Shown here one piece after another: positions 1 through 64,000 of a stretch of 64,000 nt of DNA. Below the pieces are notes generated by a model. The model saw nothing but the letters and a program-made list of their open reading frames with translations, ran no database searches and was not told the origin of the DNA. This DNA is from an uncultured Pelagibacteraceae bacterium. GTDB taxonomy: Bacteria > Pseudomonadota > Alphaproteobacteria > Pelagibacterales > Pelagibacteraceae. Made by a program: the position numbers and the translations under genes. The stretch lies in assembly GCA_902618695.1 (NCBI GenBank), contig CACNCB010000004.1, positions 1 to 64,000 on the forward strand. The letters are read 5' to 3'. Every line of letters starts with the position of its first letter. The first letter of the stretch is position 1.

Positions 1-24
1 AATTTTTCTTTTCTCTGAACTCAT
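1..24 (-). CDS. Formate dehydrogenase alpha subunit, N-terminal start only (truncated by window edge)
   Basis: Minus-strand ATG at 24 overlapping the TAA of the upstream FdsB-like ORF (TAATGA); reads MSSEKRKI... off the edge. Identity inferred from operon context only. Confidence 0.4.
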
Positions 25-1679
25 TAATTATCTTTAACCATATCATTTTTCATTTCATCCCCAAAGTACTTTAGAATGTTCTGAATAGGAGTGGGTATAG
101 CTCCGCATAAAGCACATAAACAACCTTTTTTCATTGTAACAAGCAATTCTTCAAGCAATTTCAAAGGTATTTTGGCAGTTTTCTTTTTAGCTTGGTCAAA
201 CATTTCTTTACCTCTGTAAGATCCAAGTCTTCCAGGAAAACATTTTCCACATGATTCTTCTGCAGAAAATTCAAATAGATGATGAATGTATTCAGCCATA
301 GAAAAATCTTTAGGAATACTCACCACACTAGCATGACCTAACATGAAACCTTTTGCAGTAAACTCCTGAAAATCTAAATTAAGATTTTCTATTTCACTTA
401 ATGGAACCACACCACCAAGTGGCCCGCCAATTTGAAAAGCTTTTAATGGTTCTTTATACCCTCCACCAATTTCATTAAATATTTTTTTCATTGGAGTACC
501 CATATCAATTTCATAAACACCTGGGTTGTTAAAGAAACTATCCAAACAAACCAATTTAGTACCTGCTGATTTTTTATTTCCTATAGATGAAAACTTTTCA
601 GACCCATTTATTAAAATTCCAGTTGCAGCTGCTAAAGTTTCAACATTGTTAACTACAGTTGGTTTTTTATATAATCCTTCTGTAACAGGAAAAGGAGGTC
701 TAACGTCAACTTCTGCTCTTCGTCCTTCAATAGATGCAATCAAAGCTGTTTCTTCTCCACAGATATATGCACCTTGACCAATACAGATTCCTAAATCGAA
801 TGAAAAATCTGTTCCTAAAATATTTTCACCTAATAATCCTAATTTTTTAAGTTCGTTTATACTACCATTCAATGCTTCAATTGATTTTGGATATTCACCT
901 CTTATATATAAAACACCCTCATCACTCCCAATTACATAACCACACATTACCATTCCAAAAATAACTTTTAGCGGCTGGTCTTCTAACAAATACCTATCTG
1001 AAAATGCACCAGAGTCTCCCTCGTCAGCATTACAGATAACATATTTTTTATCACCTTTCGCTTTACTACAAAAATCCCATTTCATTCCTGTTGGAAAACC
1101 TGCACCACCTCTCCCTGTTAAATTTGAGTCTAATAATGATTTTACTATTTCTTTTTTATCTGATTTTAAAAATTTACTTAATTGATCTTTGAATTGGTCT
1201 GTAGAAGAAAGTTTATCATCCATTAAAAAACTTGTTGTCGCATAACTCTTAGAAAAAAATTTTTCTTGCTTAATTTCCTCACCTTTTAAAATCTGATCAA
1301 TTTTTTCTATATCTTTACCAGCATAATTTTCTCCATCATAGTGAAATGCATGGTTTTCATAACAATGACCTAAGCAGAACATTTCTCCAACTTTGTCATC
1401 ACCTAGTTTTTCCTTGAGTTTATCTTTTAATTTGTCTTGAGTACCTGCACACATGCATGCACTACCGTTACAAACGAACGCTTTTTTTTCTCTATGAGAA
1501 GGTCTTAAAAATTCATAAAAGGATTCTGCACCATGGAGAGTTGAAACACCTAGGTTATGTTTTTTGGCAATTTCTTTAATATCTTGTGGACTATCGCTTA
1601 AGGTGTTTTCTGAGATTTGCTTAAATAGGTTATCTTTTAAGCCTATTCTGCCTGATAAATTACTTATATTTTTTGACAC
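24..1679 (-). CDS. fdsB: NAD-dependent formate dehydrogenase beta subunit (NuoE-like 2Fe-2S N-terminal domain fused to NuoF-like FMN/NADH domain)
   Basis: CNGSACMCAG...CLGHC thioredoxin-like ferredoxin motif, then NLTGRGGAGFPTGMKW, YVICNADEGDSGAFSDR and ESCGKCFPGR...C motifs of NuoF/FdsB. Confidence 0.9.
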   Translation of the reverse strand: MSKNISNLSGRIGLKDNLFKQISENTLSDSPQDIKEIAKKHNLGVSTLHGAESFYEFLRPSHREKKAFVCNGSACMCAGTQDKLKDKLKEKLGDDKVGEMFCLGHCYENHAFHYDGENYAGKDIEKIDQILKGEEIKQEKFFSKSYATTSFLMDDKLSSTDQFKDQLSKFLKSDKKEIVKSLLDSNLTGRGGAGFPTGMKWDFCSKAKGDKKYVICNADEGDSGAFSDRYLLEDQPLKVIFGMVMCGYVIGSDEGVLYIRGEYPKSIEALNGSINELKKLGLLGENILGTDFSFDLGICIGQGAYICGEETALIASIEGRRAEVDVRPPFPVTEGLYKKPTVVNNVETLAAATGILINGSEKFSSIGNKKSAGTKLVCLDSFFNNPGVYEIDMGTPMKKIFNEIGGGYKEPLKAFQIGGPLGGVVPLSEIENLNLDFQEFTAKGFMLGHASVVSIPKDFSMAEYIHHLFEFSAEESCGKCFPGRLGSYRGKEMFDQAKKKTAKIPLKLLEELLVTMKKGCLCALCGAIPTPIQNILKYFGDEMKNDMVKDN

Positions 1680-1697
1680 AAATACCCTTTTATTAAT

Positions 1698-2537
1698 TTA
1701 GTCCACAATAACTTTTTTGTTATTTGTGTAAATATTAAAACTGTCCCTCTTTACGAAACCAACAAGGGTAATGTCAAATTTATTCGCTAAATCGATAGCA
1801 AGACTAGTTGGCGCACCAACCCCTATCATTATACCTATATCTGTCATCAAAACCTTTTGAACCAATTCAAAATTCAGTCTGCCTGAGCATGTTATAAATT
1901 GGTTTTTAGGATAAATTTGGTTGCTCTTTAATGCACAACCAATAAGTTTATCTAGAGCATTATGTCTTCCTACATCCTCTTTAATATTAATTAATTCTCC
2001 ATTGCTATTAAAAATACCGCTTGCATGAATTCCACCTGTTTTACTAAACTCTGATTGGCCTTCTCTCAATATTTCAGGTGATTTAATAATAACCTCTTTT
2101 TTGATTTTGGGTTCTGATAGATTTGTTTTATTTTTTTTAATTATTTCTAGAGCATCAAGTGAAGATTTTCCACACACACCACACGATGAATTAGTTAAAA
2201 AATCTCTTTTTATTTTTGAAATATTCACATTTTCAGAATTATTTAAAGTTGCTAATATTTTATTTTGAATATTGTATTGACCAACTTTATCTCCATAACT
2301 TTCTATTGAATCAATATCACTAATATTTGTTATAATTTGTTCGTTATATAAAAATCCTCTTACAAGATCCTCATCATCACCCGGGGTTCTCATTGTTATA
2401 GATAAACTTTGATTTATCCATTTACCAGACTCCTTAAACTTTAATGAAATCTCCAAAGGTTCTTCAATTGAAATTAAATCATCTGCATTTTCAAACTTAT
2501 TAGATGAATATTTTAAAACTTTATATTTGGAATTCAT
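1698..2537 (-). CDS. fdhD: Formate dehydrogenase accessory sulfurtransferase FdhD
   Basis: CGVCGKSS cysteine motif, GGIHASGIF, EDVGRHNALDKLIG motifs; adjacent to formate dehydrogenase. Confidence 0.93.
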   Translation of the reverse strand: MNSKYKVLKYSSNKFENADDLISIEEPLEISLKFKESGKWINQSLSITMRTPGDDEDLVRGFLYNEQIITNISDIDSIESYGDKVGQYNIQNKILATLNNSENVNISKIKRDFLTNSSCGVCGKSSLDALEIIKKNKTNLSEPKIKKEVIIKSPEILREGQSEFSKTGGIHASGIFNSNGELINIKEDVGRHNALDKLIGCALKSNQIYPKNQFITCSGRLNFELVQKVLMTDIGIMIGVGAPTSLAIDLANKFDITLVGFVKRDSFNIYTNNKKVIVD

Positions 2538-2540
2538 GAA

Positions 2541-3017
2541 TTATTTTATTGGATAGTTTTTTTTTAATATATATTTGTTAATTATAATTGCTAATAACAA
2601 TATAATTATAGAACCAAAAATAATTGGATTAATTAAATAATCATAAGAGGCACTTCCAATAATAACGATAATTGGATTTCCACCAGCAGGCGGGTGAACA
2701 ATATTAAATAAAATCATTAAAAAAACCCCAGCTCCAACAGCGATTGCAATACTGATATAAATAGGGAGCGGAATATAGTTTACAAAAATTACTCCTACTA
2801 AAGCTGTTATTAAATGTCCAAAAAAAACATTCTTTGGTTGTGCAAATGGGCTTTCGGGAAAACCAAATAGCAAAACCATTGAGGAACCGAATGAGGCTGC
2901 AATAAAATATCCCAGTGTACTTTTATAAGTAAGGACTGTTAGTATACCAATTGTAAATGCTGAAAAAAAACCTGCGATTAATGCTTTCTGCAATAATGGT
3001 TTAGTAATTTTGATCAT
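2541..3017 (-). CDS. HPP family integral membrane protein
   Basis: FGFPESPFAQPKNVFFGH and NIVHPPAGGNPI (HPP motif), multiple TM segments. Confidence 0.85.
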   Translation of the reverse strand: MIKITKPLLQKALIAGFFSAFTIGILTVLTYKSTLGYFIAASFGSSMVLLFGFPESPFAQPKNVFFGHLITALVGVIFVNYIPLPIYISIAIAVGAGVFLMILFNIVHPPAGGNPIIVIIGSASYDYLINPIIFGSIIILLLAIIINKYILKKNYPIK

Positions 3018-3416
3018 TTATATTTTTAATGCTTTGGCAATAGTTCTTAATGGCAAAAGCAAACATTCTTTTCTTGAAAGATTTTTTTTATCTAAAATTT
3101 CCTTAAAGTCTCTCCAATGTTTTTCCATACTTACTTTTGCGTCCTCAAAAAGTTGTTCACCAACTTTTATAAATTTTTTTATATCATCAACTTTTTTTTC
3201 CTTAATTTTTCTGGATAATAGACTGACTGATGCCTGACAATAAACACACGATTTACATTGATAACCCATATCCTTTACAACATCTTCTTTGACAATTAAG
3301 CTTATTTCCATCTCATCACCACATAATGGATTTTTGTGTTTTGACTTATGTGTATAATTTTCAACAACTTTATTGTTTTCAGTATGGGCTGCTATTTCTA
3401 AAATTTTTAAATCCAT
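3018..3416 (-). CDS. NifU/IscU-like iron-sulfur cluster assembly scaffold protein
   Basis: NPLCGDEMEISL and CKSCVYCQAS motifs. Confidence 0.85.
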   Translation of the reverse strand: MDLKILEIAAHTENNKVVENYTHKSKHKNPLCGDEMEISLIVKEDVVKDMGYQCKSCVYCQASVSLLSRKIKEKKVDDIKKFIKVGEQLFEDAKVSMEKHWRDFKEILDKKNLSRKECLLLPLRTIAKALKI

Positions 3417-3458
3417 TTAATTTCTTTAATTCAACTTTGAATGTTTTATATTTTATAG

Positions 3459-4067
3459 ATGGATCATAACAATATTTTAGGTACTGTGCTAGCAGGCGGT
3501 AAGTCACAAAGGTTTGGAGAAGATAAATCTCAAGTAAAGTTAGCTGATAAATCGTTAATTGATCACATGTTGGTTGAAATAATTGATGAATTCAAGGAAC
3601 TCTTAATAGTATCTAATAATAAAATTAATTTTCATAACTCAGAAAAAATTTCAATAATCGAAGATTTTGAAAAAGGTCTTGGTCCGTTAGGTGGAGTTTT
3701 ATCAGCTATGAAATGGATAAAAGAAAATCAAAAAGAATACAGATGGATAGCAACTTTTCCTGTCGATACACCTTTTTTTAAGAAACAAATACTTAAAGAT
3801 TTTATTCAAAATATTAATTTTAACGAAAGTGATTTATTTTTCATTAAGTCAAACAAAACACGACATAATATATTTGGCTTATGGTCGATTAATTTACTAG
3901 ATAAATTAGAAAAGGATTTAAAACATGGAGAAAGAAAAGTTGAGTTGTGGGCTAATAATACTGGGGTAAGAATAATTAATATGGAGTTTTCAAATAACGA
4001 TCCTTTCTTTAATATAAATACAAAAGAAGATTTAAAAAAAGCTGAAGAAATACTCAAAAATGATTAG
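3459..4067 (+). CDS. mobA: Molybdenum cofactor guanylyltransferase
   Basis: N-terminal LAGGKSQRFGEDK nucleotidyltransferase motif; FPVDTPFF; followed by moeA. Confidence 0.9.
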   Translation: MDHNNILGTVLAGGKSQRFGEDKSQVKLADKSLIDHMLVEIIDEFKELLIVSNNKINFHNSEKISIIEDFEKGLGPLGGVLSAMKWIKENQKEYRWIATFPVDTPFFKKQILKDFIQNINFNESDLFFIKSNKTRHNIFGLWSINLLDKLEKDLKHGERKVELWANNTGVRIINMEFSNNDPFFNINTKEDLKKAEEILKND

Positions 4068-5304
4068 TTACGAAAAATCTAAGACAATTTTAAAAAAAGC
4101 AAAAATTAAAATTAAAGAGGAAACTATAAAGAGTATAAATTCTCTAAATAGAGTAGTTTCTATTAATATCTATTCTAATATAAATTATCCAGCAGGAAAT
4201 AATGCTGCGTTTGATGGTTATGCAATTAATTCAAAAGATACAAATGGATTAAAAAAAAAATTCCCAAAAAAATTTAAAATTATTGGCTCAATTGCGGCGG
4301 GAATGAAACCATTTAAAAAAAAGATAAAAAAATTTGATACTGCCGAAATAATGACAGGAGGAATTATACCAAAGGGTTTTGATACAATTATTCCTATAGA
4401 ACAAATAATTTTTACACCTAATAAAAAATATATTTTAATTGACCAAAAAATAAAAAAATTTGATCACATTAGATTTGTAGGTTCAGATTATAGAAAAGGG
4501 GAGGTTGTAATAAAAAAAAATACAATTGTTCAAGCAAACCATATTTTAGCTTTTAAAAGTTTAGGTATTAAACAAATTAAAGTAAAAAAAAGAATTAACA
4601 TATTATTTTTTTCGACAGGAAACGAAATATCAGACAAAGATAATATTCCAAATTGGATGGTAAGAAATTCAAACACTCACTATATAAAAAACTTAAATCA
4701 AAATTTTTTATTTAATTTTAAAAGTGGAAGTATATTGAGAGATAATCATCAAAATATTTTTAAACAAAAAATAAATAAATTAATTAAATCCAAAGATGAT
4801 ATTATTATTACTTCAGGCGCAGTGTCTGCAGGTAAGTTCGATTTTATACCTGATGTAGTTAAAAAATTTAAGCTATCAAGCTATTTCAAAAGTACTGCAA
4901 TAAGGCCTGGAAAACCAATAATGTTTGCCAAAATTAAAGGAAAAGAAAAGGCAATTTTTGGACTCCCTGGAAATCCAATCTCCTCAGCTGCATGTTTTAG
5001 ATTTTTTGTAATTCCATATATTTTAGATGCTTTAGGGTTATCAGAAGAAAAACCTATTAAAGCTATTTTGACAAACAGTTTTGATAAAAAAAAGAATTTC
5101 ACAAGATTTGTAAAGAGTCAATTAAGTACAACTAAAAATGGAAAAATGAATGTTGAAATCTTAAAAGGTCAAGAGTCTTTTAGAATTAAATCATTTGTAA
5201 AATCGAATATTTGGGTTTTGTTACCAGAAGGTAAATCCAAATTTAAAAAAGGAGATATCGTTGATTGTTTTTTCCCAAACCTTTCAAATCAAAATTTAGT
5301 TTAG
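4060..5304 (+). CDS. moeA: Molybdopterin molybdenumtransferase MoeA
   Basis: NNAAFDGYAI, EIMTGGIIPKGFDTIIPIE, STGNEI, SAGKFDF, FGLPGNPIS motifs. Confidence 0.93.
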   Translation: MISYEKSKTILKKAKIKIKEETIKSINSLNRVVSINIYSNINYPAGNNAAFDGYAINSKDTNGLKKKFPKKFKIIGSIAAGMKPFKKKIKKFDTAEIMTGGIIPKGFDTIIPIEQIIFTPNKKYILIDQKIKKFDHIRFVGSDYRKGEVVIKKNTIVQANHILAFKSLGIKQIKVKKRINILFFSTGNEISDKDNIPNWMVRNSNTHYIKNLNQNFLFNFKSGSILRDNHQNIFKQKINKLIKSKDDIIITSGAVSAGKFDFIPDVVKKFKLSSYFKSTAIRPGKPIMFAKIKGKEKAIFGLPGNPISSAACFRFFVIPYILDALGLSEEKPIKAILTNSFDKKKNFTRFVKSQLSTTKNGKMNVEILKGQESFRIKSFVKSNIWVLLPEGKSKFKKGDIVDCFFPNLSNQNLV

Positions 5305-5353
5305 AAACGTATTTTTGTTGTAGAAAATTCTATTTACAATTAGATTTCTGAAT

Positions 5354-6259
5354 ATGTTAGAGTTGAGAAATCCAAGGATAGCTATTCCTGTTGTACTTTT
5401 TGCCGGACTTTTATGGTCGTTTGGTCCACTAGTAGTTCGATACATGGATAATCCTCAATTAGTACCTTGGCAGTATATTTTTGGCAGAGGTTTAACAATT
5501 TTCATCCTATTAAATCTTTATTTATTTTTCGAAGAAGGAAAAAATTTTTATAAAAACTATTATAAAATAGGTTTATCTGGAGTAATCGGTGGATCTGGAT
5601 TGGGGGTCGCTATGATTACATTTATTTATTCAATTACAAACACTAGTGCTGCAGTTACTTTGCTTTGTTTGGCCGCAATGCCTTTTTTTACAGCATTATT
5701 GGCGTTTTTATTTTTAAAAGAAAAAATTTCTCTAAATGTTTGGATATCAATAATAATTGCAACAGTTGGCTTAATTATTATGGCTCTTGATAATACTGGT
5801 GAAAAATCATTAATTGGTTTTGTATTTGGTTTAACATCTTCAATTGGTTTTTCAGTTTTTTCTGTAACTTTAAGATGGAGAAAAGAAACACCTAAATTTA
5901 CTACAGTAGCTTTTGCAGGTTTCTTTTGTTTAGTTTTTGCAACAATTATGATTTTATCAAACAATTTAGTTTTCTTTTCTTCTAGCTATAATGGAACTTT
6001 GTTTTCTTTGCATGGGACACTAGTTTGTTTTGGTTTAATTTTATATTCAATTGGATCTAAAGCGATACCAGCAGCGGAATTGACTCTATTATCTTTAACT
6101 GAGGTTGTGGGTGGAATTTTTTGGGTTTGGTTACCATTATTTGGCATTAATGAAGTGCCATCCACAAATACTATAATTGGTGGTTTTTTTCTTTTCGTAT
6201 CTATATTCTATTACAGTTTAATAATGAGATGGAACAAAAGATACATAGCATTAAATTAA
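5354..6259 (+). CDS. EamA/DMT-family transporter
   Basis: Ten-TM hydrophobic protein with two EamA-like halves (FLKEKISLNVWISIIIATVGLIIM). Confidence 0.85.
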   Translation: MLELRNPRIAIPVVLFAGLLWSFGPLVVRYMDNPQLVPWQYIFGRGLTIFILLNLYLFFEEGKNFYKNYYKIGLSGVIGGSGLGVAMITFIYSITNTSAAVTLLCLAAMPFFTALLAFLFLKEKISLNVWISIIIATVGLIIMALDNTGEKSLIGFVFGLTSSIGFSVFSVTLRWRKETPKFTTVAFAGFFCLVFATIMILSNNLVFFSSSYNGTLFSLHGTLVCFGLILYSIGSKAIPAAELTLLSLTEVVGGIFWVWLPLFGINEVPSTNTIIGGFFLFVSIFYYSLIMRWNKRYIALN

Positions 6260-6260
6260 T

Positions 6261-7478
6261 ATGGAACGACCAGATTTTTTCGAACTTAAAAACGGTGAAA
6301 AAGTAAAATTACCATTTACTGACAAAGAATATAACGATCGAGTAAGTAAACTTAGATCGGTGATGGACCAAAATGGTCTTAATATGATTATCTTAACATC
6401 CATGCATAACGTTGCATATTACACAGGTTTTATTTACTGTTCTTTTGGTAGACCTTACGGATGTGTGATCACTCAAAATAAAATTTCAACAATTTCAGCT
6501 AACATTGATGCAAGTCAACCATGGCGTAGGTCTCATTGTGATAACGTTATTTATACTGATTGGAAAAGAGATAATTTTTTAAAAGCCATTGTTTCAATCA
6601 TTGGAAGAGATGAGCCTCCAAAAAATATTGGAATTGAAAATGATCATGTCACGCTAGATATGCGAGAAAAAATAGGGTCTATTTTTACTTTCTCTGTGTT
6701 TACTGATGTATCAAAAGATCTAATGAAACTTAGAATGATTAAATCGAACGAAGAAATTGAGATCATCAGAAATGGTGCAAGAATTGCAGACATTGGTGGT
6801 GAAGAAATAGTTAAAAATATTAGAGAAAATAATACAGAGATTGAAGTAGCGATAGCAGCAAGAGATAGAATGGAAAGAGAGATTGTTAAAAGTTATCCAG
6901 GCGCAGAGTATATGGACACCTGGGTATGGTTTCAATCTGGTATCAATACAGATGGAGCTCACAATCCAAAGACTAATAGAAAATTAGTTAAAGGAGATAT
7001 TTTATCTTTGAATACTTTTCCAATGATCTCAGGATACTACACAGCGCTAGAGCGAACTTTATTTTTAGATCATGCTAATGATGCCTCACTTAAAGCATGG
7101 GAAGCAAACGTAAAAGTGCATAAGCGAGGATTAGAATTAATTAAACCAGGTGTTAAATGTTCAGATATTTGTCATGAGTTAAATGAATTGTTTGCTGAAC
7201 TTGGTTACCTTCAGTATAGAACTTTTGGTTACGGACATTCATTTGGTATACTTTCTCACTTTTATGGTAGAGAAGCAGGTTTAGAATTAAGAGAAGACAT
7301 TGATACTATTCTTGAGGAAAACATGGTGGTTTCAATGGAACCGATGATAATGATACCAGAGAGTAATCCTGGTGCAGGTGGATATAGAGAACACGATATT
7401 TTGGTGATTGGTAAAGATGGAGTAGAAAATATTACAAAATTTCCTTTCGGCCCCGAGCATAATATTATAAAAAACTAA
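6261..7478 (+). CDS. Creatinase (creatine amidinohydrolase, M24 pita-bread fold)
   Basis: Extensive match to remembered Pseudomonas creatinase: YYTGFIYCSFGRPYG, ISANIDASQPWRR, MDTWVWFQSGINTDGAHNP, QYRTFGYGHSFGILSHFYGREAGLELREDIDT, GGYREHDIL. Confidence 0.92.
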   Translation: MERPDFFELKNGEKVKLPFTDKEYNDRVSKLRSVMDQNGLNMIILTSMHNVAYYTGFIYCSFGRPYGCVITQNKISTISANIDASQPWRRSHCDNVIYTDWKRDNFLKAIVSIIGRDEPPKNIGIENDHVTLDMREKIGSIFTFSVFTDVSKDLMKLRMIKSNEEIEIIRNGARIADIGGEEIVKNIRENNTEIEVAIAARDRMEREIVKSYPGAEYMDTWVWFQSGINTDGAHNPKTNRKLVKGDILSLNTFPMISGYYTALERTLFLDHANDASLKAWEANVKVHKRGLELIKPGVKCSDICHELNELFAELGYLQYRTFGYGHSFGILSHFYGREAGLELREDIDTILEENMVVSMEPMIMIPESNPGAGGYREHDILVIGKDGVENITKFPFGPEHNIIKN

Positions 7479-7483
7479 TCCTT

Positions 7484-8599
7484 ATGAGTGAGAATAAAAC
7501 TATTGTTAATAGTTGGAATGAGTGGGATCCGTTAAAACATGTAATTGTTGGTAGAGCGGATGGCACATGTATACCTGCGCCTGAACCAGCATTAGATGCA
7601 AAAGTTCCAGAAGACAGTGATATGCGAGGTCAGTTTGGACCAAGAACCAAAGATACTGTTGATAAAGCAAATGAATTATTAGATAACTTTTCAAATATGC
7701 TTGAAAAAAGAGGCATTAAAGTTGATCGACCGACACCAATAGATTTTAATCAAAAAACATCTACACCTGATTGGAAAGCAGAAACCATGTTTGGCTGCAT
7801 GCCTCCTAGAGATGTTTTGTTAACAGTGGGTAACGAAATTTTAGAAGCTACAATGAGTTATCGTTGTCGTTGGTTTGAATATTTATGTTATCGACCACTT
7901 CTAAAAGATTATTATAATCAAGATCCTAATATGAGACACGAGTCTGCTCCAAAGCCAAGACTAACGGATGCAGATTATAGAAAAGATTATCTATCAGATA
8001 AAATTGGTGTTCAAAAAAGATTAGAGTGGACTGAGAAAAGATATTTTGTAACTACTGAAGAAGAACCATTATTTGATGCAGCGGACGTACTAAGATTTGG
8101 TAAAGATTTAGTTGTTCAACATGGTTTTACAACAAATTTAAAAGGAATTGATTGGCTTAAAAGACATTATAAAGATCACAGAGTTCATGCAGTTAATTTC
8201 CCGGGAGATCCATATCCTATTCACATTGATGCAACTTTTACCCCAATTAAAGAGGGTTTAATTATCAATAACCCGCAAAGAAGACTTCCTAAGGAACAAA
8301 GAAAATTATTTGAAGACAATGGTTGGGAAATTGTAGACAGTGCACAACCAGCACACAATGAACCACCTCCATTATGTTATTCATCAACTTGGCTATCAAT
8401 GAATGTTTTAGTTTTGGATCCAAAAACTGTATGTGTGGAGAAAAGTGAAAAATACCAAGCTGAACAATTAGATAAATTAGGAATGGAAGTTATACCAGTA
8501 GAACTTAGAGATGCCTACGCTTTTGGTGGAGGTTTACATTGTTGTACTGCTGATGTTTACAGAGAAGGTGAACTCAAAGATTATTTTCCAAAACAATAA
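7484..8599 (+). CDS. L-arginine:glycine amidinotransferase (AGAT/GATM family)
   Basis: NEWDPLKHVIVGRADG N-terminus, PRDVLLTVGNEILEATMSYRCRWFEYL, catalytic-Cys context GGGLHCCTADV. Confidence 0.92.
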   Translation: MSENKTIVNSWNEWDPLKHVIVGRADGTCIPAPEPALDAKVPEDSDMRGQFGPRTKDTVDKANELLDNFSNMLEKRGIKVDRPTPIDFNQKTSTPDWKAETMFGCMPPRDVLLTVGNEILEATMSYRCRWFEYLCYRPLLKDYYNQDPNMRHESAPKPRLTDADYRKDYLSDKIGVQKRLEWTEKRYFVTTEEEPLFDAADVLRFGKDLVVQHGFTTNLKGIDWLKRHYKDHRVHAVNFPGDPYPIHIDATFTPIKEGLIINNPQRRLPKEQRKLFEDNGWEIVDSAQPAHNEPPPLCYSSTWLSMNVLVLDPKTVCVEKSEKYQAEQLDKLGMEVIPVELRDAYAFGGGLHCCTADVYREGELKDYFPKQ

Positions 8600-8827
8600 T
8601 TAATTTGGATTTTGTTTTAAAAATTTAATGTATTTAACAACTTCATTATACTTTTCATCAGGAATATCTTTGTAGCTAGCATTAAATTTACTTTTCACAG
8701 AAATAGCAACATGAGCATAGGGGTTTCTTCCTTTAGGGTGGTTTGGGTGATCAGGTAATTGACCTACCAAATAATCGCCAGCTTCCTGAATAATTTTCCA
8801 GAGTTTACTTGCGTTTTCTTTATTCAT
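8600..8827 (-). CDS. Small conserved-looking hypothetical protein (75 aa); its 5' end is duplicated at 13989-14049
   Basis: Open ORF; first 20 codons nearly identical in a second truncated copy. Confidence 0.7.
   Translation of the reverse strand: MNKENASKLWKIIQEAGDYLVGQLPDHPNHPKGRNPYAHVAISVKSKFNASYKDIPDEKYNEVVKYIKFLKQNPN
8767..8827. repeat. Outer direct repeat, left copy (61 bp)
   Basis: 59/61 identical to 13989-14049, same orientation; mismatches at 8777 (g/a) and 8822 (a/g). Confidence 0.95.
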
Positions 8828-8853
8828 GCCACTTCAAAACTTGTATTATTTCG

Positions 8854-8879
8854 AATATATCTAGTCGTATATCTAGTTT
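8854..8879. repeat. Inner direct repeat, left copy (26 bp) with internal tandem half-sites TATATCTAG-TCG-TATATCTAG
   Basis: aatatatctagtcgtatatctagttt versus aatatacctagtcgtatatctagttt at 13848-13873 (25/26). Confidence 0.95.
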
Positions 8880-9001
8880 AGCCCATTTTACAATTATCCT
8901 AAATATTCGTTTCAATTAATAATACTAATTTTTAATAAATTTATTCAATCCTAGATTGAAATAATTTTAAAATATTTTTTAATTATTTGTTGCTTTTTAT
9001 T

Positions 9002-9013
9002 ATCATATATGAT
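9002..9013. promoter_or_regulatory. Possible operator palindrome upstream of the cassette
   Basis: Perfect 12-bp palindrome ATCATATATGAT about 50 bp upstream of the first ATG (9062); followed by a 9-bp-arm inverted repeat 9014-9022/9035-9043. AT-rich, so chance is possible. Confidence 0.3.
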
Positions 9014-9061
9014 TAATATTATACAAATATTTTAATAATATTAGAAAGAGATAAAGTAAAT

Positions 9062-9283
9062 ATGAGTAAAAAAAATGATAAATTCAAAGAACTAGCTGAA
9101 AACAGAGTAAGAAAAGCTATTAAACTTTTAAAGCTTATTGGAAACTTAGCTAACAAAACTCACTATGATTATTCTTCACATGATGCGAATAAAATAATTT
9201 CTGTTTTAAGAAATGAAGTTAAAAACATTGAGACAAGATTTAAGTCAAAAAACTCAACAGATGATAATGATTTTAAACTTTAG
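9062..9283 (+). CDS. Small helical hypothetical protein, first gene of cassette
   Basis: 73 aa; KFKELAENRVRKAIKLLKLIGNLANKTHYDYSSHDANKIISVLRNEVK; purine-rich SD-like agaaagag upstream. Confidence 0.75.
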   Translation: MSKKNDKFKELAENRVRKAIKLLKLIGNLANKTHYDYSSHDANKIISVLRNEVKNIETRFKSKNSTDDNDFKL

Positions 9284-9289
9284 TAAATT

Positions 9290-9850
9290 ATGAAAAAATT
9301 AAGTGTTATTGAAATTTTATTGCAAGGAATGTTCTCATTAGGGGGAGTTCAAAAATTTCTAGAAACTGAAGATATCGCAAAAAAATCATATAAAATTTCA
9401 CCAAATACATTTTGTTGGAAAAAATATAGAGATCAAATTGATATAAGTAAAGTTAGAGTAAATCTTAATTTAGCTAAAAATAAAGGTTACGTATCTGGAA
9501 ATGAAAAAAAAGGATGGATGTTAAATCATAAAGGTTTAGATGTTATTAATGCTTCAAAAAATAAACTTAACAACGGTTTTAAATTAAGAATACTTAAAAA
9601 AGATAAAATAGAACAACAAAAAGAAATTTTAAGAATATCTAGTTCCATAGCTTATAAAAATTTTATAAACGAAAAAATAAAACCCTCATACAGACAAATG
9701 GAAGAGGTTTTTAATATTAATAGCTATGTGATAGGCGAACAGAGAAAAAGAAGAATAAATAAAGTAGTTAATTTATGTAAGCAGGAATTAACTATTTATA
9801 ACTTTTTAAATAAAAATAAAAAAATCTTAAATAAACGAAAGGAGAAGTAA
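9290..9850 (+). CDS. Winged-helix-like hypothetical protein, cassette gene 2
   Basis: 186 aa; N-terminal part (DISKVRVNLNLAKNKGYVSGNEKKGWMLNHKGLDVINASK) reads as a wHTH; lysine-rich C-terminus; 2 bp from the next gene. Confidence 0.75.
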   Translation: MKKLSVIEILLQGMFSLGGVQKFLETEDIAKKSYKISPNTFCWKKYRDQIDISKVRVNLNLAKNKGYVSGNEKKGWMLNHKGLDVINASKNKLNNGFKLRILKKDKIEQQKEILRISSSIAYKNFINEKIKPSYRQMEEVFNINSYVIGEQRKRRINKVVNLCKQELTIYNFLNKNKKILNKRKEK

Positions 9851-9851
9851 A

Positions 9852-11471
9852 ATGGGTCAGGTTATCCCAATAAAAATAGAGAAAACAAGAGCGGTTGTTC
9901 AATCAGCAAATTCATTTGGAAGTATTTCAGTAGTTATATGGGAATATATTGCTAATGGTATTGATTATATAAATAAGGGCACAAAACCTCAAATGGAGGT
10001 GATCATTGAAAAAGATAAGATTATTTTTTCTGATAATGGAAGAGGTTTGGACACCGAAGATCTTCAAAATTTCTTTACAGCCTATGCTGAAAACAGGGAT
10101 AGAGTTTCAGGAAATTACAGTTTTTTGAGAAGAGGATATTTTGGAACTGGAGGATTTTCAGTTTTCAAAATTGCTAAAAGTTTAAATATTACTTCAGTTA
10201 AAAATAAAAAACTTTATTCAGGCAAAATATCATTTGAAGATATTAAAAAAGATAAAGGTTTTGAACTTGATACAGTAGGTAAAAAAACAGATCTTGCAAA
10301 TGGTACTAAATTTGAGGTGTCTGATTTTTATAAAGAAATTACAAAAAAGCAAATTGTAGATATTAAAGATTACGTTCAAAAACAGATGATGAATGTAAAA
10401 GGTGCTGAGGTTTGGATAAATAATGATTTATTAGAGTACAAAGAACCAGCAATCGAAAAAGAATTAACAAAAGTAATAAAATCTAAAGATACAGTTTTTT
10501 ATGACGATCTAAACGATTTAGGTTTTGGTGCTGGAAATATAACACTTACTCTTAAAAAAACAAAAAAACCTCTTCCAAAAGGAGAATATGGAGTTGCAGT
10601 TTTAGGCGACGGGAATCTGCTTGAAGTATGTTCACCTGGAATAGAAACTAAAAAATATTGTGATTATATAATTGGTGAAGCTGAAATAGAAAATATTTAC
10701 CAAAATTTGGAAAAATTTGATCCACCATTGTTTGATCAAAGTCGACGTAGAGAATTAAGTTTAGAAAATAAATATGTTTTAAAACTTAGAGCTTTTATTG
10801 GGATTGAATTAGAAAAATTTGAGAAAGAAGTTTCAAATGTAGAAAAAGAACGAGAACAATCCAAAATGGATAAAGAGCTCAATAAAAAACTGGATCAACT
10901 AAGTCAAAAAACAAATGAAGTATTGAATAATGTTTGGGATAAACTAAATCTGAATTCTTTAAATAGTCAGAATTTATCAAAAAAAAGTAAAAAACTTACT
11001 GCATTAAAGGATGTTATTACAAATATTACAAAAAAAGGAGAAGACTTTTATTTATCAAATAAAAATAAAAATAAAAAAGATAAAAACGAGCCAAAACCAT
11101 TTGATAAAAAGATAAACAAAAAAAATAATTCCAAAGAAGAAGAAGATAAATCTAAAACAAATAATTCTGGTGGACTTTTAATTAAACAAAAAGGTTTAGG
11201 AGAAGATGAAGGCAGAGCTTATTTTGATGAAAAACGTGCAACAATTTTTATAAACACTGACTTTCCTTTAATTAAAAGATTTATTGAAAAAGGGGATTAT
11301 GAGAATAAACAATTTGATTTATTACTTAAGGAAATAGCTTTAACAGAATTATCTATAGCAATTACAACTATCTTACAAAGAGATGGCTATTACGGAGATG
11401 ATAATCTTACAGCATTAGTTGATTTAAGAAACAGAATTAATGATTTTTCAATTAAATTGGATTCTGTATAA
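9852..11471 (+). CDS. GHKL (HATPase_c) ATPase of the MutL/MORC/Hsp90-like type, cassette gene 3
   Basis: N-box WEYIANGIDYI, G1 DNGRGL, G2 RRGYFGTGGFS, G3 NGTKFEVSDF; low-complexity linker about aa 400-440 and a separate C-terminal domain. Confidence 0.85.
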   Translation: MGQVIPIKIEKTRAVVQSANSFGSISVVIWEYIANGIDYINKGTKPQMEVIIEKDKIIFSDNGRGLDTEDLQNFFTAYAENRDRVSGNYSFLRRGYFGTGGFSVFKIAKSLNITSVKNKKLYSGKISFEDIKKDKGFELDTVGKKTDLANGTKFEVSDFYKEITKKQIVDIKDYVQKQMMNVKGAEVWINNDLLEYKEPAIEKELTKVIKSKDTVFYDDLNDLGFGAGNITLTLKKTKKPLPKGEYGVAVLGDGNLLEVCSPGIETKKYCDYIIGEAEIENIYQNLEKFDPPLFDQSRRRELSLENKYVLKLRAFIGIELEKFEKEVSNVEKEREQSKMDKELNKKLDQLSQKTNEVLNNVWDKLNLNSLNSQNLSKKSKKLTALKDVITNITKKGEDFYLSNKNKNKKDKNEPKPFDKKINKKNNSKEEEDKSKTNNSGGLLIKQKGLGEDEGRAYFDEKRATIFINTDFPLIKRFIEKGDYENKQFDLLLKEIALTELSIAITTILQRDGYYGDDNLTALVDLRNRINDFSIKLDSV

Positions 11472-11473
11472 TA

Positions 11474-13552
11474 ATGTCAATGAGTAACTACACTGAGAAA
11501 GAATTATTACCAGCAGCTGTCGAAGTTATTAATAATCATCCAGGTGGCATAGATACTCAGAAATTAATAAGAGAATTAAGATTTAAACTAAAACCAAATG
11601 GTGAAGATACAGTTATCCTGCTCAACAGATCAGATGATAAATTTAGTCAAAAAGTAAGGAATCTTAAGTCACACAAAACATTAGAAAAAAAAAATTTTGT
11701 CACTTTTTCGGAAAATAAGTTTTTTATAACTAATGATGGTAAAAATTATCTAAATAGTAATAATAATGAACCAAACTTAAATGATGATAAAATATTATTT
11801 AATTTTATCCCTTTGAAATATTTTAATTTCCCAAAAAGATCTACAAACGCCCTCAAAGCAGTTAAATGTGAATATGTATATGATTTAAATTTACTAACTA
11901 ATTTCGGTTTTGATTATAAAAGTTTATTAAAAGTTCCAAATTTTGGAAGAACATCTATTAAGGATTTTGATAGATTTTATTCAAAATACTCAAAATTTAT
12001 TACATCTGATATTTTTGATATTGATTTAGATCATAAGATTATTTCTGAAGCAAATATAAAGAAAAAAAATAAAATAAATCAATTTGTTATCAATAATATT
12101 GAGACTTATGTTTCAAATTTAGAGTCAAAACAAGATACATCTAAATTTAACAATATAAATCAAGAAACAAGAGAAACTAAATTAGAAAAAATTCTCGACG
12201 TGCTAATAAATAAATCAACAAAATCAGACAGGGAAATTAAAATATTTTATGAAAGAATCCTTGGAGATAAAACCCTAGAGGAAATAGGTTTAGAGGCTGG
12301 CGTTACAAGAGAAAGAATTAGGCAACAAGAAAAAAAAATATTAAGAAAAATAAAAAGATCGATCACTGTCAAAGACTGTCTTGAAAAAATATCGATAATT
12401 ATGAGAAAACTTATACTTGAGTCAGATGAAGATTTCATGAAAAAATTAATATCAAATAATTTAATTGATGGCAGAATTACTGTTTATCAATTAAAAAAAC
12501 TTTTTTTACAGTGTGATTTTGAAGATCAAGCAAACAAGATTCAAAAAATCAGAGGTCATTTTTTTGTAGTAGAAAGTGAAAAATACAGAAGTCATCTTTT
12601 AACTTTTATTAGAAAATATTTTCGAGAGACTATGGTAAAAAATGGGATAATTAATATTCCTCTAATGCTTAAAGAAATTCAAAGAAGACAATTTAAAATG
12701 AGCAAAACATATTTAATGAAAATTATTAGTCCTATTAAAAATAAAGGAAATTCAATAATAATTGAAAACGAATACTATTTACCAAATTTTAGGGGTTCTA
12801 AGAAGAGAAGCTGGAACAGATTGATTGGAGGAATTCATTCAACAATGTCTGTAACCAAAAAAATAGATACAGAAGAACTAATCGAATGTTTAAAAAGATA
12901 TAGGAGAATAGATAATTTTTCTCCTCCAACAAAAATATTAAAAATAATTTGTCAAAATATTGGATATGAAATTGAGGATGAATATATTGTAAATCCAGAT
13001 TATACCTTGAACAATAACTATCTAGTAGGTGTTAGAAAAAAACTTTTCCAAATGTTTATCGATAATGAGAGAGTAATGACTTACGAGGATATTCTAGATC
13101 AGTATGAAAAATATGATCTTAATATTAACTCAGTTCATGTAATGATATATGAAAATCTTTTTACACTTCCTAAAAAAGGTATCTATGTACTTGCAGGCAC
13201 AGAAATCTCAGAAGATAAGTTGAATGAATTAGACGAAAAAAGACAATTTAAACTAAAAGAATTAGCTAAGGAAACAGAGCTTAATTTTCATCATGATGGA
13301 GATGTTGTAGTAAAATTTAATAAAAAATGGTTTTCTAAACACTACATATGGCTGAGTCCTTCATTTATAAACCAAATTCCTATGGGCAACTATGAAATAC
13401 TGATTAATAATAAAAAGTCTATAATAAAAATATTTAGCTCTAGGTTGTGGACATCAAATGAATTAAGAGATCTCATGAAAAAGTTAAATTCAGAAACCAT
13501 TTCATTAAAATTGAATTTAATTGAAAAAAGAGCTGAAGTATTAAGTGAATAG
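11474..13552 (+). CDS. Multi-HTH protein: N-terminal winged helix, RNAP alpha-CTD-like HhH segment, sigma70 region-4-like HTH, further winged-helix-like segments
   Basis: LLKVPNFGRTSIKDF (alpha-CTD-like), FYERILGDKTLEEIGLEAGVTRERIRQQEKKILRKIKR (sigma region-4-like); same operon as the GHKL ATPase. Confidence 0.75.
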   Translation: MSMSNYTEKELLPAAVEVINNHPGGIDTQKLIRELRFKLKPNGEDTVILLNRSDDKFSQKVRNLKSHKTLEKKNFVTFSENKFFITNDGKNYLNSNNNEPNLNDDKILFNFIPLKYFNFPKRSTNALKAVKCEYVYDLNLLTNFGFDYKSLLKVPNFGRTSIKDFDRFYSKYSKFITSDIFDIDLDHKIISEANIKKKNKINQFVINNIETYVSNLESKQDTSKFNNINQETRETKLEKILDVLINKSTKSDREIKIFYERILGDKTLEEIGLEAGVTRERIRQQEKKILRKIKRSITVKDCLEKISIIMRKLILESDEDFMKKLISNNLIDGRITVYQLKKLFLQCDFEDQANKIQKIRGHFFVVESEKYRSHLLTFIRKYFRETMVKNGIINIPLMLKEIQRRQFKMSKTYLMKIISPIKNKGNSIIIENEYYLPNFRGSKKRSWNRLIGGIHSTMSVTKKIDTEELIECLKRYRRIDNFSPPTKILKIICQNIGYEIEDEYIVNPDYTLNNNYLVGVRKKLFQMFIDNERVMTYEDILDQYEKYDLNINSVHVMIYENLFTLPKKGIYVLAGTEISEDKLNELDEKRQFKLKELAKETELNFHHDGDVVVKFNKKWFSKHYIWLSPSFINQIPMGNYEILINNKKSIIKIFSSRLWTSNELRDLMKKLNSETISLKLNLIEKRAEVLSE

Positions 13553-13823
13553 TAATTTTAGATATCAATTAGAGGAAAGATTGGTTTATTCAAAAGAGTG
13601 GGCTATTAATTTTTCAAATAAATTAAAACATTTTGAACTAACAGATAGAGTAGAAAGGGAACTTAATAAACAAAAGCCATTTACGTCATTAATTAGGAGA
13701 ATATATTATTTGCCTTTGAATATTTTAAAATATTATAAAAAAAAACAATTAATTAATGAGTATGAATGGACTTTAAAAGAAATTGAAATTTTAGAAAAAG
13801 AATTAAAAAATTTTCAAAAATAA
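13545..13823 (+). CDS. Small basic hypothetical protein, last cassette gene
   Basis: 92 aa, GTG start, overlaps the upstream gene by 8 nt (translational coupling). Confidence 0.65.
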   Translation: MNSNFRYQLEERLVYSKEWAINFSNKLKHFELTDRVERELNKQKPFTSLIRRIYYLPLNILKYYKKKQLINEYEWTLKEIEILEKELKNFQK

Positions 13824-13847
13824 AAAAATATTTATTGATTTATCTCA

Positions 13848-13873
13848 AATATACCTAGTCGTATATCTAGTTT
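13848..13873. repeat. Inner direct repeat, right copy (26 bp)
   Basis: 25/26 identical to 8854-8879; half-sites TATACCTAG-TCG-TATATCTAG. Confidence 0.95.
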
Positions 13874-13940
13874 GTTGCTTAAATTTAATGAGTCTTGAAG
13901 CGATTTATTTTTAATGAAAGTTAAATAGTCCGCATAAATA

Positions 13941-13980
13941 GTGTGAGGTAGTGTCAGGTAGTGTGAGCTAGTGTGTACCT
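13941..13980. repeat. Imperfect 10-bp tandem repeat, four units
   Basis: gtgtgaggta gtgtcaggta gtgtgagcta gtgtgtacct. Confidence 0.85.
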
Positions 13981-14049
13981 CTAGCACCCCAAATAATCAC
14001 CAGCTTCCTGAATAATTTTCCAGAGTTTACTTGCGTTTTCTTTGTTCAT
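13981..14049 (-). pseudogene. Truncated 5' fragment of the 8600-8827 gene (MNKENASKLWKIIQEAGDYLGC*)
   Basis: 20 matching codons, then two divergent codons and a TAG stop; coincides with outer repeat. Confidence 0.85.
13989..14049. repeat. Outer direct repeat, right copy (61 bp)
   Basis: 59/61 identical to 8767-8827. Confidence 0.95.
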
Positions 14050-14060
14050 AATGATGAATT

Positions 14061-14546
14061 TTATCTAAAAAATAAACTTTTTCTAATATCTATAATTTCT
14101 CTGATCTTTTTTTCTTTAATAGCATTCCAAGAAACAAATAAAGTACACAATTGATACAAAGCAAATATCTCATTTTTTTCATTTTGGGATAAATCACTAT
14201 CTGCCTCTACATAGTCTTCAAAATGAGAAATATTATTTCTTGCACAGTTTAAATAATATTTACAAGCATCTGTGACTGTAGCAGTTGACCACCAGTTTGA
14301 GTCTCTGAAAAGATTAGATATTTCTTGATAGAAAGAACTTGTTTCAGAAATAACCAAATCCTTTTGAACATTTTCTGAAAACTGATCTAATTCAAATTGA
14401 ATTAAAGCTAATATCTTTTTTTCACTACTTCTCTTAACATGTAGTTCAATTACATTTTTATATGACATGGAATTAATTTTATTCCAATTATTGAAAAAAT
14501 CGTTTGGTGCTTTGTTGAGATCGCTCACGTTTAATAATATTTTCAA
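14061..14546 (-). CDS. Hypothetical protein (161 aa)
   Basis: Open ORF; stop lies 11 nt upstream (minus strand) of the duplicated small-gene start. Confidence 0.65.
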   Translation of the reverse strand: MKILLNVSDLNKAPNDFFNNWNKINSMSYKNVIELHVKRSSEKKILALIQFELDQFSENVQKDLVISETSSFYQEISNLFRDSNWWSTATVTDACKYYLNCARNNISHFEDYVEADSDLSQNEKNEIFALYQLCTLFVSWNAIKEKKIREIIDIRKSLFFR

Positions 14547-14627
14547 ATTTTTATTGAAATTACACTAAATTAACTATGCCAATATTAACAGTTTTAATTT
14601 TTAATTTTTAGTCTAGTTGGAAATTAA

Positions 14628-16055
14628 ATGAAAAAATTATTTATATTTTTATTAATATTTTTGAATATTGTTAATTATTCAAAGTCAGATGATTTCTTTG
14701 AAGATATAACTTACCAAATATTAGAAAATCAACCTAGATTAAGTTATGGTGTGTCCGTTTCAGATGTAAACAACGATAGAAATTTTGAATTTATTGTAAC
14801 TGGATTTGGATTTAATAATTTAGCCTTAGCTCATAAAAAGGGTATTTTGTTCAATTCAATTAACCAAAGTATATTTATAGACAAAAAACGTAAAACTATA
14901 GGAGTAGCATCGTGTGATATTGATCAGGATGGTTATGAGGAAATATATTTTTTAAATACAGACACTTATAGTGGAAACAAAATATATTCAGACAGATTAT
15001 TAGATTTTGATGGAAATAAATTTTTTGATTTATTTGAATTAGAAATAAACAAGAAAAATTTAAATCTTACAGCAGGTAGATCAGTTGTATGTGTAGATAG
15101 AAATGGAAATGGAGCTTATGGAATATATGTTGCAAATTATGGAGGGCCTACAAGATTTTATGAAAAAGATGGAAATGAAATAATAGACAAAGCTTCAGAG
15201 CTAGGTATTGATAAAATTACTGGAGGTAGAGCGGTTATTTCAGGTAATATTTTATCTGGAAGATCTGATATTTTTGCTGCAAATGAAAGAGGGGAGAATT
15301 TTTTATATTATAATAATAATGGAAATTTTGTTGAACTTGCGAAAGATTATGCTGTTGATGATACCTTTCAAAACGGCCGTGGAACTGCGCTAAGTGATAT
15401 TTATTATAGAGGTAGATTAGATATATTAACCTCAAATTGGGAAGGGCCACATCGAGCATTTGTTTTAAAAAATAATAAGTTTGTAGATATAGCTGATAAA
15501 CAATTTAGCGCCGCATCGAGAATCAGAACAGTAATCTCTGCTGATTTTGATAATGATGGTTATGACGAAGTATTCATGAATAATATTGGCGAGCCAAATA
15601 AATTATTTAAAATTTTAGATAATGGTGAGTTCAAAGAAATAAATATTGGAAATGCTTTAGAAACTAATGGATTAGGAACAGGAGCTGCAGTAGCAGATAT
15701 AGATGGTGATGGAATACTTGAGCTTTTAATATCTCATGGAGAATCTGGTTATCAGCCTTTAACTTTATATAAGGCAAATTCAAAAAAAAATAATTTCTTA
15801 AGGATAAAGCCAATTAATATGCACGGTGCTCCAGCAAGAGGTGCTACTGTTACTCTTGTTTCAAATTTAAGAACTCATTCTAAAACAATAGATTCAGGCT
15901 CAGGATACTTGTGTCAAATGGAGCCAGTGGCACATTACGGAATTCGAAAAAATGAGAGAAATATTAAGATTATTGTTACTTGGACAAATGGAGAAGAAAA
16001 CACTTTTGAAATTAATGAATTAAATAAAACATTGGAAATTAAACAAAATAATTAA
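14628..16055 (+). CDS. Secreted FG-GAP/VCBS-repeat protein with C-terminal ASPIC/UnbV domain (CRTAC1-like)
   Basis: Signal peptide; repeated calcium-binding-like D-D-G motifs (CDIDQDGYEE, ADFDNDGYDE, ADIDGDGILE); GAPARGATVTL...SGSGYLCQMEPVAHYG. Confidence 0.85.
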   Translation: MKKLFIFLLIFLNIVNYSKSDDFFEDITYQILENQPRLSYGVSVSDVNNDRNFEFIVTGFGFNNLALAHKKGILFNSINQSIFIDKKRKTIGVASCDIDQDGYEEIYFLNTDTYSGNKIYSDRLLDFDGNKFFDLFELEINKKNLNLTAGRSVVCVDRNGNGAYGIYVANYGGPTRFYEKDGNEIIDKASELGIDKITGGRAVISGNILSGRSDIFAANERGENFLYYNNNGNFVELAKDYAVDDTFQNGRGTALSDIYYRGRLDILTSNWEGPHRAFVLKNNKFVDIADKQFSAASRIRTVISADFDNDGYDEVFMNNIGEPNKLFKILDNGEFKEINIGNALETNGLGTGAAVADIDGDGILELLISHGESGYQPLTLYKANSKKNNFLRIKPINMHGAPARGATVTLVSNLRTHSKTIDSGSGYLCQMEPVAHYGIRKNERNIKIIVTWTNGEENTFEINELNKTLEIKQNN

Positions 16056-16061
16056 TTTTTT

Positions 16062-16754
16062 ATGAAAAAATTTTTGTTAATAATATTTACCGTATTTTTA
16101 GTTTTTTCTTATAACTCAAATTTAGAAGCACAAGAAAGAAATTATTATCAAGAGTTAGTAAATGAATGGAGTAAAATATTTCCAGATAGAAATAGAAACG
16201 CTGCTGGCCCAAGATTTTTCAAACATATAATAGGCAAAGATCTTAATTATCGGGAATTTATAGAGTTTAATAAACTTTATTGTGCTGTATCTGGTTCTCT
16301 AATAGATCCTAATGCTGATCCTGAAAAAGTATATTTAGAAGAAGTTGGTACAAATAAAAAAGTTTGTGGTGATTATTATAGGTGCTGCATCCCATGCTCA
16401 TGTGATTTAATGAAATATTCAAAAGTTGATAAAATGAAACATAAATTTAAAGATGTAGAAAAAGAGTTTTATGTTTTAACCATTAAAAACCCTTGTGGTA
16501 AAAAAAATTTTCCTAATCAAGTAAATAGAGATTATTTTTGTGACGGTGCAAGTATATCAAAAGATCAAGTTGTAGAACTAAATAATAGGCTAGTTATTGG
16601 ATTATTCCATCAAGCTAAATCTTGTGATAAATCCGAAATTGTCAAAATAGATAATCATCAAGTGACTGGTTTATTTTGTGAATTTAGAAACAATACGCCT
16701 GATGAACAATTACAAAGTGGAATGGGAGATATTTTCATAAAATTGGCTAGATAA
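16062..16754 (+). CDS. Secreted cysteine-rich hypothetical protein
   Basis: Signal peptide MKKFLLIIFTVFLVFSYNSNLEAQ; CGDYYRCCIPCSCDL cluster. Confidence 0.75.
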   Translation: MKKFLLIIFTVFLVFSYNSNLEAQERNYYQELVNEWSKIFPDRNRNAAGPRFFKHIIGKDLNYREFIEFNKLYCAVSGSLIDPNADPEKVYLEEVGTNKKVCGDYYRCCIPCSCDLMKYSKVDKMKHKFKDVEKEFYVLTIKNPCGKKNFPNQVNRDYFCDGASISKDQVVELNNRLVIGLFHQAKSCDKSEIVKIDNHQVTGLFCEFRNNTPDEQLQSGMGDIFIKLAR

Positions 16755-16766
16755 TTTTAGAAAAAA

Positions 16767-17504
16767 ATGAGTAAAGAAAAAAATATTAAAACTTATGAAC
16801 TTATTAAACAAGATAGAATTCTTGGTATTCTTGTTCATTTATTGACTGGATTAGGAATTGTTGCTGGTTTTTTTGCTTTAATTGCTGTTATGAATAACAA
16901 CCAAAAAGCAGCTTTTCTTTGGCTTGGGTTTGCATTTTTAATAGACAGTGTTGATGGAACTTTAGCTAGAAAATTTAATGTGAAAAAAAATTTACCAAAT
17001 ATTGATGGTAAAATGCTGGATAGTATAATTGATTTTTTTAACTATGTTATAATACCATCAGTAATGATTTATTGGTTTAGGTATGTACCTGACCAGTTTA
17101 TTTTATTGATTCCTGTAGTTTTAATTTTCATTTCTATTTATTCTTATGTGAACTTGAATATTTTAACAAATGATAATTACTATAATGGTTTTCCTGCTAT
17201 TTGGAATGTAATCGTACTTTACTTTTATATTTTTGGCACCAGCCAAAATTTTAATTTGATATTTTTAATTTTATTAATATTACTAAAATTTTTTCCTTTA
17301 AAATGTATTCATCCTTTAAGGGTTAAAAAATTTAAAAGTTTATCAATTATTTTTGCGATATTTTGGTTCATTACCTCGATTTTGCTTATTTTAATAAAGG
17401 ACTTAAACATAAGCTCAGTATATGAGTTTTTCTTAATGTTTTTATGGGTTGTTTCAAATATTTATTTTATATCTGTAAGTATTTTTAAAACATTTAGAAA
17501 TTGA
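16767..17504 (+). CDS. pcs: CDP-alcohol phosphatidyltransferase, phosphatidylcholine synthase-like
   Basis: DSVDGTLARKFNVKKNLPNIDGKMLDSIID catalytic motif; NGFPAIWNVIVLY and FFPLKCIHPLRVKKFK resemble rhizobial Pcs. Confidence 0.82.
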   Translation: MSKEKNIKTYELIKQDRILGILVHLLTGLGIVAGFFALIAVMNNNQKAAFLWLGFAFLIDSVDGTLARKFNVKKNLPNIDGKMLDSIIDFFNYVIIPSVMIYWFRYVPDQFILLIPVVLIFISIYSYVNLNILTNDNYYNGFPAIWNVIVLYFYIFGTSQNFNLIFLILLILLKFFPLKCIHPLRVKKFKSLSIIFAIFWFITSILLILIKDLNISSVYEFFLMFLWVVSNIYFISVSIFKTFRN

Positions 17505-17509
17505 TTTAT

Positions 17510-18583
17510 TTAATATGGGAGCCAGGAATTATAAAGTTTATTTTTTTTATCTATTGGAATTTCAATAATTTTATTTTGCCTAGATGAAGCATAGACAGCA
17601 GTAACAAATTCTAAAGAATTTCGAGCATCTGCTAGGGTTACCTCATCACTAGGTAAACCGTTAAGTTTATTTGCTATTTCCTCAAACATTCCAGCGTACC
17701 ATGATTTACTTTGTTTTACTTTAGATATTACATCTTCAATTTGACTTTGTGTGGTAGGCGTTCTTGGTAAAAAAGTCCACTCATCGTCAGCTGGGCTATA
17801 AGGTTTTTCAGGAGAAGCAGCAGACTCGGCAGTGAATCCCTCAAAACAAAATCGAAGTCTACTAGTATCGTTTGCAGCACCCAATGTGATAGAGCTTGTC
17901 ACTAGAGTTCCATTTTGCATTTCAATTGAAAGGGCAGCACAATCCTCGACTTCAATATCATTTACTCTAGTTGATAGCTTGGCAAAAACATTTGAAACAG
18001 GACCCAGGATCATACTAACTAAATCATGAATATGAATAGAGTGACTTAAAATAGCTCCACCTTGTTCACCTTCCCAAGTTCCTCTCCAAGGTTTTGAATA
18101 ATAGTCTTTACCTCTATTCCAATGAGTTTCTAAAGAAGCAACCAAAGGTTTTCTTGCTAAACCAGATTTGATTAATGCTTTTAGTTTTGAAAATCCTAGA
18201 CCATATCGATATTGGAAAACTGGAAAAATAATTTTACCCGTTTCTTTACTAATTTTTTCTAATTCATCTACTTCTTTAAGACTTGAAACTAACGGTTTTT
18301 CACAAATCACATGCTTTCCAGCTTCCATAGCTTTTTTACAAGCAGAAAAATGTAAATGGGGCGGAAGACAAATATCAATGATATCAATTTCTTTAACTTT
18401 TAATACATCGTCAAAATTTAGAGAAACTTTTGTCTCAGTATGTGATTTTAATATTTTATCAATAGCTTCACGAGTTAAACCACATAATGTGTGAACATTA
18501 AATCTCTCAGAAACTTTTTGAAAATCCTCAAAATGTTTTGCTCCTATATTGGTTCCAATTATTGCTACTTGATATTTTTTCAT
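17510..18583 (-). CDS. Gfo/Idh/MocA-family oxidoreductase
   Basis: AIIGTNIGAKHF; GKHVICEKPLVSSLKEVDEL. Confidence 0.88.
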   Translation of the reverse strand: MKKYQVAIIGTNIGAKHFEDFQKVSERFNVHTLCGLTREAIDKILKSHTETKVSLNFDDVLKVKEIDIIDICLPPHLHFSACKKAMEAGKHVICEKPLVSSLKEVDELEKISKETGKIIFPVFQYRYGLGFSKLKALIKSGLARKPLVASLETHWNRGKDYYSKPWRGTWEGEQGGAILSHSIHIHDLVSMILGPVSNVFAKLSTRVNDIEVEDCAALSIEMQNGTLVTSSITLGAANDTSRLRFCFEGFTAESAASPEKPYSPADDEWTFLPRTPTTQSQIEDVISKVKQSKSWYAGMFEEIANKLNGLPSDEVTLADARNSLEFVTAVYASSRQNKIIEIPIDKKNKLYNSWLPY

Positions 18584-19590
18584 TTTTTTTCAGCTTGCTC
18601 TTGAGCTTTAATAGCAAGTTCCATTGAAAGATAAGTAAGTTCTTGAGGACACGCAGTTTCTGTTCTGTTTAAAACATCATTAATTAAATTATTAAAGTAG
18701 GGTAGCTTAACATTAGAACAATCAATATGCTTCACCTCATCATTATTTGCTAAAAATAAATGATTACCTTTTTCTGATTTTGCTAAGTCTGTATATTTTC
18801 TTATTTCAATAAAACCTTTGTCTCCAAGGATTAATAATCTTCCATCTCCCCAAGTTGGAAGGGCATCTGGAGTAAACCAATCCAGACGAATATAGCCATG
18901 CCCACCATTACCGGTAAGGTTCACTTCACCAAAATCTTGAAAACCAGGCAAATCTTTCTTTGTCGTATTTTCTACCAATGCATGGTTGATTTTTGCTTGA
19001 TTTGAATTTGTAAAAATTAAAAATTGATGAATTTGGTGAGAACCAATATCGGTAATGATACCTCCATAACTTTGACGATTATAAAACCAATCAGGTCTTT
19101 CATAGTTTCCTTGCCTATGTGGACCTGTACCAATAGTTTGTTTTACTTTTCCTATTTTGCCTTCATTAACTAATTCTTCAGCTTTAGCAACTGCAGCAAC
19201 GTGAAATCTTTCAGAAAAATTTACAGACCATATTTTTCCAGTTTCTTTAACAGTGTTTTTCAAATTATTAAGCTGATCTAAGGTAGTACAGCCTGGTTTA
19301 TCTACCATAACATCTTTACCAGCTTTTAAAGCATCTATTGAATGACCAGCTCTATCTAAAGGTATTGAAGATATTAAAATCATATCAATAGATGAGTCAT
19401 TTAATATTTCCTCCTTATTTTCTTTTCTTTTTATATTTGGATATTTTTTATTAAATTCTTGAAGAGTTAAAGGATTTCCCTCTGTCCAAAAAAATTTACA
19501 ATCACAACCTTCTTTGAACATTTCATCTAACATATCGAAAATATGACCATGATCTATTCCAATTACTCCAAGGTTGATTTTTTTTTTCAT
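18580..19590 (-). CDS. Gfo/Idh/MocA-family oxidoreductase
   Basis: LGVIGIDHGH; AGKDVMVDKPGCTTLDQL; GGIITDIGSHQIHQFL. Confidence 0.88.
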   Translation of the reverse strand: MKKKINLGVIGIDHGHIFDMLDEMFKEGCDCKFFWTEGNPLTLQEFNKKYPNIKRKENKEEILNDSSIDMILISSIPLDRAGHSIDALKAGKDVMVDKPGCTTLDQLNNLKNTVKETGKIWSVNFSERFHVAAVAKAEELVNEGKIGKVKQTIGTGPHRQGNYERPDWFYNRQSYGGIITDIGSHQIHQFLIFTNSNQAKINHALVENTTKKDLPGFQDFGEVNLTGNGGHGYIRLDWFTPDALPTWGDGRLLILGDKGFIEIRKYTDLAKSEKGNHLFLANNDEVKHIDCSNVKLPYFNNLINDVLNRTETACPQELTYLSMELAIKAQEQAEKK

Positions 19591-19600
19591 GAATTAATAA

Positions 19601-21802
19601 TTACTTTTTTTTTAACCAAAACTGGTACATCCCATTAAAAATATTTGGATTATCAGTTTCAAATTTTTCCCAATTATTTAACGAATTTTGCATTACGTCA
19701 TTTGGAAAGTTTTTTAAGTATTTAAACTTAATCAAAGGATCTGTTATTATAAAATTAAGAAATTCTAATTTATAATTTTTAACAATTTCTCTAATTTCAC
19801 TTATAGTAAATTGATGTTCTTGCACATGAAATAATAGATCCCTTAAATTGGAACTAGAGTAAAAATCTTTACTACTAGTGATCTTCTTTAAATATTTATC
19901 ACTCTCTCTATTCTCTATAATTTCTTTTCTTAGACGCATGATGTTATCACTTTTATTTTTGAACTTTTTATTCAATAGATTTTTTCTAAAATTTATTATC
20001 GGCTCTCTAGCTATTTTACTATAAAGTCCAATTTTTAAAAAACCATTTGGTTTTAATAAATTTAACAATGCTTCTAGACCAAGAATTGGTTTTTCCATGT
20101 GATGCAATGTTCCTACACACTCTATTATATCAAACTTTTTTTCCAAATTTTTTATTTCCAAAATATCTGCAGCTAAAAAATTAAAATTTTTATAGTTCAA
20201 ATCTAAAATTTTTCTTTTTGCATAGGCCAGACTTGATAAACTTAAATCTATAGCTAATATTTTAGCATCTTTATATCTTGAAGCAGAAATGGCATGTTTG
20301 CCAGTTCCGCAACCAGCTATGAGAACATCAGGTTCATAAATTTTTTCATTAAAAGGTAATACATATGGGTTTATGTCATCATTAATACATTTAATATAAT
20401 TTTGTGAAATATTAACATTGCAACATTTCCACCTGGGATATGGATTTTCTTCATATTGTATCTTTACTTTTTTTGATACTTCATCATTAATTTTTTTAAA
20501 ATTTTTAATTGATTTTTTTAAATTTTCTTCTTCTAAAGGTTCAATTATTTGTGAAAATATTAATTGATTAAATAATTGATTTTCTGATTTAAAATTTTTT
20601 AATTTTCTTAATATAGAATTAGATTTTTTTAGTGCTGAGAAACATGTTAAAATTGAAATTTCTAATTCATTAATTTTTTCATCTTTTTCGATTTTACTGA
20701 TAAGTCTCTTTTCTAAGTCAATCTCTTTTTCTGTTTTATGAAAAATATACTCATTTAGCCAACATTGTTCTGAGAGAGCTATAATAAAATTAAGATATTT
20801 TTTTAAATTATTATTTTTATTTTTAAATAATTCTTCGATTATTTCTTTTCTTATTTTGATTAAAACAATTTCTAAATTTAAGTCTGTATTTAATTTTTTT
20901 TTTAGAAAAAGCAGGAATAGTTCATTATTAAATAAATTTTGAATATTAATATTATTTATTAAGGTATTAACTGAATTTCCTAAATTTTCTAATTCAATTT
21001 CATTTACTCCTAAAGAAAAGAGAATTACTTGATTGCTTACATCTTCATGATTAATATTATCATTTTGGAACAAAAATAATAATAAATTGTATAAATTATT
21101 TTGATTAATTTTTGTATCCGATGTTATTTTTAAATTAGCAAACATATTAGCTATACTATTTAGAAAATAGATATTTTTTGGCTCTGTCTTAATCACTTTT
21201 AAAAAATAATTGATTGATATTTCTTCTTTACCTATTTTAGAGTAAGATATTGCAGCATTATTCAATGCGTTACAGTTAAATTTATCAATACTAATTACTT
21301 GATTATAACAATCAATTGCATTTTCGAATTGGTTGATAGTATCAAAAATAATACCTAAATTATTAAGAGCATAAACTGATTGAGGATTTATTGTTATCGC
21401 TTTTTCAAAATATTTTTTAGCTATTAAATTTTCACCTTTTTCAAAATGTATTAAGCCAATGTTATTATAGGCATCTACATAATTTGGGTTAATTAAAATA
21501 GTTTTTTTATAATACCTTATTGAATCATGAATTTTTCCAGTGCTTTTATATAACCCAGCAATATTATAATTTGCGTCTGCATAATTTGGATTGATTTTAA
21601 TTGCTTTTAGATAATATTTTTCTGCATCTTTCATATTATTTAAATTAGTAAATATAATTCCAAGATTATTGCAGGCACTTAAATTATTAGGATTTATATC
21701 CAACACTTTTTTATATTGTATTTCAGCATTTTTTAAGTCATTTTGAAAATGACTTTTAATAGCTAAATCAAAAGTATGCTTTTCTAACATTTCCCTTTTC
21801 AT
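19601..21802 (-). CDS. TPR-repeat protein fused to SAM-dependent methyltransferase
   Basis: N-terminal TPR array (NPNNLSACNNLGIIFTNLNN...); C-terminal YEENPYPRW and VLIAGCGTGKHAISASRY methyltransferase motif I. Confidence 0.87.
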   Translation of the reverse strand: MKREMLEKHTFDLAIKSHFQNDLKNAEIQYKKVLDINPNNLSACNNLGIIFTNLNNMKDAEKYYLKAIKINPNYADANYNIAGLYKSTGKIHDSIRYYKKTILINPNYVDAYNNIGLIHFEKGENLIAKKYFEKAITINPQSVYALNNLGIIFDTINQFENAIDCYNQVISIDKFNCNALNNAAISYSKIGKEEISINYFLKVIKTEPKNIYFLNSIANMFANLKITSDTKINQNNLYNLLLFLFQNDNINHEDVSNQVILFSLGVNEIELENLGNSVNTLINNINIQNLFNNELFLLFLKKKLNTDLNLEIVLIKIRKEIIEELFKNKNNNLKKYLNFIIALSEQCWLNEYIFHKTEKEIDLEKRLISKIEKDEKINELEISILTCFSALKKSNSILRKLKNFKSENQLFNQLIFSQIIEPLEEENLKKSIKNFKKINDEVSKKVKIQYEENPYPRWKCCNVNISQNYIKCINDDINPYVLPFNEKIYEPDVLIAGCGTGKHAISASRYKDAKILAIDLSLSSLAYAKRKILDLNYKNFNFLAADILEIKNLEKKFDIIECVGTLHHMEKPILGLEALLNLLKPNGFLKIGLYSKIAREPIINFRKNLLNKKFKNKSDNIMRLRKEIIENRESDKYLKKITSSKDFYSSSNLRDLLFHVQEHQFTISEIREIVKNYKLEFLNFIITDPLIKFKYLKNFPNDVMQNSLNNWEKFETDNPNIFNGMYQFWLKKK

Positions 21803-21805
21803 GAA

Positions 21806-22660
21806 TTAGTAAGAACCTTTTTGTTTTGCACCTTTATAAAAAATTTCTTGTAAGCAATCATTCTCTTTTTTTCTTATCAAAATACTCTCCTTACTCATTA
21901 AAGCATTATTTCTGTTTATAATTTTATGATGATTGTATTTATCCTCTCCTCTTGCAATTTGAACACTATTTTTCCCTAAGATTTGTTTTACATTTGTGCC
22001 TATATAACTTTGGATAACAAATCCTATTCTTCTATCATTGCTCTTATTTACTCCTGATCCATGCACTACTCTTGGATGATGTAAAGACATTTGACCCGCT
22101 TTAAGCTCTATAGATTTGACTTCATCTTCAGGTACATTCTCTACTGTTTGTCCTCTAGTTAGAAGATTTCCCTCATTAAATTTTTCATTGTGATCTTTAA
22201 TATTTAAGTGTGATTTTGGCCACATTTTCATACATCCGTTGTTTTCATTTGAATCTGTTAATGCCACCCATGCTGTTACCCAATTATGTGGTTCTAATCC
22301 TATGTACTTTGCATCTTGGTGATAACTTACAAAATCTTGCTCATTAGGGTTTTTAATAAATAGAGTAGTGCTGCAAACTAAGATGTTTTTTCCAATAATA
22401 CTTTCTACAGCATCTAAAATTTTTGAATTATGAACGATCGAGTCAAGTTTTGGAGAAATTAAATGAATATTATATCTTCCCGATTTATCTATTTCATTTG
22501 GCATTTTTTTTTCAATAAATTCGATTTCTTCTCTTGCCTCTAAGGCCTCACTATTAGATAAAACTTCAATAGGGGATATGTAACCTTGATCTTCATACTG
22601 TTTAAGTTGATTTGATGATAGATAAGTCATATTATTTTTAAAAAGATTATATGAGCTCAA
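21806..22660 (-). CDS. Phytanoyl-CoA dioxygenase (PhyH)-family Fe(II)/2OG oxygenase
   Basis: SYHQDAKYIGL...WVALTDSNENNGCMKMWPKSH...HHPRVVHGSGVNKSNDRRIGF. Confidence 0.88.
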   Translation of the reverse strand: MSSYNLFKNNMTYLSSNQLKQYEDQGYISPIEVLSNSEALEAREEIEFIEKKMPNEIDKSGRYNIHLISPKLDSIVHNSKILDAVESIIGKNILVCSTTLFIKNPNEQDFVSYHQDAKYIGLEPHNWVTAWVALTDSNENNGCMKMWPKSHLNIKDHNEKFNEGNLLTRGQTVENVPEDEVKSIELKAGQMSLHHPRVVHGSGVNKSNDRRIGFVIQSYIGTNVKQILGKNSVQIARGEDKYNHHKIINRNNALMSKESILIRKKENDCLQEIFYKGAKQKGSY

Positions 22661-22678
22661 CTATTTCTTCAATAATTT

Positions 22679-23125
22679 ATGGCTGAAGTATTTAAATTAG
22701 GAATTGCTGCAAACAACAATCAACCAATCAAGGAAGTAAATTCAATCGAGGTTTTAGCAAATAAAGGAGTAGTAGGTGATCGGCATTTTCATGATTTTAA
22801 TGATCCTTACAATCAATTATCTTTAATAGAGGCTGAGAATATTGATGAATACAATATTAAATTTGGGCTTGATATACCTTACGTCTATTTTAGAAGGAAT
22901 GTTGTTACAAAAGGTATTCAGTTAAATGATTTAATTGGAAAAAAATTAAAGGTAGGAAATGTTGAATTAGAAGGAATTGAATTATGTCGTCCGTGTCGAC
23001 ATTTGACTGAAATGCTAGATCAAAAAAATATTCTTAAAGAATTTATGAGAAAAGGTGGACTTAGATGTCGAATATTATCGTCTTCAAAAATTACCGTAGG
23101 GGATAAAATTAATTTGTTAGATTAG
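22679..23125 (+). CDS. MOSC domain-containing protein
   Basis: NKGVVGDRHF; FRRNVVTKGIQLNDLIGKKLKVGNVELEGIELCRPCRHL. Confidence 0.87.
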   Translation: MAEVFKLGIAANNNQPIKEVNSIEVLANKGVVGDRHFHDFNDPYNQLSLIEAENIDEYNIKFGLDIPYVYFRRNVVTKGIQLNDLIGKKLKVGNVELEGIELCRPCRHLTEMLDQKNILKEFMRKGGLRCRILSSSKITVGDKINLLD

Positions 23126-23162
23126 ACAAGTCATATCAAATTCTATATATCCATAAGATTAA

Positions 23163-23807
23163 ATGAAAAGACAAAAAAAACTAATCATTGCTTGTGATGG
23201 AGAATCAGCAAGTGGTAAAAGCACAGCTGCTAAACTTATATCTAAAAAATACAAATTACTTCTACTAAATTCAGGGCTTTTATATAGGTTTGCTAGTAAG
23301 CTAATAATCAAACACAAACCTAAAAATCAAATTACTTTTGTAAAAAATAAATTTAAAAATATTTCATATAAAAAAATCTCAAAACAAAATTTACATTCAG
23401 AGCAAATCAGTAATCATGTAGCTGGTTTAGCAAAAATAAAAAAAATTCGAGAAATCGTTAACAAAGTACAAATTTCCATAATTAGAAAAAATAAAAGAAT
23501 ATGTGTTGAGGGGAGGGATATTGCCAGTAAAATATTATCAAAAAACCCTAAGTATGATTTAGCATTTTATTTTAAATGTAGTTTAGATGTTGCAAGTTAT
23601 AGAAGATGGTTAGATATTAAAAAGAAATTGCCATTAAAAGAAGTAAAAAGGTCTTTAAAAAAACGTACTTCAACTGACAAAAACAGAAAGCACAGTCCAC
23701 TAATTAGAGTGAGAGACTCTATTTTGATTAGATCAGATCGGCTGACAAAAAAACAAGTTCTATTAAAAATGTCCAGTTATGTAGATAGATTGAACACTAA
23801 ACATTAA
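23163..23807 (+). CDS. cmk: Cytidylate kinase
   Basis: CDGESASGKSTAAKLISKKY, LLNSGLLYRF, EGRDIASKI, RRWLDIK. Confidence 0.88.
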   Translation: MKRQKKLIIACDGESASGKSTAAKLISKKYKLLLLNSGLLYRFASKLIIKHKPKNQITFVKNKFKNISYKKISKQNLHSEQISNHVAGLAKIKKIREIVNKVQISIIRKNKRICVEGRDIASKILSKNPKYDLAFYFKCSLDVASYRRWLDIKKKLPLKEVKRSLKKRTSTDKNRKHSPLIRVRDSILIRSDRLTKKQVLLKMSSYVDRLNTKH

Positions 23808-25102
23808 TTGTTTTGTTGTTGATAATTTGGTTCCTCAATTGGTTTTGCATCAGGATCTAATTCCAATCCTGCTGGTGTTATAGTAGCTGGGACTGGAGTA
23901 AAAGTTGAATCTGGATTTTCTACAGTATTTCTGACTTTCATCCTATATAAACCGAAACTTCCAATAATTGCATGAGCAATAATCAAAAAAATAAATAAAC
24001 CATTTAAACCAAACCATTCCATAAATATAGAACACAAGATAGGACCACTAATTGCACCTACACCAAAGATAAACTGTAAGCCACCTCCTGCTGCCACAAA
24101 TTTTGATTTAGGAACAAAGTCATTTGTATGAGCAAGATTAAGAGAAAATAAAGGAAGACATAAACTTGAATACAATCCTACAGCAATAAAAAATATAATT
24201 TTTCTAAAAGCAAATTCATCCATATAATAAATATTTTGAATTGGATCATTTGAAGTTAGAATTGAAACAAAAGCTAAAAAGGAACTTCCAAAAGTTGTAA
24301 TAACGATTACTTTTCTTCTATCAAATGTATCTGAAAAATAACCTATTGGTCCTTGACCAATCACTCCTGCAATCGTTGCAATAAATAAAAGTATTGATGT
24401 CTCAACTAAAGTAAATTTTGCAAGTGTTGCATAAACAGATATTAAAGAAAAAAATGCTGCATGAATAATACCAGTAAAGAATGAACTCAATGAACCTAGT
24501 GGTGATATTTTATACAAATCTTTAATACTTATTGTATCTATTTTTTTAAATTTAGGAGCAGGTCTTTTAGTTAATAAAATAGGAACAAGTGCAACAGAAA
24601 GCAAAATAGAAACTAAAATAAATGGTTCATATTCTTCTGGTTTGCTTACATTAAGTAGTAACATACCTATAGCTAATCCAAAATAGATTACCATCATATA
24701 AGCAGACAATAGTTGCCCTCTATTTTTATTAGTTGCTCTATCATTTAACCAGCTTTCAGTAACCACATAACAACTAACTAAACTTACACCTGTTATAAAC
24801 CTACTAATTGTCCACATGAAGGGATTTACATAAACAACAGCGATTAAAGCACTTAAAGATGCAAGTGAAGCGAATGCAGCAAAAACTCTTATGTGACCAA
24901 CTTTTGAAACAAAATTGGGTGTGGTTCTTGAGCCAACAAAGTACCCAACAAAATATCCTGACATAAATATACCTGTTGTTAAAACACTAAAATCTTCAAG
25001 TACTGCCCTAATACCCATGATTTGTAATTGTAACCCATGACCAATCATCATTACCCCTATCCCAATAAATAGAGCCCAAGACTTTTTTACTTCTTTTTGC
25101 AT
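23804..25102 (-). CDS. MFS transporter
   Basis: 12-TM pattern; GYFVGSRTTPNFVSKVGHIRVF and GYFSDTFDRRKVIV motifs. Confidence 0.87.
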   Translation of the reverse strand: MQKEVKKSWALFIGIGVMMIGHGLQLQIMGIRAVLEDFSVLTTGIFMSGYFVGYFVGSRTTPNFVSKVGHIRVFAAFASLASLSALIAVVYVNPFMWTISRFITGVSLVSCYVVTESWLNDRATNKNRGQLLSAYMMVIYFGLAIGMLLLNVSKPEEYEPFILVSILLSVALVPILLTKRPAPKFKKIDTISIKDLYKISPLGSLSSFFTGIIHAAFFSLISVYATLAKFTLVETSILLFIATIAGVIGQGPIGYFSDTFDRRKVIVITTFGSSFLAFVSILTSNDPIQNIYYMDEFAFRKIIFFIAVGLYSSLCLPLFSLNLAHTNDFVPKSKFVAAGGGLQFIFGVGAISGPILCSIFMEWFGLNGLFIFLIIAHAIIGSFGLYRMKVRNTVENPDSTFTPVPATITPAGLELDPDAKPIEEPNYQQQNN

Positions 25103-25132
25103 TTATAAGTTTTTTAATTTAATAATTTTCGG

Positions 25133-26008
25133 CTAGTTAGTTTTGGTTTGTGTTTTTTTTATGGCTAGTAAAGAGTGAATTGCAATCGTTATAATAATAA
25201 CTATTCCTCCATAGATAGTCTCGTTAGAAGGTTGCTCCTTAATAACCATCCACACCCATATTGGTCCAAGAATTGTCTCTAGAAGGAAAAAAAGGTTAAC
25301 TTCAGCTGCTGTAATAAATCTTGGTGCTATGGTGACCAAAACAAATGGTATAGCTACACACATCACACACATTAAAGGTATATAAAAAAGATCATTATCC
25401 ATTAGAGTAAAATCTTTAACAAAGAAAAAGGCAAATATAGCAACACAAGATTTTCCAATTACAGCAGCAGGTACTAAATCGGTAGATTTTGCGTATCTTG
25501 CAATGTTTGCATTACAAGCCAATCCAAAAGAAGTTATTAAACCAAATAAATCTCCATAAAAATTACCAAGACTTAAAGAGTCGTAAAAAATATAAACACA
25601 AGCAATAAAGGTAATTATTATAGCAATCCAAGTCTTATTATCTGGTTTTTCTTTTAAGAAAATAGCTCCTAAGATTGCTGATAGCATTGGCGCAAGAGCC
25701 ACCATTAATAAGGTATTTGCTACATTAGTATTTTGAATTGAAATAATAAAAGTAATATTACAAATAGAAAAACTAATTACATAAAAAATGCCCGGGTAAC
25801 CAATTTTAAATAGAGCTTTCAAGAAATTATTTTTATAAAATAAAAGAAGTCCAACCAAAACTACTAAAAATGGTATTGCTCCTCTGTAAAAAAGCATCCC
25901 CCAAGTATCAATATTTGATAATCTAATTAGCAAAGAGTCAGGAGTTATAAACATGACTCCTATAAAGGCCATCAAAGAACCTTTTTGCTGATTAGTCAAA
26001 TTTTTCAC
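25133..26008 (-). CDS. EamA/DMT-family transporter
   Basis: Ten-TM protein; FLKEKPDNKTWIAIIITF EamA motif. Confidence 0.87.
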   Translation of the reverse strand: MKNLTNQQKGSLMAFIGVMFITPDSLLIRLSNIDTWGMLFYRGAIPFLVVLVGLLLFYKNNFLKALFKIGYPGIFYVISFSICNITFIISIQNTNVANTLLMVALAPMLSAILGAIFLKEKPDNKTWIAIIITFIACVYIFYDSLSLGNFYGDLFGLITSFGLACNANIARYAKSTDLVPAAVIGKSCVAIFAFFFVKDFTLMDNDLFYIPLMCVMCVAIPFVLVTIAPRFITAAEVNLFFLLETILGPIWVWMVIKEQPSNETIYGGIVIIITIAIHSLLAIKKTQTKTN

Positions 26009-26931
26009 GCTTTAAGTTCTTTCCAAAAAGTTTTAGCTAAATTTTTTCCTGATAGATCATAAAGTGTTTTAAGTCCAGTTGGAGATGTAACATTTATATC
26101 TCCATTGAGTTTTTGATCTATAAAATCAATTCCTGCAAAAAAAATATTTTCTTTTTTTAAATCTTTTGCAATTAGTTTTGAAATTTTAATTTCTTTAGTT
26201 GTTAATTTTATATTAGTTGGCTTTGCTCCTTTACTCATATTACTTAAAATTGAACCTTTCTTAGGAATCCTAGAAATTGCACCACACAATTTCCCATTAA
26301 TAATAAAAACCCTTTTGTCTCCATTACTTATTTTAGGAAGAAATTTTTGGCACATAATATGATTATGTTTTTTTATAAATTTATTTACTAATTTTGGATT
26401 AAATTTAGTTAACAAATGAATATCATTTCCACCAAAACTATGGATGGGTTTTAGAATGACTTTTTTGTTTTTTTTAAAAAATTTTTTAATTTCATCCATA
26501 TTTTGAGTAAAAATAGTAGCTGGCATATATTTTTGGTATTTGGATGAATACAATTTTTCAGAAATATTCCTTAAAGATGTAGGGTTGTTAATTATTTTAA
26601 CTTTAGTCTTAATTGTATCCAAAATGTATGTTGTTGAAATATACTCAAGATTAAAAGGGGGATCTTGGCGAATAAGAATAAATTTACATCTACTTAATTC
26701 TAGATTTTGTTTTTTTGTAATTTTATAGAATTTTTTATTGCTATAGTTAAATTTAATAAAAAAACCTTTAGCAGTAACTTTTGAATTAACAAATGATAAA
26801 TCTTTTGGATCGTAATAGAAAATTTTATATTTTTTGTACTGAATTTCGTTTGCTAAAAAAACAGTTGTATCCGTTAAAGGATTTAGTTTAGAAGGATGGT
26901 TTCCTTGAACAGCAACAATTTTATTTATCAT
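26005..26931 (-). CDS. gshB: Glutathione synthetase (ATP-grasp)
   Basis: IRQDPPFNLEYISTTYILD; LKPIHSFGGNDIH; downstream of gshA. Confidence 0.9.
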   Translation of the reverse strand: MINKIVAVQGNHPSKLNPLTDTTVFLANEIQYKKYKIFYYDPKDLSFVNSKVTAKGFFIKFNYSNKKFYKITKKQNLELSRCKFILIRQDPPFNLEYISTTYILDTIKTKVKIINNPTSLRNISEKLYSSKYQKYMPATIFTQNMDEIKKFFKKNKKVILKPIHSFGGNDIHLLTKFNPKLVNKFIKKHNHIMCQKFLPKISNGDKRVFIINGKLCGAISRIPKKGSILSNMSKGAKPTNIKLTTKEIKISKLIAKDLKKENIFFAGIDFIDQKLNGDINVTSPTGLKTLYDLSGKNLAKTFWKELKA

Positions 26932-28216
26932 ACAATTCGTCTAAATTTTCGTTTTTTGAAAATTTATTAATCATATGATCTGCATTTGTTGTCTTATTAT
27001 CAATTACTTTTTGTAGATGATTTAGAAATATAGTCTCGTTATTACCTTTTTTACTTAAAACATCTCTATTCTCTAAACCTTTTCTTGAAAGATCTAAAAG
27101 TGTAGATGACCAATAAAGAAGATCTTTACCCATTAATTGAGTATTAAATCCCTTTTTTGGCGCCTCAAGATAAGCGTTGATTATTTTATCGATATCCCAT
27201 GTTGAAATTAGTTCATGAACTTCGTCTAAATTTCCATAAAGCATACCTATATTAAAAGCTGGTCCTGCACATAAACAATCCCAACCACATGTATCCATTG
27301 ATCTTAATTCAATATATTTTTTAACTCTATTCTCAGTAAATATTGTGCTTAAGTGGTTTGTTAAGTCTGCTTCCGTCGGAATTCTATTTCCAATTTCTTG
27401 GATTTTTCCTTCCATAAAATCCTTAAAAATATATTTTCTACCTGAAATATACTGATCTTTATTTTGTATAAATAATATAGGAAAATTAATTACAAAACTT
27501 GCATATTTTTCAAAATTCATATTTTCGAAAAATAATTTAGGCAATCCACCTCTAGAAGTACTTTGCCATACTTTAGCTCTATAAGATAAATAGTTACTAT
27601 TTTTTTTCTCTACAATTGAGGAATTAGCAAACAAAGCAATTGTAATTGGTACAATTGAGTTTGCTACTCTAAACTTTCTAATAAAATCTTCTTCTGAGCT
27701 ATAATCTATATTTAACTGTGTGCCACATGTTCGATACATCATATCTAAACTAAGTTCGCCACCTAGAGGCATGTCCTTAGTCATCAATCCATATCGTTGT
27801 TTAGGATTGTTTGGGATTTCATTTAATTTAGATATTGGATCGAAACCCGCACTTACAATTTTTATATCTAATTTTTTTGTAACTTGTTTTAATTCAAACA
27901 AATAGTCTTGGGACTCTGCACAAGCTTCGTGCATATGGTTTAATTTATCTCCTGATAATTCTATCTGATTACCTGGTTCAAGAGTTATATTTTTTCCACG
28001 TTTATTAAGAGCAATGATATTTTCCTTTTCAAAAACTGGATTCCATCCAAATTCAAGTAAGGCTGTAAACATTTCTTTTATTTTTGAATAATTAATCCTT
28101 TTATTGTCTGAATTATTAAATAAAAATTTTTCATGCTCGACACCAATTTTGAAATTTTTGGGTTCTTTAATACCCGATCTAAAATAATTTATAATTTTTT
28201 CTTTTGAATCAATCAT
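26921..28216 (-). CDS. gshA: Glutamate-cysteine ligase (plant/alphaproteobacterial GCS2 type)
   Basis: VGVEHEKFLF-like start, ITLEPGNQIELSG, MYRTCGTQLNIDYSSEEDFIRKFRVA, YIELRSMDTC. Confidence 0.92.
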   Translation of the reverse strand: MIDSKEKIINYFRSGIKEPKNFKIGVEHEKFLFNNSDNKRINYSKIKEMFTALLEFGWNPVFEKENIIALNKRGKNITLEPGNQIELSGDKLNHMHEACAESQDYLFELKQVTKKLDIKIVSAGFDPISKLNEIPNNPKQRYGLMTKDMPLGGELSLDMMYRTCGTQLNIDYSSEEDFIRKFRVANSIVPITIALFANSSIVEKKNSNYLSYRAKVWQSTSRGGLPKLFFENMNFEKYASFVINFPILFIQNKDQYISGRKYIFKDFMEGKIQEIGNRIPTEADLTNHLSTIFTENRVKKYIELRSMDTCGWDCLCAGPAFNIGMLYGNLDEVHELISTWDIDKIINAYLEAPKKGFNTQLMGKDLLYWSSTLLDLSRKGLENRDVLSKKGNNETIFLNHLQKVIDNKTTNADHMINKFSKNENLDELYDK

Positions 28217-28245
28217 GCGCTGTAAGTAGTGATTTATAACTAAAT

Positions 28246-28803
28246 TTAAAGATAATAATAAGGCTCTTTTGCGAATATTTTTTTAACTAATGGCTTAAAA
28301 TCATCCAAAGTCATACTTTTATAATCAGGGTCAAAAGAGCATTGGTCATATTTTTCGCAAAAATCTATAGTGTCTTGATAATACTTGTGATCTTTAAATT
28401 TATCTCTAGCATTTTTGTCACCACCTAAATGATGCGCGCTGTAGTAAGTTTGAAAAAGACCATGGTGTAGAATAATCCAATAAGTTCTTTCAGAAACATA
28501 GGGTCTTAGTATAGATGCAGCATACTGAGAATGATTCATTGGCGCTAATTCATCTCCAATATCATGTAGTAAAGTTGCAACAATCATTTCATCACTTTCT
28601 TTATTTTTAAAAGCTCTTGTTGCGGCCTGTAATGAATGCTCTAGTCTAGTGACTTTGTAACCTTCTAAAGTAGTAGTTTGTTTAGATAAATAATTTAAAA
28701 CTCTCTCAGCTGTTTGTCTTTCAAAGTTTTTTTCAAATTTTTCGAGAAGTTCGTAATCTTCCTTAGTTCCATTTTTCATTTCAGTAAAATTTACTGTTTT
28801 CAT
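28246..28803 (-). CDS. HD-domain protein, possibly PhnZ-like
   Basis: RLEHSLQAATRA...ATLLHDIGD...NHSQYAA...HHGLFQ; C-terminal YDQCSFDPDYKSMTLDDFKPLV. Confidence 0.8.
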   Translation of the reverse strand: MKTVNFTEMKNGTKEDYELLEKFEKNFERQTAERVLNYLSKQTTTLEGYKVTRLEHSLQAATRAFKNKESDEMIVATLLHDIGDELAPMNHSQYAASILRPYVSERTYWIILHHGLFQTYYSAHHLGGDKNARDKFKDHKYYQDTIDFCEKYDQCSFDPDYKSMTLDDFKPLVKKIFAKEPYYYL

Positions 28804-28806
28804 AAT

Positions 28807-30288
28807 TTAATTGTTCGATCCTGTACTTAGTAAAGATAACTGAGTTATTTTATTATCTCCTAATTCATCCACTAATTTAACAGGATATTCGCCTGTAAAA
28901 TAATGATCTGTTAACTGTGGATATGTTTCGTTTCTTTTTTCAAAACCAATAGCTTTATACAATCCTTCAATTGATAAAAATCTTAATGATTTAGCTCCAA
29001 TATATTCACAAATTTCATCATTTGTTTTATTTGCTGCTAACAATTCTTTTTTTGTAGGTGTATCTACACCATAGAAATCTGGATATCTTATTTCAGGGCA
29101 CGCAATTTTAACATGGACTTCTTTTGCACCAGCTTCGTAAAGCATTTTAACTATTTTATATGATGTGGTTCCTCTTACAAGAGAGTCATCAATTAGAATG
29201 ATTTTTTTATTTTTAATTGTAGTTTGATTGGCATTTAATTTTAATTTAACACCCAAACTTCTGATTTTCTGGCTTGGTTCAATAAAAGTTCTTCCAACAT
29301 AATGATTTCTAATTAATCCATGTTCAAAGTTCATTTTTAATTCTTGAGCAAAACCCATAGCAGCAGCATTTCCAGAATCTGGGACTGGAACAACTATATC
29401 AGCATCAGTATCATTTTCTTTTGCTAGCTCTTTACCAATATTTTTTCTATGTTCATATGCTGTTTTTCCTCCAATCAGACTGTCTGGTCTTGAAAAATAA
29501 ATATATTCAAATACGCATGGTCTAACTTTTTTAGCAGGAAAGGGCTTAATACTTTTCAGCTTATTATTTTCAATTAAAACTATCTCACCATTTTCAACTT
29601 CTCTTACAAATTTTGCACCAATAATATCAAATGCACAAGTTTCAGATGCTAAGACATAACTATTGCTAAGCTTACCAATTACTAGTGGTCTAATTCCGTA
29701 AGGATCTCTAACTCCAATTAAAGAGTTTTGAGTTAACATCACTAATGCATAACCACCTTGAATTTGAAAAATTGCATCAATTACTTTGTCAATTGTTTTT
29801 GGTCTTTTTGATTTAGCAATTAATTGAACAATCGTTTCAGTGTCTGAAGTAGTGTAAAATATAGCTCCATCTGCAACTAGTTTATTTCTCAAAGCAATTG
29901 AATTAGTAAGATTTCCATTATGCGCAACTCCAATGCCACCTGCATTGGTGTCAGCAAAAAAGGGCTGGATGTTTCTTAATATATTGTTTCCTGTTGTACT
30001 ATATCTGTTGTGGCCAATTGCATAATTTCCCTTAAGGTTATTAAGCACTTCTTCTTTATTGAAATTATCACCAACTAAACCAAATCTTTTTTCTGAATAA
30101 TATTTCTCTCCATCAAACGTAACTATTCCACATCCTTCTTGACCTCTGTGTTGTAGAGCATGAAGTCCTAGCGCAGTTAGAGCCGAAGCATCTTTTGCAT
30201 TGCTAATACCAAAAACTCCACATTCTTCTTTTAGTTTTTGATTATAGATCTGTAATTTTTTCTTTAGAATCTTTATATGTTTTTTCAT
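28807..30288 (-). CDS. purF: Amidophosphoribosyltransferase
   Basis: CGVFGI Ntn nucleophile, LHALQHRGQEGCGI, GHNRYSTTG, PVPDSGNAAAMGFA, IDDSLVRGTT. Confidence 0.95.
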   Translation of the reverse strand: MKKHIKILKKKLQIYNQKLKEECGVFGISNAKDASALTALGLHALQHRGQEGCGIVTFDGEKYYSEKRFGLVGDNFNKEEVLNNLKGNYAIGHNRYSTTGNNILRNIQPFFADTNAGGIGVAHNGNLTNSIALRNKLVADGAIFYTTSDTETIVQLIAKSKRPKTIDKVIDAIFQIQGGYALVMLTQNSLIGVRDPYGIRPLVIGKLSNSYVLASETCAFDIIGAKFVREVENGEIVLIENNKLKSIKPFPAKKVRPCVFEYIYFSRPDSLIGGKTAYEHRKNIGKELAKENDTDADIVVPVPDSGNAAAMGFAQELKMNFEHGLIRNHYVGRTFIEPSQKIRSLGVKLKLNANQTTIKNKKIILIDDSLVRGTTSYKIVKMLYEAGAKEVHVKIACPEIRYPDFYGVDTPTKKELLAANKTNDEICEYIGAKSLRFLSIEGLYKAIGFEKRNETYPQLTDHYFTGEYPVKLVDELGDNKITQLSLLSTGSNN

Positions 30289-30787
30289 TAGGAAATTCTT
30301 TTACCAGATAACTACTACCTTTTTCTAAATATGGAAAGACGTATGATTTGTCAAAATTAATTGGCCATTTATCATAATTATAAACGATATGAACACCTGA
30401 AAAGATACATACAGAAATAATGTAAGCTCTTATAAAACCAAAAAAGAATCCAAATGTCGTATCTAAGCCGCCGATTCCTGTGTATCTGACTGCTTTACTG
30501 ATTCCTTTATTAACTAATAGAACCAAAAAGATAACAACAACAAATATTACTATTCCTAAACAAACATCTAGCACATACTCATTATCAATTATGTCTTTTA
30601 CATAGGGTTTAATTTTTGGAAATAGAATTAATGTAATTATGTATGCCAACAACCATTTAGTCATTGAGAGAATACTTAAAATGAAACCCTTTTTATAACA
30701 ATTTATTAAAGAAAGAATTGTTAAAATTAAATAAATTAAGTCAATTATTGATATCGCTTTATAAAAATCTTTTATGATTTCTAACAT
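30242..30787 (-). CDS. cvpA: CvpA family membrane protein
   Basis: Multi-TM; GGLDTTFGFFFGFIRA motif; directly upstream of purF. Confidence 0.88.
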   Translation of the reverse strand: MLEIIKDFYKAISIIDLIYLILTILSLINCYKKGFILSILSMTKWLLAYIITLILFPKIKPYVKDIIDNEYVLDVCLGIVIFVVVIFLVLLVNKGISKAVRYTGIGGLDTTFGFFFGFIRAYIISVCIFSGVHIVYNYDKWPINFDKSYVFPYLEKGSSYLVKEFPNEKTYKDSKEKITDL

Positions 30788-33183
30788 TAAGATGATTTGC
30801 CAAAAGGTTTAATAATTAAGATTAATGCAGGAAGCAAAGTTAATACTGATATCATAGCCAATAACATAGCTAGTCCTGTAAACACACCAAAATAAATTGT
30901 TGGGATAAACTTTGACAAGACCAAAATTGAAAATCCAAAAACAATCGTTATTGAAGTGTTTAGTATAGCGACTCCAACAGTTGAATGACAAGTTTTTAAT
31001 GTTTTGTTGTAATCCTTTATTTTATTAAACTCTTCTTTAAATCTGTAAATATAGTGAATACTGTTATCTACTGCGATACCTATTGTAATTGCCGCAATAG
31101 TTATCGTCATCATGTCTAAAGGTATTTCTAACAATCCAATTATTCCTAGTATAAAAAAAGCAGCAATAAAATTCGGAACAACGCCAATTAATGAAAGCTT
31201 AATATTTCTAAATAAGATTATGAACATTGAAAGTATTCCAATCATAACCAATCCCAATGTTAAAATTTGAGATTTAAATAGACTTTGCAATAAATTATTA
31301 AACAATATTAATACACCTGCTAATTTATAATCCTTATCCTCTAAACCAAATTTATCTTTTAGATCAAAATTAATTTTGTTAATTAAATCATTTCTTCTTA
31401 AATCTTCCTGCGAGTCTATAATTCTTAAACTAATTCGAGCTTCATTATCTTTGATAGAAAGATAAGGATTGATGATTTCAGTTTTAATACTCTCTGGAAT
31501 TTTAGAGTAAAGTACTCCCATTTCTAAAGTGCCTAAAGGCTTATTATTATTTAATTGAGTAGCAACCTCAATAATAGATGAAAAAGATAGAACTTTGCCA
31601 ATTTCAGGTAAGCTATCTAAGTAATTATGAACAGATGTAATTAGATCAATTTTATCTTTGGTAAACCAGTATTTTTCATTATTAGTATCTTCTTCATCAC
31701 CCCAATCCTCAAATTCATCATCTTCTTCAGATTTTTTCACGTTTTCTTTCTCAGGAAATTTTATAATAACCTCTAAAGGAGTGGTTCCACCTAGCTCCTC
31801 ATCTATAAGCTTCATACCCTTATAAATTTCTGTATTCTTATCAAAGTAATTTATAAAACTATTTTCAACTTCAAGCTTACTTATTCCAATAACACTGAAT
31901 ATTATAGCTATTCCACTTACCAAGAAGATTGAATTTTTACTATTAACTGAAATTAGTCCAAGTAAATTTGTAATTTTAGATTTTTGTTCCTTTTTAACTG
32001 AAATATTATTTATGGGTGCAAAGTTTAAAAGGGTAGGTAGTAGAGTAAATGTAACTATAAATGATGTAATTAATCCAAATGTCATCATCCAACCAAAATC
32101 AATAATAGGTTTTATTTCACTAAAAATTAAAGATAAGAATGCAAAAATTGTAGTTAGAACAGTATATAGAATTGGCCAAAACATTTTTGAAGTAGTTAAG
32201 GAAATAATCTCAAAATTATTTTTTGATGGAAAATCTTTTTTAAGTTGAATAAATCTAGTACTCATATGAATATTCATTGCCATCGTTAAAATTAACATAA
32301 GTGCAATAAAATTTGATGAAATAACTGTAACTTTCCATCCTAGCAGCCCAAGTAACCCAATCATAATTATCACAGAAAAAAGACAACTACTTATAGGAAC
32401 CACAATCCAAAGAAGATTTCTAAAAACAAACCATAAAGTAGCAATTATAAATAATAGAACAGCCAAACCAAAAACAATTATGTCACTTTTGATAAAAGTC
32501 ATCATATCATCGGCAATCATTGGTATTCCTCCAAGATAAATCTTTCCAACATCACCATAACTTTGAATAACTTGTCTAATTTCTAAAATATTCCTATGGT
32601 TTTGTTTTTTTATTTGATCTTTTATTAACTCAACCTCTTCTTTTGATTTATTTTCTATATCTTCTAATTTTTGAGACTCTTTAATGTTAACAATAATGCC
32701 ACTAGTTTTACCGTCTTCACTAATAACAAAATTTCTAAAAACAGGACTATTTAAAATTTCTTTAAAACCTCGATTTCTATCAACATCTTCATCTTTTAAT
32801 GTTTTAAAGTTTTCCAGTCTTTCTTGAAGAGGTGCATCAGAATTATTTAAGAGCGGAATGTCTAATAATGTAATCACACTATGGACCCAGTCGAGACTTT
32901 GAATTTTATATTTCAAACTTAATAAATTATTAATTGATGAGTCAGCTACCATTCTCTCATTTGGTGTATAGGTAAGAATTAAAAATTCTTTAGATCCATA
33001 TCTTTCTGAGACTTCTTTCAAATAGGCTAAATCTGGATCACCTTCTATTAACAAGGTTTCAGATGAAGCATCTAGCCTAAAATTTTTTGAATAATATCCA
33101 AAACTTAAAATAGCAACAATCAACAATAAAAATATTGCCTTTGGATTTTTAAGGATAACGTTTTGATAAAAATGAGCTATCAT
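30787..33183 (-). CDS. RND/MMPL superfamily exporter (hydrophobe exporter-like)
   Basis: About 800 aa, two six-TM halves; AITIGIAVDNSIHYIYRFKEEF; acidic periplasmic insert KSEEDDEFEDWGDEEDTNNE. Confidence 0.85.
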   Translation of the reverse strand: MIAHFYQNVILKNPKAIFLLLIVAILSFGYYSKNFRLDASSETLLIEGDPDLAYLKEVSERYGSKEFLILTYTPNERMVADSSINNLLSLKYKIQSLDWVHSVITLLDIPLLNNSDAPLQERLENFKTLKDEDVDRNRGFKEILNSPVFRNFVISEDGKTSGIIVNIKESQKLEDIENKSKEEVELIKDQIKKQNHRNILEIRQVIQSYGDVGKIYLGGIPMIADDMMTFIKSDIIVFGLAVLLFIIATLWFVFRNLLWIVVPISSCLFSVIIMIGLLGLLGWKVTVISSNFIALMLILTMAMNIHMSTRFIQLKKDFPSKNNFEIISLTTSKMFWPILYTVLTTIFAFLSLIFSEIKPIIDFGWMMTFGLITSFIVTFTLLPTLLNFAPINNISVKKEQKSKITNLLGLISVNSKNSIFLVSGIAIIFSVIGISKLEVENSFINYFDKNTEIYKGMKLIDEELGGTTPLEVIIKFPEKENVKKSEEDDEFEDWGDEEDTNNEKYWFTKDKIDLITSVHNYLDSLPEIGKVLSFSSIIEVATQLNNNKPLGTLEMGVLYSKIPESIKTEIINPYLSIKDNEARISLRIIDSQEDLRRNDLINKINFDLKDKFGLEDKDYKLAGVLILFNNLLQSLFKSQILTLGLVMIGILSMFIILFRNIKLSLIGVVPNFIAAFFILGIIGLLEIPLDMMTITIAAITIGIAVDNSIHYIYRFKEEFNKIKDYNKTLKTCHSTVGVAILNTSITIVFGFSILVLSKFIPTIYFGVFTGLAMLLAMISVLTLLPALILIIKPFGKSS

Positions 33184-33204
33184 TCAAGCTCTTTATATTG
33201 GAAT

Positions 33205-34623
33205 TTAACTTAATTGAGTATCCTTAAATTTTGTAAATCTTTCTTCAAATTCAAGAGTTACATTACCAATCGGACCATGCCTTTGTTTTCCAATTATAAT
33301 TTGTGCCAAATGAGCAACTTCATTCATTTTTGCTTGCCACTCAGCATGTTCAACTGTTGCCTCTCTTGGCTCTTTTCTTTGTAAATAATATCCTTCTCTA
33401 TAAACAAACATTACTACATCTGCGTCTTGTTCAATAGAGCCAGACTCTCTTAAATCTGCCAATTGAGGTTTATGATCATCTCTCTGTTCCACCTGTCGAG
33501 ACAACTGCGAAAGAGCCACGACAGGAACAGAAAGTTCTTTGGCTATTGCTTTAAGCCCTTGAGTAATTTGTGAAATTTCTTGAACTCTACCATCTTTATT
33601 AAATGTAGTTCCTCTCATTAACTGTATGTAATCGACTACAATCATATCGAGACCAAAAAGTCTTTTAATACGTCTTGCTCTATTGCTCAAAGCGGCAATA
33701 CTTATCGCTGGAGTTTCATCAATATAAAGAGGCAGTTCAGAAATATTTTTTGATGTTTCTAAAAACTTGTCAAATTGATCGTCAGATATTCTTCCTCTTC
33801 TAATATCATTAGAACTAATTCTAGCTTGTTCAGAAATAATTCTTGTAGATAATTGTTCTGAAGACATTTCAAGCGAGAAGAAAGCTATAGATGATTTCTT
33901 ATCACTCTCTTGTAGTTTTTGAGCAGCATTAAATGCAATATTTGTTGCTAGTGAGGTTTTACCCATTGATGGTCGACCAGCTATAATAATTAAATCAGAT
34001 TGATGCAATCCACCAAGCTTATCATCTAAATCTCTTAAACCAGTCGGAACACCAACTATTCCCTCTTCATTCTTATAAGCAGCGGAAGCCATTTCAATTG
34101 TTTGTTTCATTGCTTCATCAAATTTCACTAAAGAAGAACTGAAAGAACCTTTTTCAGCTAAATCAAATAATAATCTTTCAGAACTTTCGATTATAGATTG
34201 ACCGTTAGTATCAAGATCATTTAATTTTGCACTATCAATAGTTTGTTCAGAAATTTTTATTAATTCTCTTCTTACAAACATATCGTAAATTATTTTTGAG
34301 TATTCTATTGCTTGCCTAACTGATGAAGAAAATTTTGTGATTTTTATTAAATATTCCGGAACATTTAAATCATCTTTTTCATCCTCAAAATAATTTTTTA
34401 AAGTAATTGGGTTAGCCAACATTCCTTTGTAGATAAGACTTTCAACTGCCTCAAATATTTTTTGATGCAGCGGATCATAAAAATTAATACTGGAAATTAT
34501 TGTATTTATTTCATCAAAAATATCATTGCTTACAAGAATAGATCCTATAACTGATTGCTCTGCCTCAATGTTATTTGGCAACTCTTTAAATTGATCTTTT
34601 ATTACACTTAAATTATTTTCCAT
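33205..34623 (-). CDS. dnaB: Replicative DNA helicase
   Basis: LPNNIEAEQSVIGSIL, IIAGRPSMGKTSLATNIA, LDMIVVDYIQLM, SQLSRQVEQR. Confidence 0.95.
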   Translation of the reverse strand: MENNLSVIKDQFKELPNNIEAEQSVIGSILVSNDIFDEINTIISSINFYDPLHQKIFEAVESLIYKGMLANPITLKNYFEDEKDDLNVPEYLIKITKFSSSVRQAIEYSKIIYDMFVRRELIKISEQTIDSAKLNDLDTNGQSIIESSERLLFDLAEKGSFSSSLVKFDEAMKQTIEMASAAYKNEEGIVGVPTGLRDLDDKLGGLHQSDLIIIAGRPSMGKTSLATNIAFNAAQKLQESDKKSSIAFFSLEMSSEQLSTRIISEQARISSNDIRRGRISDDQFDKFLETSKNISELPLYIDETPAISIAALSNRARRIKRLFGLDMIVVDYIQLMRGTTFNKDGRVQEISQITQGLKAIAKELSVPVVALSQLSRQVEQRDDHKPQLADLRESGSIEQDADVVMFVYREGYYLQRKEPREATVEHAEWQAKMNEVAHLAQIIIGKQRHGPIGNVTLEFEERFTKFKDTQLS

Positions 34624-34691
34624 TAAAATAAATTTACATGAAAAATACTTAAATTAAATTGTATATTTCTACTGGGGAAAAGAATGTATAA

Positions 34692-35150
34692 TTATTGAAT
34701 TGTATCAGCTGAAGAAACATTGATTGTAATTTCAGCATCAACTTCTGAGTGTAAAGAAATTTTAACTTTAAATTTTCCCAATGCTTTTATTTCTTCAACT
34801 GGTTGAATCATTGAAGGCTTAATATCAATTTTGTTTTCTCCTTGAATAAGTTTTGAAATTTCAGTTGGTTTAACAGAACCATACAATTCATTATTTTCTG
34901 TGCTTAGTTTTTCTACAGAATACTCTTTTCCATTTATTTGTTCTGCAATTTGAGATGCTTCTTTTTTCTTTTCATTATCTTTTTTAGATAATTCTGCTTT
35001 AATTTTTTCAACTTCTTTTATGTTTTCTTTTGAAGCGTAGAGAGCTTTCTTATTTGCTATTAAAAAGTTTCTTGCAAAACCTCTTTTTACATCTATTACT
35101 TCACCGATAGATCCAATTCTTTTTACATTTTCTAATAAAATTACTTTCAT
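34692..35150 (-). CDS. rplI: 50S ribosomal protein L9
   Basis: MKVILLENVKRIGSIGEVIDVKRGFARNFLI. Confidence 0.95.
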   Translation of the reverse strand: MKVILLENVKRIGSIGEVIDVKRGFARNFLIANKKALYASKENIKEVEKIKAELSKKDNEKKKEASQIAEQINGKEYSVEKLSTENNELYGSVKPTEISKLIQGENKIDIKPSMIQPVEEIKALGKFKVKISLHSEVDAEITINVSSADTIQ

Positions 35151-35151
35151 T

Positions 35152-35424
35152 CTATATTAAAGCTAAATTTCTAGCCCTTTTAATTGAAAGAGATAGCTCT
35201 CGTTGTTTTTTTTGAGAAACATTTGTTATTCTTGAAGGTAAAATTTTACCATTTTCAGATACATATTTTTTTAAAAGTTTAATATTTTTATAATTTACTT
35301 CTGGAGCACCTTTCACAGATAAAGGGCAAGTTTTTTTAAATTTGTATTTATTTGGCTGAAAAATACTCAGTTTTGCAAAATTATTTTGCTTCCCTTTTTT
35401 GTTTCCACTTTGTCTTTTTGGCAT
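35152..35424 (-). CDS. rpsR: 30S ribosomal protein S18
   Basis: [43 protein letters not shown]. Confidence 0.95.
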
Positions 35425-35777
35425 TAGTTTTTAGCGCTTTCTTTTTTTTCACTATCTTCTTTTTTTCCAAAATAGTTTGTTTCTAAATCAAATTTATTTA
35501 CTCTAACTGTTAAATATCTTAGTAATTTTTTATCAATAGCTTCATTTTTTTCTAATTCATCAATCACATTCCCTTTACCTTTAATCTTAAAGTGAATGTA
35601 ACTACCTTTTTTATTCTTTTTAATAAGATATGATAAGTTTAGTAATCCCCAGTTCTCGGTTTTAACAACTTCTCCATCATTTTTTTCAACTATTTTAGAA
35701 TATTTCTCAGTGAGTTGCTTTAATTCACTCGGTGAAGTATCTTGCCTAGCTATTATAGTATGTTCGTATAAATTCAT
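35424..35777 (-). CDS. rpsF: 30S ribosomal protein S6
   Basis: [13 protein letters not shown]...[23 protein letters not shown]. Confidence 0.95.
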
Positions 35778-35864
35778 TTAAGTTCTTTAATAAAAAGTGA
35801 GGATATACTATTATAAAAGTTCAATTACAATAGTTAAAAAGGCAAAATAATTAGTTTTTTTTAT

Positions 35865-36791
35865 ATGTTTTCAGTAATTTTTCCAGGTCAGGGATCTCAA
35901 ATAGTAGGTATGGGAAAAGAGCTTTATGATAAATTTAATATAGTAAAAGACTTTTTTAAACAGGCAGATGACATACTAAATTTTTCTATCTCAAAACTTA
36001 TTCTAGAAGGACCAAAAGAAGAGTTAGATTTAACAACCAATACACAGCCAGCAATATATCTAATAAGCTATTCAATATTTAATCTTGTAAAAAATGAATT
36101 TAACTTGGATTTAAATAAAGCGAAGTACTTTGCTGGACATTCTTTAGGTGAATATTCAGCTTTATCATGTGCAGGATATCTTGATTTTTCGGATACTTTA
36201 AAAATACTAAGAATTAGAGGAGACGCAATGCAAAACGCTGTGCCTAAAGGACAGGGAGGAATGGTTGCTGTATTAGGCTCATCAGTTGATGTGATTGAAA
36301 AAATTTTGACAGAGAATAAAGAAAATTTAAAAGCACAAATTGCAAATGATAATTCTGAAGGTCAAATTGTTTTAAGCGGAAAGACAGAAGATTTAGAAAA
36401 TTTAATTCAAATTTTAAAAGATAATTCAATAAAAAACATTAAGCTTCCAGTAAGTGCACCCTTCCACTGCGATTTGATGAATAATGCAACAAAAATTATG
36501 TCAGAGGAGTTGAATAAACTTAATTTTAAAAATGGACAAAATAAATTAATTTCAAACGTTACTGCAAATGAAATTAAAGATCCAGTGGAGCTAAAAAATC
36601 TATTGATTAAGCAAATAGAAAATAGGGTTAAATGGAGAGAAAGTGTGATTAATATGATAGAAAATAATGTAAACCATTTTATAGAAATTGGACCTGGGAA
36701 AGTTTTGTCAGGTTTGGTAAAAAGAATTAATAGAGATGTAAAAATTGATACAATTAACAGTCAAAATGATATTGAAGGTTTGAAAATATGA
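35865..36791 (+). CDS. fabD: Malonyl-CoA:ACP transacylase
   Basis: FPGQGSQIVGMGKELY, FAGHSLGEYSAL. Confidence 0.95.
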   Translation: MFSVIFPGQGSQIVGMGKELYDKFNIVKDFFKQADDILNFSISKLILEGPKEELDLTTNTQPAIYLISYSIFNLVKNEFNLDLNKAKYFAGHSLGEYSALSCAGYLDFSDTLKILRIRGDAMQNAVPKGQGGMVAVLGSSVDVIEKILTENKENLKAQIANDNSEGQIVLSGKTEDLENLIQILKDNSIKNIKLPVSAPFHCDLMNNATKIMSEELNKLNFKNGQNKLISNVTANEIKDPVELKNLLIKQIENRVKWRESVINMIENNVNHFIEIGPGKVLSGLVKRINRDVKIDTINSQNDIEGLKI

Positions 36792-37525
36792 TAGATTTAA
36801 AAGGTAAAAATATTATTGTTACAGGTGCTTCAGGTGGGATAGGAAATTCGATAATTGAAAAATTAAATCAATCAGGAGCAAACATTTTAGCTTCAGGTAC
36901 AAGAAAAGAAAAACTTGAGGAACTAAAAGGTAAATATGAAAATATCAAAATATTAAAATTTGATATTTCTCAAAGTGATAAAATTGAGGAGTTTGTTGAA
37001 CACGCAACCAAAGAACTTGGTGGCAATTTAGATTGCATAGTTAATAATGCAGGCATTACCCAGGATAATTTAGCAATAAGAATGAGCCTAGATGAATGGA
37101 AAAAAGTAATTGATGTTAATTTAACATCAACTTTTTTAATGAGCAAGTCAGCGATTAAAAAAATGCTTAAAAATAAATCTGGAAAGGTTGTTAATATTAC
37201 TTCAGTTGTTGGACATACAGGTAATTTAGGACAGGCTAATTACACTGCTTCTAAGGCAGGTATAATTGCAATGTCTAAGAGTTTAGCAATAGAATATGCT
37301 AAGAAAAATATAAATATAAATTGTATTTCACCTGGTTTTATCAAAACAGCGATGACGGATAAATTAGATGATAAATTTAAAGACATTATTATATCAAAAA
37401 TTCCTTCTGCCAGACTAGGAGAACCAGATGATATCGCAAATGCAGTACTTTTTTTGTGCTCAAGCCACTCAAGTTATATAAATGGTGAAACCCTGCATGT
37501 TAATGGAGGCATGTATATGGCTTGA
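36788..37525 (+). CDS. fabG: 3-oxoacyl-ACP reductase
   Basis: VTGASGGIG, NNAGITQDNL, YTASKAGI, NCISPGFIKTAMT. Confidence 0.95.
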   Translation: MIDLKGKNIIVTGASGGIGNSIIEKLNQSGANILASGTRKEKLEELKGKYENIKILKFDISQSDKIEEFVEHATKELGGNLDCIVNNAGITQDNLAIRMSLDEWKKVIDVNLTSTFLMSKSAIKKMLKNKSGKVVNITSVVGHTGNLGQANYTASKAGIIAMSKSLAIEYAKKNININCISPGFIKTAMTDKLDDKFKDIIISKIPSARLGEPDDIANAVLFLCSSHSSYINGETLHVNGGMYMA

Positions 37526-37573
37526 CAAAATAGGTTTTTAAACTATTAAGAATTTATAACGAAAAGGATCAAT

Positions 37574-37813
37574 ATGTCAGAAGACGTTTCAAGCAAAGTA
37601 AAGAAAATTGTAGCTGATCACTTAGGTATCGATGAAACAAAAGTAACTGAAGAGTCGAGTTTTATTGATGATTTGGGAGCAGATAGTTTAGATACTGTTG
37701 AATTAGTGATGGCTTTTGAGGAAGAGTTTGGATCTGAAATTTCAGACAGTGAAGCTGAGAAAATTTTAACTGTAGGCGATGCAGTTAAGTTTATCGAGGG
37801 AAAAGCTAACTAG
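37574..37813 (+). CDS. acpP: Acyl carrier protein
   Basis: [21 protein letters not shown] phosphopantetheine site. Confidence 0.97.
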
Positions 37814-37821
37814 AAATTTTA

Positions 37822-38454
37822 ATGCCATCAGAAAAAGATGGAGTAATGATAATATTATCATCTCCTTCCGGAGCAGGTAAAACTACATTGGTTAAAAAAT
37901 TGTCTGAAATTGATAATTATGAAATTTCAATATCACACACCACTAGACAACCAAGGCCTAATGAGAATCAAAACAAAGATTATTTTTTTGTAGATGAATC
38001 TGAGTTTAAAAGACTCATTAAAAATGAAGAATTTCTTGAATATGCAAAAGTCTTCAATAATTTTTATGGAACAACAAGAACACCAGTTATAGATAAACTT
38101 AATAAAAGTAAAAACGTCCTTTTCGACATTGATTGGCAGGGTGCTGATCAAATAAAAAATAAGAAATTAGATTATAAATTAATTACTTTTTTCATTCTAC
38201 CCCCAAGTAAAGAGGTATTATTTGAAAGATTATCCAAACGACACATGAACGATAAAATAGTAGCTGAAGAAAGAATGAAACAATTTGAAAGAGATGTGTT
38301 GCATTGGATAAATTATGACTATGTCGTTATAAATAATGATTTAAATGAATGTTATAATAAAATAACAAATTTAATTGATGCAGTAATGAACAATGGTTCT
38401 AAAGATTATGACTTAGATTATATTAGACGCCATGTCAATAATCTAACTTCTTAA
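37822..38454 (+). CDS. gmk: Guanylate kinase
   Basis: [37 protein letters not shown]. Confidence 0.95.
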
Positions 38455-39228
38455 GTTTTCATACTCGATAGCTAATTTGTAATAAGTTTCTAGATTTAAG
38501 TTTTGTGGTCTCATGTTCAAATTAATTTTAAGTTTATCTAAAACTCTTTTATCTCCATTAAAAAGTTGATTAAAAGGTTTTTTTAACATTTTTCTTCTCT
38601 GATTAAAAAATATTTTGGTAATTTTGGATAAGTTACTTGGATCTTTAATTTTTAAAAAATTTTTTTTAGGATAAAAAATTAACAATGAACTATCTATTTT
38701 TGGCTTTGGGAGGAAAGCATTTGGTTTAATATCACAAATTTTTTCTATATTAAGTTTCCAATTACAAATTATTGATAATCTTCCATAATTTGGAGTATTA
38801 AATTTAGCAATAATTCTGTTAGCAACTTCTTTTTGAAACATTAAAATTAGACAATCAAACCAAAAATCTTCTTTTAGATTTAATATCCATTTATTAAGAA
38901 TTTCGGTTGAAATATTGTATGGCAAATTTCCAAAGACGATTACTTTATCTTTAAATAACAATGTTTCATCTACACTTAAAATGTCTTCATTAATAACTTG
39001 AATTTGATTATTAAAATTATCTTTAAGATATTCTGCTAATTTATTATCTTTTTCAATTACAATAAGTTTTTTAGGTTTTTTTTCTAAAATAGATCTAGTT
39101 AAATTTCCTGTACCAGGACCAATCTCTAATATAGTTTTATCATTTATGTTAACTGCGTTTGTAATTTTCTTTAAAATATTATTATCAATTAAAAAATTTT
39201 GACCTAAACTTTTTTTCGCTTTAATCAA
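38443..39228 (-). CDS. ksgA: 16S rRNA dimethyladenosine transferase
   Basis: [44 protein letters not shown]. Confidence 0.95.
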
Positions 39229-40187
39229 TTTGTATCCAAAAATTCAATAGCTCTTATTAAACTCAAAGGATTAGAAATATTTTTGCCTACCATTTTTTCA
39301 TTTGGACCATGATCAGGTGAAATTCGTGTAAATGGTAATCCTAAAGTGATGTTTATAGCATCGTATTCATATAATGTTTTGAGTGGTGTTAAAACTTGGT
39401 CATGATACATACCAACTATTACATTAAAATTTTTCCTATTATCTTTTAAAAAAATAGTATCTGCAGGATATGGTCCAGAAACATTAATTTTTTTTTTTAA
39501 ATATTTAACAGTAGGTTTGATAATTTTTTCATCCTCATCAAATTTATCTATAGTTTCACAGTGAGGATTTAGACCAAGAATTGCTATTTTTGGTTTATAT
39601 CCTAATTTATTTCTATAAAAATTATTTATAAGAATAATCTTTTCAGAAATATTTTTTCTATTAATTTTTTTAGTTATTTCTTTAATTGGTAAATGGGTAG
39701 TTACCGGACAAACTGAAAGTTTTTTATTATATATTAACATGCAAGTTTTGTTTCTTGAAACTTTATCAGAAATATATTCTGTCATTCCTAAATACCTCTT
39801 ATCTAAAAATTTTTTCTTTGAAATTGGCCCATTGATCAATTTATTCGTAATTTTTAGTCTTAAAATTTTGAAAGCAATTTCAAACGATTTTTTTATATAT
39901 AAATTTGAATTTTTTGAGATTTTACTGAACTTATTTTTTTTGTTATAATTAACATCGATAACATTTAAATACCTGTTACTTAATTTAACATTTTTAATTT
40001 CACTTATATTAATTAACTTTATTTTTTTTTTAAATTTAAACTTCTTAAGGTTAAGTTTTAATAAATTAACTGAGCAAATAAGTAATAAAGGGTTTTTGTA
40101 TTTTTTAGATTTAATGGCTTTAAAAAAAATCTCTAAAAAAATACTATTTGGTTCCCCATGAACAAGCAAGATAGGTTTATAACTCAT
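39225..40187 (-). CDS. pdxA: 4-hydroxythreonine-4-phosphate dehydrogenase
   Basis: LINGPISKK, GMTEYIS, LGLNPHCET, GPYPADTIF, GMYHDQVLTPLKTL, LPFTRISPDHG. Confidence 0.93.
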   Translation of the reverse strand: MSYKPILLVHGEPNSIFLEIFFKAIKSKKYKNPLLLICSVNLLKLNLKKFKFKKKIKLINISEIKNVKLSNRYLNVIDVNYNKKNKFSKISKNSNLYIKKSFEIAFKILRLKITNKLINGPISKKKFLDKRYLGMTEYISDKVSRNKTCMLIYNKKLSVCPVTTHLPIKEITKKINRKNISEKIILINNFYRNKLGYKPKIAILGLNPHCETIDKFDEDEKIIKPTVKYLKKKINVSGPYPADTIFLKDNRKNFNVIVGMYHDQVLTPLKTLYEYDAINITLGLPFTRISPDHGPNEKMVGKNISNPLSLIRAIEFLDTN

Positions 40188-41127
40188 TTATATTAATATT
40201 TTTTTTAATTTTATTTAAGTAAGCTATTGAGAATCTTTCAAGTTGTTGATTTTTTTCAAACGAGACTCTACTTTTAAATATTTTATTTATATCAATTTTT
40301 CTTTCTAAATATTTTATATCATTAATCTTTAATAATATAATGTTATTAGCAATTTTAATAGGAGACGATAATTCCCCAATTTTTAAATTATCTAAAATTT
40401 TGTTAACTTTAGTTGATAGAGATGTTTCATTCACCCATCCTATTTTTCCACCATATTTTGCTGTTTCAGAAATGCTAAATAATGTTGCAGTATTTTCAAA
40501 TCCATTTATTTTATCGCTTTCGATAATTTTTTTATAAGTTTCGTTAATATCAATATTTTTTTCATACTCTATCTGTATTTCTGACAAATTATATTCCTTT
40601 ATCTTTTTGAGTTTTTTAACTTCGTTAGTTATTTCTTCCTTTATCAATTCATTATTAATAACAACTTGATTATTATATTTTCTAAAAATAAAATTATTCC
40701 AAAATATTTCAATTGAAATCTTTTCTTTTACAAATTTAAACTCTAAATTTAGATCATTTAAATATTTGATGAAGTCTTGCTCTGAAGTTATTCCATTTAC
40801 ACTATATAAACCTTTAATTATATCTTTTAAGTTTGGATCTTCTATGGAATAATCAATTGAAAAATATTTTTTAACTTCTAGTTCTTTAATTTTTTCATTA
40901 ATAATTGATTGTGTTGCCAAATTATTTAGTTTTTTATTATCTAAATTTTTTAATTTAGGATTCAACAAAATAAGATATTTTTTTTCTTTAATTATATCCA
41001 ATGAGGTAATTATCTCATTTTCAACCTTGAATAAAATTTTGCTTTCTATGGCTTTTGATTGAAAATTAAACAAACTCAAAAAACAAATAAAAATAAGTAT
41101 TTTTTTTTTCATTTTCAAAAAAATCAA
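40177..41127 (-). CDS. surA: SurA-like periplasmic peptidyl-prolyl isomerase
   Basis: Signal peptide; SurA N-domain-like region; GGKIGWVNETSL parvulin motif; between lptD and pdxA. Confidence 0.8.
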   Translation of the reverse strand: MIFLKMKKKILIFICFLSLFNFQSKAIESKILFKVENEIITSLDIIKEKKYLILLNPKLKNLDNKKLNNLATQSIINEKIKELEVKKYFSIDYSIEDPNLKDIIKGLYSVNGITSEQDFIKYLNDLNLEFKFVKEKISIEIFWNNFIFRKYNNQVVINNELIKEEITNEVKKLKKIKEYNLSEIQIEYEKNIDINETYKKIIESDKINGFENTATLFSISETAKYGGKIGWVNETSLSTKVNKILDNLKIGELSSPIKIANNIILLKINDIKYLERKIDINKIFKSRVSFEKNQQLERFSIAYLNKIKKNININEL

Positions 41128-43691
41128 TTATCACCAAACGGAAGCAAAGAAAGTTCAAAGAATATTTCCTTTTCAGGTTTTAAATCAGAATCTCTATAAA
41201 ATTCTTTATTAAATTGAATTGAGGCTGTTAAACAATCATTTTTATATTTATAAATTAAATTGTAATATTCTGTAGCACTTAGTTCGTTATTCCTCCTAAC
41301 TTCAAAATTAATACTATTTCTCTTGTCTACTTCAAATGTAGTAAAATTAGAAGTGAAGCTTTCATTAATTATATTACTTTTTTCATCAATATATTCGAAA
41401 GTGGTTTTTAATTTATTAATATAAAAAGTTGTTGATAATGAGTCATAGTTTGATTTGTTAAAATTATTATCTAAAGCAAAATTGTAATTAAAATCTAAGT
41501 ATTTATTTGGAAAAACTTCGATATTACCAAAAATATCAGATGTTTTTTTTCCTATTGAGGAATTTTTTGGTAAATCTAAATTTTCTTTAGCTCTTATTAG
41601 GGAAGAAAGATCAATATTTAAAAAATCTTTTTTATCTGTTTTATTCCTTTTGTTATATGAAAGACCATAAGTAATTGAGCCACCACCTTCAACTGTCTCA
41701 TTATTTGCTATTCTATTAAAAGAAAAAATTTTAGAAGTATCTACTCTAAGGTAGTTGTTACTCAAATTTTTAGTTTCGTTAGGACTAAACATAAAAGAAA
41801 TTTTTGGGGTTAAATTTTCTGTGAAAGTAAAGTTTTCTTTTGATAAAGGAAATTTAATATTATACTGAAAAATAGTTGATAAAGATTGGTCAAATTTATC
41901 TTTATATTTGTCAGAATTATTAGCATCTACATTTACATTTTTTATTAATGTATTTAAATTCGTAACGAATCCTTTTTTAGAATAATTAATTTTTGATTTG
42001 TAAACCAAATCATTAATAAATAATCCTTCGTAAACATTAGTATTATACTGTCTCTGGCTTCCATAAAATTCAAAACTAATGTCATTTCCATTTTCAGTAC
42101 TTAAATTTTTTTCTAAATAATATTTTGGATAAATAAATTCAAATCTACTAGATTTATCTTTATTTAAATCCTCATATACCTCAAAAGAAGTATTAAATTT
42201 TAGATCTTTTTTATCGCCTTCAAATTCAATGTAAGAATATAACAAATCGTCATCTGTGATTAATTTTTTATTTTCAATATTGTACGTTTTCAAATAATGA
42301 TCATTATTAACTTTTTGGAAATTTAAATTAACATTACTTTTTTCAAAAAAATTATTTTTTAGTGAAAATTTAGAATTTGAAAAAAAATGCATCTTAGTTG
42401 TATTTTGTGAAGAGAAAAAATTAGTTCTGTACAAACTAAAATCTGCTATATGACTACTTGACTTGTTTTCTTGCCTGTACTCACTTTGAAATACTGCCTC
42501 ATCGTTTAAAAACAGCTTAGGTTTAAAAGTCATATCTTTATTGTCAGAAATTATATAGAAGTAGGGAATATCTACTGAGCTTCCTATATTCCTAGAGGAA
42601 CTAAATTTAGGAGTTAAAAATCCAGATTTTCTGTCAACAGATGGATCTGGATGTGAAAATTTTGGAAAGTAAAGTGCAGGAATGTCATATATTTTTAACC
42701 ATGCATTTTTATATTTAATTATTTTTTCATTTTTGTCATGTTCAATTTCTTCTGCATAAACACTCCAGGGAGGACATTCGTGGTCATCACTACATGTCGT
42801 AAAAACCCCTTTTTTTAAAAAAGATGATTTATTTTTTATTTTTATGCTTTTTGCACTTATTCTTGGATCATTTTCATCATTATTAAAAGAACTATTATTG
42901 AATTTTATTTTTAAGTCTCTACCAAGAACATTTTTGTTTGATGTATCAATCATAACATCATTTAAATAATATTTGTTCTCATCTTGGTCTACAAATTTAA
43001 TTTTTTTTCCAATAATACTATTTTTGTTTGGATTAAATACAAATCCATTTACTTCAAAGTAATTTTGGAAAACATCATTGATTTTTGTTAATTTTTTAGA
43101 GCTTATTTTTTTAGTTTTAATATCATAATTAAACTCTTCTAGATCAATAAAGTATAAATTATCATAAATTATTTTTGATTTTTTTTCTGAATATATTGTA
43201 TTTAGTTTTTTCGAGTAAAATACTTCTTCGCCATCACCAGTTATTTTATTTAATTTATCATTAAAAAAAATATTATCACTGAATTGGAATAGATTTGACT
43301 TTTTATAAAAGGTAACTTTAGAACTAGATAAATTTACTTTATTAATATTATCTACAAGGTTAACATTTCCGATTATTTCAATAATACCTAAATCTTCGTA
43401 ATAAATTATTTTTTCACTGGAAGAGTTTATATTATTTAATTTATCTTTAAAAACTACATTTCCAGAAATTATTAATTTTTTTAAATTATTTGAGTATTCA
43501 AAAAGATTTGCAGAGATACTTATGTTTTTATCAATTTCAATTTCTATATTATTTTTTCCAATAATGGTATTTCCATTATCTAAAATTCTAATCTCATCTG
43601 ATAAATACTTAAACTGTTGAGCAGATATTTGTACAACATTTAAAAAAAATATTAATAAAAAATATATTAAGGTTCTAAACTTATTTTTCAT
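41124..43691 (-). CDS. lptD: LPS-assembly protein LptD
   Basis: OstA-like N-terminus, KNAWLKIYDIPALYFPKFSHPDPSVDRKSGFLTPKF, long beta-barrel C-terminus. Confidence 0.92.
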   Translation of the reverse strand: MKNKFRTLIYFLLIFFLNVVQISAQQFKYLSDEIRILDNGNTIIGKNNIEIEIDKNISISANLFEYSNNLKKLIISGNVVFKDKLNNINSSSEKIIYYEDLGIIEIIGNVNLVDNINKVNLSSSKVTFYKKSNLFQFSDNIFFNDKLNKITGDGEEVFYSKKLNTIYSEKKSKIIYDNLYFIDLEEFNYDIKTKKISSKKLTKINDVFQNYFEVNGFVFNPNKNSIIGKKIKFVDQDENKYYLNDVMIDTSNKNVLGRDLKIKFNNSSFNNDENDPRISAKSIKIKNKSSFLKKGVFTTCSDDHECPPWSVYAEEIEHDKNEKIIKYKNAWLKIYDIPALYFPKFSHPDPSVDRKSGFLTPKFSSSRNIGSSVDIPYFYIISDNKDMTFKPKLFLNDEAVFQSEYRQENKSSSHIADFSLYRTNFFSSQNTTKMHFFSNSKFSLKNNFFEKSNVNLNFQKVNNDHYLKTYNIENKKLITDDDLLYSYIEFEGDKKDLKFNTSFEVYEDLNKDKSSRFEFIYPKYYLEKNLSTENGNDISFEFYGSQRQYNTNVYEGLFINDLVYKSKINYSKKGFVTNLNTLIKNVNVDANNSDKYKDKFDQSLSTIFQYNIKFPLSKENFTFTENLTPKISFMFSPNETKNLSNNYLRVDTSKIFSFNRIANNETVEGGGSITYGLSYNKRNKTDKKDFLNIDLSSLIRAKENLDLPKNSSIGKKTSDIFGNIEVFPNKYLDFNYNFALDNNFNKSNYDSLSTTFYINKLKTTFEYIDEKSNIINESFTSNFTTFEVDKRNSINFEVRRNNELSATEYYNLIYKYKNDCLTASIQFNKEFYRDSDLKPEKEIFFELSLLPFGDN

Positions 43692-44754
43692 TTATCCTCA
43701 CCATACCAATTCCAGTCAACATAGATACAATTACATGTGGTAGCCAAACGGACATTGTAATTGGAAGTTTATTATTTTCTCCCAATAGAGAAGAAAAATG
43801 ATTAATATAAAATATTAATACTGATAAAAATATTCCTATCAATAGATAAAAAATTTTAGGTTTATTTATTGGAACATTTAACATTAATACAGTTGCAAAT
43901 ATGGTTAATATTGTGAGATAAACTGGAAAAGCATATATTTTTTGCAAATGTAGATTTATGTTGTCAATTGAATATCCAACAGAAATGTAATCCTTTCTCA
44001 GCTTAAAGAGTTCCCACAAAGTCAGAGAGTTTAAATTTGAAAATAGTGTATTTATTCTTTCAGAATTAAAGTTTGTTTCAAATAGGATGCTATTTTCAAC
44101 TTTTCTCAAATTATTTTCAATAACTATTCCATTCTTTATATTCCAGACTTTTTCTAAAATATTAACATTTTTAGAATAAATATATTTACGAGGATTAAAA
44201 TTTTCATCAAATTCAGTAATTACAACGTTTTTTAAAACATTACCTTCTATGCTGTCCGCATTGATAATATTTATATTTCTATTAATTTCATCTTTTATCC
44301 AGATTCCGTTTTCAGTAATGACTGCTAAATACTTGTTATCAGATGCAAAATTATTTTTAATTTCAAGATAAATATGCTTTAATTTTGCAGAGAAATTGTA
44401 AAAAAAGATAATTAAAATTAAACTTATAACAAACGAAACTACTGCAATTATTCCTAAAATTTTAAAATTATCTATGCCAAAATTTTTTAAAATCATAATT
44501 TCATTTTTTTCTATTAAACTAATAATTAGAAATTGAGTAGATATTAAAAATATAAAAGGAAACACTTTGATTAATATTGTTGGTGCATTTAATAAATTTA
44601 ATAACAGGGGGTAATAAAGATGTTCAGATTTATCTTTGAAAAAATTTATTTCCTCAAACAAATTTAATAATAACACTAGTAAAAAGAATATTAAACTTAC
44701 GATTAGTATTTTTTTACAAAAATCAAAAATTAAATATCTTATATATGTCTTCAT
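43681..44754 (-). CDS. lptG: LPS export permease LptG
   Basis: YjgP/YjgQ family topology; downstream of lptF. Confidence 0.88.
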   Translation of the reverse strand: MKTYIRYLIFDFCKKILIVSLIFFLLVLLLNLFEEINFFKDKSEHLYYPLLLNLLNAPTILIKVFPFIFLISTQFLIISLIEKNEIMILKNFGIDNFKILGIIAVVSFVISLILIIFFYNFSAKLKHIYLEIKNNFASDNKYLAVITENGIWIKDEINRNINIINADSIEGNVLKNVVITEFDENFNPRKYIYSKNVNILEKVWNIKNGIVIENNLRKVENSILFETNFNSERINTLFSNLNSLTLWELFKLRKDYISVGYSIDNINLHLQKIYAFPVYLTILTIFATVLMLNVPINKPKIFYLLIGIFLSVLIFYINHFSSLLGENNKLPITMSVWLPHVIVSMLTGIGMVRINEK

Positions 44755-45881
44755 AAATTATTTTTTTTTAAAAGAAATAAATATATTGTAAACAATAGTA
44801 AAACAGGAATGATCAATATAATTAAATCATTGGATAATTTATTGCCAGAGTATTTGACTATAACTTCAGAAAAAAAGATAACAAAAAAACCTAACATGAA
44901 TATTAAAACTTTATTTAAGTAATTAAATTTACTGAATTTACTATTTACCAGTAATATACATGCTATAAGACAAATTACAGGTATATATAAAGGAACAAAA
45001 AATCTTTTAAAGATTTCCTGAGTAATATCCTTATAACTATCTTTTGAACAAACAAGTTCATTTTCATCGATAAAAAATTTTTTTTTATAATTTATATTAT
45101 TTAAAAAGCACTTGATAATATTTGAAGTTTTATTTTCTTGTATCTTTGGTATTATTGTTGTCTTAGTTGTGAATTTTGATAGATTAAATTCAAAATTTTC
45201 AAATTTAAAACTTGAAAAATTTTTTTGATTATTAGCACTAAAAATTTCTCCATTTAATAGAATTAAATAATTTTTATTATTTTTTTTTACAATTTTTCCT
45301 TCATTCGCTACAATTATCTGAAAGTCTATACCATCTTTACCCTCATCTTTAATCAAAATATTTTTCATTATTTTGCTATTTTTACTTTGCTCATCAACAT
45401 AGATTGTTAAGTTTGATAAAGTATCAATAAATTTTTTTTCTTTAATTAATGATGGAAAAAAATCAATATTTGAACTCCTTATAAAAGATTTTCCTAAATT
45501 TTGAGTTTTTGGAGAGATATAAGAATTAAAAAATAATTGTAAAATGACTAAAAAAATAGAAAAAAACAAGATTTTATTAATAAATTGTATTTTTGATATT
45601 CCTATTGTCCAAAAAATTGATATTTCGTTATTATCATCGTATTTAACTAAAACAAAAAAAATAGATATAAATAATGAAACTAAAAATAGTTTAGATAAAA
45701 TTTTAGGAAAATTCATTAGAGTATAAAGAAAATAAACTCTAAAACCATGCCCATCTTCAGATACAAAATCTAAGTAATTTACAGCTTGGATAACCCAAAC
45801 GATCAAAGATAAGGAAAATGACAGTAATACAAAAGCGAAAAATGCGTCAAATATAAATTTTCTAAATATTAATTTTTTCAT
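44751..45881 (-). CDS. lptF: LPS export permease LptF
   Basis: YjgP/YjgQ family topology; adjacent lptG-lptD. Confidence 0.87.
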   Translation of the reverse strand: MKKLIFRKFIFDAFFAFVLLSFSLSLIVWVIQAVNYLDFVSEDGHGFRVYFLYTLMNFPKILSKLFLVSLFISIFFVLVKYDDNNEISIFWTIGISKIQFINKILFFSIFLVILQLFFNSYISPKTQNLGKSFIRSSNIDFFPSLIKEKKFIDTLSNLTIYVDEQSKNSKIMKNILIKDEGKDGIDFQIIVANEGKIVKKNNKNYLILLNGEIFSANNQKNFSSFKFENFEFNLSKFTTKTTIIPKIQENKTSNIIKCFLNNINYKKKFFIDENELVCSKDSYKDITQEIFKRFFVPLYIPVICLIACILLVNSKFSKFNYLNKVLIFMLGFFVIFFSEVIVKYSGNKLSNDLIILIIPVLLLFTIYLFLLKKNNL

Positions 45882-45927
45882 TGAATAAAGATTATTTTAT
45901 TCATATATAGCATTCTACTCGTTTAGA

Positions 45928-47397
45928 TTGAATTTAAAATTTATGTCAGTTCAAATTACTTATAAAAACAAAATATCATATAACAATGCTCATAATTTGG
46001 TTTTATTTGTTGATGAAAAGTTCAATATTCCCAATTTAAAGAAGCATATATCACCTTCTGATTATTCACTTATCTTAGACTTAATTAAAACTAAAGATCA
46101 AAAAAAGAAAATTCTAGCTTTCGAAATTAGTTCTAAGAAGAAAATAATTTTAGTTTCATTAAAAAAAAAAATTAATAATTCTGATGTTGAAAATTTAGGG
46201 GCAAGTTTTTATTCTGAATTCAAAGACAGTAAAATTAAAGAATATATTATTAATTCAGAAACTTTATCAAGAAATCAAAAAAATTTAGCAGGTTATTTCG
46301 CTCATGGTTTAAAATTAAAATCCTATTTATTTGAAAAATATAAAACTAAAAAAAATAACAATAAATTTGTATTAATTATCACTGGTAAAAATCAACCATC
46401 TACTAAAGATCAAATAAAATTAAATGCAATCGAACAAGGCACTTTTTACACAAGAGATTTAGTGTCTGAGCCTGGAAACGTCCTTCATCCTGATGAATAC
46501 GCAAAAAGATTAAATTCTCTAAGAAAGTATGGTTTAAAAGTTACGGTGTATGATGAAAAAAAATTAAAAAAACTTGGAATGAATACCTTACTGGGTGTTG
46601 GGCAGGGCAGCATTAGGGGATCGTATCTTGTTACTATGGAATGGAATGGTTTAAATAAAAAATCTAAACCATTGGCATTTGTAGGTAAAGGAGTTTGCTT
46701 TGACACTGGAGGAATATCTTTAAAGCCTGCAAAATTTATGGAAGATATGACTTATGACATGGCTGGTTCTGCAGTTGTAGTAGGATTAATGAAAAGTCTA
46801 GCTTTAAGAAAAGCAAAAGTTAATGTTGTCGGTGTAGTTGGTCTTGTTGAAAATATGCCTGGAGGAAACGCACAAAGGCCAGGTGATATTGTAAAATCAT
46901 ATAGTGGAAAAACAGTAGAAATTTTAAATACGGATGCTGAAGGTAGATTAGTTCTTGCAGATGCCTTAACTTACACAGAAGAAAAATTTAAGCCAAAACT
47001 AATAGTAGATTTAGCTACTTTAACTGGAGCAATAATTGTTTCATTAGGTTCTGAATATGCTGGTTTATTTTCAAATGATGACAATTTATCAAAACAATTA
47101 ATAAATGCTGGGGAGAAAGTAGAGGAAAAAGTTTGGAGAATGCCTCTGAATAAAAATTTTGACAAGTTAATTGATTCAAAAAATGCAGATATGCAAAATA
47201 TTAATTATGTTGGGGGAGCAGGTTCAACAACGGCTGCTCAATTTTTGCAAAGATTTATTTTAAATAAAACACCTTGGGCACACTTGGATATAGCAGGAAT
47301 GGCATTTTCTAAATATGGAGGAGCATTAAATTCAGGTGGTGCAACAGGTTATGGAGTGAGATTATTAAGCAAACTAATAGAGGATCATTATGAGTAA
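45928..47397 (+). CDS. pepA: Leucyl aminopeptidase
   Basis: FVGKGVCFDTGGISLKPA, NTDAEGRLVLADALTY, VDLATLTGA. Confidence 0.95.
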   Translation: MNLKFMSVQITYKNKISYNNAHNLVLFVDEKFNIPNLKKHISPSDYSLILDLIKTKDQKKKILAFEISSKKKIILVSLKKKINNSDVENLGASFYSEFKDSKIKEYIINSETLSRNQKNLAGYFAHGLKLKSYLFEKYKTKKNNNKFVLIITGKNQPSTKDQIKLNAIEQGTFYTRDLVSEPGNVLHPDEYAKRLNSLRKYGLKVTVYDEKKLKKLGMNTLLGVGQGSIRGSYLVTMEWNGLNKKSKPLAFVGKGVCFDTGGISLKPAKFMEDMTYDMAGSAVVVGLMKSLALRKAKVNVVGVVGLVENMPGGNAQRPGDIVKSYSGKTVEILNTDAEGRLVLADALTYTEEKFKPKLIVDLATLTGAIIVSLGSEYAGLFSNDDNLSKQLINAGEKVEEKVWRMPLNKNFDKLIDSKNADMQNINYVGGAGSTTAAQFLQRFILNKTPWAHLDIAGMAFSKYGGALNSGGATGYGVRLLSKLIEDHYE

Positions 47398-47800
47398 TTT
47401 AGAACAAACATTATCAATTATAAAACCAGATGCAGTGGAGAGAAATATAGAGAACGAAATTAAAGAAATGTTTAAATCTAATGGTTTTACAATTTTAAAA
47501 GAAAAAAAAATCCAAATTGAAAAATCAGAAGCTGAAAAGTTTTATAAAGTTCATGAAACAAAACCTTTTTATAATGATTTATGCGCCTATTTATCATCAG
47601 GCCCAATAGTTGTAATGGTTCTCGAAAAAAATGATGCAGTTTTAGGAAATAGAGAATTAATGGGTGCTACAAATCCAGAAGATGCAGAAGAAGGCACAAT
47701 TAGAAAAAAATACGGGATTTCAATAGACAAAAACTCTGTCCATGGATCAGATAGCGTTGAAAATGCTAAAATTGAAATTGATTTTTTCTTTAAAGATTAA
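47390..47800 (+). CDS. ndk: Nucleoside diphosphate kinase
   Basis: TLSIIKPDAVERN, GATNPEDAEEGTIRKKYG, NSVHGSDS. Confidence 0.95.
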   Translation: MSNLEQTLSIIKPDAVERNIENEIKEMFKSNGFTILKEKKIQIEKSEAEKFYKVHETKPFYNDLCAYLSSGPIVVMVLEKNDAVLGNRELMGATNPEDAEEGTIRKKYGISIDKNSVHGSDSVENAKIEIDFFFKD

Positions 47801-48371
47801 AAACTTTTAATACAGCTTTTGGGTACAGTTTATGCTCTTCAACTAAGATTTTTTTAGCAAGAGAGGATTCTGTATCTTTTTTTGAAATTTTTACTTTCTT
47901 TTGTAGGATAATCTTCCCTGAGTCTAACCTAGCATTTACAAAATGAACAGTGCATCCTGAGTATTTTTCCTTATTATTTAACACTCTTTGGTGAGTATTT
48001 AATCCTTTATATTTAGGCAGTAAAGAGGGGTGTATATTTAAAATTTTTCCTTTAAATTTTTTTATAAAATTTTTTGATAAAATTTTCATAAATCCAGCTA
48101 GACAAATTATTTCAATATTATTTTTTTTTAAGATAGTAATTAGATTATTCTCACTTAATTTTTTGTTTTTAAAATTTAAAACTTTTTTTTTAATTTTAAA
48201 TTTTTTGGCATAATTTAAACCCTTTGCCTTAGAGTTATTTGAAACGATAAAGTTAATTGATATAGGAGATAATTTAGTTTTAGAAAATTTAATTAAAGAT
48301 TTTAAATTACTGCCTGTGCCTGAAATAAATACAGCTGCTCTAATTCTATTGATACCAGTTGATAGAACCAT
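47790..48371 (-). CDS. purN: Phosphoribosylglycinamide formyltransferase
   Basis: AVFISGTGSNLKSLI, LAGFMKILS, KILNIHPSLLPKYKGLNTHQRVL. Confidence 0.94.
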   Translation of the reverse strand: MVLSTGINRIRAAVFISGTGSNLKSLIKFSKTKLSPISINFIVSNNSKAKGLNYAKKFKIKKKVLNFKNKKLSENNLITILKKNNIEIICLAGFMKILSKNFIKKFKGKILNIHPSLLPKYKGLNTHQRVLNNKEKYSGCTVHFVNARLDSGKIILQKKVKISKKDTESSLAKKILVEEHKLYPKAVLKVFNL

Positions 48372-49377
48372 TTAACTTAACTTTGTTTTTACCATTTAAA
48401 ATTTTTCCGATAACATATGGTTTGTATTCTTTTGAAAAAAATTTACTTATTTTTTTTAAATTTTTACTTTCAACAATAAGACAAAAACCAACTCCACAAT
48501 TAAATGTTTTGAGCATTTCTTTATCAGAAATTCCATTACTTTTAAGCCAATTAAATATTTTAGAAGTTTTAATTTTATCTAAACTAATATGTGCAGAGAG
48601 CTTATCTGGCATAATTCTTTTAATATTATCAGACAAACCTCCCCCAGTTATATTTGCACAACCATTTATTAAGTTGTTGTTTATCAAATTCATTATTTCT
48701 TTAACGTATATTTTAGTTGGTTTTAGAAGCTCAGATTTTAAAAATTTATTTTTTTTAATATTTATTTTTTTTTGTTTTAATAAATATCTTACAAGAGAAT
48801 ACCCATTAGAATGTAAACCACTGGAAGGAATTGCAACTATAAGATTATTTTTTTTAATTTTATTTTTATTTAAAATTCTATTCTTTCCTACAACTCCAAC
48901 AGCAAAACCTGCGATATCAAATTTGCCTTTTTCATACGTATCTGGCATTTCAGCAGTTTCTCCACCAACAAGTTCAGATTCTGATTGATCACAGCCTTTG
49001 TTAATTCCTTTTATAATTGCTTTAAGTTTTTTTAGATCAATCTTATTTATCGAAATATAATCTAAAAAAAGTAAAGGTTTAGCTCCTTGAACAATTAAAT
49101 CATTTACACTCATAGCAACCAGATCAATACCAATAGTATCAAATTTATTTAATGTATTAGCAATTTCAATTTTGGTTCCCACACCATCAGTACAAGCAAC
49201 GATTCTAGGTTGTTTAATATTACCTGGTATATTTGTGATTGAACCAAACCCTCCTATATTAGAGAACTTTTTTTTGCCTCTTTTTTTTGCTGAAACTGTT
49301 GAAATGAAATCAACAAACTTGTCTGCAGCTTTAATATTAACTCCACTTTTTTTATAGGTAAATTTTTTTTTATTCAT
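48346..49377 (-). CDS. purM: Phosphoribosylformylglycinamidine cyclo-ligase
   Basis: TDGVGTKIEIA, GIDLVAMSVNDLIVQGAKPLLFLDY, GGETAEMP, SSGLHSNGYSLVR, NITGGGLSDNI. Confidence 0.95.
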   Translation of the reverse strand: MNKKKFTYKKSGVNIKAADKFVDFISTVSAKKRGKKKFSNIGGFGSITNIPGNIKQPRIVACTDGVGTKIEIANTLNKFDTIGIDLVAMSVNDLIVQGAKPLLFLDYISINKIDLKKLKAIIKGINKGCDQSESELVGGETAEMPDTYEKGKFDIAGFAVGVVGKNRILNKNKIKKNNLIVAIPSSGLHSNGYSLVRYLLKQKKINIKKNKFLKSELLKPTKIYVKEIMNLINNNLINGCANITGGGLSDNIKRIMPDKLSAHISLDKIKTSKIFNWLKSNGISDKEMLKTFNCGVGFCLIVESKNLKKISKFFSKEYKPYVIGKILNGKNKVKLNGSINWYQ

Positions 49378-49388
49378 TAATATGTTTT

Positions 49389-50477
49389 ATGAAATTTATT
49401 TCTCTGCTTAGTAATTTAAAGCTTTTATATAATTTTTTTTTATTTCTTGCTTTAATAAATATTTTCTTTTCCACAGGAAAAAGTCATGCAAAGACATTTT
49501 CTATAGATGATATTGAAATATCAACACCTTTTGAAATAAATTTTAATAAAAATGAAATTATCGATGAAGGATTTGTAAAGGCATTTAATGAACTAATTTT
49601 GTCAATTGTCCAAAGTAAAGATCAAGTAAAACTAAAAAATACATCAATTAATCAAATAAAAGGAATGATAGAAACTTTCTCAATTAAGGAAGAAAAGTTT
49701 ATTGATGAAATTTATTATCTTGTCCTAAATGTTTCATTTAATAAAAAAAATATATTTGATTTATTAAAAAAGAAAAATATTTTTCCATCTTTACCTGTGA
49801 AAAAAGATTTTTTATTCATCCCCGTAATTGTTGATCAAAATAAAAATCAAGTTTTAATGTTCTCTGAGAATAAGTTATTTTCCAGTTGGAATTTAAATAA
49901 TAAAAAATACAGTCTTATAAATTACATTTTACCAACTGAAGATTTAGATGATTTTAGATTGATAAAACAAAAAATTAACATTTTGGAAACTTATGACTTC
50001 AAAGAGATTATAAATAAATACAATATAAATGACCACATTATTATGATTGTGTTTAAGGATAATAATAAAATTAGAGCATTTAACAAAATTTTTTTTAATC
50101 AAGACATCAATTTAAAAAATTTAAATTATACGGAAGTTAATTTTGATGATGAAGAAGAGTTATTTGAATTTATTGATAATTTAAAATTAGTCCACGAGGA
50201 TTTTTGGAAATCACAAAATCAAATCAATACTTCAGTAAAGTTGTCTTTAAATATATCTATTGATAATTCTAATAATATAAAAATTAATAAATTTGAAAAA
50301 ATTTTATCTGATATGGATTTGATATATAATTTTTCAATTTATAAGTTCGATAATCGAAATAATTTTTATAAAGTCATTTTTAATGGAACACCTGATAAGT
50401 TTTTAGAAATTATGAGCGATCAAAATTATGATTTTGAAATTAAAAATAAAATTTGGGTTTTAAATGACAAATCTTAA
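49389..50477 (+). CDS. Hypothetical exported protein (possibly DUF2066-like)
   Basis: Signal peptide; position between purM and the DnaA-like gene, as in other alphaproteobacteria. Confidence 0.65.
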   Translation: MKFISLLSNLKLLYNFFLFLALINIFFSTGKSHAKTFSIDDIEISTPFEINFNKNEIIDEGFVKAFNELILSIVQSKDQVKLKNTSINQIKGMIETFSIKEEKFIDEIYYLVLNVSFNKKNIFDLLKKKNIFPSLPVKKDFLFIPVIVDQNKNQVLMFSENKLFSSWNLNNKKYSLINYILPTEDLDDFRLIKQKINILETYDFKEIINKYNINDHIIMIVFKDNNKIRAFNKIFFNQDINLKNLNYTEVNFDDEEELFEFIDNLKLVHEDFWKSQNQINTSVKLSLNISIDNSNNIKINKFEKILSDMDLIYNFSIYKFDNRNNFYKVIFNGTPDKFLEIMSDQNYDFEIKNKIWVLNDKS

Positions 50478-51126
50478 TCAACAAATACTTAAATTTGATT
50501 ATGATCAAAATTTTAAAGATCAGGATTTTTATGTTTCAAGCAGCAACGAACATTCTTTTAGCCTTTTAAATAGTTGGCCAAATTGGGATAAAAATTTTAT
50601 AAACTTAATAGGTGAAAAGTTTTCAGGAAAAAGTCATTTAATAAATATATTTTTAGAAAAGTATAGAGGTATAAAAATTAATGCAGAAGATATTAATAAT
50701 GACTTTCTTCAACAAATTAAAACCTATGAAAATATTATAATTGAGGATTTAACTGAAAAAATAAATGAAAACTTGTTATATACACTTATAAATATAATAG
50801 ATCAGGATAATAAGTATTTAATAGTAACCTCAAAAATACCAATAGTTGAGTTTAAATTTAAATTAAATGATCTTAATTCAAGATCTATTAATTTTATTTT
50901 ATCTCAAATTGATAAACCTGGTGATGATTTAATCTATGCACTAATATTAAAAAATCTTTCTGATCGTCAAATATCAATAGACCAAAAACTTATTGAATTT
51001 ATAATTAAGAGAATTGATAGAACTTATGGCAAAATTTCCGATTTCATATATAAAATCGACGAAATTAGTTTAAAAAGAAAGAAACCAATCGATTTTAAAA
51101 TTATAAAAGAAGCATTAGAGGTTTAA
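50464..51126 (+). CDS. DnaA-related AAA protein (Hda-like)
   Basis: NSWPNWDKNFINLIGEKFSGKSHLINIF; C-terminal helix bundle of DnaA domain III type. Confidence 0.78.
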   Translation: MTNLNQQILKFDYDQNFKDQDFYVSSSNEHSFSLLNSWPNWDKNFINLIGEKFSGKSHLINIFLEKYRGIKINAEDINNDFLQQIKTYENIIIEDLTEKINENLLYTLINIIDQDNKYLIVTSKIPIVEFKFKLNDLNSRSINFILSQIDKPGDDLIYALILKNLSDRQISIDQKLIEFIIKRIDRTYGKISDFIYKIDEISLKRKKPIDFKIIKEALEV

Positions 51127-52911
51127 TTGAATAAATACAGAACACACAAGTGTAATGAATTAAGAAAAGAGGATATAGATAAAAAAATTTCTCTTTCAGG
51201 CTGGATAAATAAAAAAAGAGACCATGGGAATTTATTATTCATTGATTTGAGAGATAATTATGGAATTACCCAATGTATAATTGATAAAGATAATAAATAT
51301 TTTTCTGATTTAGAAAAAATGCAATTAGAGACTGTAATTAAGGTTGAGGGAAAAGTAGTTAATAGATCCAAAGAAACAATAAATTCTGAAATAGACACAG
51401 GTGAAATAGAGATTGTTATTGAGAACTATCAAGTTTTAGGAACTTGTAAAGAACTACCTATGCCAATCTTTAGTGATCAAGAATATGCTGAAGAAATAAG
51501 ATTGAAATATAGATTTTTAGATTTAAGAAGAAAAAAAATTCATGAAAATATTATTTTAAGATCTAAAGTTATTTCATACATCAGAAATGAAATGACTAAA
51601 TTAGGTTTTTTAGAATTTCAAACACCAATTTTAACCTCATCTAGTCCAGAGGGCGCTAGAGATTTTTTAGTGCCTAGTCGTTTAAATCCTGGAAAATTTT
51701 ATGCATTACCTCAAGCTCCTCAACAATTTAAACAATTAATAATGGTCTCAGGTTTTGACAGATATTTTCAAATTGCACCTTGTTTTAGAGATGAAGATGC
51801 GAGAGCGGACAGAAGTCCTGGAGAATTTTATCAATTGGATTTAGAAATGTCATTTGTTGAGCAGGAAGATGTATTTAATGTAGTTGAGAAATTATTGGTT
51901 AACACATTTAAAAATTTTTCAACTAAAAAACTGATGTTTGATATATTTCCAAAGATTTCATTCAAGGAAGCAATGCTTAAATATGGCACTGATAAACCAG
52001 ATTTAAGAAATCCACTCATTGTAAATGATATAACTGAAATTTTTACAAGAGAAGATGTTTCATTTGAAATATTTAAAAAATTAGTAAAATCTGGATCTCA
52101 GGTAAGATGTATTATTACAAAAAATACGAAAGATAAGCCAAGAAGTTTTTTTGATAATATTGATAAATGGGCAAAAGAAGGAGGGGCTTCTGGGTTAGCT
52201 TATTTTACTTTTGAAAAAGATAAGGATATTTCAGCAAAAGGCCCTATAGGAAAATTTTTTTCTCAAGATGCATTGGCTGAAATCATAAAAAAAACAAACT
52301 GTGAAATAGGGGATAGTATTTTCATGGCTTGTGGAAAACAAGACGAATTAGAAAAAATTACTTCACTAGCAAGAGATAAAATTGCAAAAGATCTGGATTT
52401 AATTGACGAAAATATTTTCGCATTTTGCTGGATTGTAGACTATCCAATGTTTGAAAAAGATGAAACAACAAACAAGATTGAATTTAGTCACAACCCGTTT
52501 TCAATGCCCCAAGGTGATTTAAGTGAAAAGGATTTTGAAAACCCATTAGATATACTTGCTTATCAATACGACATAGTTTGTAATGGTATAGAATTATCTT
52601 CAGGAGCAATTAGAAATCATAAACCAGAACTTATGTATAAACTTTTCTCGATTGCAGGATATGATAAAAACCAAGTAAATGAAAAATTTAGTGGTATGAT
52701 TAATGCACTTAGTTATGGCGCACCACCACATGGAGGAATAGCACCTGGTATTGATAGAATCGTAATGTTACTTGCTAATGAGAAAAATATTAGAGAAGTT
52801 ACAATGTTTCCAATGAACCAAAACGCACAAGATTTGATGATGAATGCACCATCTGAGGTAAATCCAGATCAATTAAAAGAATTAAATTTAGCTTTAAAAA
52901 CTAAAAAATAA
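51127..52911 (+). CDS. aspS: Aspartyl-tRNA synthetase (TTG start)
   Basis: LSGWINKKRDHGNLLFIDLRDNYG, SPEGARDFLVPSR, FRDEDARADRSPGEFYQLDLEMSF, GIAPGIDRIVMLL. Confidence 0.95.
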   Translation: MNKYRTHKCNELRKEDIDKKISLSGWINKKRDHGNLLFIDLRDNYGITQCIIDKDNKYFSDLEKMQLETVIKVEGKVVNRSKETINSEIDTGEIEIVIENYQVLGTCKELPMPIFSDQEYAEEIRLKYRFLDLRRKKIHENIILRSKVISYIRNEMTKLGFLEFQTPILTSSSPEGARDFLVPSRLNPGKFYALPQAPQQFKQLIMVSGFDRYFQIAPCFRDEDARADRSPGEFYQLDLEMSFVEQEDVFNVVEKLLVNTFKNFSTKKLMFDIFPKISFKEAMLKYGTDKPDLRNPLIVNDITEIFTREDVSFEIFKKLVKSGSQVRCIITKNTKDKPRSFFDNIDKWAKEGGASGLAYFTFEKDKDISAKGPIGKFFSQDALAEIIKKTNCEIGDSIFMACGKQDELEKITSLARDKIAKDLDLIDENIFAFCWIVDYPMFEKDETTNKIEFSHNPFSMPQGDLSEKDFENPLDILAYQYDIVCNGIELSSGAIRNHKPELMYKLFSIAGYDKNQVNEKFSGMINALSYGAPPHGGIAPGIDRIVMLLANEKNIREVTMFPMNQNAQDLMMNAPSEVNPDQLKELNLALKTKK

Positions 52912-52912
52912 G

Positions 52913-53737
52913 TTATTTTTTACCTTTTAAACTTATTTTTACATCTGAAAGATCAACTAGATTTTTTTTATAATTATTTCTTACGAAACCTTTACTAGTA
53001 ATATCTTTTACTATTTTTAATAGTTGATTTTGATCCTCAGAATTTTGATCTTCTGCGTTGATAGTATCATTTCCTCCAATTGCAGGAGTGTGGGCAAGAT
53101 CTTCTCTGTTTTGATATGAAATAGCCAGTTCTCTGAAAATATAATCTAAAATTGATGTGGCACTTAAAATTCTATCATTACCGTGGACTTTGCCAGATGG
53201 CTCAAATTTTGTACCAACAAATGCACTTATAAATTCATCTAACGGAACCCCATATTGTAGGCCAAGAGACACAGCAATTGCAAAGTTATTCATTAAAGCT
53301 TTAACTAACTCACCCTCTTTACTGGTATCAATAAATATTTCTCCAATTTTGCCATCTTCATATTCTCCAGTATGTAGGTAAACTTTGTGATCACCAATAG
53401 TAGCTTTTTGAATATATCCTTTTCTCCTGTCAGGCATGCTGAATCTTCTACCTGCATTCTCGTTTGCTAAATTTATACTTTTTATCACACTTTCTTTATT
53501 TATTCGGCTTTTGTTGTCTGTTTCATTTATTATTTCTACCTTTTTGCTTTCAAGGACTTTGTTATTTTTAGGATCCAGACTTTTCGTTTTTCTGTTATCA
53601 AGTTTTACATCTAAAACTTCGAATTTCCCATCATCTCTCTTCTCTAAATTTTTTAACTCTGCCTCATTAATATCATCTAAATAATGATTAACTTTAAAGG
53701 TACAGGTATAATAAGTTTCAACTAAATACTTTGCCAT
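52913..53737 (-). CDS. Stand-alone TSCPD-domain protein, related to the C-terminal part of class II (B12-dependent) ribonucleotide reductase
   Basis: [65 protein letters not shown]. Confidence 0.85.
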
Positions 53738-53850
53738 TGGATCTCATTTAAATTTTAATTTGAATAATGAATCAATTAATTTATATACATATTCATATTT
53801 TAGTCTAATTTAATTTTTACAATTTTTAATTGAATAAATAAAAAAATATT

Positions 53851-54210
53851 ATGTTGACAATCTTAAGAAAAATTTTCACGTGGTGGAATCAAGATACTTT
53901 TGGAACAAGACTAAAAACAATTTTGTTTGGAAAACTTGTTGGTACTGATGATTTGGGTAACAAATACTACGAGAGCAAAAGTGGAAAAAGATGGGTTATC
54001 TATTCAAACACAATTGACGCATCAAAAATTCCTGTTGAGTGGTATTCTTGGATACATTTTACGCCTAATAAAATTGAAAAAAAACATACTTTAAAAAAAT
54101 ATGATTGGCAAAAACCTCATCAAGAAAATTTAACTGGAACTGACTCAGCATATTATCCAAATAAAAATAAAGATGGTGTTAAAAAGAAATATTCAAGTTG
54201 GAAAGAATAA
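53851..54210 (+). CDS. NADH:ubiquinone oxidoreductase subunit NDUFA12 family protein
   Basis: GTRLKTILFGKLVGTDDLGNKYYESKSGKRWVIY...IPVEWYSWIHFTPN. Confidence 0.92.
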   Translation: MLTILRKIFTWWNQDTFGTRLKTILFGKLVGTDDLGNKYYESKSGKRWVIYSNTIDASKIPVEWYSWIHFTPNKIEKKHTLKKYDWQKPHQENLTGTDSAYYPNKNKDGVKKKYSSWKE

Positions 54211-54580
54211 TTTAAAATTAATCTATTTAGTTTTTTTGCTTTTTTTTTGTTTAGTTTTTAATGCAAATTCAAATAGTAATTTAGAAGGATCTTTTACTAA
54301 TATAAAAATTTTAGATAAAATAAGTTCGAAAAATACTTTGCTAAAATTAGAAAATGGAAAATTAAAAAAATTTAAAGATCTAGAAATTAAAAGTATTAAA
54401 TGTAAAAATTCTGAATTTGATGATAATCCAGAGATAACAGCTTATATTCAGGTAAGAGATTTAACGAATAAAAATAATGACGAAGTTTTTGTTTTTAATG
54501 GCTGGATGTTTTCATCTAGTCCATCTATCAAACCTTTTGATCATCCTGTCTATGACGTCTGGTTAATAAGTTGTTATTAA
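54173..54580 (+). CDS. DUF2155-like exported protein
   Basis: Signal-like N-terminus; LRLENGKLKKFKDLEIK..., VFNGWMFSSSPSIKPFDHPVYDVWLISC; follows NDUFA12. Start overlaps NDUFA12 by 38 nt and may be further downstream. Confidence 0.78.
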   Translation: MVLKRNIQVGKNNLKLIYLVFLLFFCLVFNANSNSNLEGSFTNIKILDKISSKNTLLKLENGKLKKFKDLEIKSIKCKNSEFDDNPEITAYIQVRDLTNKNNDEVFVFNGWMFSSSPSIKPFDHPVYDVWLISCY

Positions 54581-55914
54581 ACAATTGAATCTTTATCCAA
54601 CCAGCTTACATTAAAATCTGAATTTACAAATTTTTTATGAGTAAGCAATTTTTTATGTAGAGGAATTGTTGTAGTTATTCCCTCAATAACAAATTCATCT
54701 AAAGATCTATTCATTCTTTGAATTGCTTCTGTTCTATTTCTTCCGTGGCAAATTAATTTACAAACCATGCTGTCGTAATAAGGAGTTACCTTATAACCTT
54801 GAAATATTGCACCATCTACTCTGGTTCTAAAACCAGATGGTTGATGACACATAGTAATGACACCAGGTGAAGGCTGAAAGTTTTTACTTGCATCTTCAGC
54901 ATTTATTCTACATTCAATTGCATGTCCTCTAGGATTTATATCACTTTGTTTCAAAGCCGTTTCTCCTGAGAATGCAATCCAAATTTGTTCTTTGATTATA
55001 TCTATACCTGTAACCATTTCTGTCACCGGATGCTCAACTTGAACTCTTGTATTCATCTCAAGAAAATAAAATTTCCCATCTTCATATATAAACTCAACAG
55101 TTCCAGCTCCCGTATAACCTATTTTAGTTACCATTTTTACTGTTCTCTCAAATAAATCTTTTCTTATTTCATCATTTAAAACTGGACTTGGTGTTTCCTC
55201 TATTAATTTTTGATGTCTTCTTTGAACTGAGCAATCTCTCTCATGTAGGTGAACAGCTCTATTTTTTCCAGCTAATATTTGAACCTCAATATGTCTTGGA
55301 TTTTGAAAAAATTTTTCAATATAAACTTCGTCATTACCAAAGTATTTTTGTGCTTCAGATTTAGCCGTTGAAAACAACGACTCAAATTCTTCTTCCTTAT
55401 AAACTATTTTCATACCTTTACCTCCACCTCCACCTGAGGCCTTGATTAAGATAGGAAAGCCAATTTTTTTACAAAGTTCTTTTGCTTCAGAAACATCTCT
55501 CACTCCTCCTTCAGAGCCTTCAATAACAGGCAATCCATTTTCTTTAGCTATTCTTTTTGCTTGGATTTTATCACCCATCATTTCAATATGTTTTGATGAG
55601 GCTCCAATAAAATTAATTTTGTTCTCTTCTAAAATTCTTGCAAAATTTGCATTTTCAGAAAGAAAACCGTAGCCAGGATGAACAGCATCAGTATTTGTAA
55701 GTTCTATTGCTGACATTAATGCTGGAATATTTAGGTAACTATTTGATGGCTGATGAGAACCAATACATACACTTTCATCAGCCATTCTAACGTGCATACT
55801 TTCTCTATCTACATCTGAATGAACAGCGACAGTAGAAATTCCCCATTCTTTACATGCTCTAATAATTCTAACTGCAATTTCCCCGCGGTTCGCAATTAAA
55901 ATTTTTTTAAACAT
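54577..55914 (-). CDS. accC: Biotin carboxylase subunit of acetyl-CoA carboxylase
   Basis: KILIANRGEIAVRIIRACKE, HPGYGFLSEN, KASGGGGGKGMKIV, FLEMNTRVQVEHPVTE. Confidence 0.96.
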   Translation of the reverse strand: MFKKILIANRGEIAVRIIRACKEWGISTVAVHSDVDRESMHVRMADESVCIGSHQPSNSYLNIPALMSAIELTNTDAVHPGYGFLSENANFARILEENKINFIGASSKHIEMMGDKIQAKRIAKENGLPVIEGSEGGVRDVSEAKELCKKIGFPILIKASGGGGGKGMKIVYKEEEFESLFSTAKSEAQKYFGNDEVYIEKFFQNPRHIEVQILAGKNRAVHLHERDCSVQRRHQKLIEETPSPVLNDEIRKDLFERTVKMVTKIGYTGAGTVEFIYEDGKFYFLEMNTRVQVEHPVTEMVTGIDIIKEQIWIAFSGETALKQSDINPRGHAIECRINAEDASKNFQPSPGVITMCHQPSGFRTRVDGAIFQGYKVTPYYDSMVCKLICHGRNRTEAIQRMNRSLDEFVIEGITTTIPLHKKLLTHKKFVNSDFNVSWLDKDSIV

Positions 55915-55917
55915 TAT

Positions 55918-56352
55918 TTATTCTAGGACAATAATAGTTTGACCAAATTCCACAGGTTGGCCATCTTCAACACATATTTCTTTTACTATACCATCTGCTG
56001 TTGAAGGAACATGATTCATTGTTTTCATTGCCTCAACAATCATTATTGTTTCACCTTTTTTAATTTTTTTCCCTATCTCCACAAACTTTTTAGCACCAGG
56101 TTCTGGAGCATGATATGCTGTTCCTATTATAGGCGAAGTAATTTCAGTTCCTGATTTGACATTTTGAGTTTGAGCAGGCGCTGAAATTTTTGCAGGTGAT
56201 GAGGGTGAAAGAACTTGTGGCTGATTACTAATTGAAATATTATTTTTTGATACTTTAATCTTTGTATCTTTTTCTGTTATCTCTATCTCGGTAAGATTAA
56301 ATTCTTTTAAATAATTACTTAATTCTTGAATTATTTTTTTATCTATTTTCAT
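55918..56352 (-). CDS. accB: Biotin carboxyl carrier protein
   Basis: C-terminal VEAMKTMNHV biotinylation motif. Confidence 0.95.
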   Translation of the reverse strand: MKIDKKIIQELSNYLKEFNLTEIEITEKDTKIKVSKNNISISNQPQVLSPSSPAKISAPAQTQNVKSGTEITSPIIGTAYHAPEPGAKKFVEIGKKIKKGETIMIVEAMKTMNHVPSTADGIVKEICVEDGQPVEFGQTIIVLE

Positions 56353-56788
56353 TTTGCAAAGTCTTTTGTAATGAAATTATGGCCAAAATATATCCTTCAG
56401 CACCTAATCCAAAAATTCCTCCAGTTACTACATCACTTATAAGTGATTTATGTCTAAATTCTTCTCTTTTATAAATATTTGATAGGTGTAGCTCAATTAT
56501 TGGTTTTTTGAATAAATCAAGAGCATCTCTTATTGCTACCGAAGTATGAGTGAATGCAGCAGCATTTATAATCATACCTTCAAATTTTTTCCTAGCATCT
56601 TGAATTATATTTACCAATTCTCCTTCAATATTAGATTGTGCAAATTCTACATCAAGACCAATTTCTTGCCCTTTTTTAGAACAATTTTCTTTAAGTTGTT
56701 CAAACGTAGTTGATCCATATTGTGATTGTTCTCTTTCACCTAATAGATTAAGATTTGGACCATTGATAATAATTATTTTATTATTCAT
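56339..56788 (-). CDS. aroQ: Type II 3-dehydroquinate dehydratase
   Basis: IIINGPNLNLLGEREQSQYG, NAAAFTHTSVAIRDAL, HLSNIYKREEFRHKS. Confidence 0.95.
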   Translation of the reverse strand: MNNKIIIINGPNLNLLGEREQSQYGSTTFEQLKENCSKKGQEIGLDVEFAQSNIEGELVNIIQDARKKFEGMIINAAAFTHTSVAIRDALDLFKKPIIELHLSNIYKREEFRHKSLISDVVTGGIFGLGAEGYILAIISLQKTLQNENR

Positions 56789-56804
56789 TCAGCACTTATA
56801 TACG

Positions 56805-57023
56805 ATGAAAAAAATAAAAAAAATAAAAATTAAAATAAATGGTAAAATCAAATCGATAATTCAATATTCTAACCTCTATCAAGTATTAAAAAATCTAAAA
56901 ATACCATTAAATAAAGTAGCAATTGAGCTTAATGAAGAAATAGTAGATAAAAAGAAAATTAATAAAATAAAATTAAATAAAAATGATAAAATTGAAATAG
57001 TTCATTTTATTGGAGGTGGTTAA
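56805..57023 (+). CDS. thiS: Sulfur carrier protein ThiS (start placed at ATG 56805 rather than TTG 56763)
   Basis: C-terminal FIGGG; immediately upstream of thiG. Confidence 0.88.
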   Translation: MKKIKKIKIKINGKIKSIIQYSNLYQVLKNLKIPLNKVAIELNEEIVDKKKINKIKLNKNDKIEIVHFIGGG

Positions 57024-57024
57024 T

Positions 57025-57798
57025 TTGAAAAAAGACAGTCTAATTATTGCAAATAAAAAATTTAATTCCAGATTAATTGTTGGAACAGGTAAATACAAAA
57101 GCATGTCAGAGTGTGCAAAAGCAATTAAACTATCAGGGACAGAAATCGTAACAGTTGCCGTACGAAGGGTCAATATTTCAGACAAAAACAAACCTCTATT
57201 GATGGATTATATTGATCCAAAAAAAATTACATATTTACCCAATACTGCTGGATGTTTTAATTCAAAAGATGCTTTGAGAACTTTAAGGCTAGCTAGAGAA
57301 ATAGGTGGCTGGAAATTAGTTAAGCTAGAAGTTTTAGGAGATAAAAAAAATTTATTTCCTGACATGATAGAAACTTTAAAATCTACAGAAGTTTTAGCTA
57401 AGGAGGGGTTTAAAGTCATGGTTTATTGTAATGATGATCCTTTAATGGCTAAACGCCTAGAAAATTCTGGTGCTGAAGCAATTATGCCTTTAGCTGCACC
57501 TATTGGATCAGGATTAGGAATTCAAAACAAAATCAATATTCAGATAATTAGAAAACAAACTAAACTTCCGTTAATTATTGATGCTGGTTTGGGTCAAGCA
57601 TCCGACGCTACAATTGCAATGGAGCTAGGATGTGATGGAGTACTTGTTAATACAGCAATTGCAAAAGCCAAAAAACCTTTTGAAATGTCACTTGCTTTTA
57701 AAAATGCTGTTATCGCTGGTAGGCAATCATACAAGTCTGGAAGAATAAATAAAATTTTGATGGGAAATCCATCTTCACCTTCAAAAGGAATTATTTAG
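57025..57798 (+). CDS. thiG: Thiazole synthase ThiG (TTG start with GGAGGTG SD inside the thiS 3' end)
   Basis: RLIVGTGKYKS, EIVTVAVRRVN, LPNTAGCFNSKDALRTLRLARE, IDAGLGQASDATIAMELGCDGVLVNTAIAKA. Confidence 0.94.
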   Translation: MKKDSLIIANKKFNSRLIVGTGKYKSMSECAKAIKLSGTEIVTVAVRRVNISDKNKPLLMDYIDPKKITYLPNTAGCFNSKDALRTLRLAREIGGWKLVKLEVLGDKKNLFPDMIETLKSTEVLAKEGFKVMVYCNDDPLMAKRLENSGAEAIMPLAAPIGSGLGIQNKINIQIIRKQTKLPLIIDAGLGQASDATIAMELGCDGVLVNTAIAKAKKPFEMSLAFKNAVIAGRQSYKSGRINKILMGNPSSPSKGII

Positions 57799-59689
57799 TT
57801 TTTTTATAGTATTTTTTTTTCTTATAAGTTTTTTTACGAATTTTTTGATTTTCTTTTTTTTCTGTTATTTTATCTTCTCTAATTTGGATATCTATGTTTT
57901 TTAATTTTTCGAGATATTCAATTAATTCAATAGTTTTATTTGATTTATTTTTAAAATTTATAATATATTCAGGTATAATTAGAGAATTATCACTAATAAT
58001 ATCAATCCTCATTTTATTCTTTTTCTCAAAATAAGTTAGGTCATTAATAAAATTTTCTTTTAGGAAGTCTGAAATTTTTTTACAAACTTTTAATTCAACA
58101 ATTTTAGATTTATTGATTAAAGCTTTTAATTCAACGATTTTTAAAAGTTTTTGAGCAAAGGACTCATCTGTCAATGTAACTTTCCATTTAATTGCACTTT
58201 CTCTTAGTCTTTGTCTAGACATTTCTAATAGACCAAAGTTGCTTATTCTACCTATTTGAATTCTTGCCCTATCAGTTCTACATTTCTCTTTAAGTTTTCT
58301 TTCTACTAAGCGCCTGTTACCGTAACTAAGCATATCAATAAAATCTATAATAATTAAACCAGATAAATCTCTAATTTTTATTTGTCTTGATATTTCTTCA
58401 GCAGCCTCAATATTCGTATCTAAAGCAGTACTTTCAACATTTTTACCTTTTATTGAACTACCAGAGTTTATATCAATTGAAACTAAAGCTTCTGTTGGAT
58501 TAATAACTAAGTATCCACCTGATTTTAGTTTAATTTCAGAATCAAAAATTTGATTTAATTTTTGTTCAATATTTTCTTGAATAAATAACGGAATTTTACC
58601 TCTATATTTTTTTACTTTTTTTACACTTGATGGCATCATAGTTTTTACAAATGATTGTGCTTTTTTATAACCTTCGTTTCCTTCGACTATTATATTTTGA
58701 GTGTTATCATCAAACATATCTCTTAAAGTTCTTTTAATTATTTCACTTTCTTGATGTATTAGAGATGGAGCAATCGAGTTAATAGCATTTTCTTTTATCT
58801 GACCCCAAGTATTAATTAAAGTTGTCAAATCATTATTGATTTCATTTTTAGTTTTGTTGCTACCAGCAGTCCGCACTATCAGACCCATCTCTCTTGGTAT
58901 TTGAATTTCGTTTAAAATAGACCTAATTTTTTTTCTATCTGCTGGATTAAATATTTTTCTAGATATACCTCCACCTTTAGGAGTATTTGGCATTAAAACA
59001 ATATATTTTCCTGCTATAGAAATAAAAGTGCTAAGTGCTGCACCTTTTTGACCTCTTTCATCTTTTATAACTTGAACAAGAATTACCTGATTTGGTTTTA
59101 TTACTTCCTGAATTTTATATCTTTTAAATTTAAATCTTTTTTCTGTTTTCTTTTCTTTTACTTCATTTGAATTTTCTTTTTCATCTACTTTTTCTTTATT
59201 TTCAGTTTGTTCTTCTAATTGTTCTTCATCATTTTTTTCAATTGGATCATCAATTTCTAATTTTCCTTCAGCAATATTTTCTTCCTCTTTAGCTTCGACT
59301 TCTTTTGAAAGTTTTTCTCTAGCTTTTTCTTCCTCCTCTTTAATTTTCTCTAAATCTGCTTTTGGTATTTGATAATAATCCGACTGAATATCATTAAAAG
59401 ATAAAAACCCGTGTCTCTCTCTTCCAAAATCAATAAAGGCTGCCTGTAAAGAAGGTTCAATTCTACTTACTTTACCCAAATAAATATTGTTTTTTATTAA
59501 GTTATTTTTTAAACCTTCGTACTCGTAATCTTCAATATTTTCGCCTGATTTAAGAACAACTCTAGTTTCATTAGGATGCGAAGCATCAATGTATAAATTT
59601 TTTTCCATAATTTTGTAAATGTTAGTTTCATTAATAATTTTGCCTAAAATTTTGTTTAATTTTCTTGCCATATCTTTAACAAATTCCAA
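57791..59689 (-). CDS. rne: Ribonuclease E/G family protein
   Basis: GKVSRIEPSLQAAFIDFGRERHGFL (S1), MGLIVRTAG, GGYLVINPTEALVSIDINSG, IIDFIDM. Confidence 0.92.
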   Translation of the reverse strand: MEFVKDMARKLNKILGKIINETNIYKIMEKNLYIDASHPNETRVVLKSGENIEDYEYEGLKNNLIKNNIYLGKVSRIEPSLQAAFIDFGRERHGFLSFNDIQSDYYQIPKADLEKIKEEEEKAREKLSKEVEAKEEENIAEGKLEIDDPIEKNDEEQLEEQTENKEKVDEKENSNEVKEKKTEKRFKFKRYKIQEVIKPNQVILVQVIKDERGQKGAALSTFISIAGKYIVLMPNTPKGGGISRKIFNPADRKKIRSILNEIQIPREMGLIVRTAGSNKTKNEINNDLTTLINTWGQIKENAINSIAPSLIHQESEIIKRTLRDMFDDNTQNIIVEGNEGYKKAQSFVKTMMPSSVKKVKKYRGKIPLFIQENIEQKLNQIFDSEIKLKSGGYLVINPTEALVSIDINSGSSIKGKNVESTALDTNIEAAEEISRQIKIRDLSGLIIIDFIDMLSYGNRRLVERKLKEKCRTDRARIQIGRISNFGLLEMSRQRLRESAIKWKVTLTDESFAQKLLKIVELKALINKSKIVELKVCKKISDFLKENFINDLTYFEKKNKMRIDIISDNSLIIPEYIINFKNKSNKTIELIEYLEKLKNIDIQIREDKITEKKENQKIRKKTYKKKKYYKKTK

Positions 59690-59706
59690 GATATAATGAA
59701 ATTAAA

Positions 59707-62043
59707 ATGAATAAACTTTTAAGAAATATCTTTATTTTAATTACGTCTTTTGTTCTTTTATCAGCAATTTTGATAATAAGTATATTGTGGACTTATTCTA
59801 ATGATTTACCAGATTATAAATTTCTTAAAAATTATAAACCTCCCGTTTCTAGTAAAGTTTATTCTGGCAATGGTGATTTGGTGGCAGATTTTTCAAAGGA
59901 AAAAAGAGTATTTGTTCCATTTAATTCAATTCCAAAAAATGTAATTAACGCATTTTTATCTGCTGAAGATAAAAATTTTTTCAAACATCCTGGCGTTGAT
60001 GCTAAAGGTGTTGTTAGAGCTGTAATAAACAATATTTCAAATATTTTATCATCCAAAAGGTTAGAGGGTGCATCTACAATTACCCAACAGGTAGCAAAAA
60101 ACTTTTTACTGACAAATGAAGTAAGTTTAAATAGGAAAATTAAAGAAGCAATTCTGGCTTTTAGAATAGAGAGAGCTTTATCTAAGGAAAGAATTCTAGA
60201 ACTTTATCTAAACCAAATTTATCTCGGAAGTGGAGCATATGGAGTAGCCGCTGCAAGCTTAGAATATTTTGATAAATCAATTAAAGATTTGAATTATTCA
60301 GAAGCTGCTTTATTAGCAGCTTTGCCAAAAGCACCTAGTAGATATAATCCTTATAGAGATCCAGATATTGCAAAATTTAGAAGAAATTTAGTTTTAAAAA
60401 ATTTATTAGATAATAACTATTTAAATTCAGAATGGTATGAAAAACTTACAAAAGAAGAAATAATTTTAAAAAAAAATAAAAAAATATATTTAGAAGATGC
60501 TCAATATTTTATTGAGGATGTTAGAAAGAGTGTAATTGAAACTTTGAGCTATGATAAAGTTTACAAACAGGGTTTTAATATTAATACTCCAATAGATTTA
60601 AATTTACAAACAATTGCAACCAAATCTCTGAGAGATGGGTTAATAGAATATGATAAAAGAAAGGGATGGAGAGGACCACTAACTAATAAGGTTTTTAATT
60701 CAGGATGGAAAAAAGATTTAGAAAAGTATAAATTGGAAAAATCAATTAATTGGAAATTAGCAATAGTCAAAAAAATAAATAAATTTTCTGCAGAAATAGA
60801 AACAGAAGATAATATCAAAGGTGTTATAGAATATCAGAGTATTTCTTGGACCAAGAAAGAATTTGATAAATTATTAAAACCTGGTGATGTTATTTACGTT
60901 AAAAATATAAGAGAAAATATTTTTAATTTACTACAACTACCAAAGGTAAATGGTGGAATTGTCGTGATGGATCCATATACAGGTAGAGTTTTAGCACTAA
61001 GTGGTGGTTTTAGTTTTAAGCAAAGTGAGTTTAACAGAGCCACTCAAGCTAAAAGACAGCCTGGATCGGCTTTTAAACCATTTGTTTATGCATTAGCCTT
61101 AGAAAATAAATTTACGCCAACATCATTAGTCTTAGATGCACCACTAGTTTTAGACCAAGGAGATGATTTAAAAATGTGGAAACCAGAAAATTATGGAAAG
61201 AAATTTTACGGACCATCGACTTTAAGGGTAGGCTTGGAGAAATCTAGAAATTTAATGACAGTGAGAATAGCCCAAAATCTTGGTGTAGAGAAAATAGTTG
61301 ATTTTTCAAAAGCATTAAAAATTTATGATAATCCAGAGGAACTTTTATCTATATCTTTGGGATCTGCTGAAACAACTTTATTAAAACTTACATCTGCTTA
61401 TTCAGTTTTTGTTAATGGAGGAAAACTTGTTGAACCAATACTCATAGATAGAATTCAAGACAGTGAGGGAAATACTATTTTTAATAATGATAAAAGAAAA
61501 TGTATTAATTGTGATCAAATTTCTTATTTAACCAATGATTATCCAGAGATTAAAAATAATTATATGCAAATTTTTTCTCCAGAGACAGCTTTTCAAATGA
61601 CATCAATTTTAGAAGGAGTAGTTCAAAGAGGTACAGCTAAAAAACTAAAAGACTTAAATTTAAATATTGCAGGTAAAACTGGGACAACAAATAATAATAC
61701 AGATACTTGGTTTATAGGTTTTACCTCAAATGTACTAGTTGGTGTTTATGTTGGTTCAGATAACCCAACTCCATTAGGAAAATATGAAACAGGATCTAAA
61801 ACCGCTTTGCCAATATTTAAAAGTTTTGTAAGTGATTCTGTTAATAAATATGATGCAAGACCATTTAAGGCCGCTAAAGGAACAGTTATGATGGTTGTTG
61901 ACCCTTTAACAGGTCAAAAAGCAAAATTTAACTCAAAGAATACTATTATTGAGGTATTTAAAAAAGAAAATGTTGTTGATGGAAAAGTACTTTATACAAA
62001 TTCAGATAGATTAGATTCAGATAATATATTAAAGTTTTACTAA
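59707..62043 (+). CDS. mrcA: Penicillin-binding protein 1A (transglycosylase/transpeptidase)
   Basis: LSAEDKNFFKHPGVD, EGASTITQQVAKNF, RQPGSAFKPFVYALA, AGKTGTTNNNTDTWFIGFT. Confidence 0.94.
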   Translation: MNKLLRNIFILITSFVLLSAILIISILWTYSNDLPDYKFLKNYKPPVSSKVYSGNGDLVADFSKEKRVFVPFNSIPKNVINAFLSAEDKNFFKHPGVDAKGVVRAVINNISNILSSKRLEGASTITQQVAKNFLLTNEVSLNRKIKEAILAFRIERALSKERILELYLNQIYLGSGAYGVAAASLEYFDKSIKDLNYSEAALLAALPKAPSRYNPYRDPDIAKFRRNLVLKNLLDNNYLNSEWYEKLTKEEIILKKNKKIYLEDAQYFIEDVRKSVIETLSYDKVYKQGFNINTPIDLNLQTIATKSLRDGLIEYDKRKGWRGPLTNKVFNSGWKKDLEKYKLEKSINWKLAIVKKINKFSAEIETEDNIKGVIEYQSISWTKKEFDKLLKPGDVIYVKNIRENIFNLLQLPKVNGGIVVMDPYTGRVLALSGGFSFKQSEFNRATQAKRQPGSAFKPFVYALALENKFTPTSLVLDAPLVLDQGDDLKMWKPENYGKKFYGPSTLRVGLEKSRNLMTVRIAQNLGVEKIVDFSKALKIYDNPEELLSISLGSAETTLLKLTSAYSVFVNGGKLVEPILIDRIQDSEGNTIFNNDKRKCINCDQISYLTNDYPEIKNNYMQIFSPETAFQMTSILEGVVQRGTAKKLKDLNLNIAGKTGTTNNNTDTWFIGFTSNVLVGVYVGSDNPTPLGKYETGSKTALPIFKSFVSDSVNKYDARPFKAAKGTVMMVVDPLTGQKAKFNSKNTIIEVFKKENVVDGKVLYTNSDRLDSDNILKFY

Positions 62044-63141
62044 TGGATAATTATCAAAATTTTAAAGAAGAAGTTGAAAAGATAAATCAAAAAATACAGG
62101 AGTATCTTTGAAAAAAATAATATCCATTCAAAACTGCAATCTTTAAATTCACAAATACTCAGACCCGATTTTTGGAAAGATAAAAATAATTCTCAAAGAT
62201 TAATCAAAGAAAAGAAATTTTATGAAGATTTAACTAATTCTTTAAATAACAATGTTGAAAAACTAAAAGATTTAAATGAATTGAATCAATTGGCACATGA
62301 AGAAGAGAATTTACAGTTTCAAGAAGAAGTTATGCAAAACATTAAAGACTTAAGAAGTGAAGTTAAAAAAAATGAGATTAAATGTTTCTTATCTAATGAA
62401 GCAGACCCTTTAAATTGTTACATAGAAATACATGCTGGAGCTGGTGGAACAGAAAGTCAAGATTGGGCTGATATGCTAAGAAGAATGTATTTAAAATGGT
62501 CTGACAAAAAAAATTTTAAATCTAGTTTGATCAGCGAACATAGAGGTGACGAGGCTGGAATAAAGTCTGCAACAATTAAAATAGATGGTGACTATGTTTT
62601 TGGTTGGTTAAGAAAAGAGTCGGGAATACATAGATTAGTTAGGATATCTCCATTTGATTCTGGAGCTAGAAGGCATACAAGTTTTGCAAGTGTTTGGATT
62701 TATCCAGTTATAGATGAAAATATAAATATAGAAATTTTAGAAAAAGATTTAAGAATAGACACCTATCGTTCTAGTGGAGCAGGTGGCCAACATGTAAACA
62801 CTACTGACAGCGCAGTCAGGATAACACACATTCCATCAAAAATTGTTGTTCAATGTCAAAATGAAAGATCTCAACATAAAAATAAAGAAACATGTATGAA
62901 TATGTTGAAAGCAAGATTATATGATTATGAATTAAAAAAAAGAGAACAAGAAAATCAAAACGTTGAAAATTCAAAATCAGAAATAGGATGGGGGCACCAA
63001 ATTAGATCATATGTATTGCAACCTTACAGACTTGTAAAAGATAATAGAACTAATTTCGAAAGCACAAGTCCTGATAAAGTACTTGACGGTGATATTGATG
63101 AATTTTTAGAGCAATCACTTTATAAATTAAATGATAAATAA
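62043..63141 (+). CDS. prfB: Peptide chain release factor 2, with programmed +1 frameshift at in-frame TGA 62109-62111
   Basis: ATG at 62043 (TAATG overlap with mrcA); zero frame ends ...QEYL-TGA within caggagtatctttga; +1 frame continues EKNNIHSKLQSLNSQILRPDFWKD into the listed 62281-63141 ORF, which contains the GGQ motif (SSGAGGQHVN). Confidence 0.94.
62096..62111 (+). promoter_or_regulatory. RF2 programmed frameshift signal (SD-like AGGAG - TAT - CTT TGA)
   Basis: caggagtatctttga; SD-like element 3 nt upstream of CTT-TGA, as in the canonical prfB recoding site. Confidence 0.92.
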
Positions 63142-64000
63142 AATTTTAAAGTATTTTATAATAATACTTTCATTATTAGTTATTTTCATAATTTATATTA
63201 GTAAAGTCGGTGTAGAGACACATAAATTTAATGATCAAATTAAAAATAAAATATCACAAATAAATAAAAACATAGAGATAGATTTAAAAAAAATTAAATT
63301 AACTCTTGATCCTTTTAAATTAAAAATTAATGCAAAAACAATTGGTACCACAATATATTTTTCAAAAAAACCTTTAGCATTAGAAAGCATTAAAACGCAA
63401 GTTTCGATCAGTTCTTTAATTAAAAATAAGATTTCATCGTCAAATATAGAGGTAACAACTAAGTCAATATTATTAAATGATTTAATTAAATTTATTCGGA
63501 CCACAAATAATAAACCTGAATTATTTATATTAGAAAAAATTGTAAAAAAAGGTCATGTAATTATAGATCTGAGTTTGAATATTGATGAAAATGGTAAACT
63601 TAAAAATGATTATAAAATTGAAGGTTTGATAAAAGATGCAAGCATTAATTTTTTAAATAGAGCAAATTTTAAAAACATAAATTTTAATTTCAATTTTCGA
63701 AAAGATAATTATCTTTTTAACGAAATAAATTTTAAAGCAGATGAAGTAAATTTTACCTCAAAAAAATTAAACATAAAAAAGAAAAAAGACATTTTTTTAG
63801 TTGATGCTATTGTTGAAAACGATCAGTCAAGTTTAAATTCAAATATATTAAAACTATTAAATTTAAGTTTCGAAAATATAATTGTTGATGATGCTAAATT
63901 TAAAACAAATAATAAATTTTCTTTAGAAATAGATGAAAAATTTAAAGTTAAAAATATTATATTAAGTTCTGATATTAACATTACTCAGCTAAAATATAAA
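63131..64000 (+). CDS. AsmA/TamB/DUF3971-like membrane-anchored protein, truncated at window end
   Basis: Translated by hand from ATG 63131: MINKILKYFIIILSLLVIFIIYISKVGVETHKFNDQIKNKISQINKNIEIDLKKIKLTLDPFKLKIN...; open to window end; absent from the ORF list because it has no stop. Confidence 0.7.
   Translation, partial: MINKILKYFIIILSLLVIFIIYISKVGVETHKFNDQIKNKISQINKNIEIDLKKIKLTLDPFKLKINAKTIGTTIYFSKKPLALESIKTQVSISSLIKNKISSSNIEVTTKSILLNDLIKFIRTTNNKPELFILEKIVKKGHVIIDLSLNIDENGKLKNDYKIEGLIKDASINFLNRANFKNINFNFNFRKDNYLFNEINFKADEVNFTSKKLNIKKKKDIFLVDAIVENDQSSLNSNILKLLNLSFENIIVDDAKFKTNNKFSLEIDEKFKVKNIILSSDINITQLKYK

Follow-up and report, generated by a model that had tools for sequence, protein, structure and literature searches.

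The 5.2-kb insert at the 5′ end of a small gene in the genome of an uncultured Pelagibacteraceae bacterium is likely an integrase-free, site-specific cassette that is mobilized in trans by the integrases of satellites, through arm sites specific for the helper. The window, that is, the whole stretch of 64,000 nucleotides that was analyzed, comprises positions 1 to 64,000 of the forward strand of contig CACNCB010000004.1 (assembly GCA_902618695.1). SAR11 are the commonest bacteria of the ocean, and their genomes are streamlined. Judged from sequence comparisons across many such genomes, the first 60 nt of the interrupted gene are the attachment site (att) of a SAR11-wide hot spot. The original prediction for this DNA described the insertion itself; the hot spot, the arm-site pairs, and the integrase-encoding satellites are additions to it.

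Insertion Footprint and Empty Site

The target gene (8600–8827, minus strand) encodes a 75-amino acid protein of a conserved, function-unknown family with a match in 122 of 201 genomes of the same genus, and its first 60 nt constitute the attachment site. We recovered the direct repeat exactly where it had been placed, as 61 nt at 8767–8827 and 13989–14049 (both minus strand), with 59 of 61 positions (97%) identical and a spacing of 5222, and in the whole 1.23-Mb assembly it occurs in these two copies only (E 2.9e-26 and 1.5e-23). The former copy, which is also recognized by an nhmmer att profile, is the 5′ end of the intact gene, and at least its upstream part was brought by the cassette. The latter is the displaced original 5′ end, which had been read correctly as coding for MNKENASKLWKIIQEAGDYL-G-C-stop, with the stop two codons on, and as starting 11 nt past the stop of the gene at 14061–14546 (minus strand). 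Nested inside this repeat pair is a second direct repeat, 8841–8879 and 13835–13873, with 87% identity.

The 61-bp repeat is an insertion footprint. The empty site expected from this interpretation is present in at least four relatives (G038/L006, G172/L060, G058/L013, and G160/L062), where a homologue of the 14061–14546 gene lies directly upstream and is followed, after ~10 nt, by an intact small gene with a single att copy. When the window flanks are joined with the 5,222 bp removed, they align with L006 without gaps through the junction (93.5% over 845 nt), and across the junction with L060, L013, and L062 (about 91%, in L062 again gap-free). Because the joined flanks align through the junction in all four cases, the order proposed as ancestral, with the 14061–14546 gene followed by the small gene, is the one that relatives have. 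Relatives without the cassette carry one repeat copy rather than both, and the cargo at the site differs between genomes rather than one cassette being fixed across the clade.

The suggestion that the insert supplies a new 5′ end is borne out in L039, where attP and attB differ: the gene now starts MSPEKSQ, as in a satellite attP, and the displaced copy retains MNKENAS. Between the two att copies of one element, differences cluster at nt 1–39 and 60, with hardly any left/right differences at nt 40–59, nt 51 excepted. Furthermore, synonymous sites in codons 10–19 of the small gene are less variable than those past codon 20 (Mann–Whitney p = 6e-4). Taking these att differences and codon conservation together with the L039 N-terminus, strand exchange most likely falls within the latter half of the core, with the cassette bringing the new start. 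As the comparison shows, exchange within codons 13–20 placed the 5′ end carried by the cassette in front of the remaining part of the gene, while the old 5′ end was pushed 5.2 kb upstream by the insertion.

Cassette Cargo

The window cassette encodes five proteins, all on the plus strand. A 73-amino acid protein of no known family (9062–9283), with a relative in the L098 cassette, is followed by a 186-amino acid protein (9290–9850) without a significant family in Pfam, PADLOC, or NCBIfam, and by a 539-amino acid GHKL ATPase (HATPase_c_3; 9852–11471; Pfam E 2.8e-8). The ATPase is distantly MutL-like (NCBIfam MutL 1.5e-6, far under the cut-off) and has a single relative, at 27% identity, in 200 other genomes of the genus. 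Next to it lies a 692-amino acid protein with sigma-70 region 4 and alpha-CTD-like domains (11474–13552; Pfam 6.8e-9 and 6e-5), which distantly resembles MzaA (PADLOC 1.8e-5; NCBIfam 7.5e-6, under the cut-off), and a 92-amino acid protein with a weak SAVED_TM effector match (13545–13823; 0.0022). The full MzaA–E set is not present, as these five proteins have no Mza match beyond the weak ones to MzaA and MutL, and the cargo probably serves in defense, as a distant relative of part of the MZA anti-phage system. Profile searches against Pfam, PADLOC, and NCBIfam detected no recombinase domain among the enclosed genes, in agreement with the original prediction, and we reject an integrase within the window cassette on this basis.

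Across the elements, 102 cargo proteins fall into 85 clusters, with 70 of the 102 having no relative in another element, and the cargo is compact (about 82% coding in the 41-element set described below). Cassette cargo is often phage defense: restriction-modification is frequent (types I, II, IIG, and IV; MADS) alongside other functions, and several cassettes carry one gene only, these genes being mutually unrelated.

A Hot Spot in SAR11 Genomes

Extra partial copies of the first ~20 codons of the small gene occur in many genomes, on the same strand and with up to three per locus. We delimited 91 elements of 0.7–6.8 kb in two partly overlapping sets that have some loci in common, namely 41 segments between successive att-bearing copies of the small gene (0.69–6.8 kb, median 1.9 kb) and 50 elements from named, mostly single-cell, genomes. 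The elements occur singly or stacked, with mostly different cargo. The conserved right terminus of the window cassette (~117 nt, 13837–13954, minus strand; profile R1 match E 4.2e-24, and alignment) is common to other cassettes, and its profile has a match in 37 of the 201 genomes of the genus. A scan of named genomes for the att and right-end pattern returned 101 stretches, and the 80 listed among them all belong to Pelagibacteraceae, Pelagibacterales, or Ca. Pelagibacter, mostly from single-cell genomes. A limited search of the open-access literature found no paper on this hot spot or these cassettes.

We note that outlier profile matches (L115–L118) lie off the hot-spot gene, on contigs that lack the full gene and carry att with left arm pairs. 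In L090 and L091, identical att regions lie inverted near both ends of short contigs; these are likely amplification chimeras.

Matched Arm-Site Pairs at the Cassette Ends

Read in the coding orientation, a cassette consists of the displaced att (60 nt), a GGGG..TAG element, CACACTA-type repeats, the conserved stretch, and an arm pair at +117/118, followed by the cargo, a further arm pair at −50, att, and the remainder of the gene. Each arm pair comprises two 9-nt direct repeats (ACTNGNNNN in most), 11–12 nt apart, and then a GAGATAAA-like motif. Offsets from the core are −50/–51 and +117/118 in most of the 41-element set, and +117 to +119 in the 50-element set. In the window, all on the minus strand, the left pair ACTAGATAT-acg-ACTAGATAT lies ~50 nt before the att core (8857–8877), the right pair ACTAGATAT-acg-ACTAGGTAT lies 118 nt after it (13851–13871), and tandem CACACTA-type repeats, of the same type as in satellite attPs, mark the right (P′-like) arm in the sequence (13936–13982). 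The nested second repeat is thus the arm pair of the window cassette. In this arrangement, the cassette ends are laid out like the attP of a tyrosine integrase.

The arm pairs vary between elements and match at both ends of one element. In the first set, the left/right match is 16.7 of 19 positions, compared to 12.2 ± 0.41 when permuted (0 of 20,000 permutations), and in the partly overlapping 50-element set it is 17.2 compared to 12.9 ± 0.41 (0 of 20,000). The left pair of the window, while itself exact, was left unscored by the first-set script because the motif after the pair is degenerate (GAAATAAT). The arm repeat of the window is also used by the L167 and L194 cassettes. Unlike pairs at the two ends were found in L034, L051, the second L037 element (7051–8688), the second L093 element (6709–12529), and L183, which are possibly composites of two cassettes with the inner att lost. 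In L092 and L101, which belong to a different genus of this family, CAGTCTAGT replaces CACACTA in the repeats of the right arm, and the arm sequence therefore differs by lineage.

Satellites with the Same Ends

Three viral contigs (L073, L082, and L112) of 9070, 9003, and 8983 nt have exact end repeats of 29, 81, and 98 nt, respectively, and therefore each probably represents one complete unit, in circular or concatemeric form. Each carries a cassette-type attP, and a tyrosine integrase begins about 70–110 nt past the core; the second arm pair lies inside the first codons of the integrase, with an offset close to that in cassettes. The L073 integrase matches a PHROG integrase (1e-22) and returned no match among 50,697 phage records or PDB sequences. 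L073 also encodes an AEP primase with DUF5906 and a RusA-like protein, and similar proteins are encoded in L082 and L112. The arm pair of L082 is identical to that of a cassette in L042 (the second element there), and this is the sole exact match between a satellite and a cassette pair; no helper with the pair of the window cassette was found in IMG/VR or in 249 other genomes. Satellites are few (three contigs) while cassettes are common, and relatives of the integrase occur in just 5 of 250 genomes.

An element with an integrase is also found at this chromosomal site. In G158, the contig of the small gene also carries, ~7 kb upstream of that gene, an interrupted relative of the L073 integrase (72% identity in the best piece). 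At L157:6879–7200, a decayed satellite, an integrase start directly follows att at the hot spot, but it is truncated and runs into unrelated sequence. On another viral contig (L074:9376–14702), satellite helicase genes lie 3′ of a complete small gene, whose 5′ side carries a left end of the satellite type. In G120 and G167, the integrase relatives lie between copies of a 39–41-bp repeat of the tRNA-Leu(taa) 5′ end, and in G375 the relative follows two such copies enclosing an integrase-free segment with matching arm pairs (L086, 5242–8189). In L084, L085, and L086, the tRNA-Leu(taa) 5′ end is the site of related integrases whose arm pairs are of this kind too (e.g., ACCAGCACA). The integrase relatives at these repeats suggest a second hot spot for the system.

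A 325-amino acid Xer-like recombinase, present in most genomes searched, is not favored as the mobilizer, because the attP layout stands beside a dedicated integrase. Elsewhere in the genome from which the window derives, there are two more integrase-like genes (G000:C1:113029 and G000:C1:295793, of 425 and 526 amino acids).

Proposed Mobility in trans and Alternative Explanations

Cassettes move between species without an integrase of their own. The L036 and L042 cassettes are 99.8% identical over 2298 nt, compared to about 84% for the alignable adjoining core DNA of these two species, and the L059 and L094 cassettes are 99.55% identical, compared to 92% for the core flanks. Among the delimited hot-spot elements, no cassette encodes an integrase. 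Because these integrase-free cassettes nevertheless have ends built like those of integrase-encoding elements, the enzyme is probably borrowed. The matching arm pairs and the recent transfer point to the satellite integrases as the likely source: a satellite-type integrase would recognize the matching pairs and move the cassette in trans, and each pair may address one particular helper.

The att and arm layout common to satellites and cassettes, the truncated integrase start in L157, and the interrupted copy in G158 would also fit cassettes being immobile relics, that is, satellites stripped of their integrase and replication genes after integration. We consider this unlikely, as the ~117-nt right terminus common to cassettes is absent from the three satellites, near-identical cassettes occur in different species, and the cargo is both compact (about 82% coding) and diverse (85 clusters for 102 proteins). 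The original prediction allowed for mobility either in trans or by homologous recombination, and these two options have fared differently. If cassettes were shuffled by homologous recombination across the conserved 60 bp, without any site-specific recombinase, one would not expect fixed pair offsets, pairs that match between ends, or a layout that recurs in elements encoding an integrase. We give this option even less credence than the relics, although 60 bp is near the lower limit of RecA-type exchange and the unlike end pairs of a few elements suggest some exchange between neighbors. The option in trans, by a site-specific integrase, is favored instead. That the cassette codes for its own unrecognized recombinase, for example the 186- or 692-amino acid protein, is highly improbable: several cargo proteins do lack a known family, but the same ends accompany differing cargo (70 singletons among 102 proteins), and several single-gene cassettes carry mutually unrelated genes.

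Extending mobilization in trans by satellite integrases further, SAR11 may share an integron-like cassette pool whose integrase would arrive with phage satellites instead of being resident, with each end pair addressing one integrase type, a reading that we see about as much reason to accept as to doubt. If it is true, the cassettes would be satellites of satellites that bring defense genes into streamlined genomes. A fixed entry point and a minimal cassette format would explain how SAR11 gain variable genes such as restriction systems, matched arm pairs could serve as a search tag for new defense genes lying between them, and the system would allow the specificity with which tyrosine integrases recognize their sites to be tested.

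Comparison with Known Systems

ICE SXT is a large, conjugative element that encodes its integrase and inserts in the 5′ end of prfC. The analogy to it drawn in the original prediction is fair as to geometry, in that SXT likewise enters the 5′ end of a protein gene and supplies a new one; unlike SXT, the window cassette has no integrase. CIMEs are att-flanked elements without recombination genes that stack beside related elements and derive from conjugative elements by deletion. The window cassette shares the flanking att copies and the absence of recombination genes, whereas SAR11 cassettes appear to have a satellite-like parent and have their own conserved terminus.

PICMIs are small marine satellites of Vibrionaceae that encode an integrase, an HTH-type protein, and a primase with DUF5906, integrate at fis, package concatemers, and in some cases carry defense cargo (PMC10803314). 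The SAR11 satellites are alike in their small marine format and in these three proteins, and concatemer packaging would fit their terminally redundant contigs. The integrase and DUF5906 primase are both found in satellite L073 and are both missing from the window cassette, and the target is not fis but the 5′ end of the 75-amino acid gene or, in related elements, tRNA-Leu. Tycheposons and additive flexible genomic islands of streamlined aquatic bacteria are tRNA-based, with a XerD-type recombinase in tycheposons (PMC10872708). They likewise hold variable cargo by repeated att-gene fragments in streamlined oligotrophs, but matched variable arm pairs are not part of that description. The window cassette encodes no recombinase and there is no tRNA in the window, the target being a protein gene. 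CALINs, integron cassette arrays without an integrase (PMC11389934), are likewise integrase-free cassettes stacked at a chromosomal site and moved by an integrase encoded elsewhere, although their attC sites contrast with the 60-nt core and arm sites of SAR11, SAR11 cassettes have one to seven genes each, and the candidate helper is a phage-type integrase that matches phage integrase families. By the features compared, the window element falls outside PICMIs and tycheposons, and probably outside integrons as well. The idea of arm pairs as addresses is the newest part and still a proposal, and by analogy the element resembles an integrase-free satellite hitchhiker that is CALIN-like in how cassettes are held at a fixed site.

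What the first reader, a model, noticed from the sequence alone, without database searches (positions are those of the whole stretch)
9062..13823. Candidate undescribed five-gene system: GHKL ATPase paired with a sigma-4/alpha-CTD-like multi-HTH protein
Seen directly: five tightly spaced co-oriented ORFs (gaps of 6, 1 and 2 nt, then an 8-nt overlap). They encode a 73-aa helical protein, a 186-aa wHTH-like protein, a 539-aa ATPase with all four GHKL boxes (EYIANGID, DNGRGL, FGTGGFS, NGTKF), a 692-aa protein with alpha-CTD-like (LLKVPNFGRTSIKDF) and sigma region-4-like (KTLEEIGLEAGVTRERIRQQEKKI) segments, and a 92-aa basic protein. Established: MutL/MORC-type GHKL ATPases recur in bacterial restriction and conflict systems. 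Inference: the ATPase and a DNA- or RNAP-engaging multi-HTH partner form a mobile antiviral or transcription-interfering module. I do not recognise it as a named defence system, and no nuclease domain is obvious.
Basis: partly seen in the sequence, partly recalled or inferred. Interest (0 to 1): 0.88.

Follow-up and report, generated by a model that had tools for sequence, protein, structure and literature searches.

The report
Mobile ATPase–promoter-reader gene module
A small mobile gene module in an ocean bacterium (SAR11) pairs a DNA-clamp-type ATPase with a protein that carries the two parts of RNA polymerase that read promoters; the same three core genes travel together in unrelated bacteria across roughly ten phyla, so this is a real and apparently undescribed system, probably used against invading DNA, although no one has yet tested its function.

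Summary
Three of the five genes form a conserved core: a 186-aa winged-helix protein (S2), a GHKL ATPase (S3) and a protein carrying RNA-polymerase alpha-CTD, sigma region 4 and winged-helix repeats (S4). I found 35 loci holding this ATPase family, spanning about ten bacterial phyla. S2 and S4 are adjacent wherever the contig reaches, in three gene orders, and the three proteins co-evolve (r = 0.86–0.90). A 73-aa protein (S1) is an optional extra; the 92-aa protein (S5) occurs only in SAR11. The window's five genes are exactly the cargo of a 5.2-kb unit flanked by 61-bp direct repeats. A different SAR11 species carries the unit at 97.6% DNA identity between strongly diverged flanks, and one relative has the site empty. 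The same hot spot elsewhere holds S1+S2 with a different GHKL ATPase, or a Z1/DUF4420 restriction-modification system. S4's most conserved residues are largely those that read –35 and UP promoter elements. No nuclease, helicase or methylase belongs to the core. It is not MZA and not MORC. Best guess: promoter-directed, ATP-driven silencing of foreign DNA. Antiviral function is inferred and untested; most loci outside SAR11 lack defence neighbours.

The parts
8600..8827 (-). conserved 75-aa core gene whose 5' end is the insertion site (hot spot)
   Evidence: 80-89% identical copies at the same place, near the amidinotransferase gene, in most of the SAR11 relatives compared
8767..8827 (+). left 61-bp direct repeat (att-like)
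   Evidence: 97% identical to 13989-14049
8841..8879 (+). left copy of a terminal repeat (CTAGTCGTATATCTAGTTT core)
   Evidence: 87% identical to 13835-13873; the core occurs only twice in the genome
9062..9283 (+). S1, 73-aa helical accessory protein
   Evidence: homologues in 10 of 36 sets incl. the window, 28-59% identity; also beside a different GHKL ATPase in L080 and L081
9290..9850 (+). S2, 186-aa winged-helix core protein
   Evidence: next to S3 in every locus where the contig permits; AF2 pLDDT 91.6
9852..11471 (+). S3, 539-aa GHKL ATPase (core)
   Evidence: Pfam HATPase_c_3; invariant catalytic Glu31 and all ATP motifs in 32 homologues
11474..13552 (+). S4, 692-aa promoter-reader-like core protein
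   Evidence: Sigma70_r4 in 27/28 and alpha-CTD in 24/28 homologues
11807..11983 (+). S4 alpha-CTD-like helix-hairpin-helix domain (residues ~112-170)
   Evidence: R122 26/28, N125 19/28, G158 27/28 conserved
12176..12373 (+). S4 sigma region 4 (residues ~235-300)
   Evidence: R279 28/28, E280 26/28, R281 27/28, R283 26/28, Q284 28/28; Foldseek matches to sigma region 4 structures
12401..13543 (+). S4 winged-helix repeats (about residues 310-580) and C-terminal beta domain (600-690)
   Evidence: AF2 secondary structure, pLDDT mostly 75-95
13545..13823 (+). S5, 92-aa basic protein, SAR11-specific
   Evidence: found only in the window, L032 and L046
13835..13873 (+). right copy of the terminal repeat
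13940..13976 (+). 10-bp iterons AGTGTSAGNT beside the right end
   Evidence: 3 overlapping matches, 0.01 expected; also at the ends of the L032 and L080 units
13989..14049 (+). right 61-bp direct repeat (copy of the 5' end of the 75-aa gene)

Best explanation
A mobile, nuclease-free conflict module that acts at promoters. S4 carries the two DNA-reading parts of RNA polymerase, alpha-CTD (UP element) and sigma region 4 (-35 element), without the parts needed to start transcription. I propose that it marks sigma-70-type promoters on incoming or highly transcribed foreign DNA. S2, a winged-helix adaptor, and S4 then guide the S3 GHKL dimer, which closes round the DNA on ATP binding, as MutL, gyrase and MORC ATPases do, and blocks or compacts the promoter region so that phage or plasmid genes are not expressed. 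Shown here: gene linkage, co-evolution, ATPase motifs, domain content, retention of promoter-reading residues, mobility. Inferred: complex formation, promoter binding, clamp closure, silencing, the antiviral role, and how self is told from non-self.
For: Linkage: S2-S3-S4 adjacent in 32 of 32 loci where S4 could be checked (31 by HMM, plus L041 with a frameshifted S4), in three gene orders and with gaps typical of operons; distance matrices correlate at 0.86-0.90, 0 of 2000 permutations as high. Promoter reading: among the 14 most conserved columns of S4, 7 are alpha-CTD/sigma-4.2 positions equivalent by alignment to RpoA R265 and G296 and RpoD R584, E585, R586, R588 and Q589 (numbering from general knowledge); Foldseek gives sigma region 4 structures including the -35 DNA complex 1ku7. 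ATPase: catalytic Glu and all motifs invariant. Conflict-type behaviour: 97.6% identical unit in another species between diverged flanks, 61-bp bracketing repeats, empty site in G082, the same hot spot holding a Z1/DUF4420/Dcm/HNH system, a tRNA island in L046, and Dcm, Eco29kI-like nuclease, resolvase and integrase round L039.
Against: No phage challenge or biochemistry exists. Most loci outside SAR11 lie among metabolic genes: of 121 neighbour proteins scanned, defence models matched only a few. In some lineages the place looks stable: L050 and L061 share neighbours, as do L054 and L055. Sigma region 4 and alpha-CTD could bind RNA polymerase instead of acting as free promoter readers. Nothing explains how the host's own promoters escape. 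The S4 model has mean pLDDT 71 and its N-terminal 100 residues are not reliably modelled.
Confidence: 0.4

Rival explanations
1. Transcription-machinery switch: S4 docks on RNA polymerase (beta-flap through sigma region 4, alpha-CTD contacts) and, driven by the S3 ATPase, reprograms or shuts down host transcription, for example as abortive infection or a stress response.
For: S4 contains both RNAP promoter-contact modules; no conserved nuclease motif seen in the core.
Against: The conserved residues are DNA-reading ones; conservation of the flap-binding surface was not tested. No toxin-like component is evident.
Confidence: 0.22
2. Restriction accessory: like MORC and paraMORC proteins, the GHKL ATPase and its DNA readers work with a nuclease supplied in trans by the host or a neighbouring R-M system.
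For: Dcm and Eco29kI-like nuclease next to L039, a DNA methylase-like ORF next to L040, and a Z1/DUF4420 R-M system in the same SAR11 hot spot in another genome.
Against: No nuclease, helicase or methylase is conserved with the core in 35 loci.
Confidence: 0.18
3. Element maintenance: the genes serve the mobile unit itself (integration, excision or silencing of its own or competing elements).
For: In the window and L032 the unit contains nothing else between its repeats.
Against: The same repeats and iterons bracket a unit with a different GHKL ATPase and no S4 (L080), and other SAR11 genomes have repeat pairs round unrelated cargo. L039 has its own integrase. Many loci show no mobile-element ends.
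Confidence: 0.1
4. Regulatory GHKL kinase pair like CapK-CapS, controlling a neighbouring immune operon.
For: GHKL plus winged-helix pair; CapK-CapS is described as such a pair (PMC13373217).
Against: S3 has the catalytic Glu of ATPases (E31 32/32), no STAS domain was detected in any partner, and there is no conserved downstream operon.
Confidence: 0.04

Closest known systems
MZA (mzaABCDE) anti-phage system
   Same: Pairs a sigma-70-family protein (MzaA) with a GHKL/MutL-like ATPase (MzaB).
   Different: The NCBIfam MzaA model aligns along positions ~230-720 with full-length housekeeping sigma factors in 398 of 399 genomes, so MzaA is a whole sigma factor. S4 has only region 4, plus alpha-CTD and winged helices, and matches MzaA over 60 residues only. 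No Z1, DUF4420 or AIPR gene is in the core.
Prokaryotic MORC / paraMORC restriction-modification systems (Iyer et al. 2008, PMC2292703)
   Same: GHKL ATPase, here about 540 aa, with a likely S5 domain; sporadic, laterally mobile.
   Different: The MORC signature GhXhhpXXRhl is absent in 32 of 32 S3 proteins; no helicase, nuclease or methylase partner; promoter-reading partner instead.
GHKL-type Shedu (VcSduA, PMC12137116)
   Same: GHKL ATPase in a mobile defence setting.
   Different: VcSduA has a fused PD-(D/E)xK nuclease; no nuclease domain was found in S3.
CapK-CapS immune regulators (PMC13373217)
   Same: GHKL protein with a winged-helix partner near immune genes.
   Different: Kinase with STAS domains that controls a neighbouring operon; S3 is ATPase-type and no target operon is conserved.
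SAR11 sister cassette S1-S2-GHKL2 (L080, L081; found here)
   Same: Homologous S1 and S2; L080 lies in the same hot spot with the same repeats.
   Different: A 759-762-aa GHKL protein only remotely related to S3, and no S4.

Membership tests
MZA system | MzaA-type full sigma factor (regions 2-4) | tested here: not met
   S4 aligns only over region 4 (E 7.5e-6, far below the curated cut-off) while the model spans whole RpoD proteins
MZA system | MzaB GHKL protein | tested here: not met
   S3 of the window has no MzaB match up to E 1; one homologue reaches only 0.015
MZA system | Z1, DUF4420 and AIPR partners | tested here: not met
   No fourth gene family of this kind is conserved next to the core in 35 loci
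MORC family | GhXhhpXXRhl motif in the S5 domain | tested here: not met
   0 of 32 (motif from PMC2292703)
GHKL ATPase superfamily | N, G1, G2 and G3 boxes with catalytic Glu | tested here: met
   Invariant in 32 homologues; Pfam HATPase_c_3 above cut-off
MORC/paraMORC R-M systems | associated helicase, nuclease or methylase | tested here: not met
sigma-70 factor | regions 2 and 3 (-10 binding, core RNAP binding) | tested here: not met
   Only Sigma70_r4 (27/28) and alpha-CTD (24/28) are found widely; Sigma70_r3 in a single member
sigma-70 region 4 / alpha-CTD domains | DNA-reading residues retained | tested here: met
anti-phage defence system | protection against phage | not testable with these tools
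   needs experiment
anti-phage defence system | enrichment beside known defence genes | tested here: inconclusive
   Clear in the SAR11 hot spot and L039, absent in most loci; no matched background was run
mobile genetic unit | bracketing repeats, empty site, transfer between species | tested here: met
CapK-CapS-type kinase pair | STAS-domain substrate, kinase-type GHKL | tested here: not met
   No STAS match; ATPase-type catalytic Glu invariant

The most novel reading that the evidence does not exclude
A new class of bacterial immunity that recognises invaders by their promoters: a decoy polymerase fragment (alpha-CTD + sigma region 4) loads a MORC-like ATPase clamp onto active foreign promoters and silences them without cutting DNA, a bacterial counterpart of MORC-based transposon silencing.
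Probability: 0.3. Interest if true: 0.92.

Novelty: new variant of a known kind. Interest (0 to 1): 0.72.

Why it matters
GHKL-based conflict systems described in the papers I read mostly carry nucleases, helicases or methylases, while eukaryotic MORC proteins silence transposons without cutting DNA. A mobile bacterial module that pairs a GHKL ATPase with the promoter-reading parts of RNA polymerase, and has no nuclease, would be a candidate for non-cleaving silencing of foreign genes in bacteria and would make that idea directly testable. It also gives the very abundant, streamlined SAR11 bacteria a compact candidate defence islet with defined ends, and a hot spot where further defence cassettes can be looked for.

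Tried and rejected
Viral contigs: four scans with S3 or S4 queries found no relative, and tblastn in phage genomes found nothing for S3 and only sigma or HTH fragments for S4, so it is not known phage cargo. Plasmids: only a remote GHKL protein in Rhizobium with no S4-like neighbour recognised. The hit to a 5.8-kb Paracoccus plasmid covers only S4's N-terminal part. The apparent two Alphaproteobacterial hits are one contig binned twice. Searching with the MzaA model returned only housekeeping sigma factors, none over its cut-off, useful only to show that MzaA is a whole sigma factor. Foldseek of S2 gave only generic winged-helix proteins, E > 0.01, in the PDB and viral libraries. The extra S4 hit upstream in L046 is, by its position after dnaG and its length, rpoD. 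A search for the sister GHKL2 in 289 Alphaproteobacteria found nothing. Literature searches found no description of a GHKL + alpha-CTD/sigma-4 system, but only open-licence papers are held.

Full report
WHAT IS THERE. The window lies in a 1.2-Mb SAR11-type (Pelagibacteraceae) genome in 35 contigs (lineage inferred from the near relatives AG-919-A02 and AG-905-K02). Between 9062 and 13823 five co-directed ORFs stand as reported, with gaps of 6, 1 and 2 nt and an 8-nt overlap. I call them S1 (73 aa), S2 (186 aa), S3 (539 aa), S4 (692 aa) and S5 (92 aa). S3 matches HATPase_c_3 (E 2.8e-8); S4 matches Sigma70_r4 (6.8e-9) and RNA_pol_A_CTD (6e-5); S1, S2 and S5 match no family convincingly. None of the five matches a PADLOC model beyond weak partial hits; the best, MzaA at 1.8e-5, covers sigma region 4 only.

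CONSERVED CO-OCCURRENCE. Searching 386 Alphaproteobacterial genomes gave one further full-length cassette, which let me build an alignment and scan one genome for each of 85,462 species. The scan returned 35 loci carrying an S3 relative, in records titled as Pelagibacteraceae, other Alpha-, Gamma- and Deltaproteobacteria, Myxococcales, Acidobacteria, Verrucomicrobia, Chloroflexi, Poribacteria, Bacteroidales, Bacillota, Actinomycetes, Gemmatimonadetes, Atribacteria and Parcubacteria; most are metagenome bins or single-cell genomes, one is a named isolate (Allopontixanthobacter, L039). L033 and L065 are one contig binned twice. Iterated HMM searches of the ORFs found S2 in 33 of the 35 and S4 in 31. 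The exceptions are explained: L041 has S4 split by a frameshift, and L044, L048, L053 and L055 end at or near the cassette. Three arrangements occur: S2-S3-S4, S4-S2-S3 and divergent S4/S2-S3. No other gene family recurs beside them in more than four loci. Pairwise distance matrices of the three proteins correlate at 0.86-0.90, with 0 of 2000 permutations as high. S1 is present in 10 of 36 sets including the window, S5 only in SAR11. The core is therefore three genes.

It is rare. The S2 profile found no other carrier among 299 sampled Pseudomonadota and only two divergent relatives among 296 Pelagibacteraceae. S4 itself was not found in 150 relatives; only ordinary sigma factors matched. The scan used two short peptide patterns, so 35 is a lower bound.

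MOBILITY. A 61-bp direct repeat brackets the cassette (8767-8827 and 13989-14049, 97% identical). It is the 5' end of a conserved 75-aa gene, so the unit sits in the start of that gene and keeps it whole. A 39-bp repeat lies just inside both ends, and its core occurs nowhere else in the genome. 10-bp iterons lie beside the right repeat; they recur at the ends of the L032 and L080 units. AG-919-A02 (L032), a different SAR11 species, carries the same unit at 97.6% DNA identity, whereas the aligned upstream flank is 60-87% identical and the immediate downstream flank is unrelated. G082 has the site without the unit and with a single repeat copy. L046 carries the cassette in a 9.2-kb island between a partial and an intact tRNA-Met. 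L039 has a C5 methylase and an Eco29kI-like nuclease upstream, and a resolvase and integrase downstream next to tRNA-Leu. The SAR11 unit has no recombinase of its own.

THE HOT SPOT. In G1013 (L080) the same site, with the same repeats, holds S1 and S2 with a different 759-aa GHKL protein and no S4; G1106 (L081) has this sister set elsewhere. In G441 (L091) the region beyond the 75-aa gene holds Z1, DUF4420, two C5 methylases and an HNH nuclease, a restriction-modification system of the Z1 kind. Other SAR11 genomes have a second repeat copy round unrelated cargo (L084, L086). So S1-S2 looks like a shared front end for different GHKL ATPases, and the site is a general landing place that also takes defence genes.

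HOW IT MAY WORK. S3 has the invariant glutamate of ATP-hydrolysing GHKL proteins and all nucleotide motifs. S4 keeps alpha-CTD in 24 and sigma region 4 in 27 of 28 homologues. Although the homologues are only 13-23% identical to the window protein, the positions aligned with RpoA R265 and G296 and with RpoD R584, E585, R586, R588 and Q589 are conserved in 26-28 of 28 (equivalence by alignment and general knowledge of these proteins). Sigma regions 2 and 3 are missing. The AF2 model of S4 (mean pLDDT 71) shows helix-hairpin-helix, sigma-4, a row of winged helices and a C-terminal beta domain (domain reading from its secondary structure is mine); Foldseek returns sigma region 4 structures, including the one bound to -35 DNA, with high probability but E above 0.1 because the match is short. 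S2 is a confident winged helix plus helical domain. No conserved nuclease-like acidic/lysine set stands out in S2 or S4, and in S3 many of the conserved polar residues are the ATP motifs. The simplest reading is a promoter-reading guide (S4), an adaptor (S2) and an ATP-driven clamp (S3). The step from there to silencing of foreign promoters is inference. The main rivals are an RNA-polymerase switch and a restriction accessory.

WHAT SPEAKS AGAINST DEFENCE. Of 121 neighbour proteins, few match defence models; most are metabolic. In some Chloroflexi and Poribacteria the place is shared by related genomes, suggesting long retention. I ran no matched background, so enrichment is neither shown nor excluded.

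MEMBERSHIP AND NOVELTY. It is not MZA: MzaA is a full sigma factor, MzaB does not match the window's S3, and Z1, DUF4420 and AIPR are absent from the core. It is not MORC: the signature motif is absent in 32 of 32. I found no description in the held literature, which lacks most subscription papers. As a GHKL-centred conflict module it is a new variant of a known kind; if promoter-directed silencing were shown it would be categorically new.

Noticed in passing
L080:5940-9737 and L081:6779-9880: Sister cassette: S1 and S2 homologues followed by a 759-762-aa GHKL protein (28% identical to each other, no Pfam domain in L080) and no S4; L080 lies in the same hot spot with the same repeats. A second undescribed GHKL set.
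   Followed up: partly
L091:4449-11668: The same SAR11 hot-spot region in another genome holds Z1, DUF4420, two C5 methylases and an HNH nuclease (Z1-type restriction-modification).
   Followed up: partly
L084:2351-4634, L086:2416-3769: Second copies of the 61-bp repeat bracket unrelated short cargo, so this gene start is a general integration hot spot in SAR11 with no visible recombinase.
   Followed up: partly
window 13940-13976; L032 ~14089; L080 6024: 10-bp iterons AGTGTSAGNT at one end of three units carrying two different cassettes; perhaps recombinase-binding sites.
   Followed up: partly
window 14061-17504: A further stretch beyond the right repeat (161-aa ORF, FG-GAP protein, 230-aa protein, CDP-alcohol phosphatidyltransferase); the last gene is absent from 7 of 8 relatives checked, so this is probably another variable insert.
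   Followed up: partly
L046:8451-17689: tRNA-Met island with the cassette, a 130-aa protein, S5, a 124-aa protein and a 699-aa leucine-rich-repeat protein.
   Followed up: partly
L033 / L065 (G371:C596, G284:C55): Identical 7.8-kb sequence in two different bins: contamination in one of the two genomes.
   Followed up: yes
L041:4060-7156: S4 is split by a frameshift; decayed gene or sequencing error.
   Followed up: partly
L025:7932-10610: Rhizobium plasmid pRlX5 carries a more distant GHKL protein with a 360-aa partner of unknown family, possibly a separate system.
   Followed up: no
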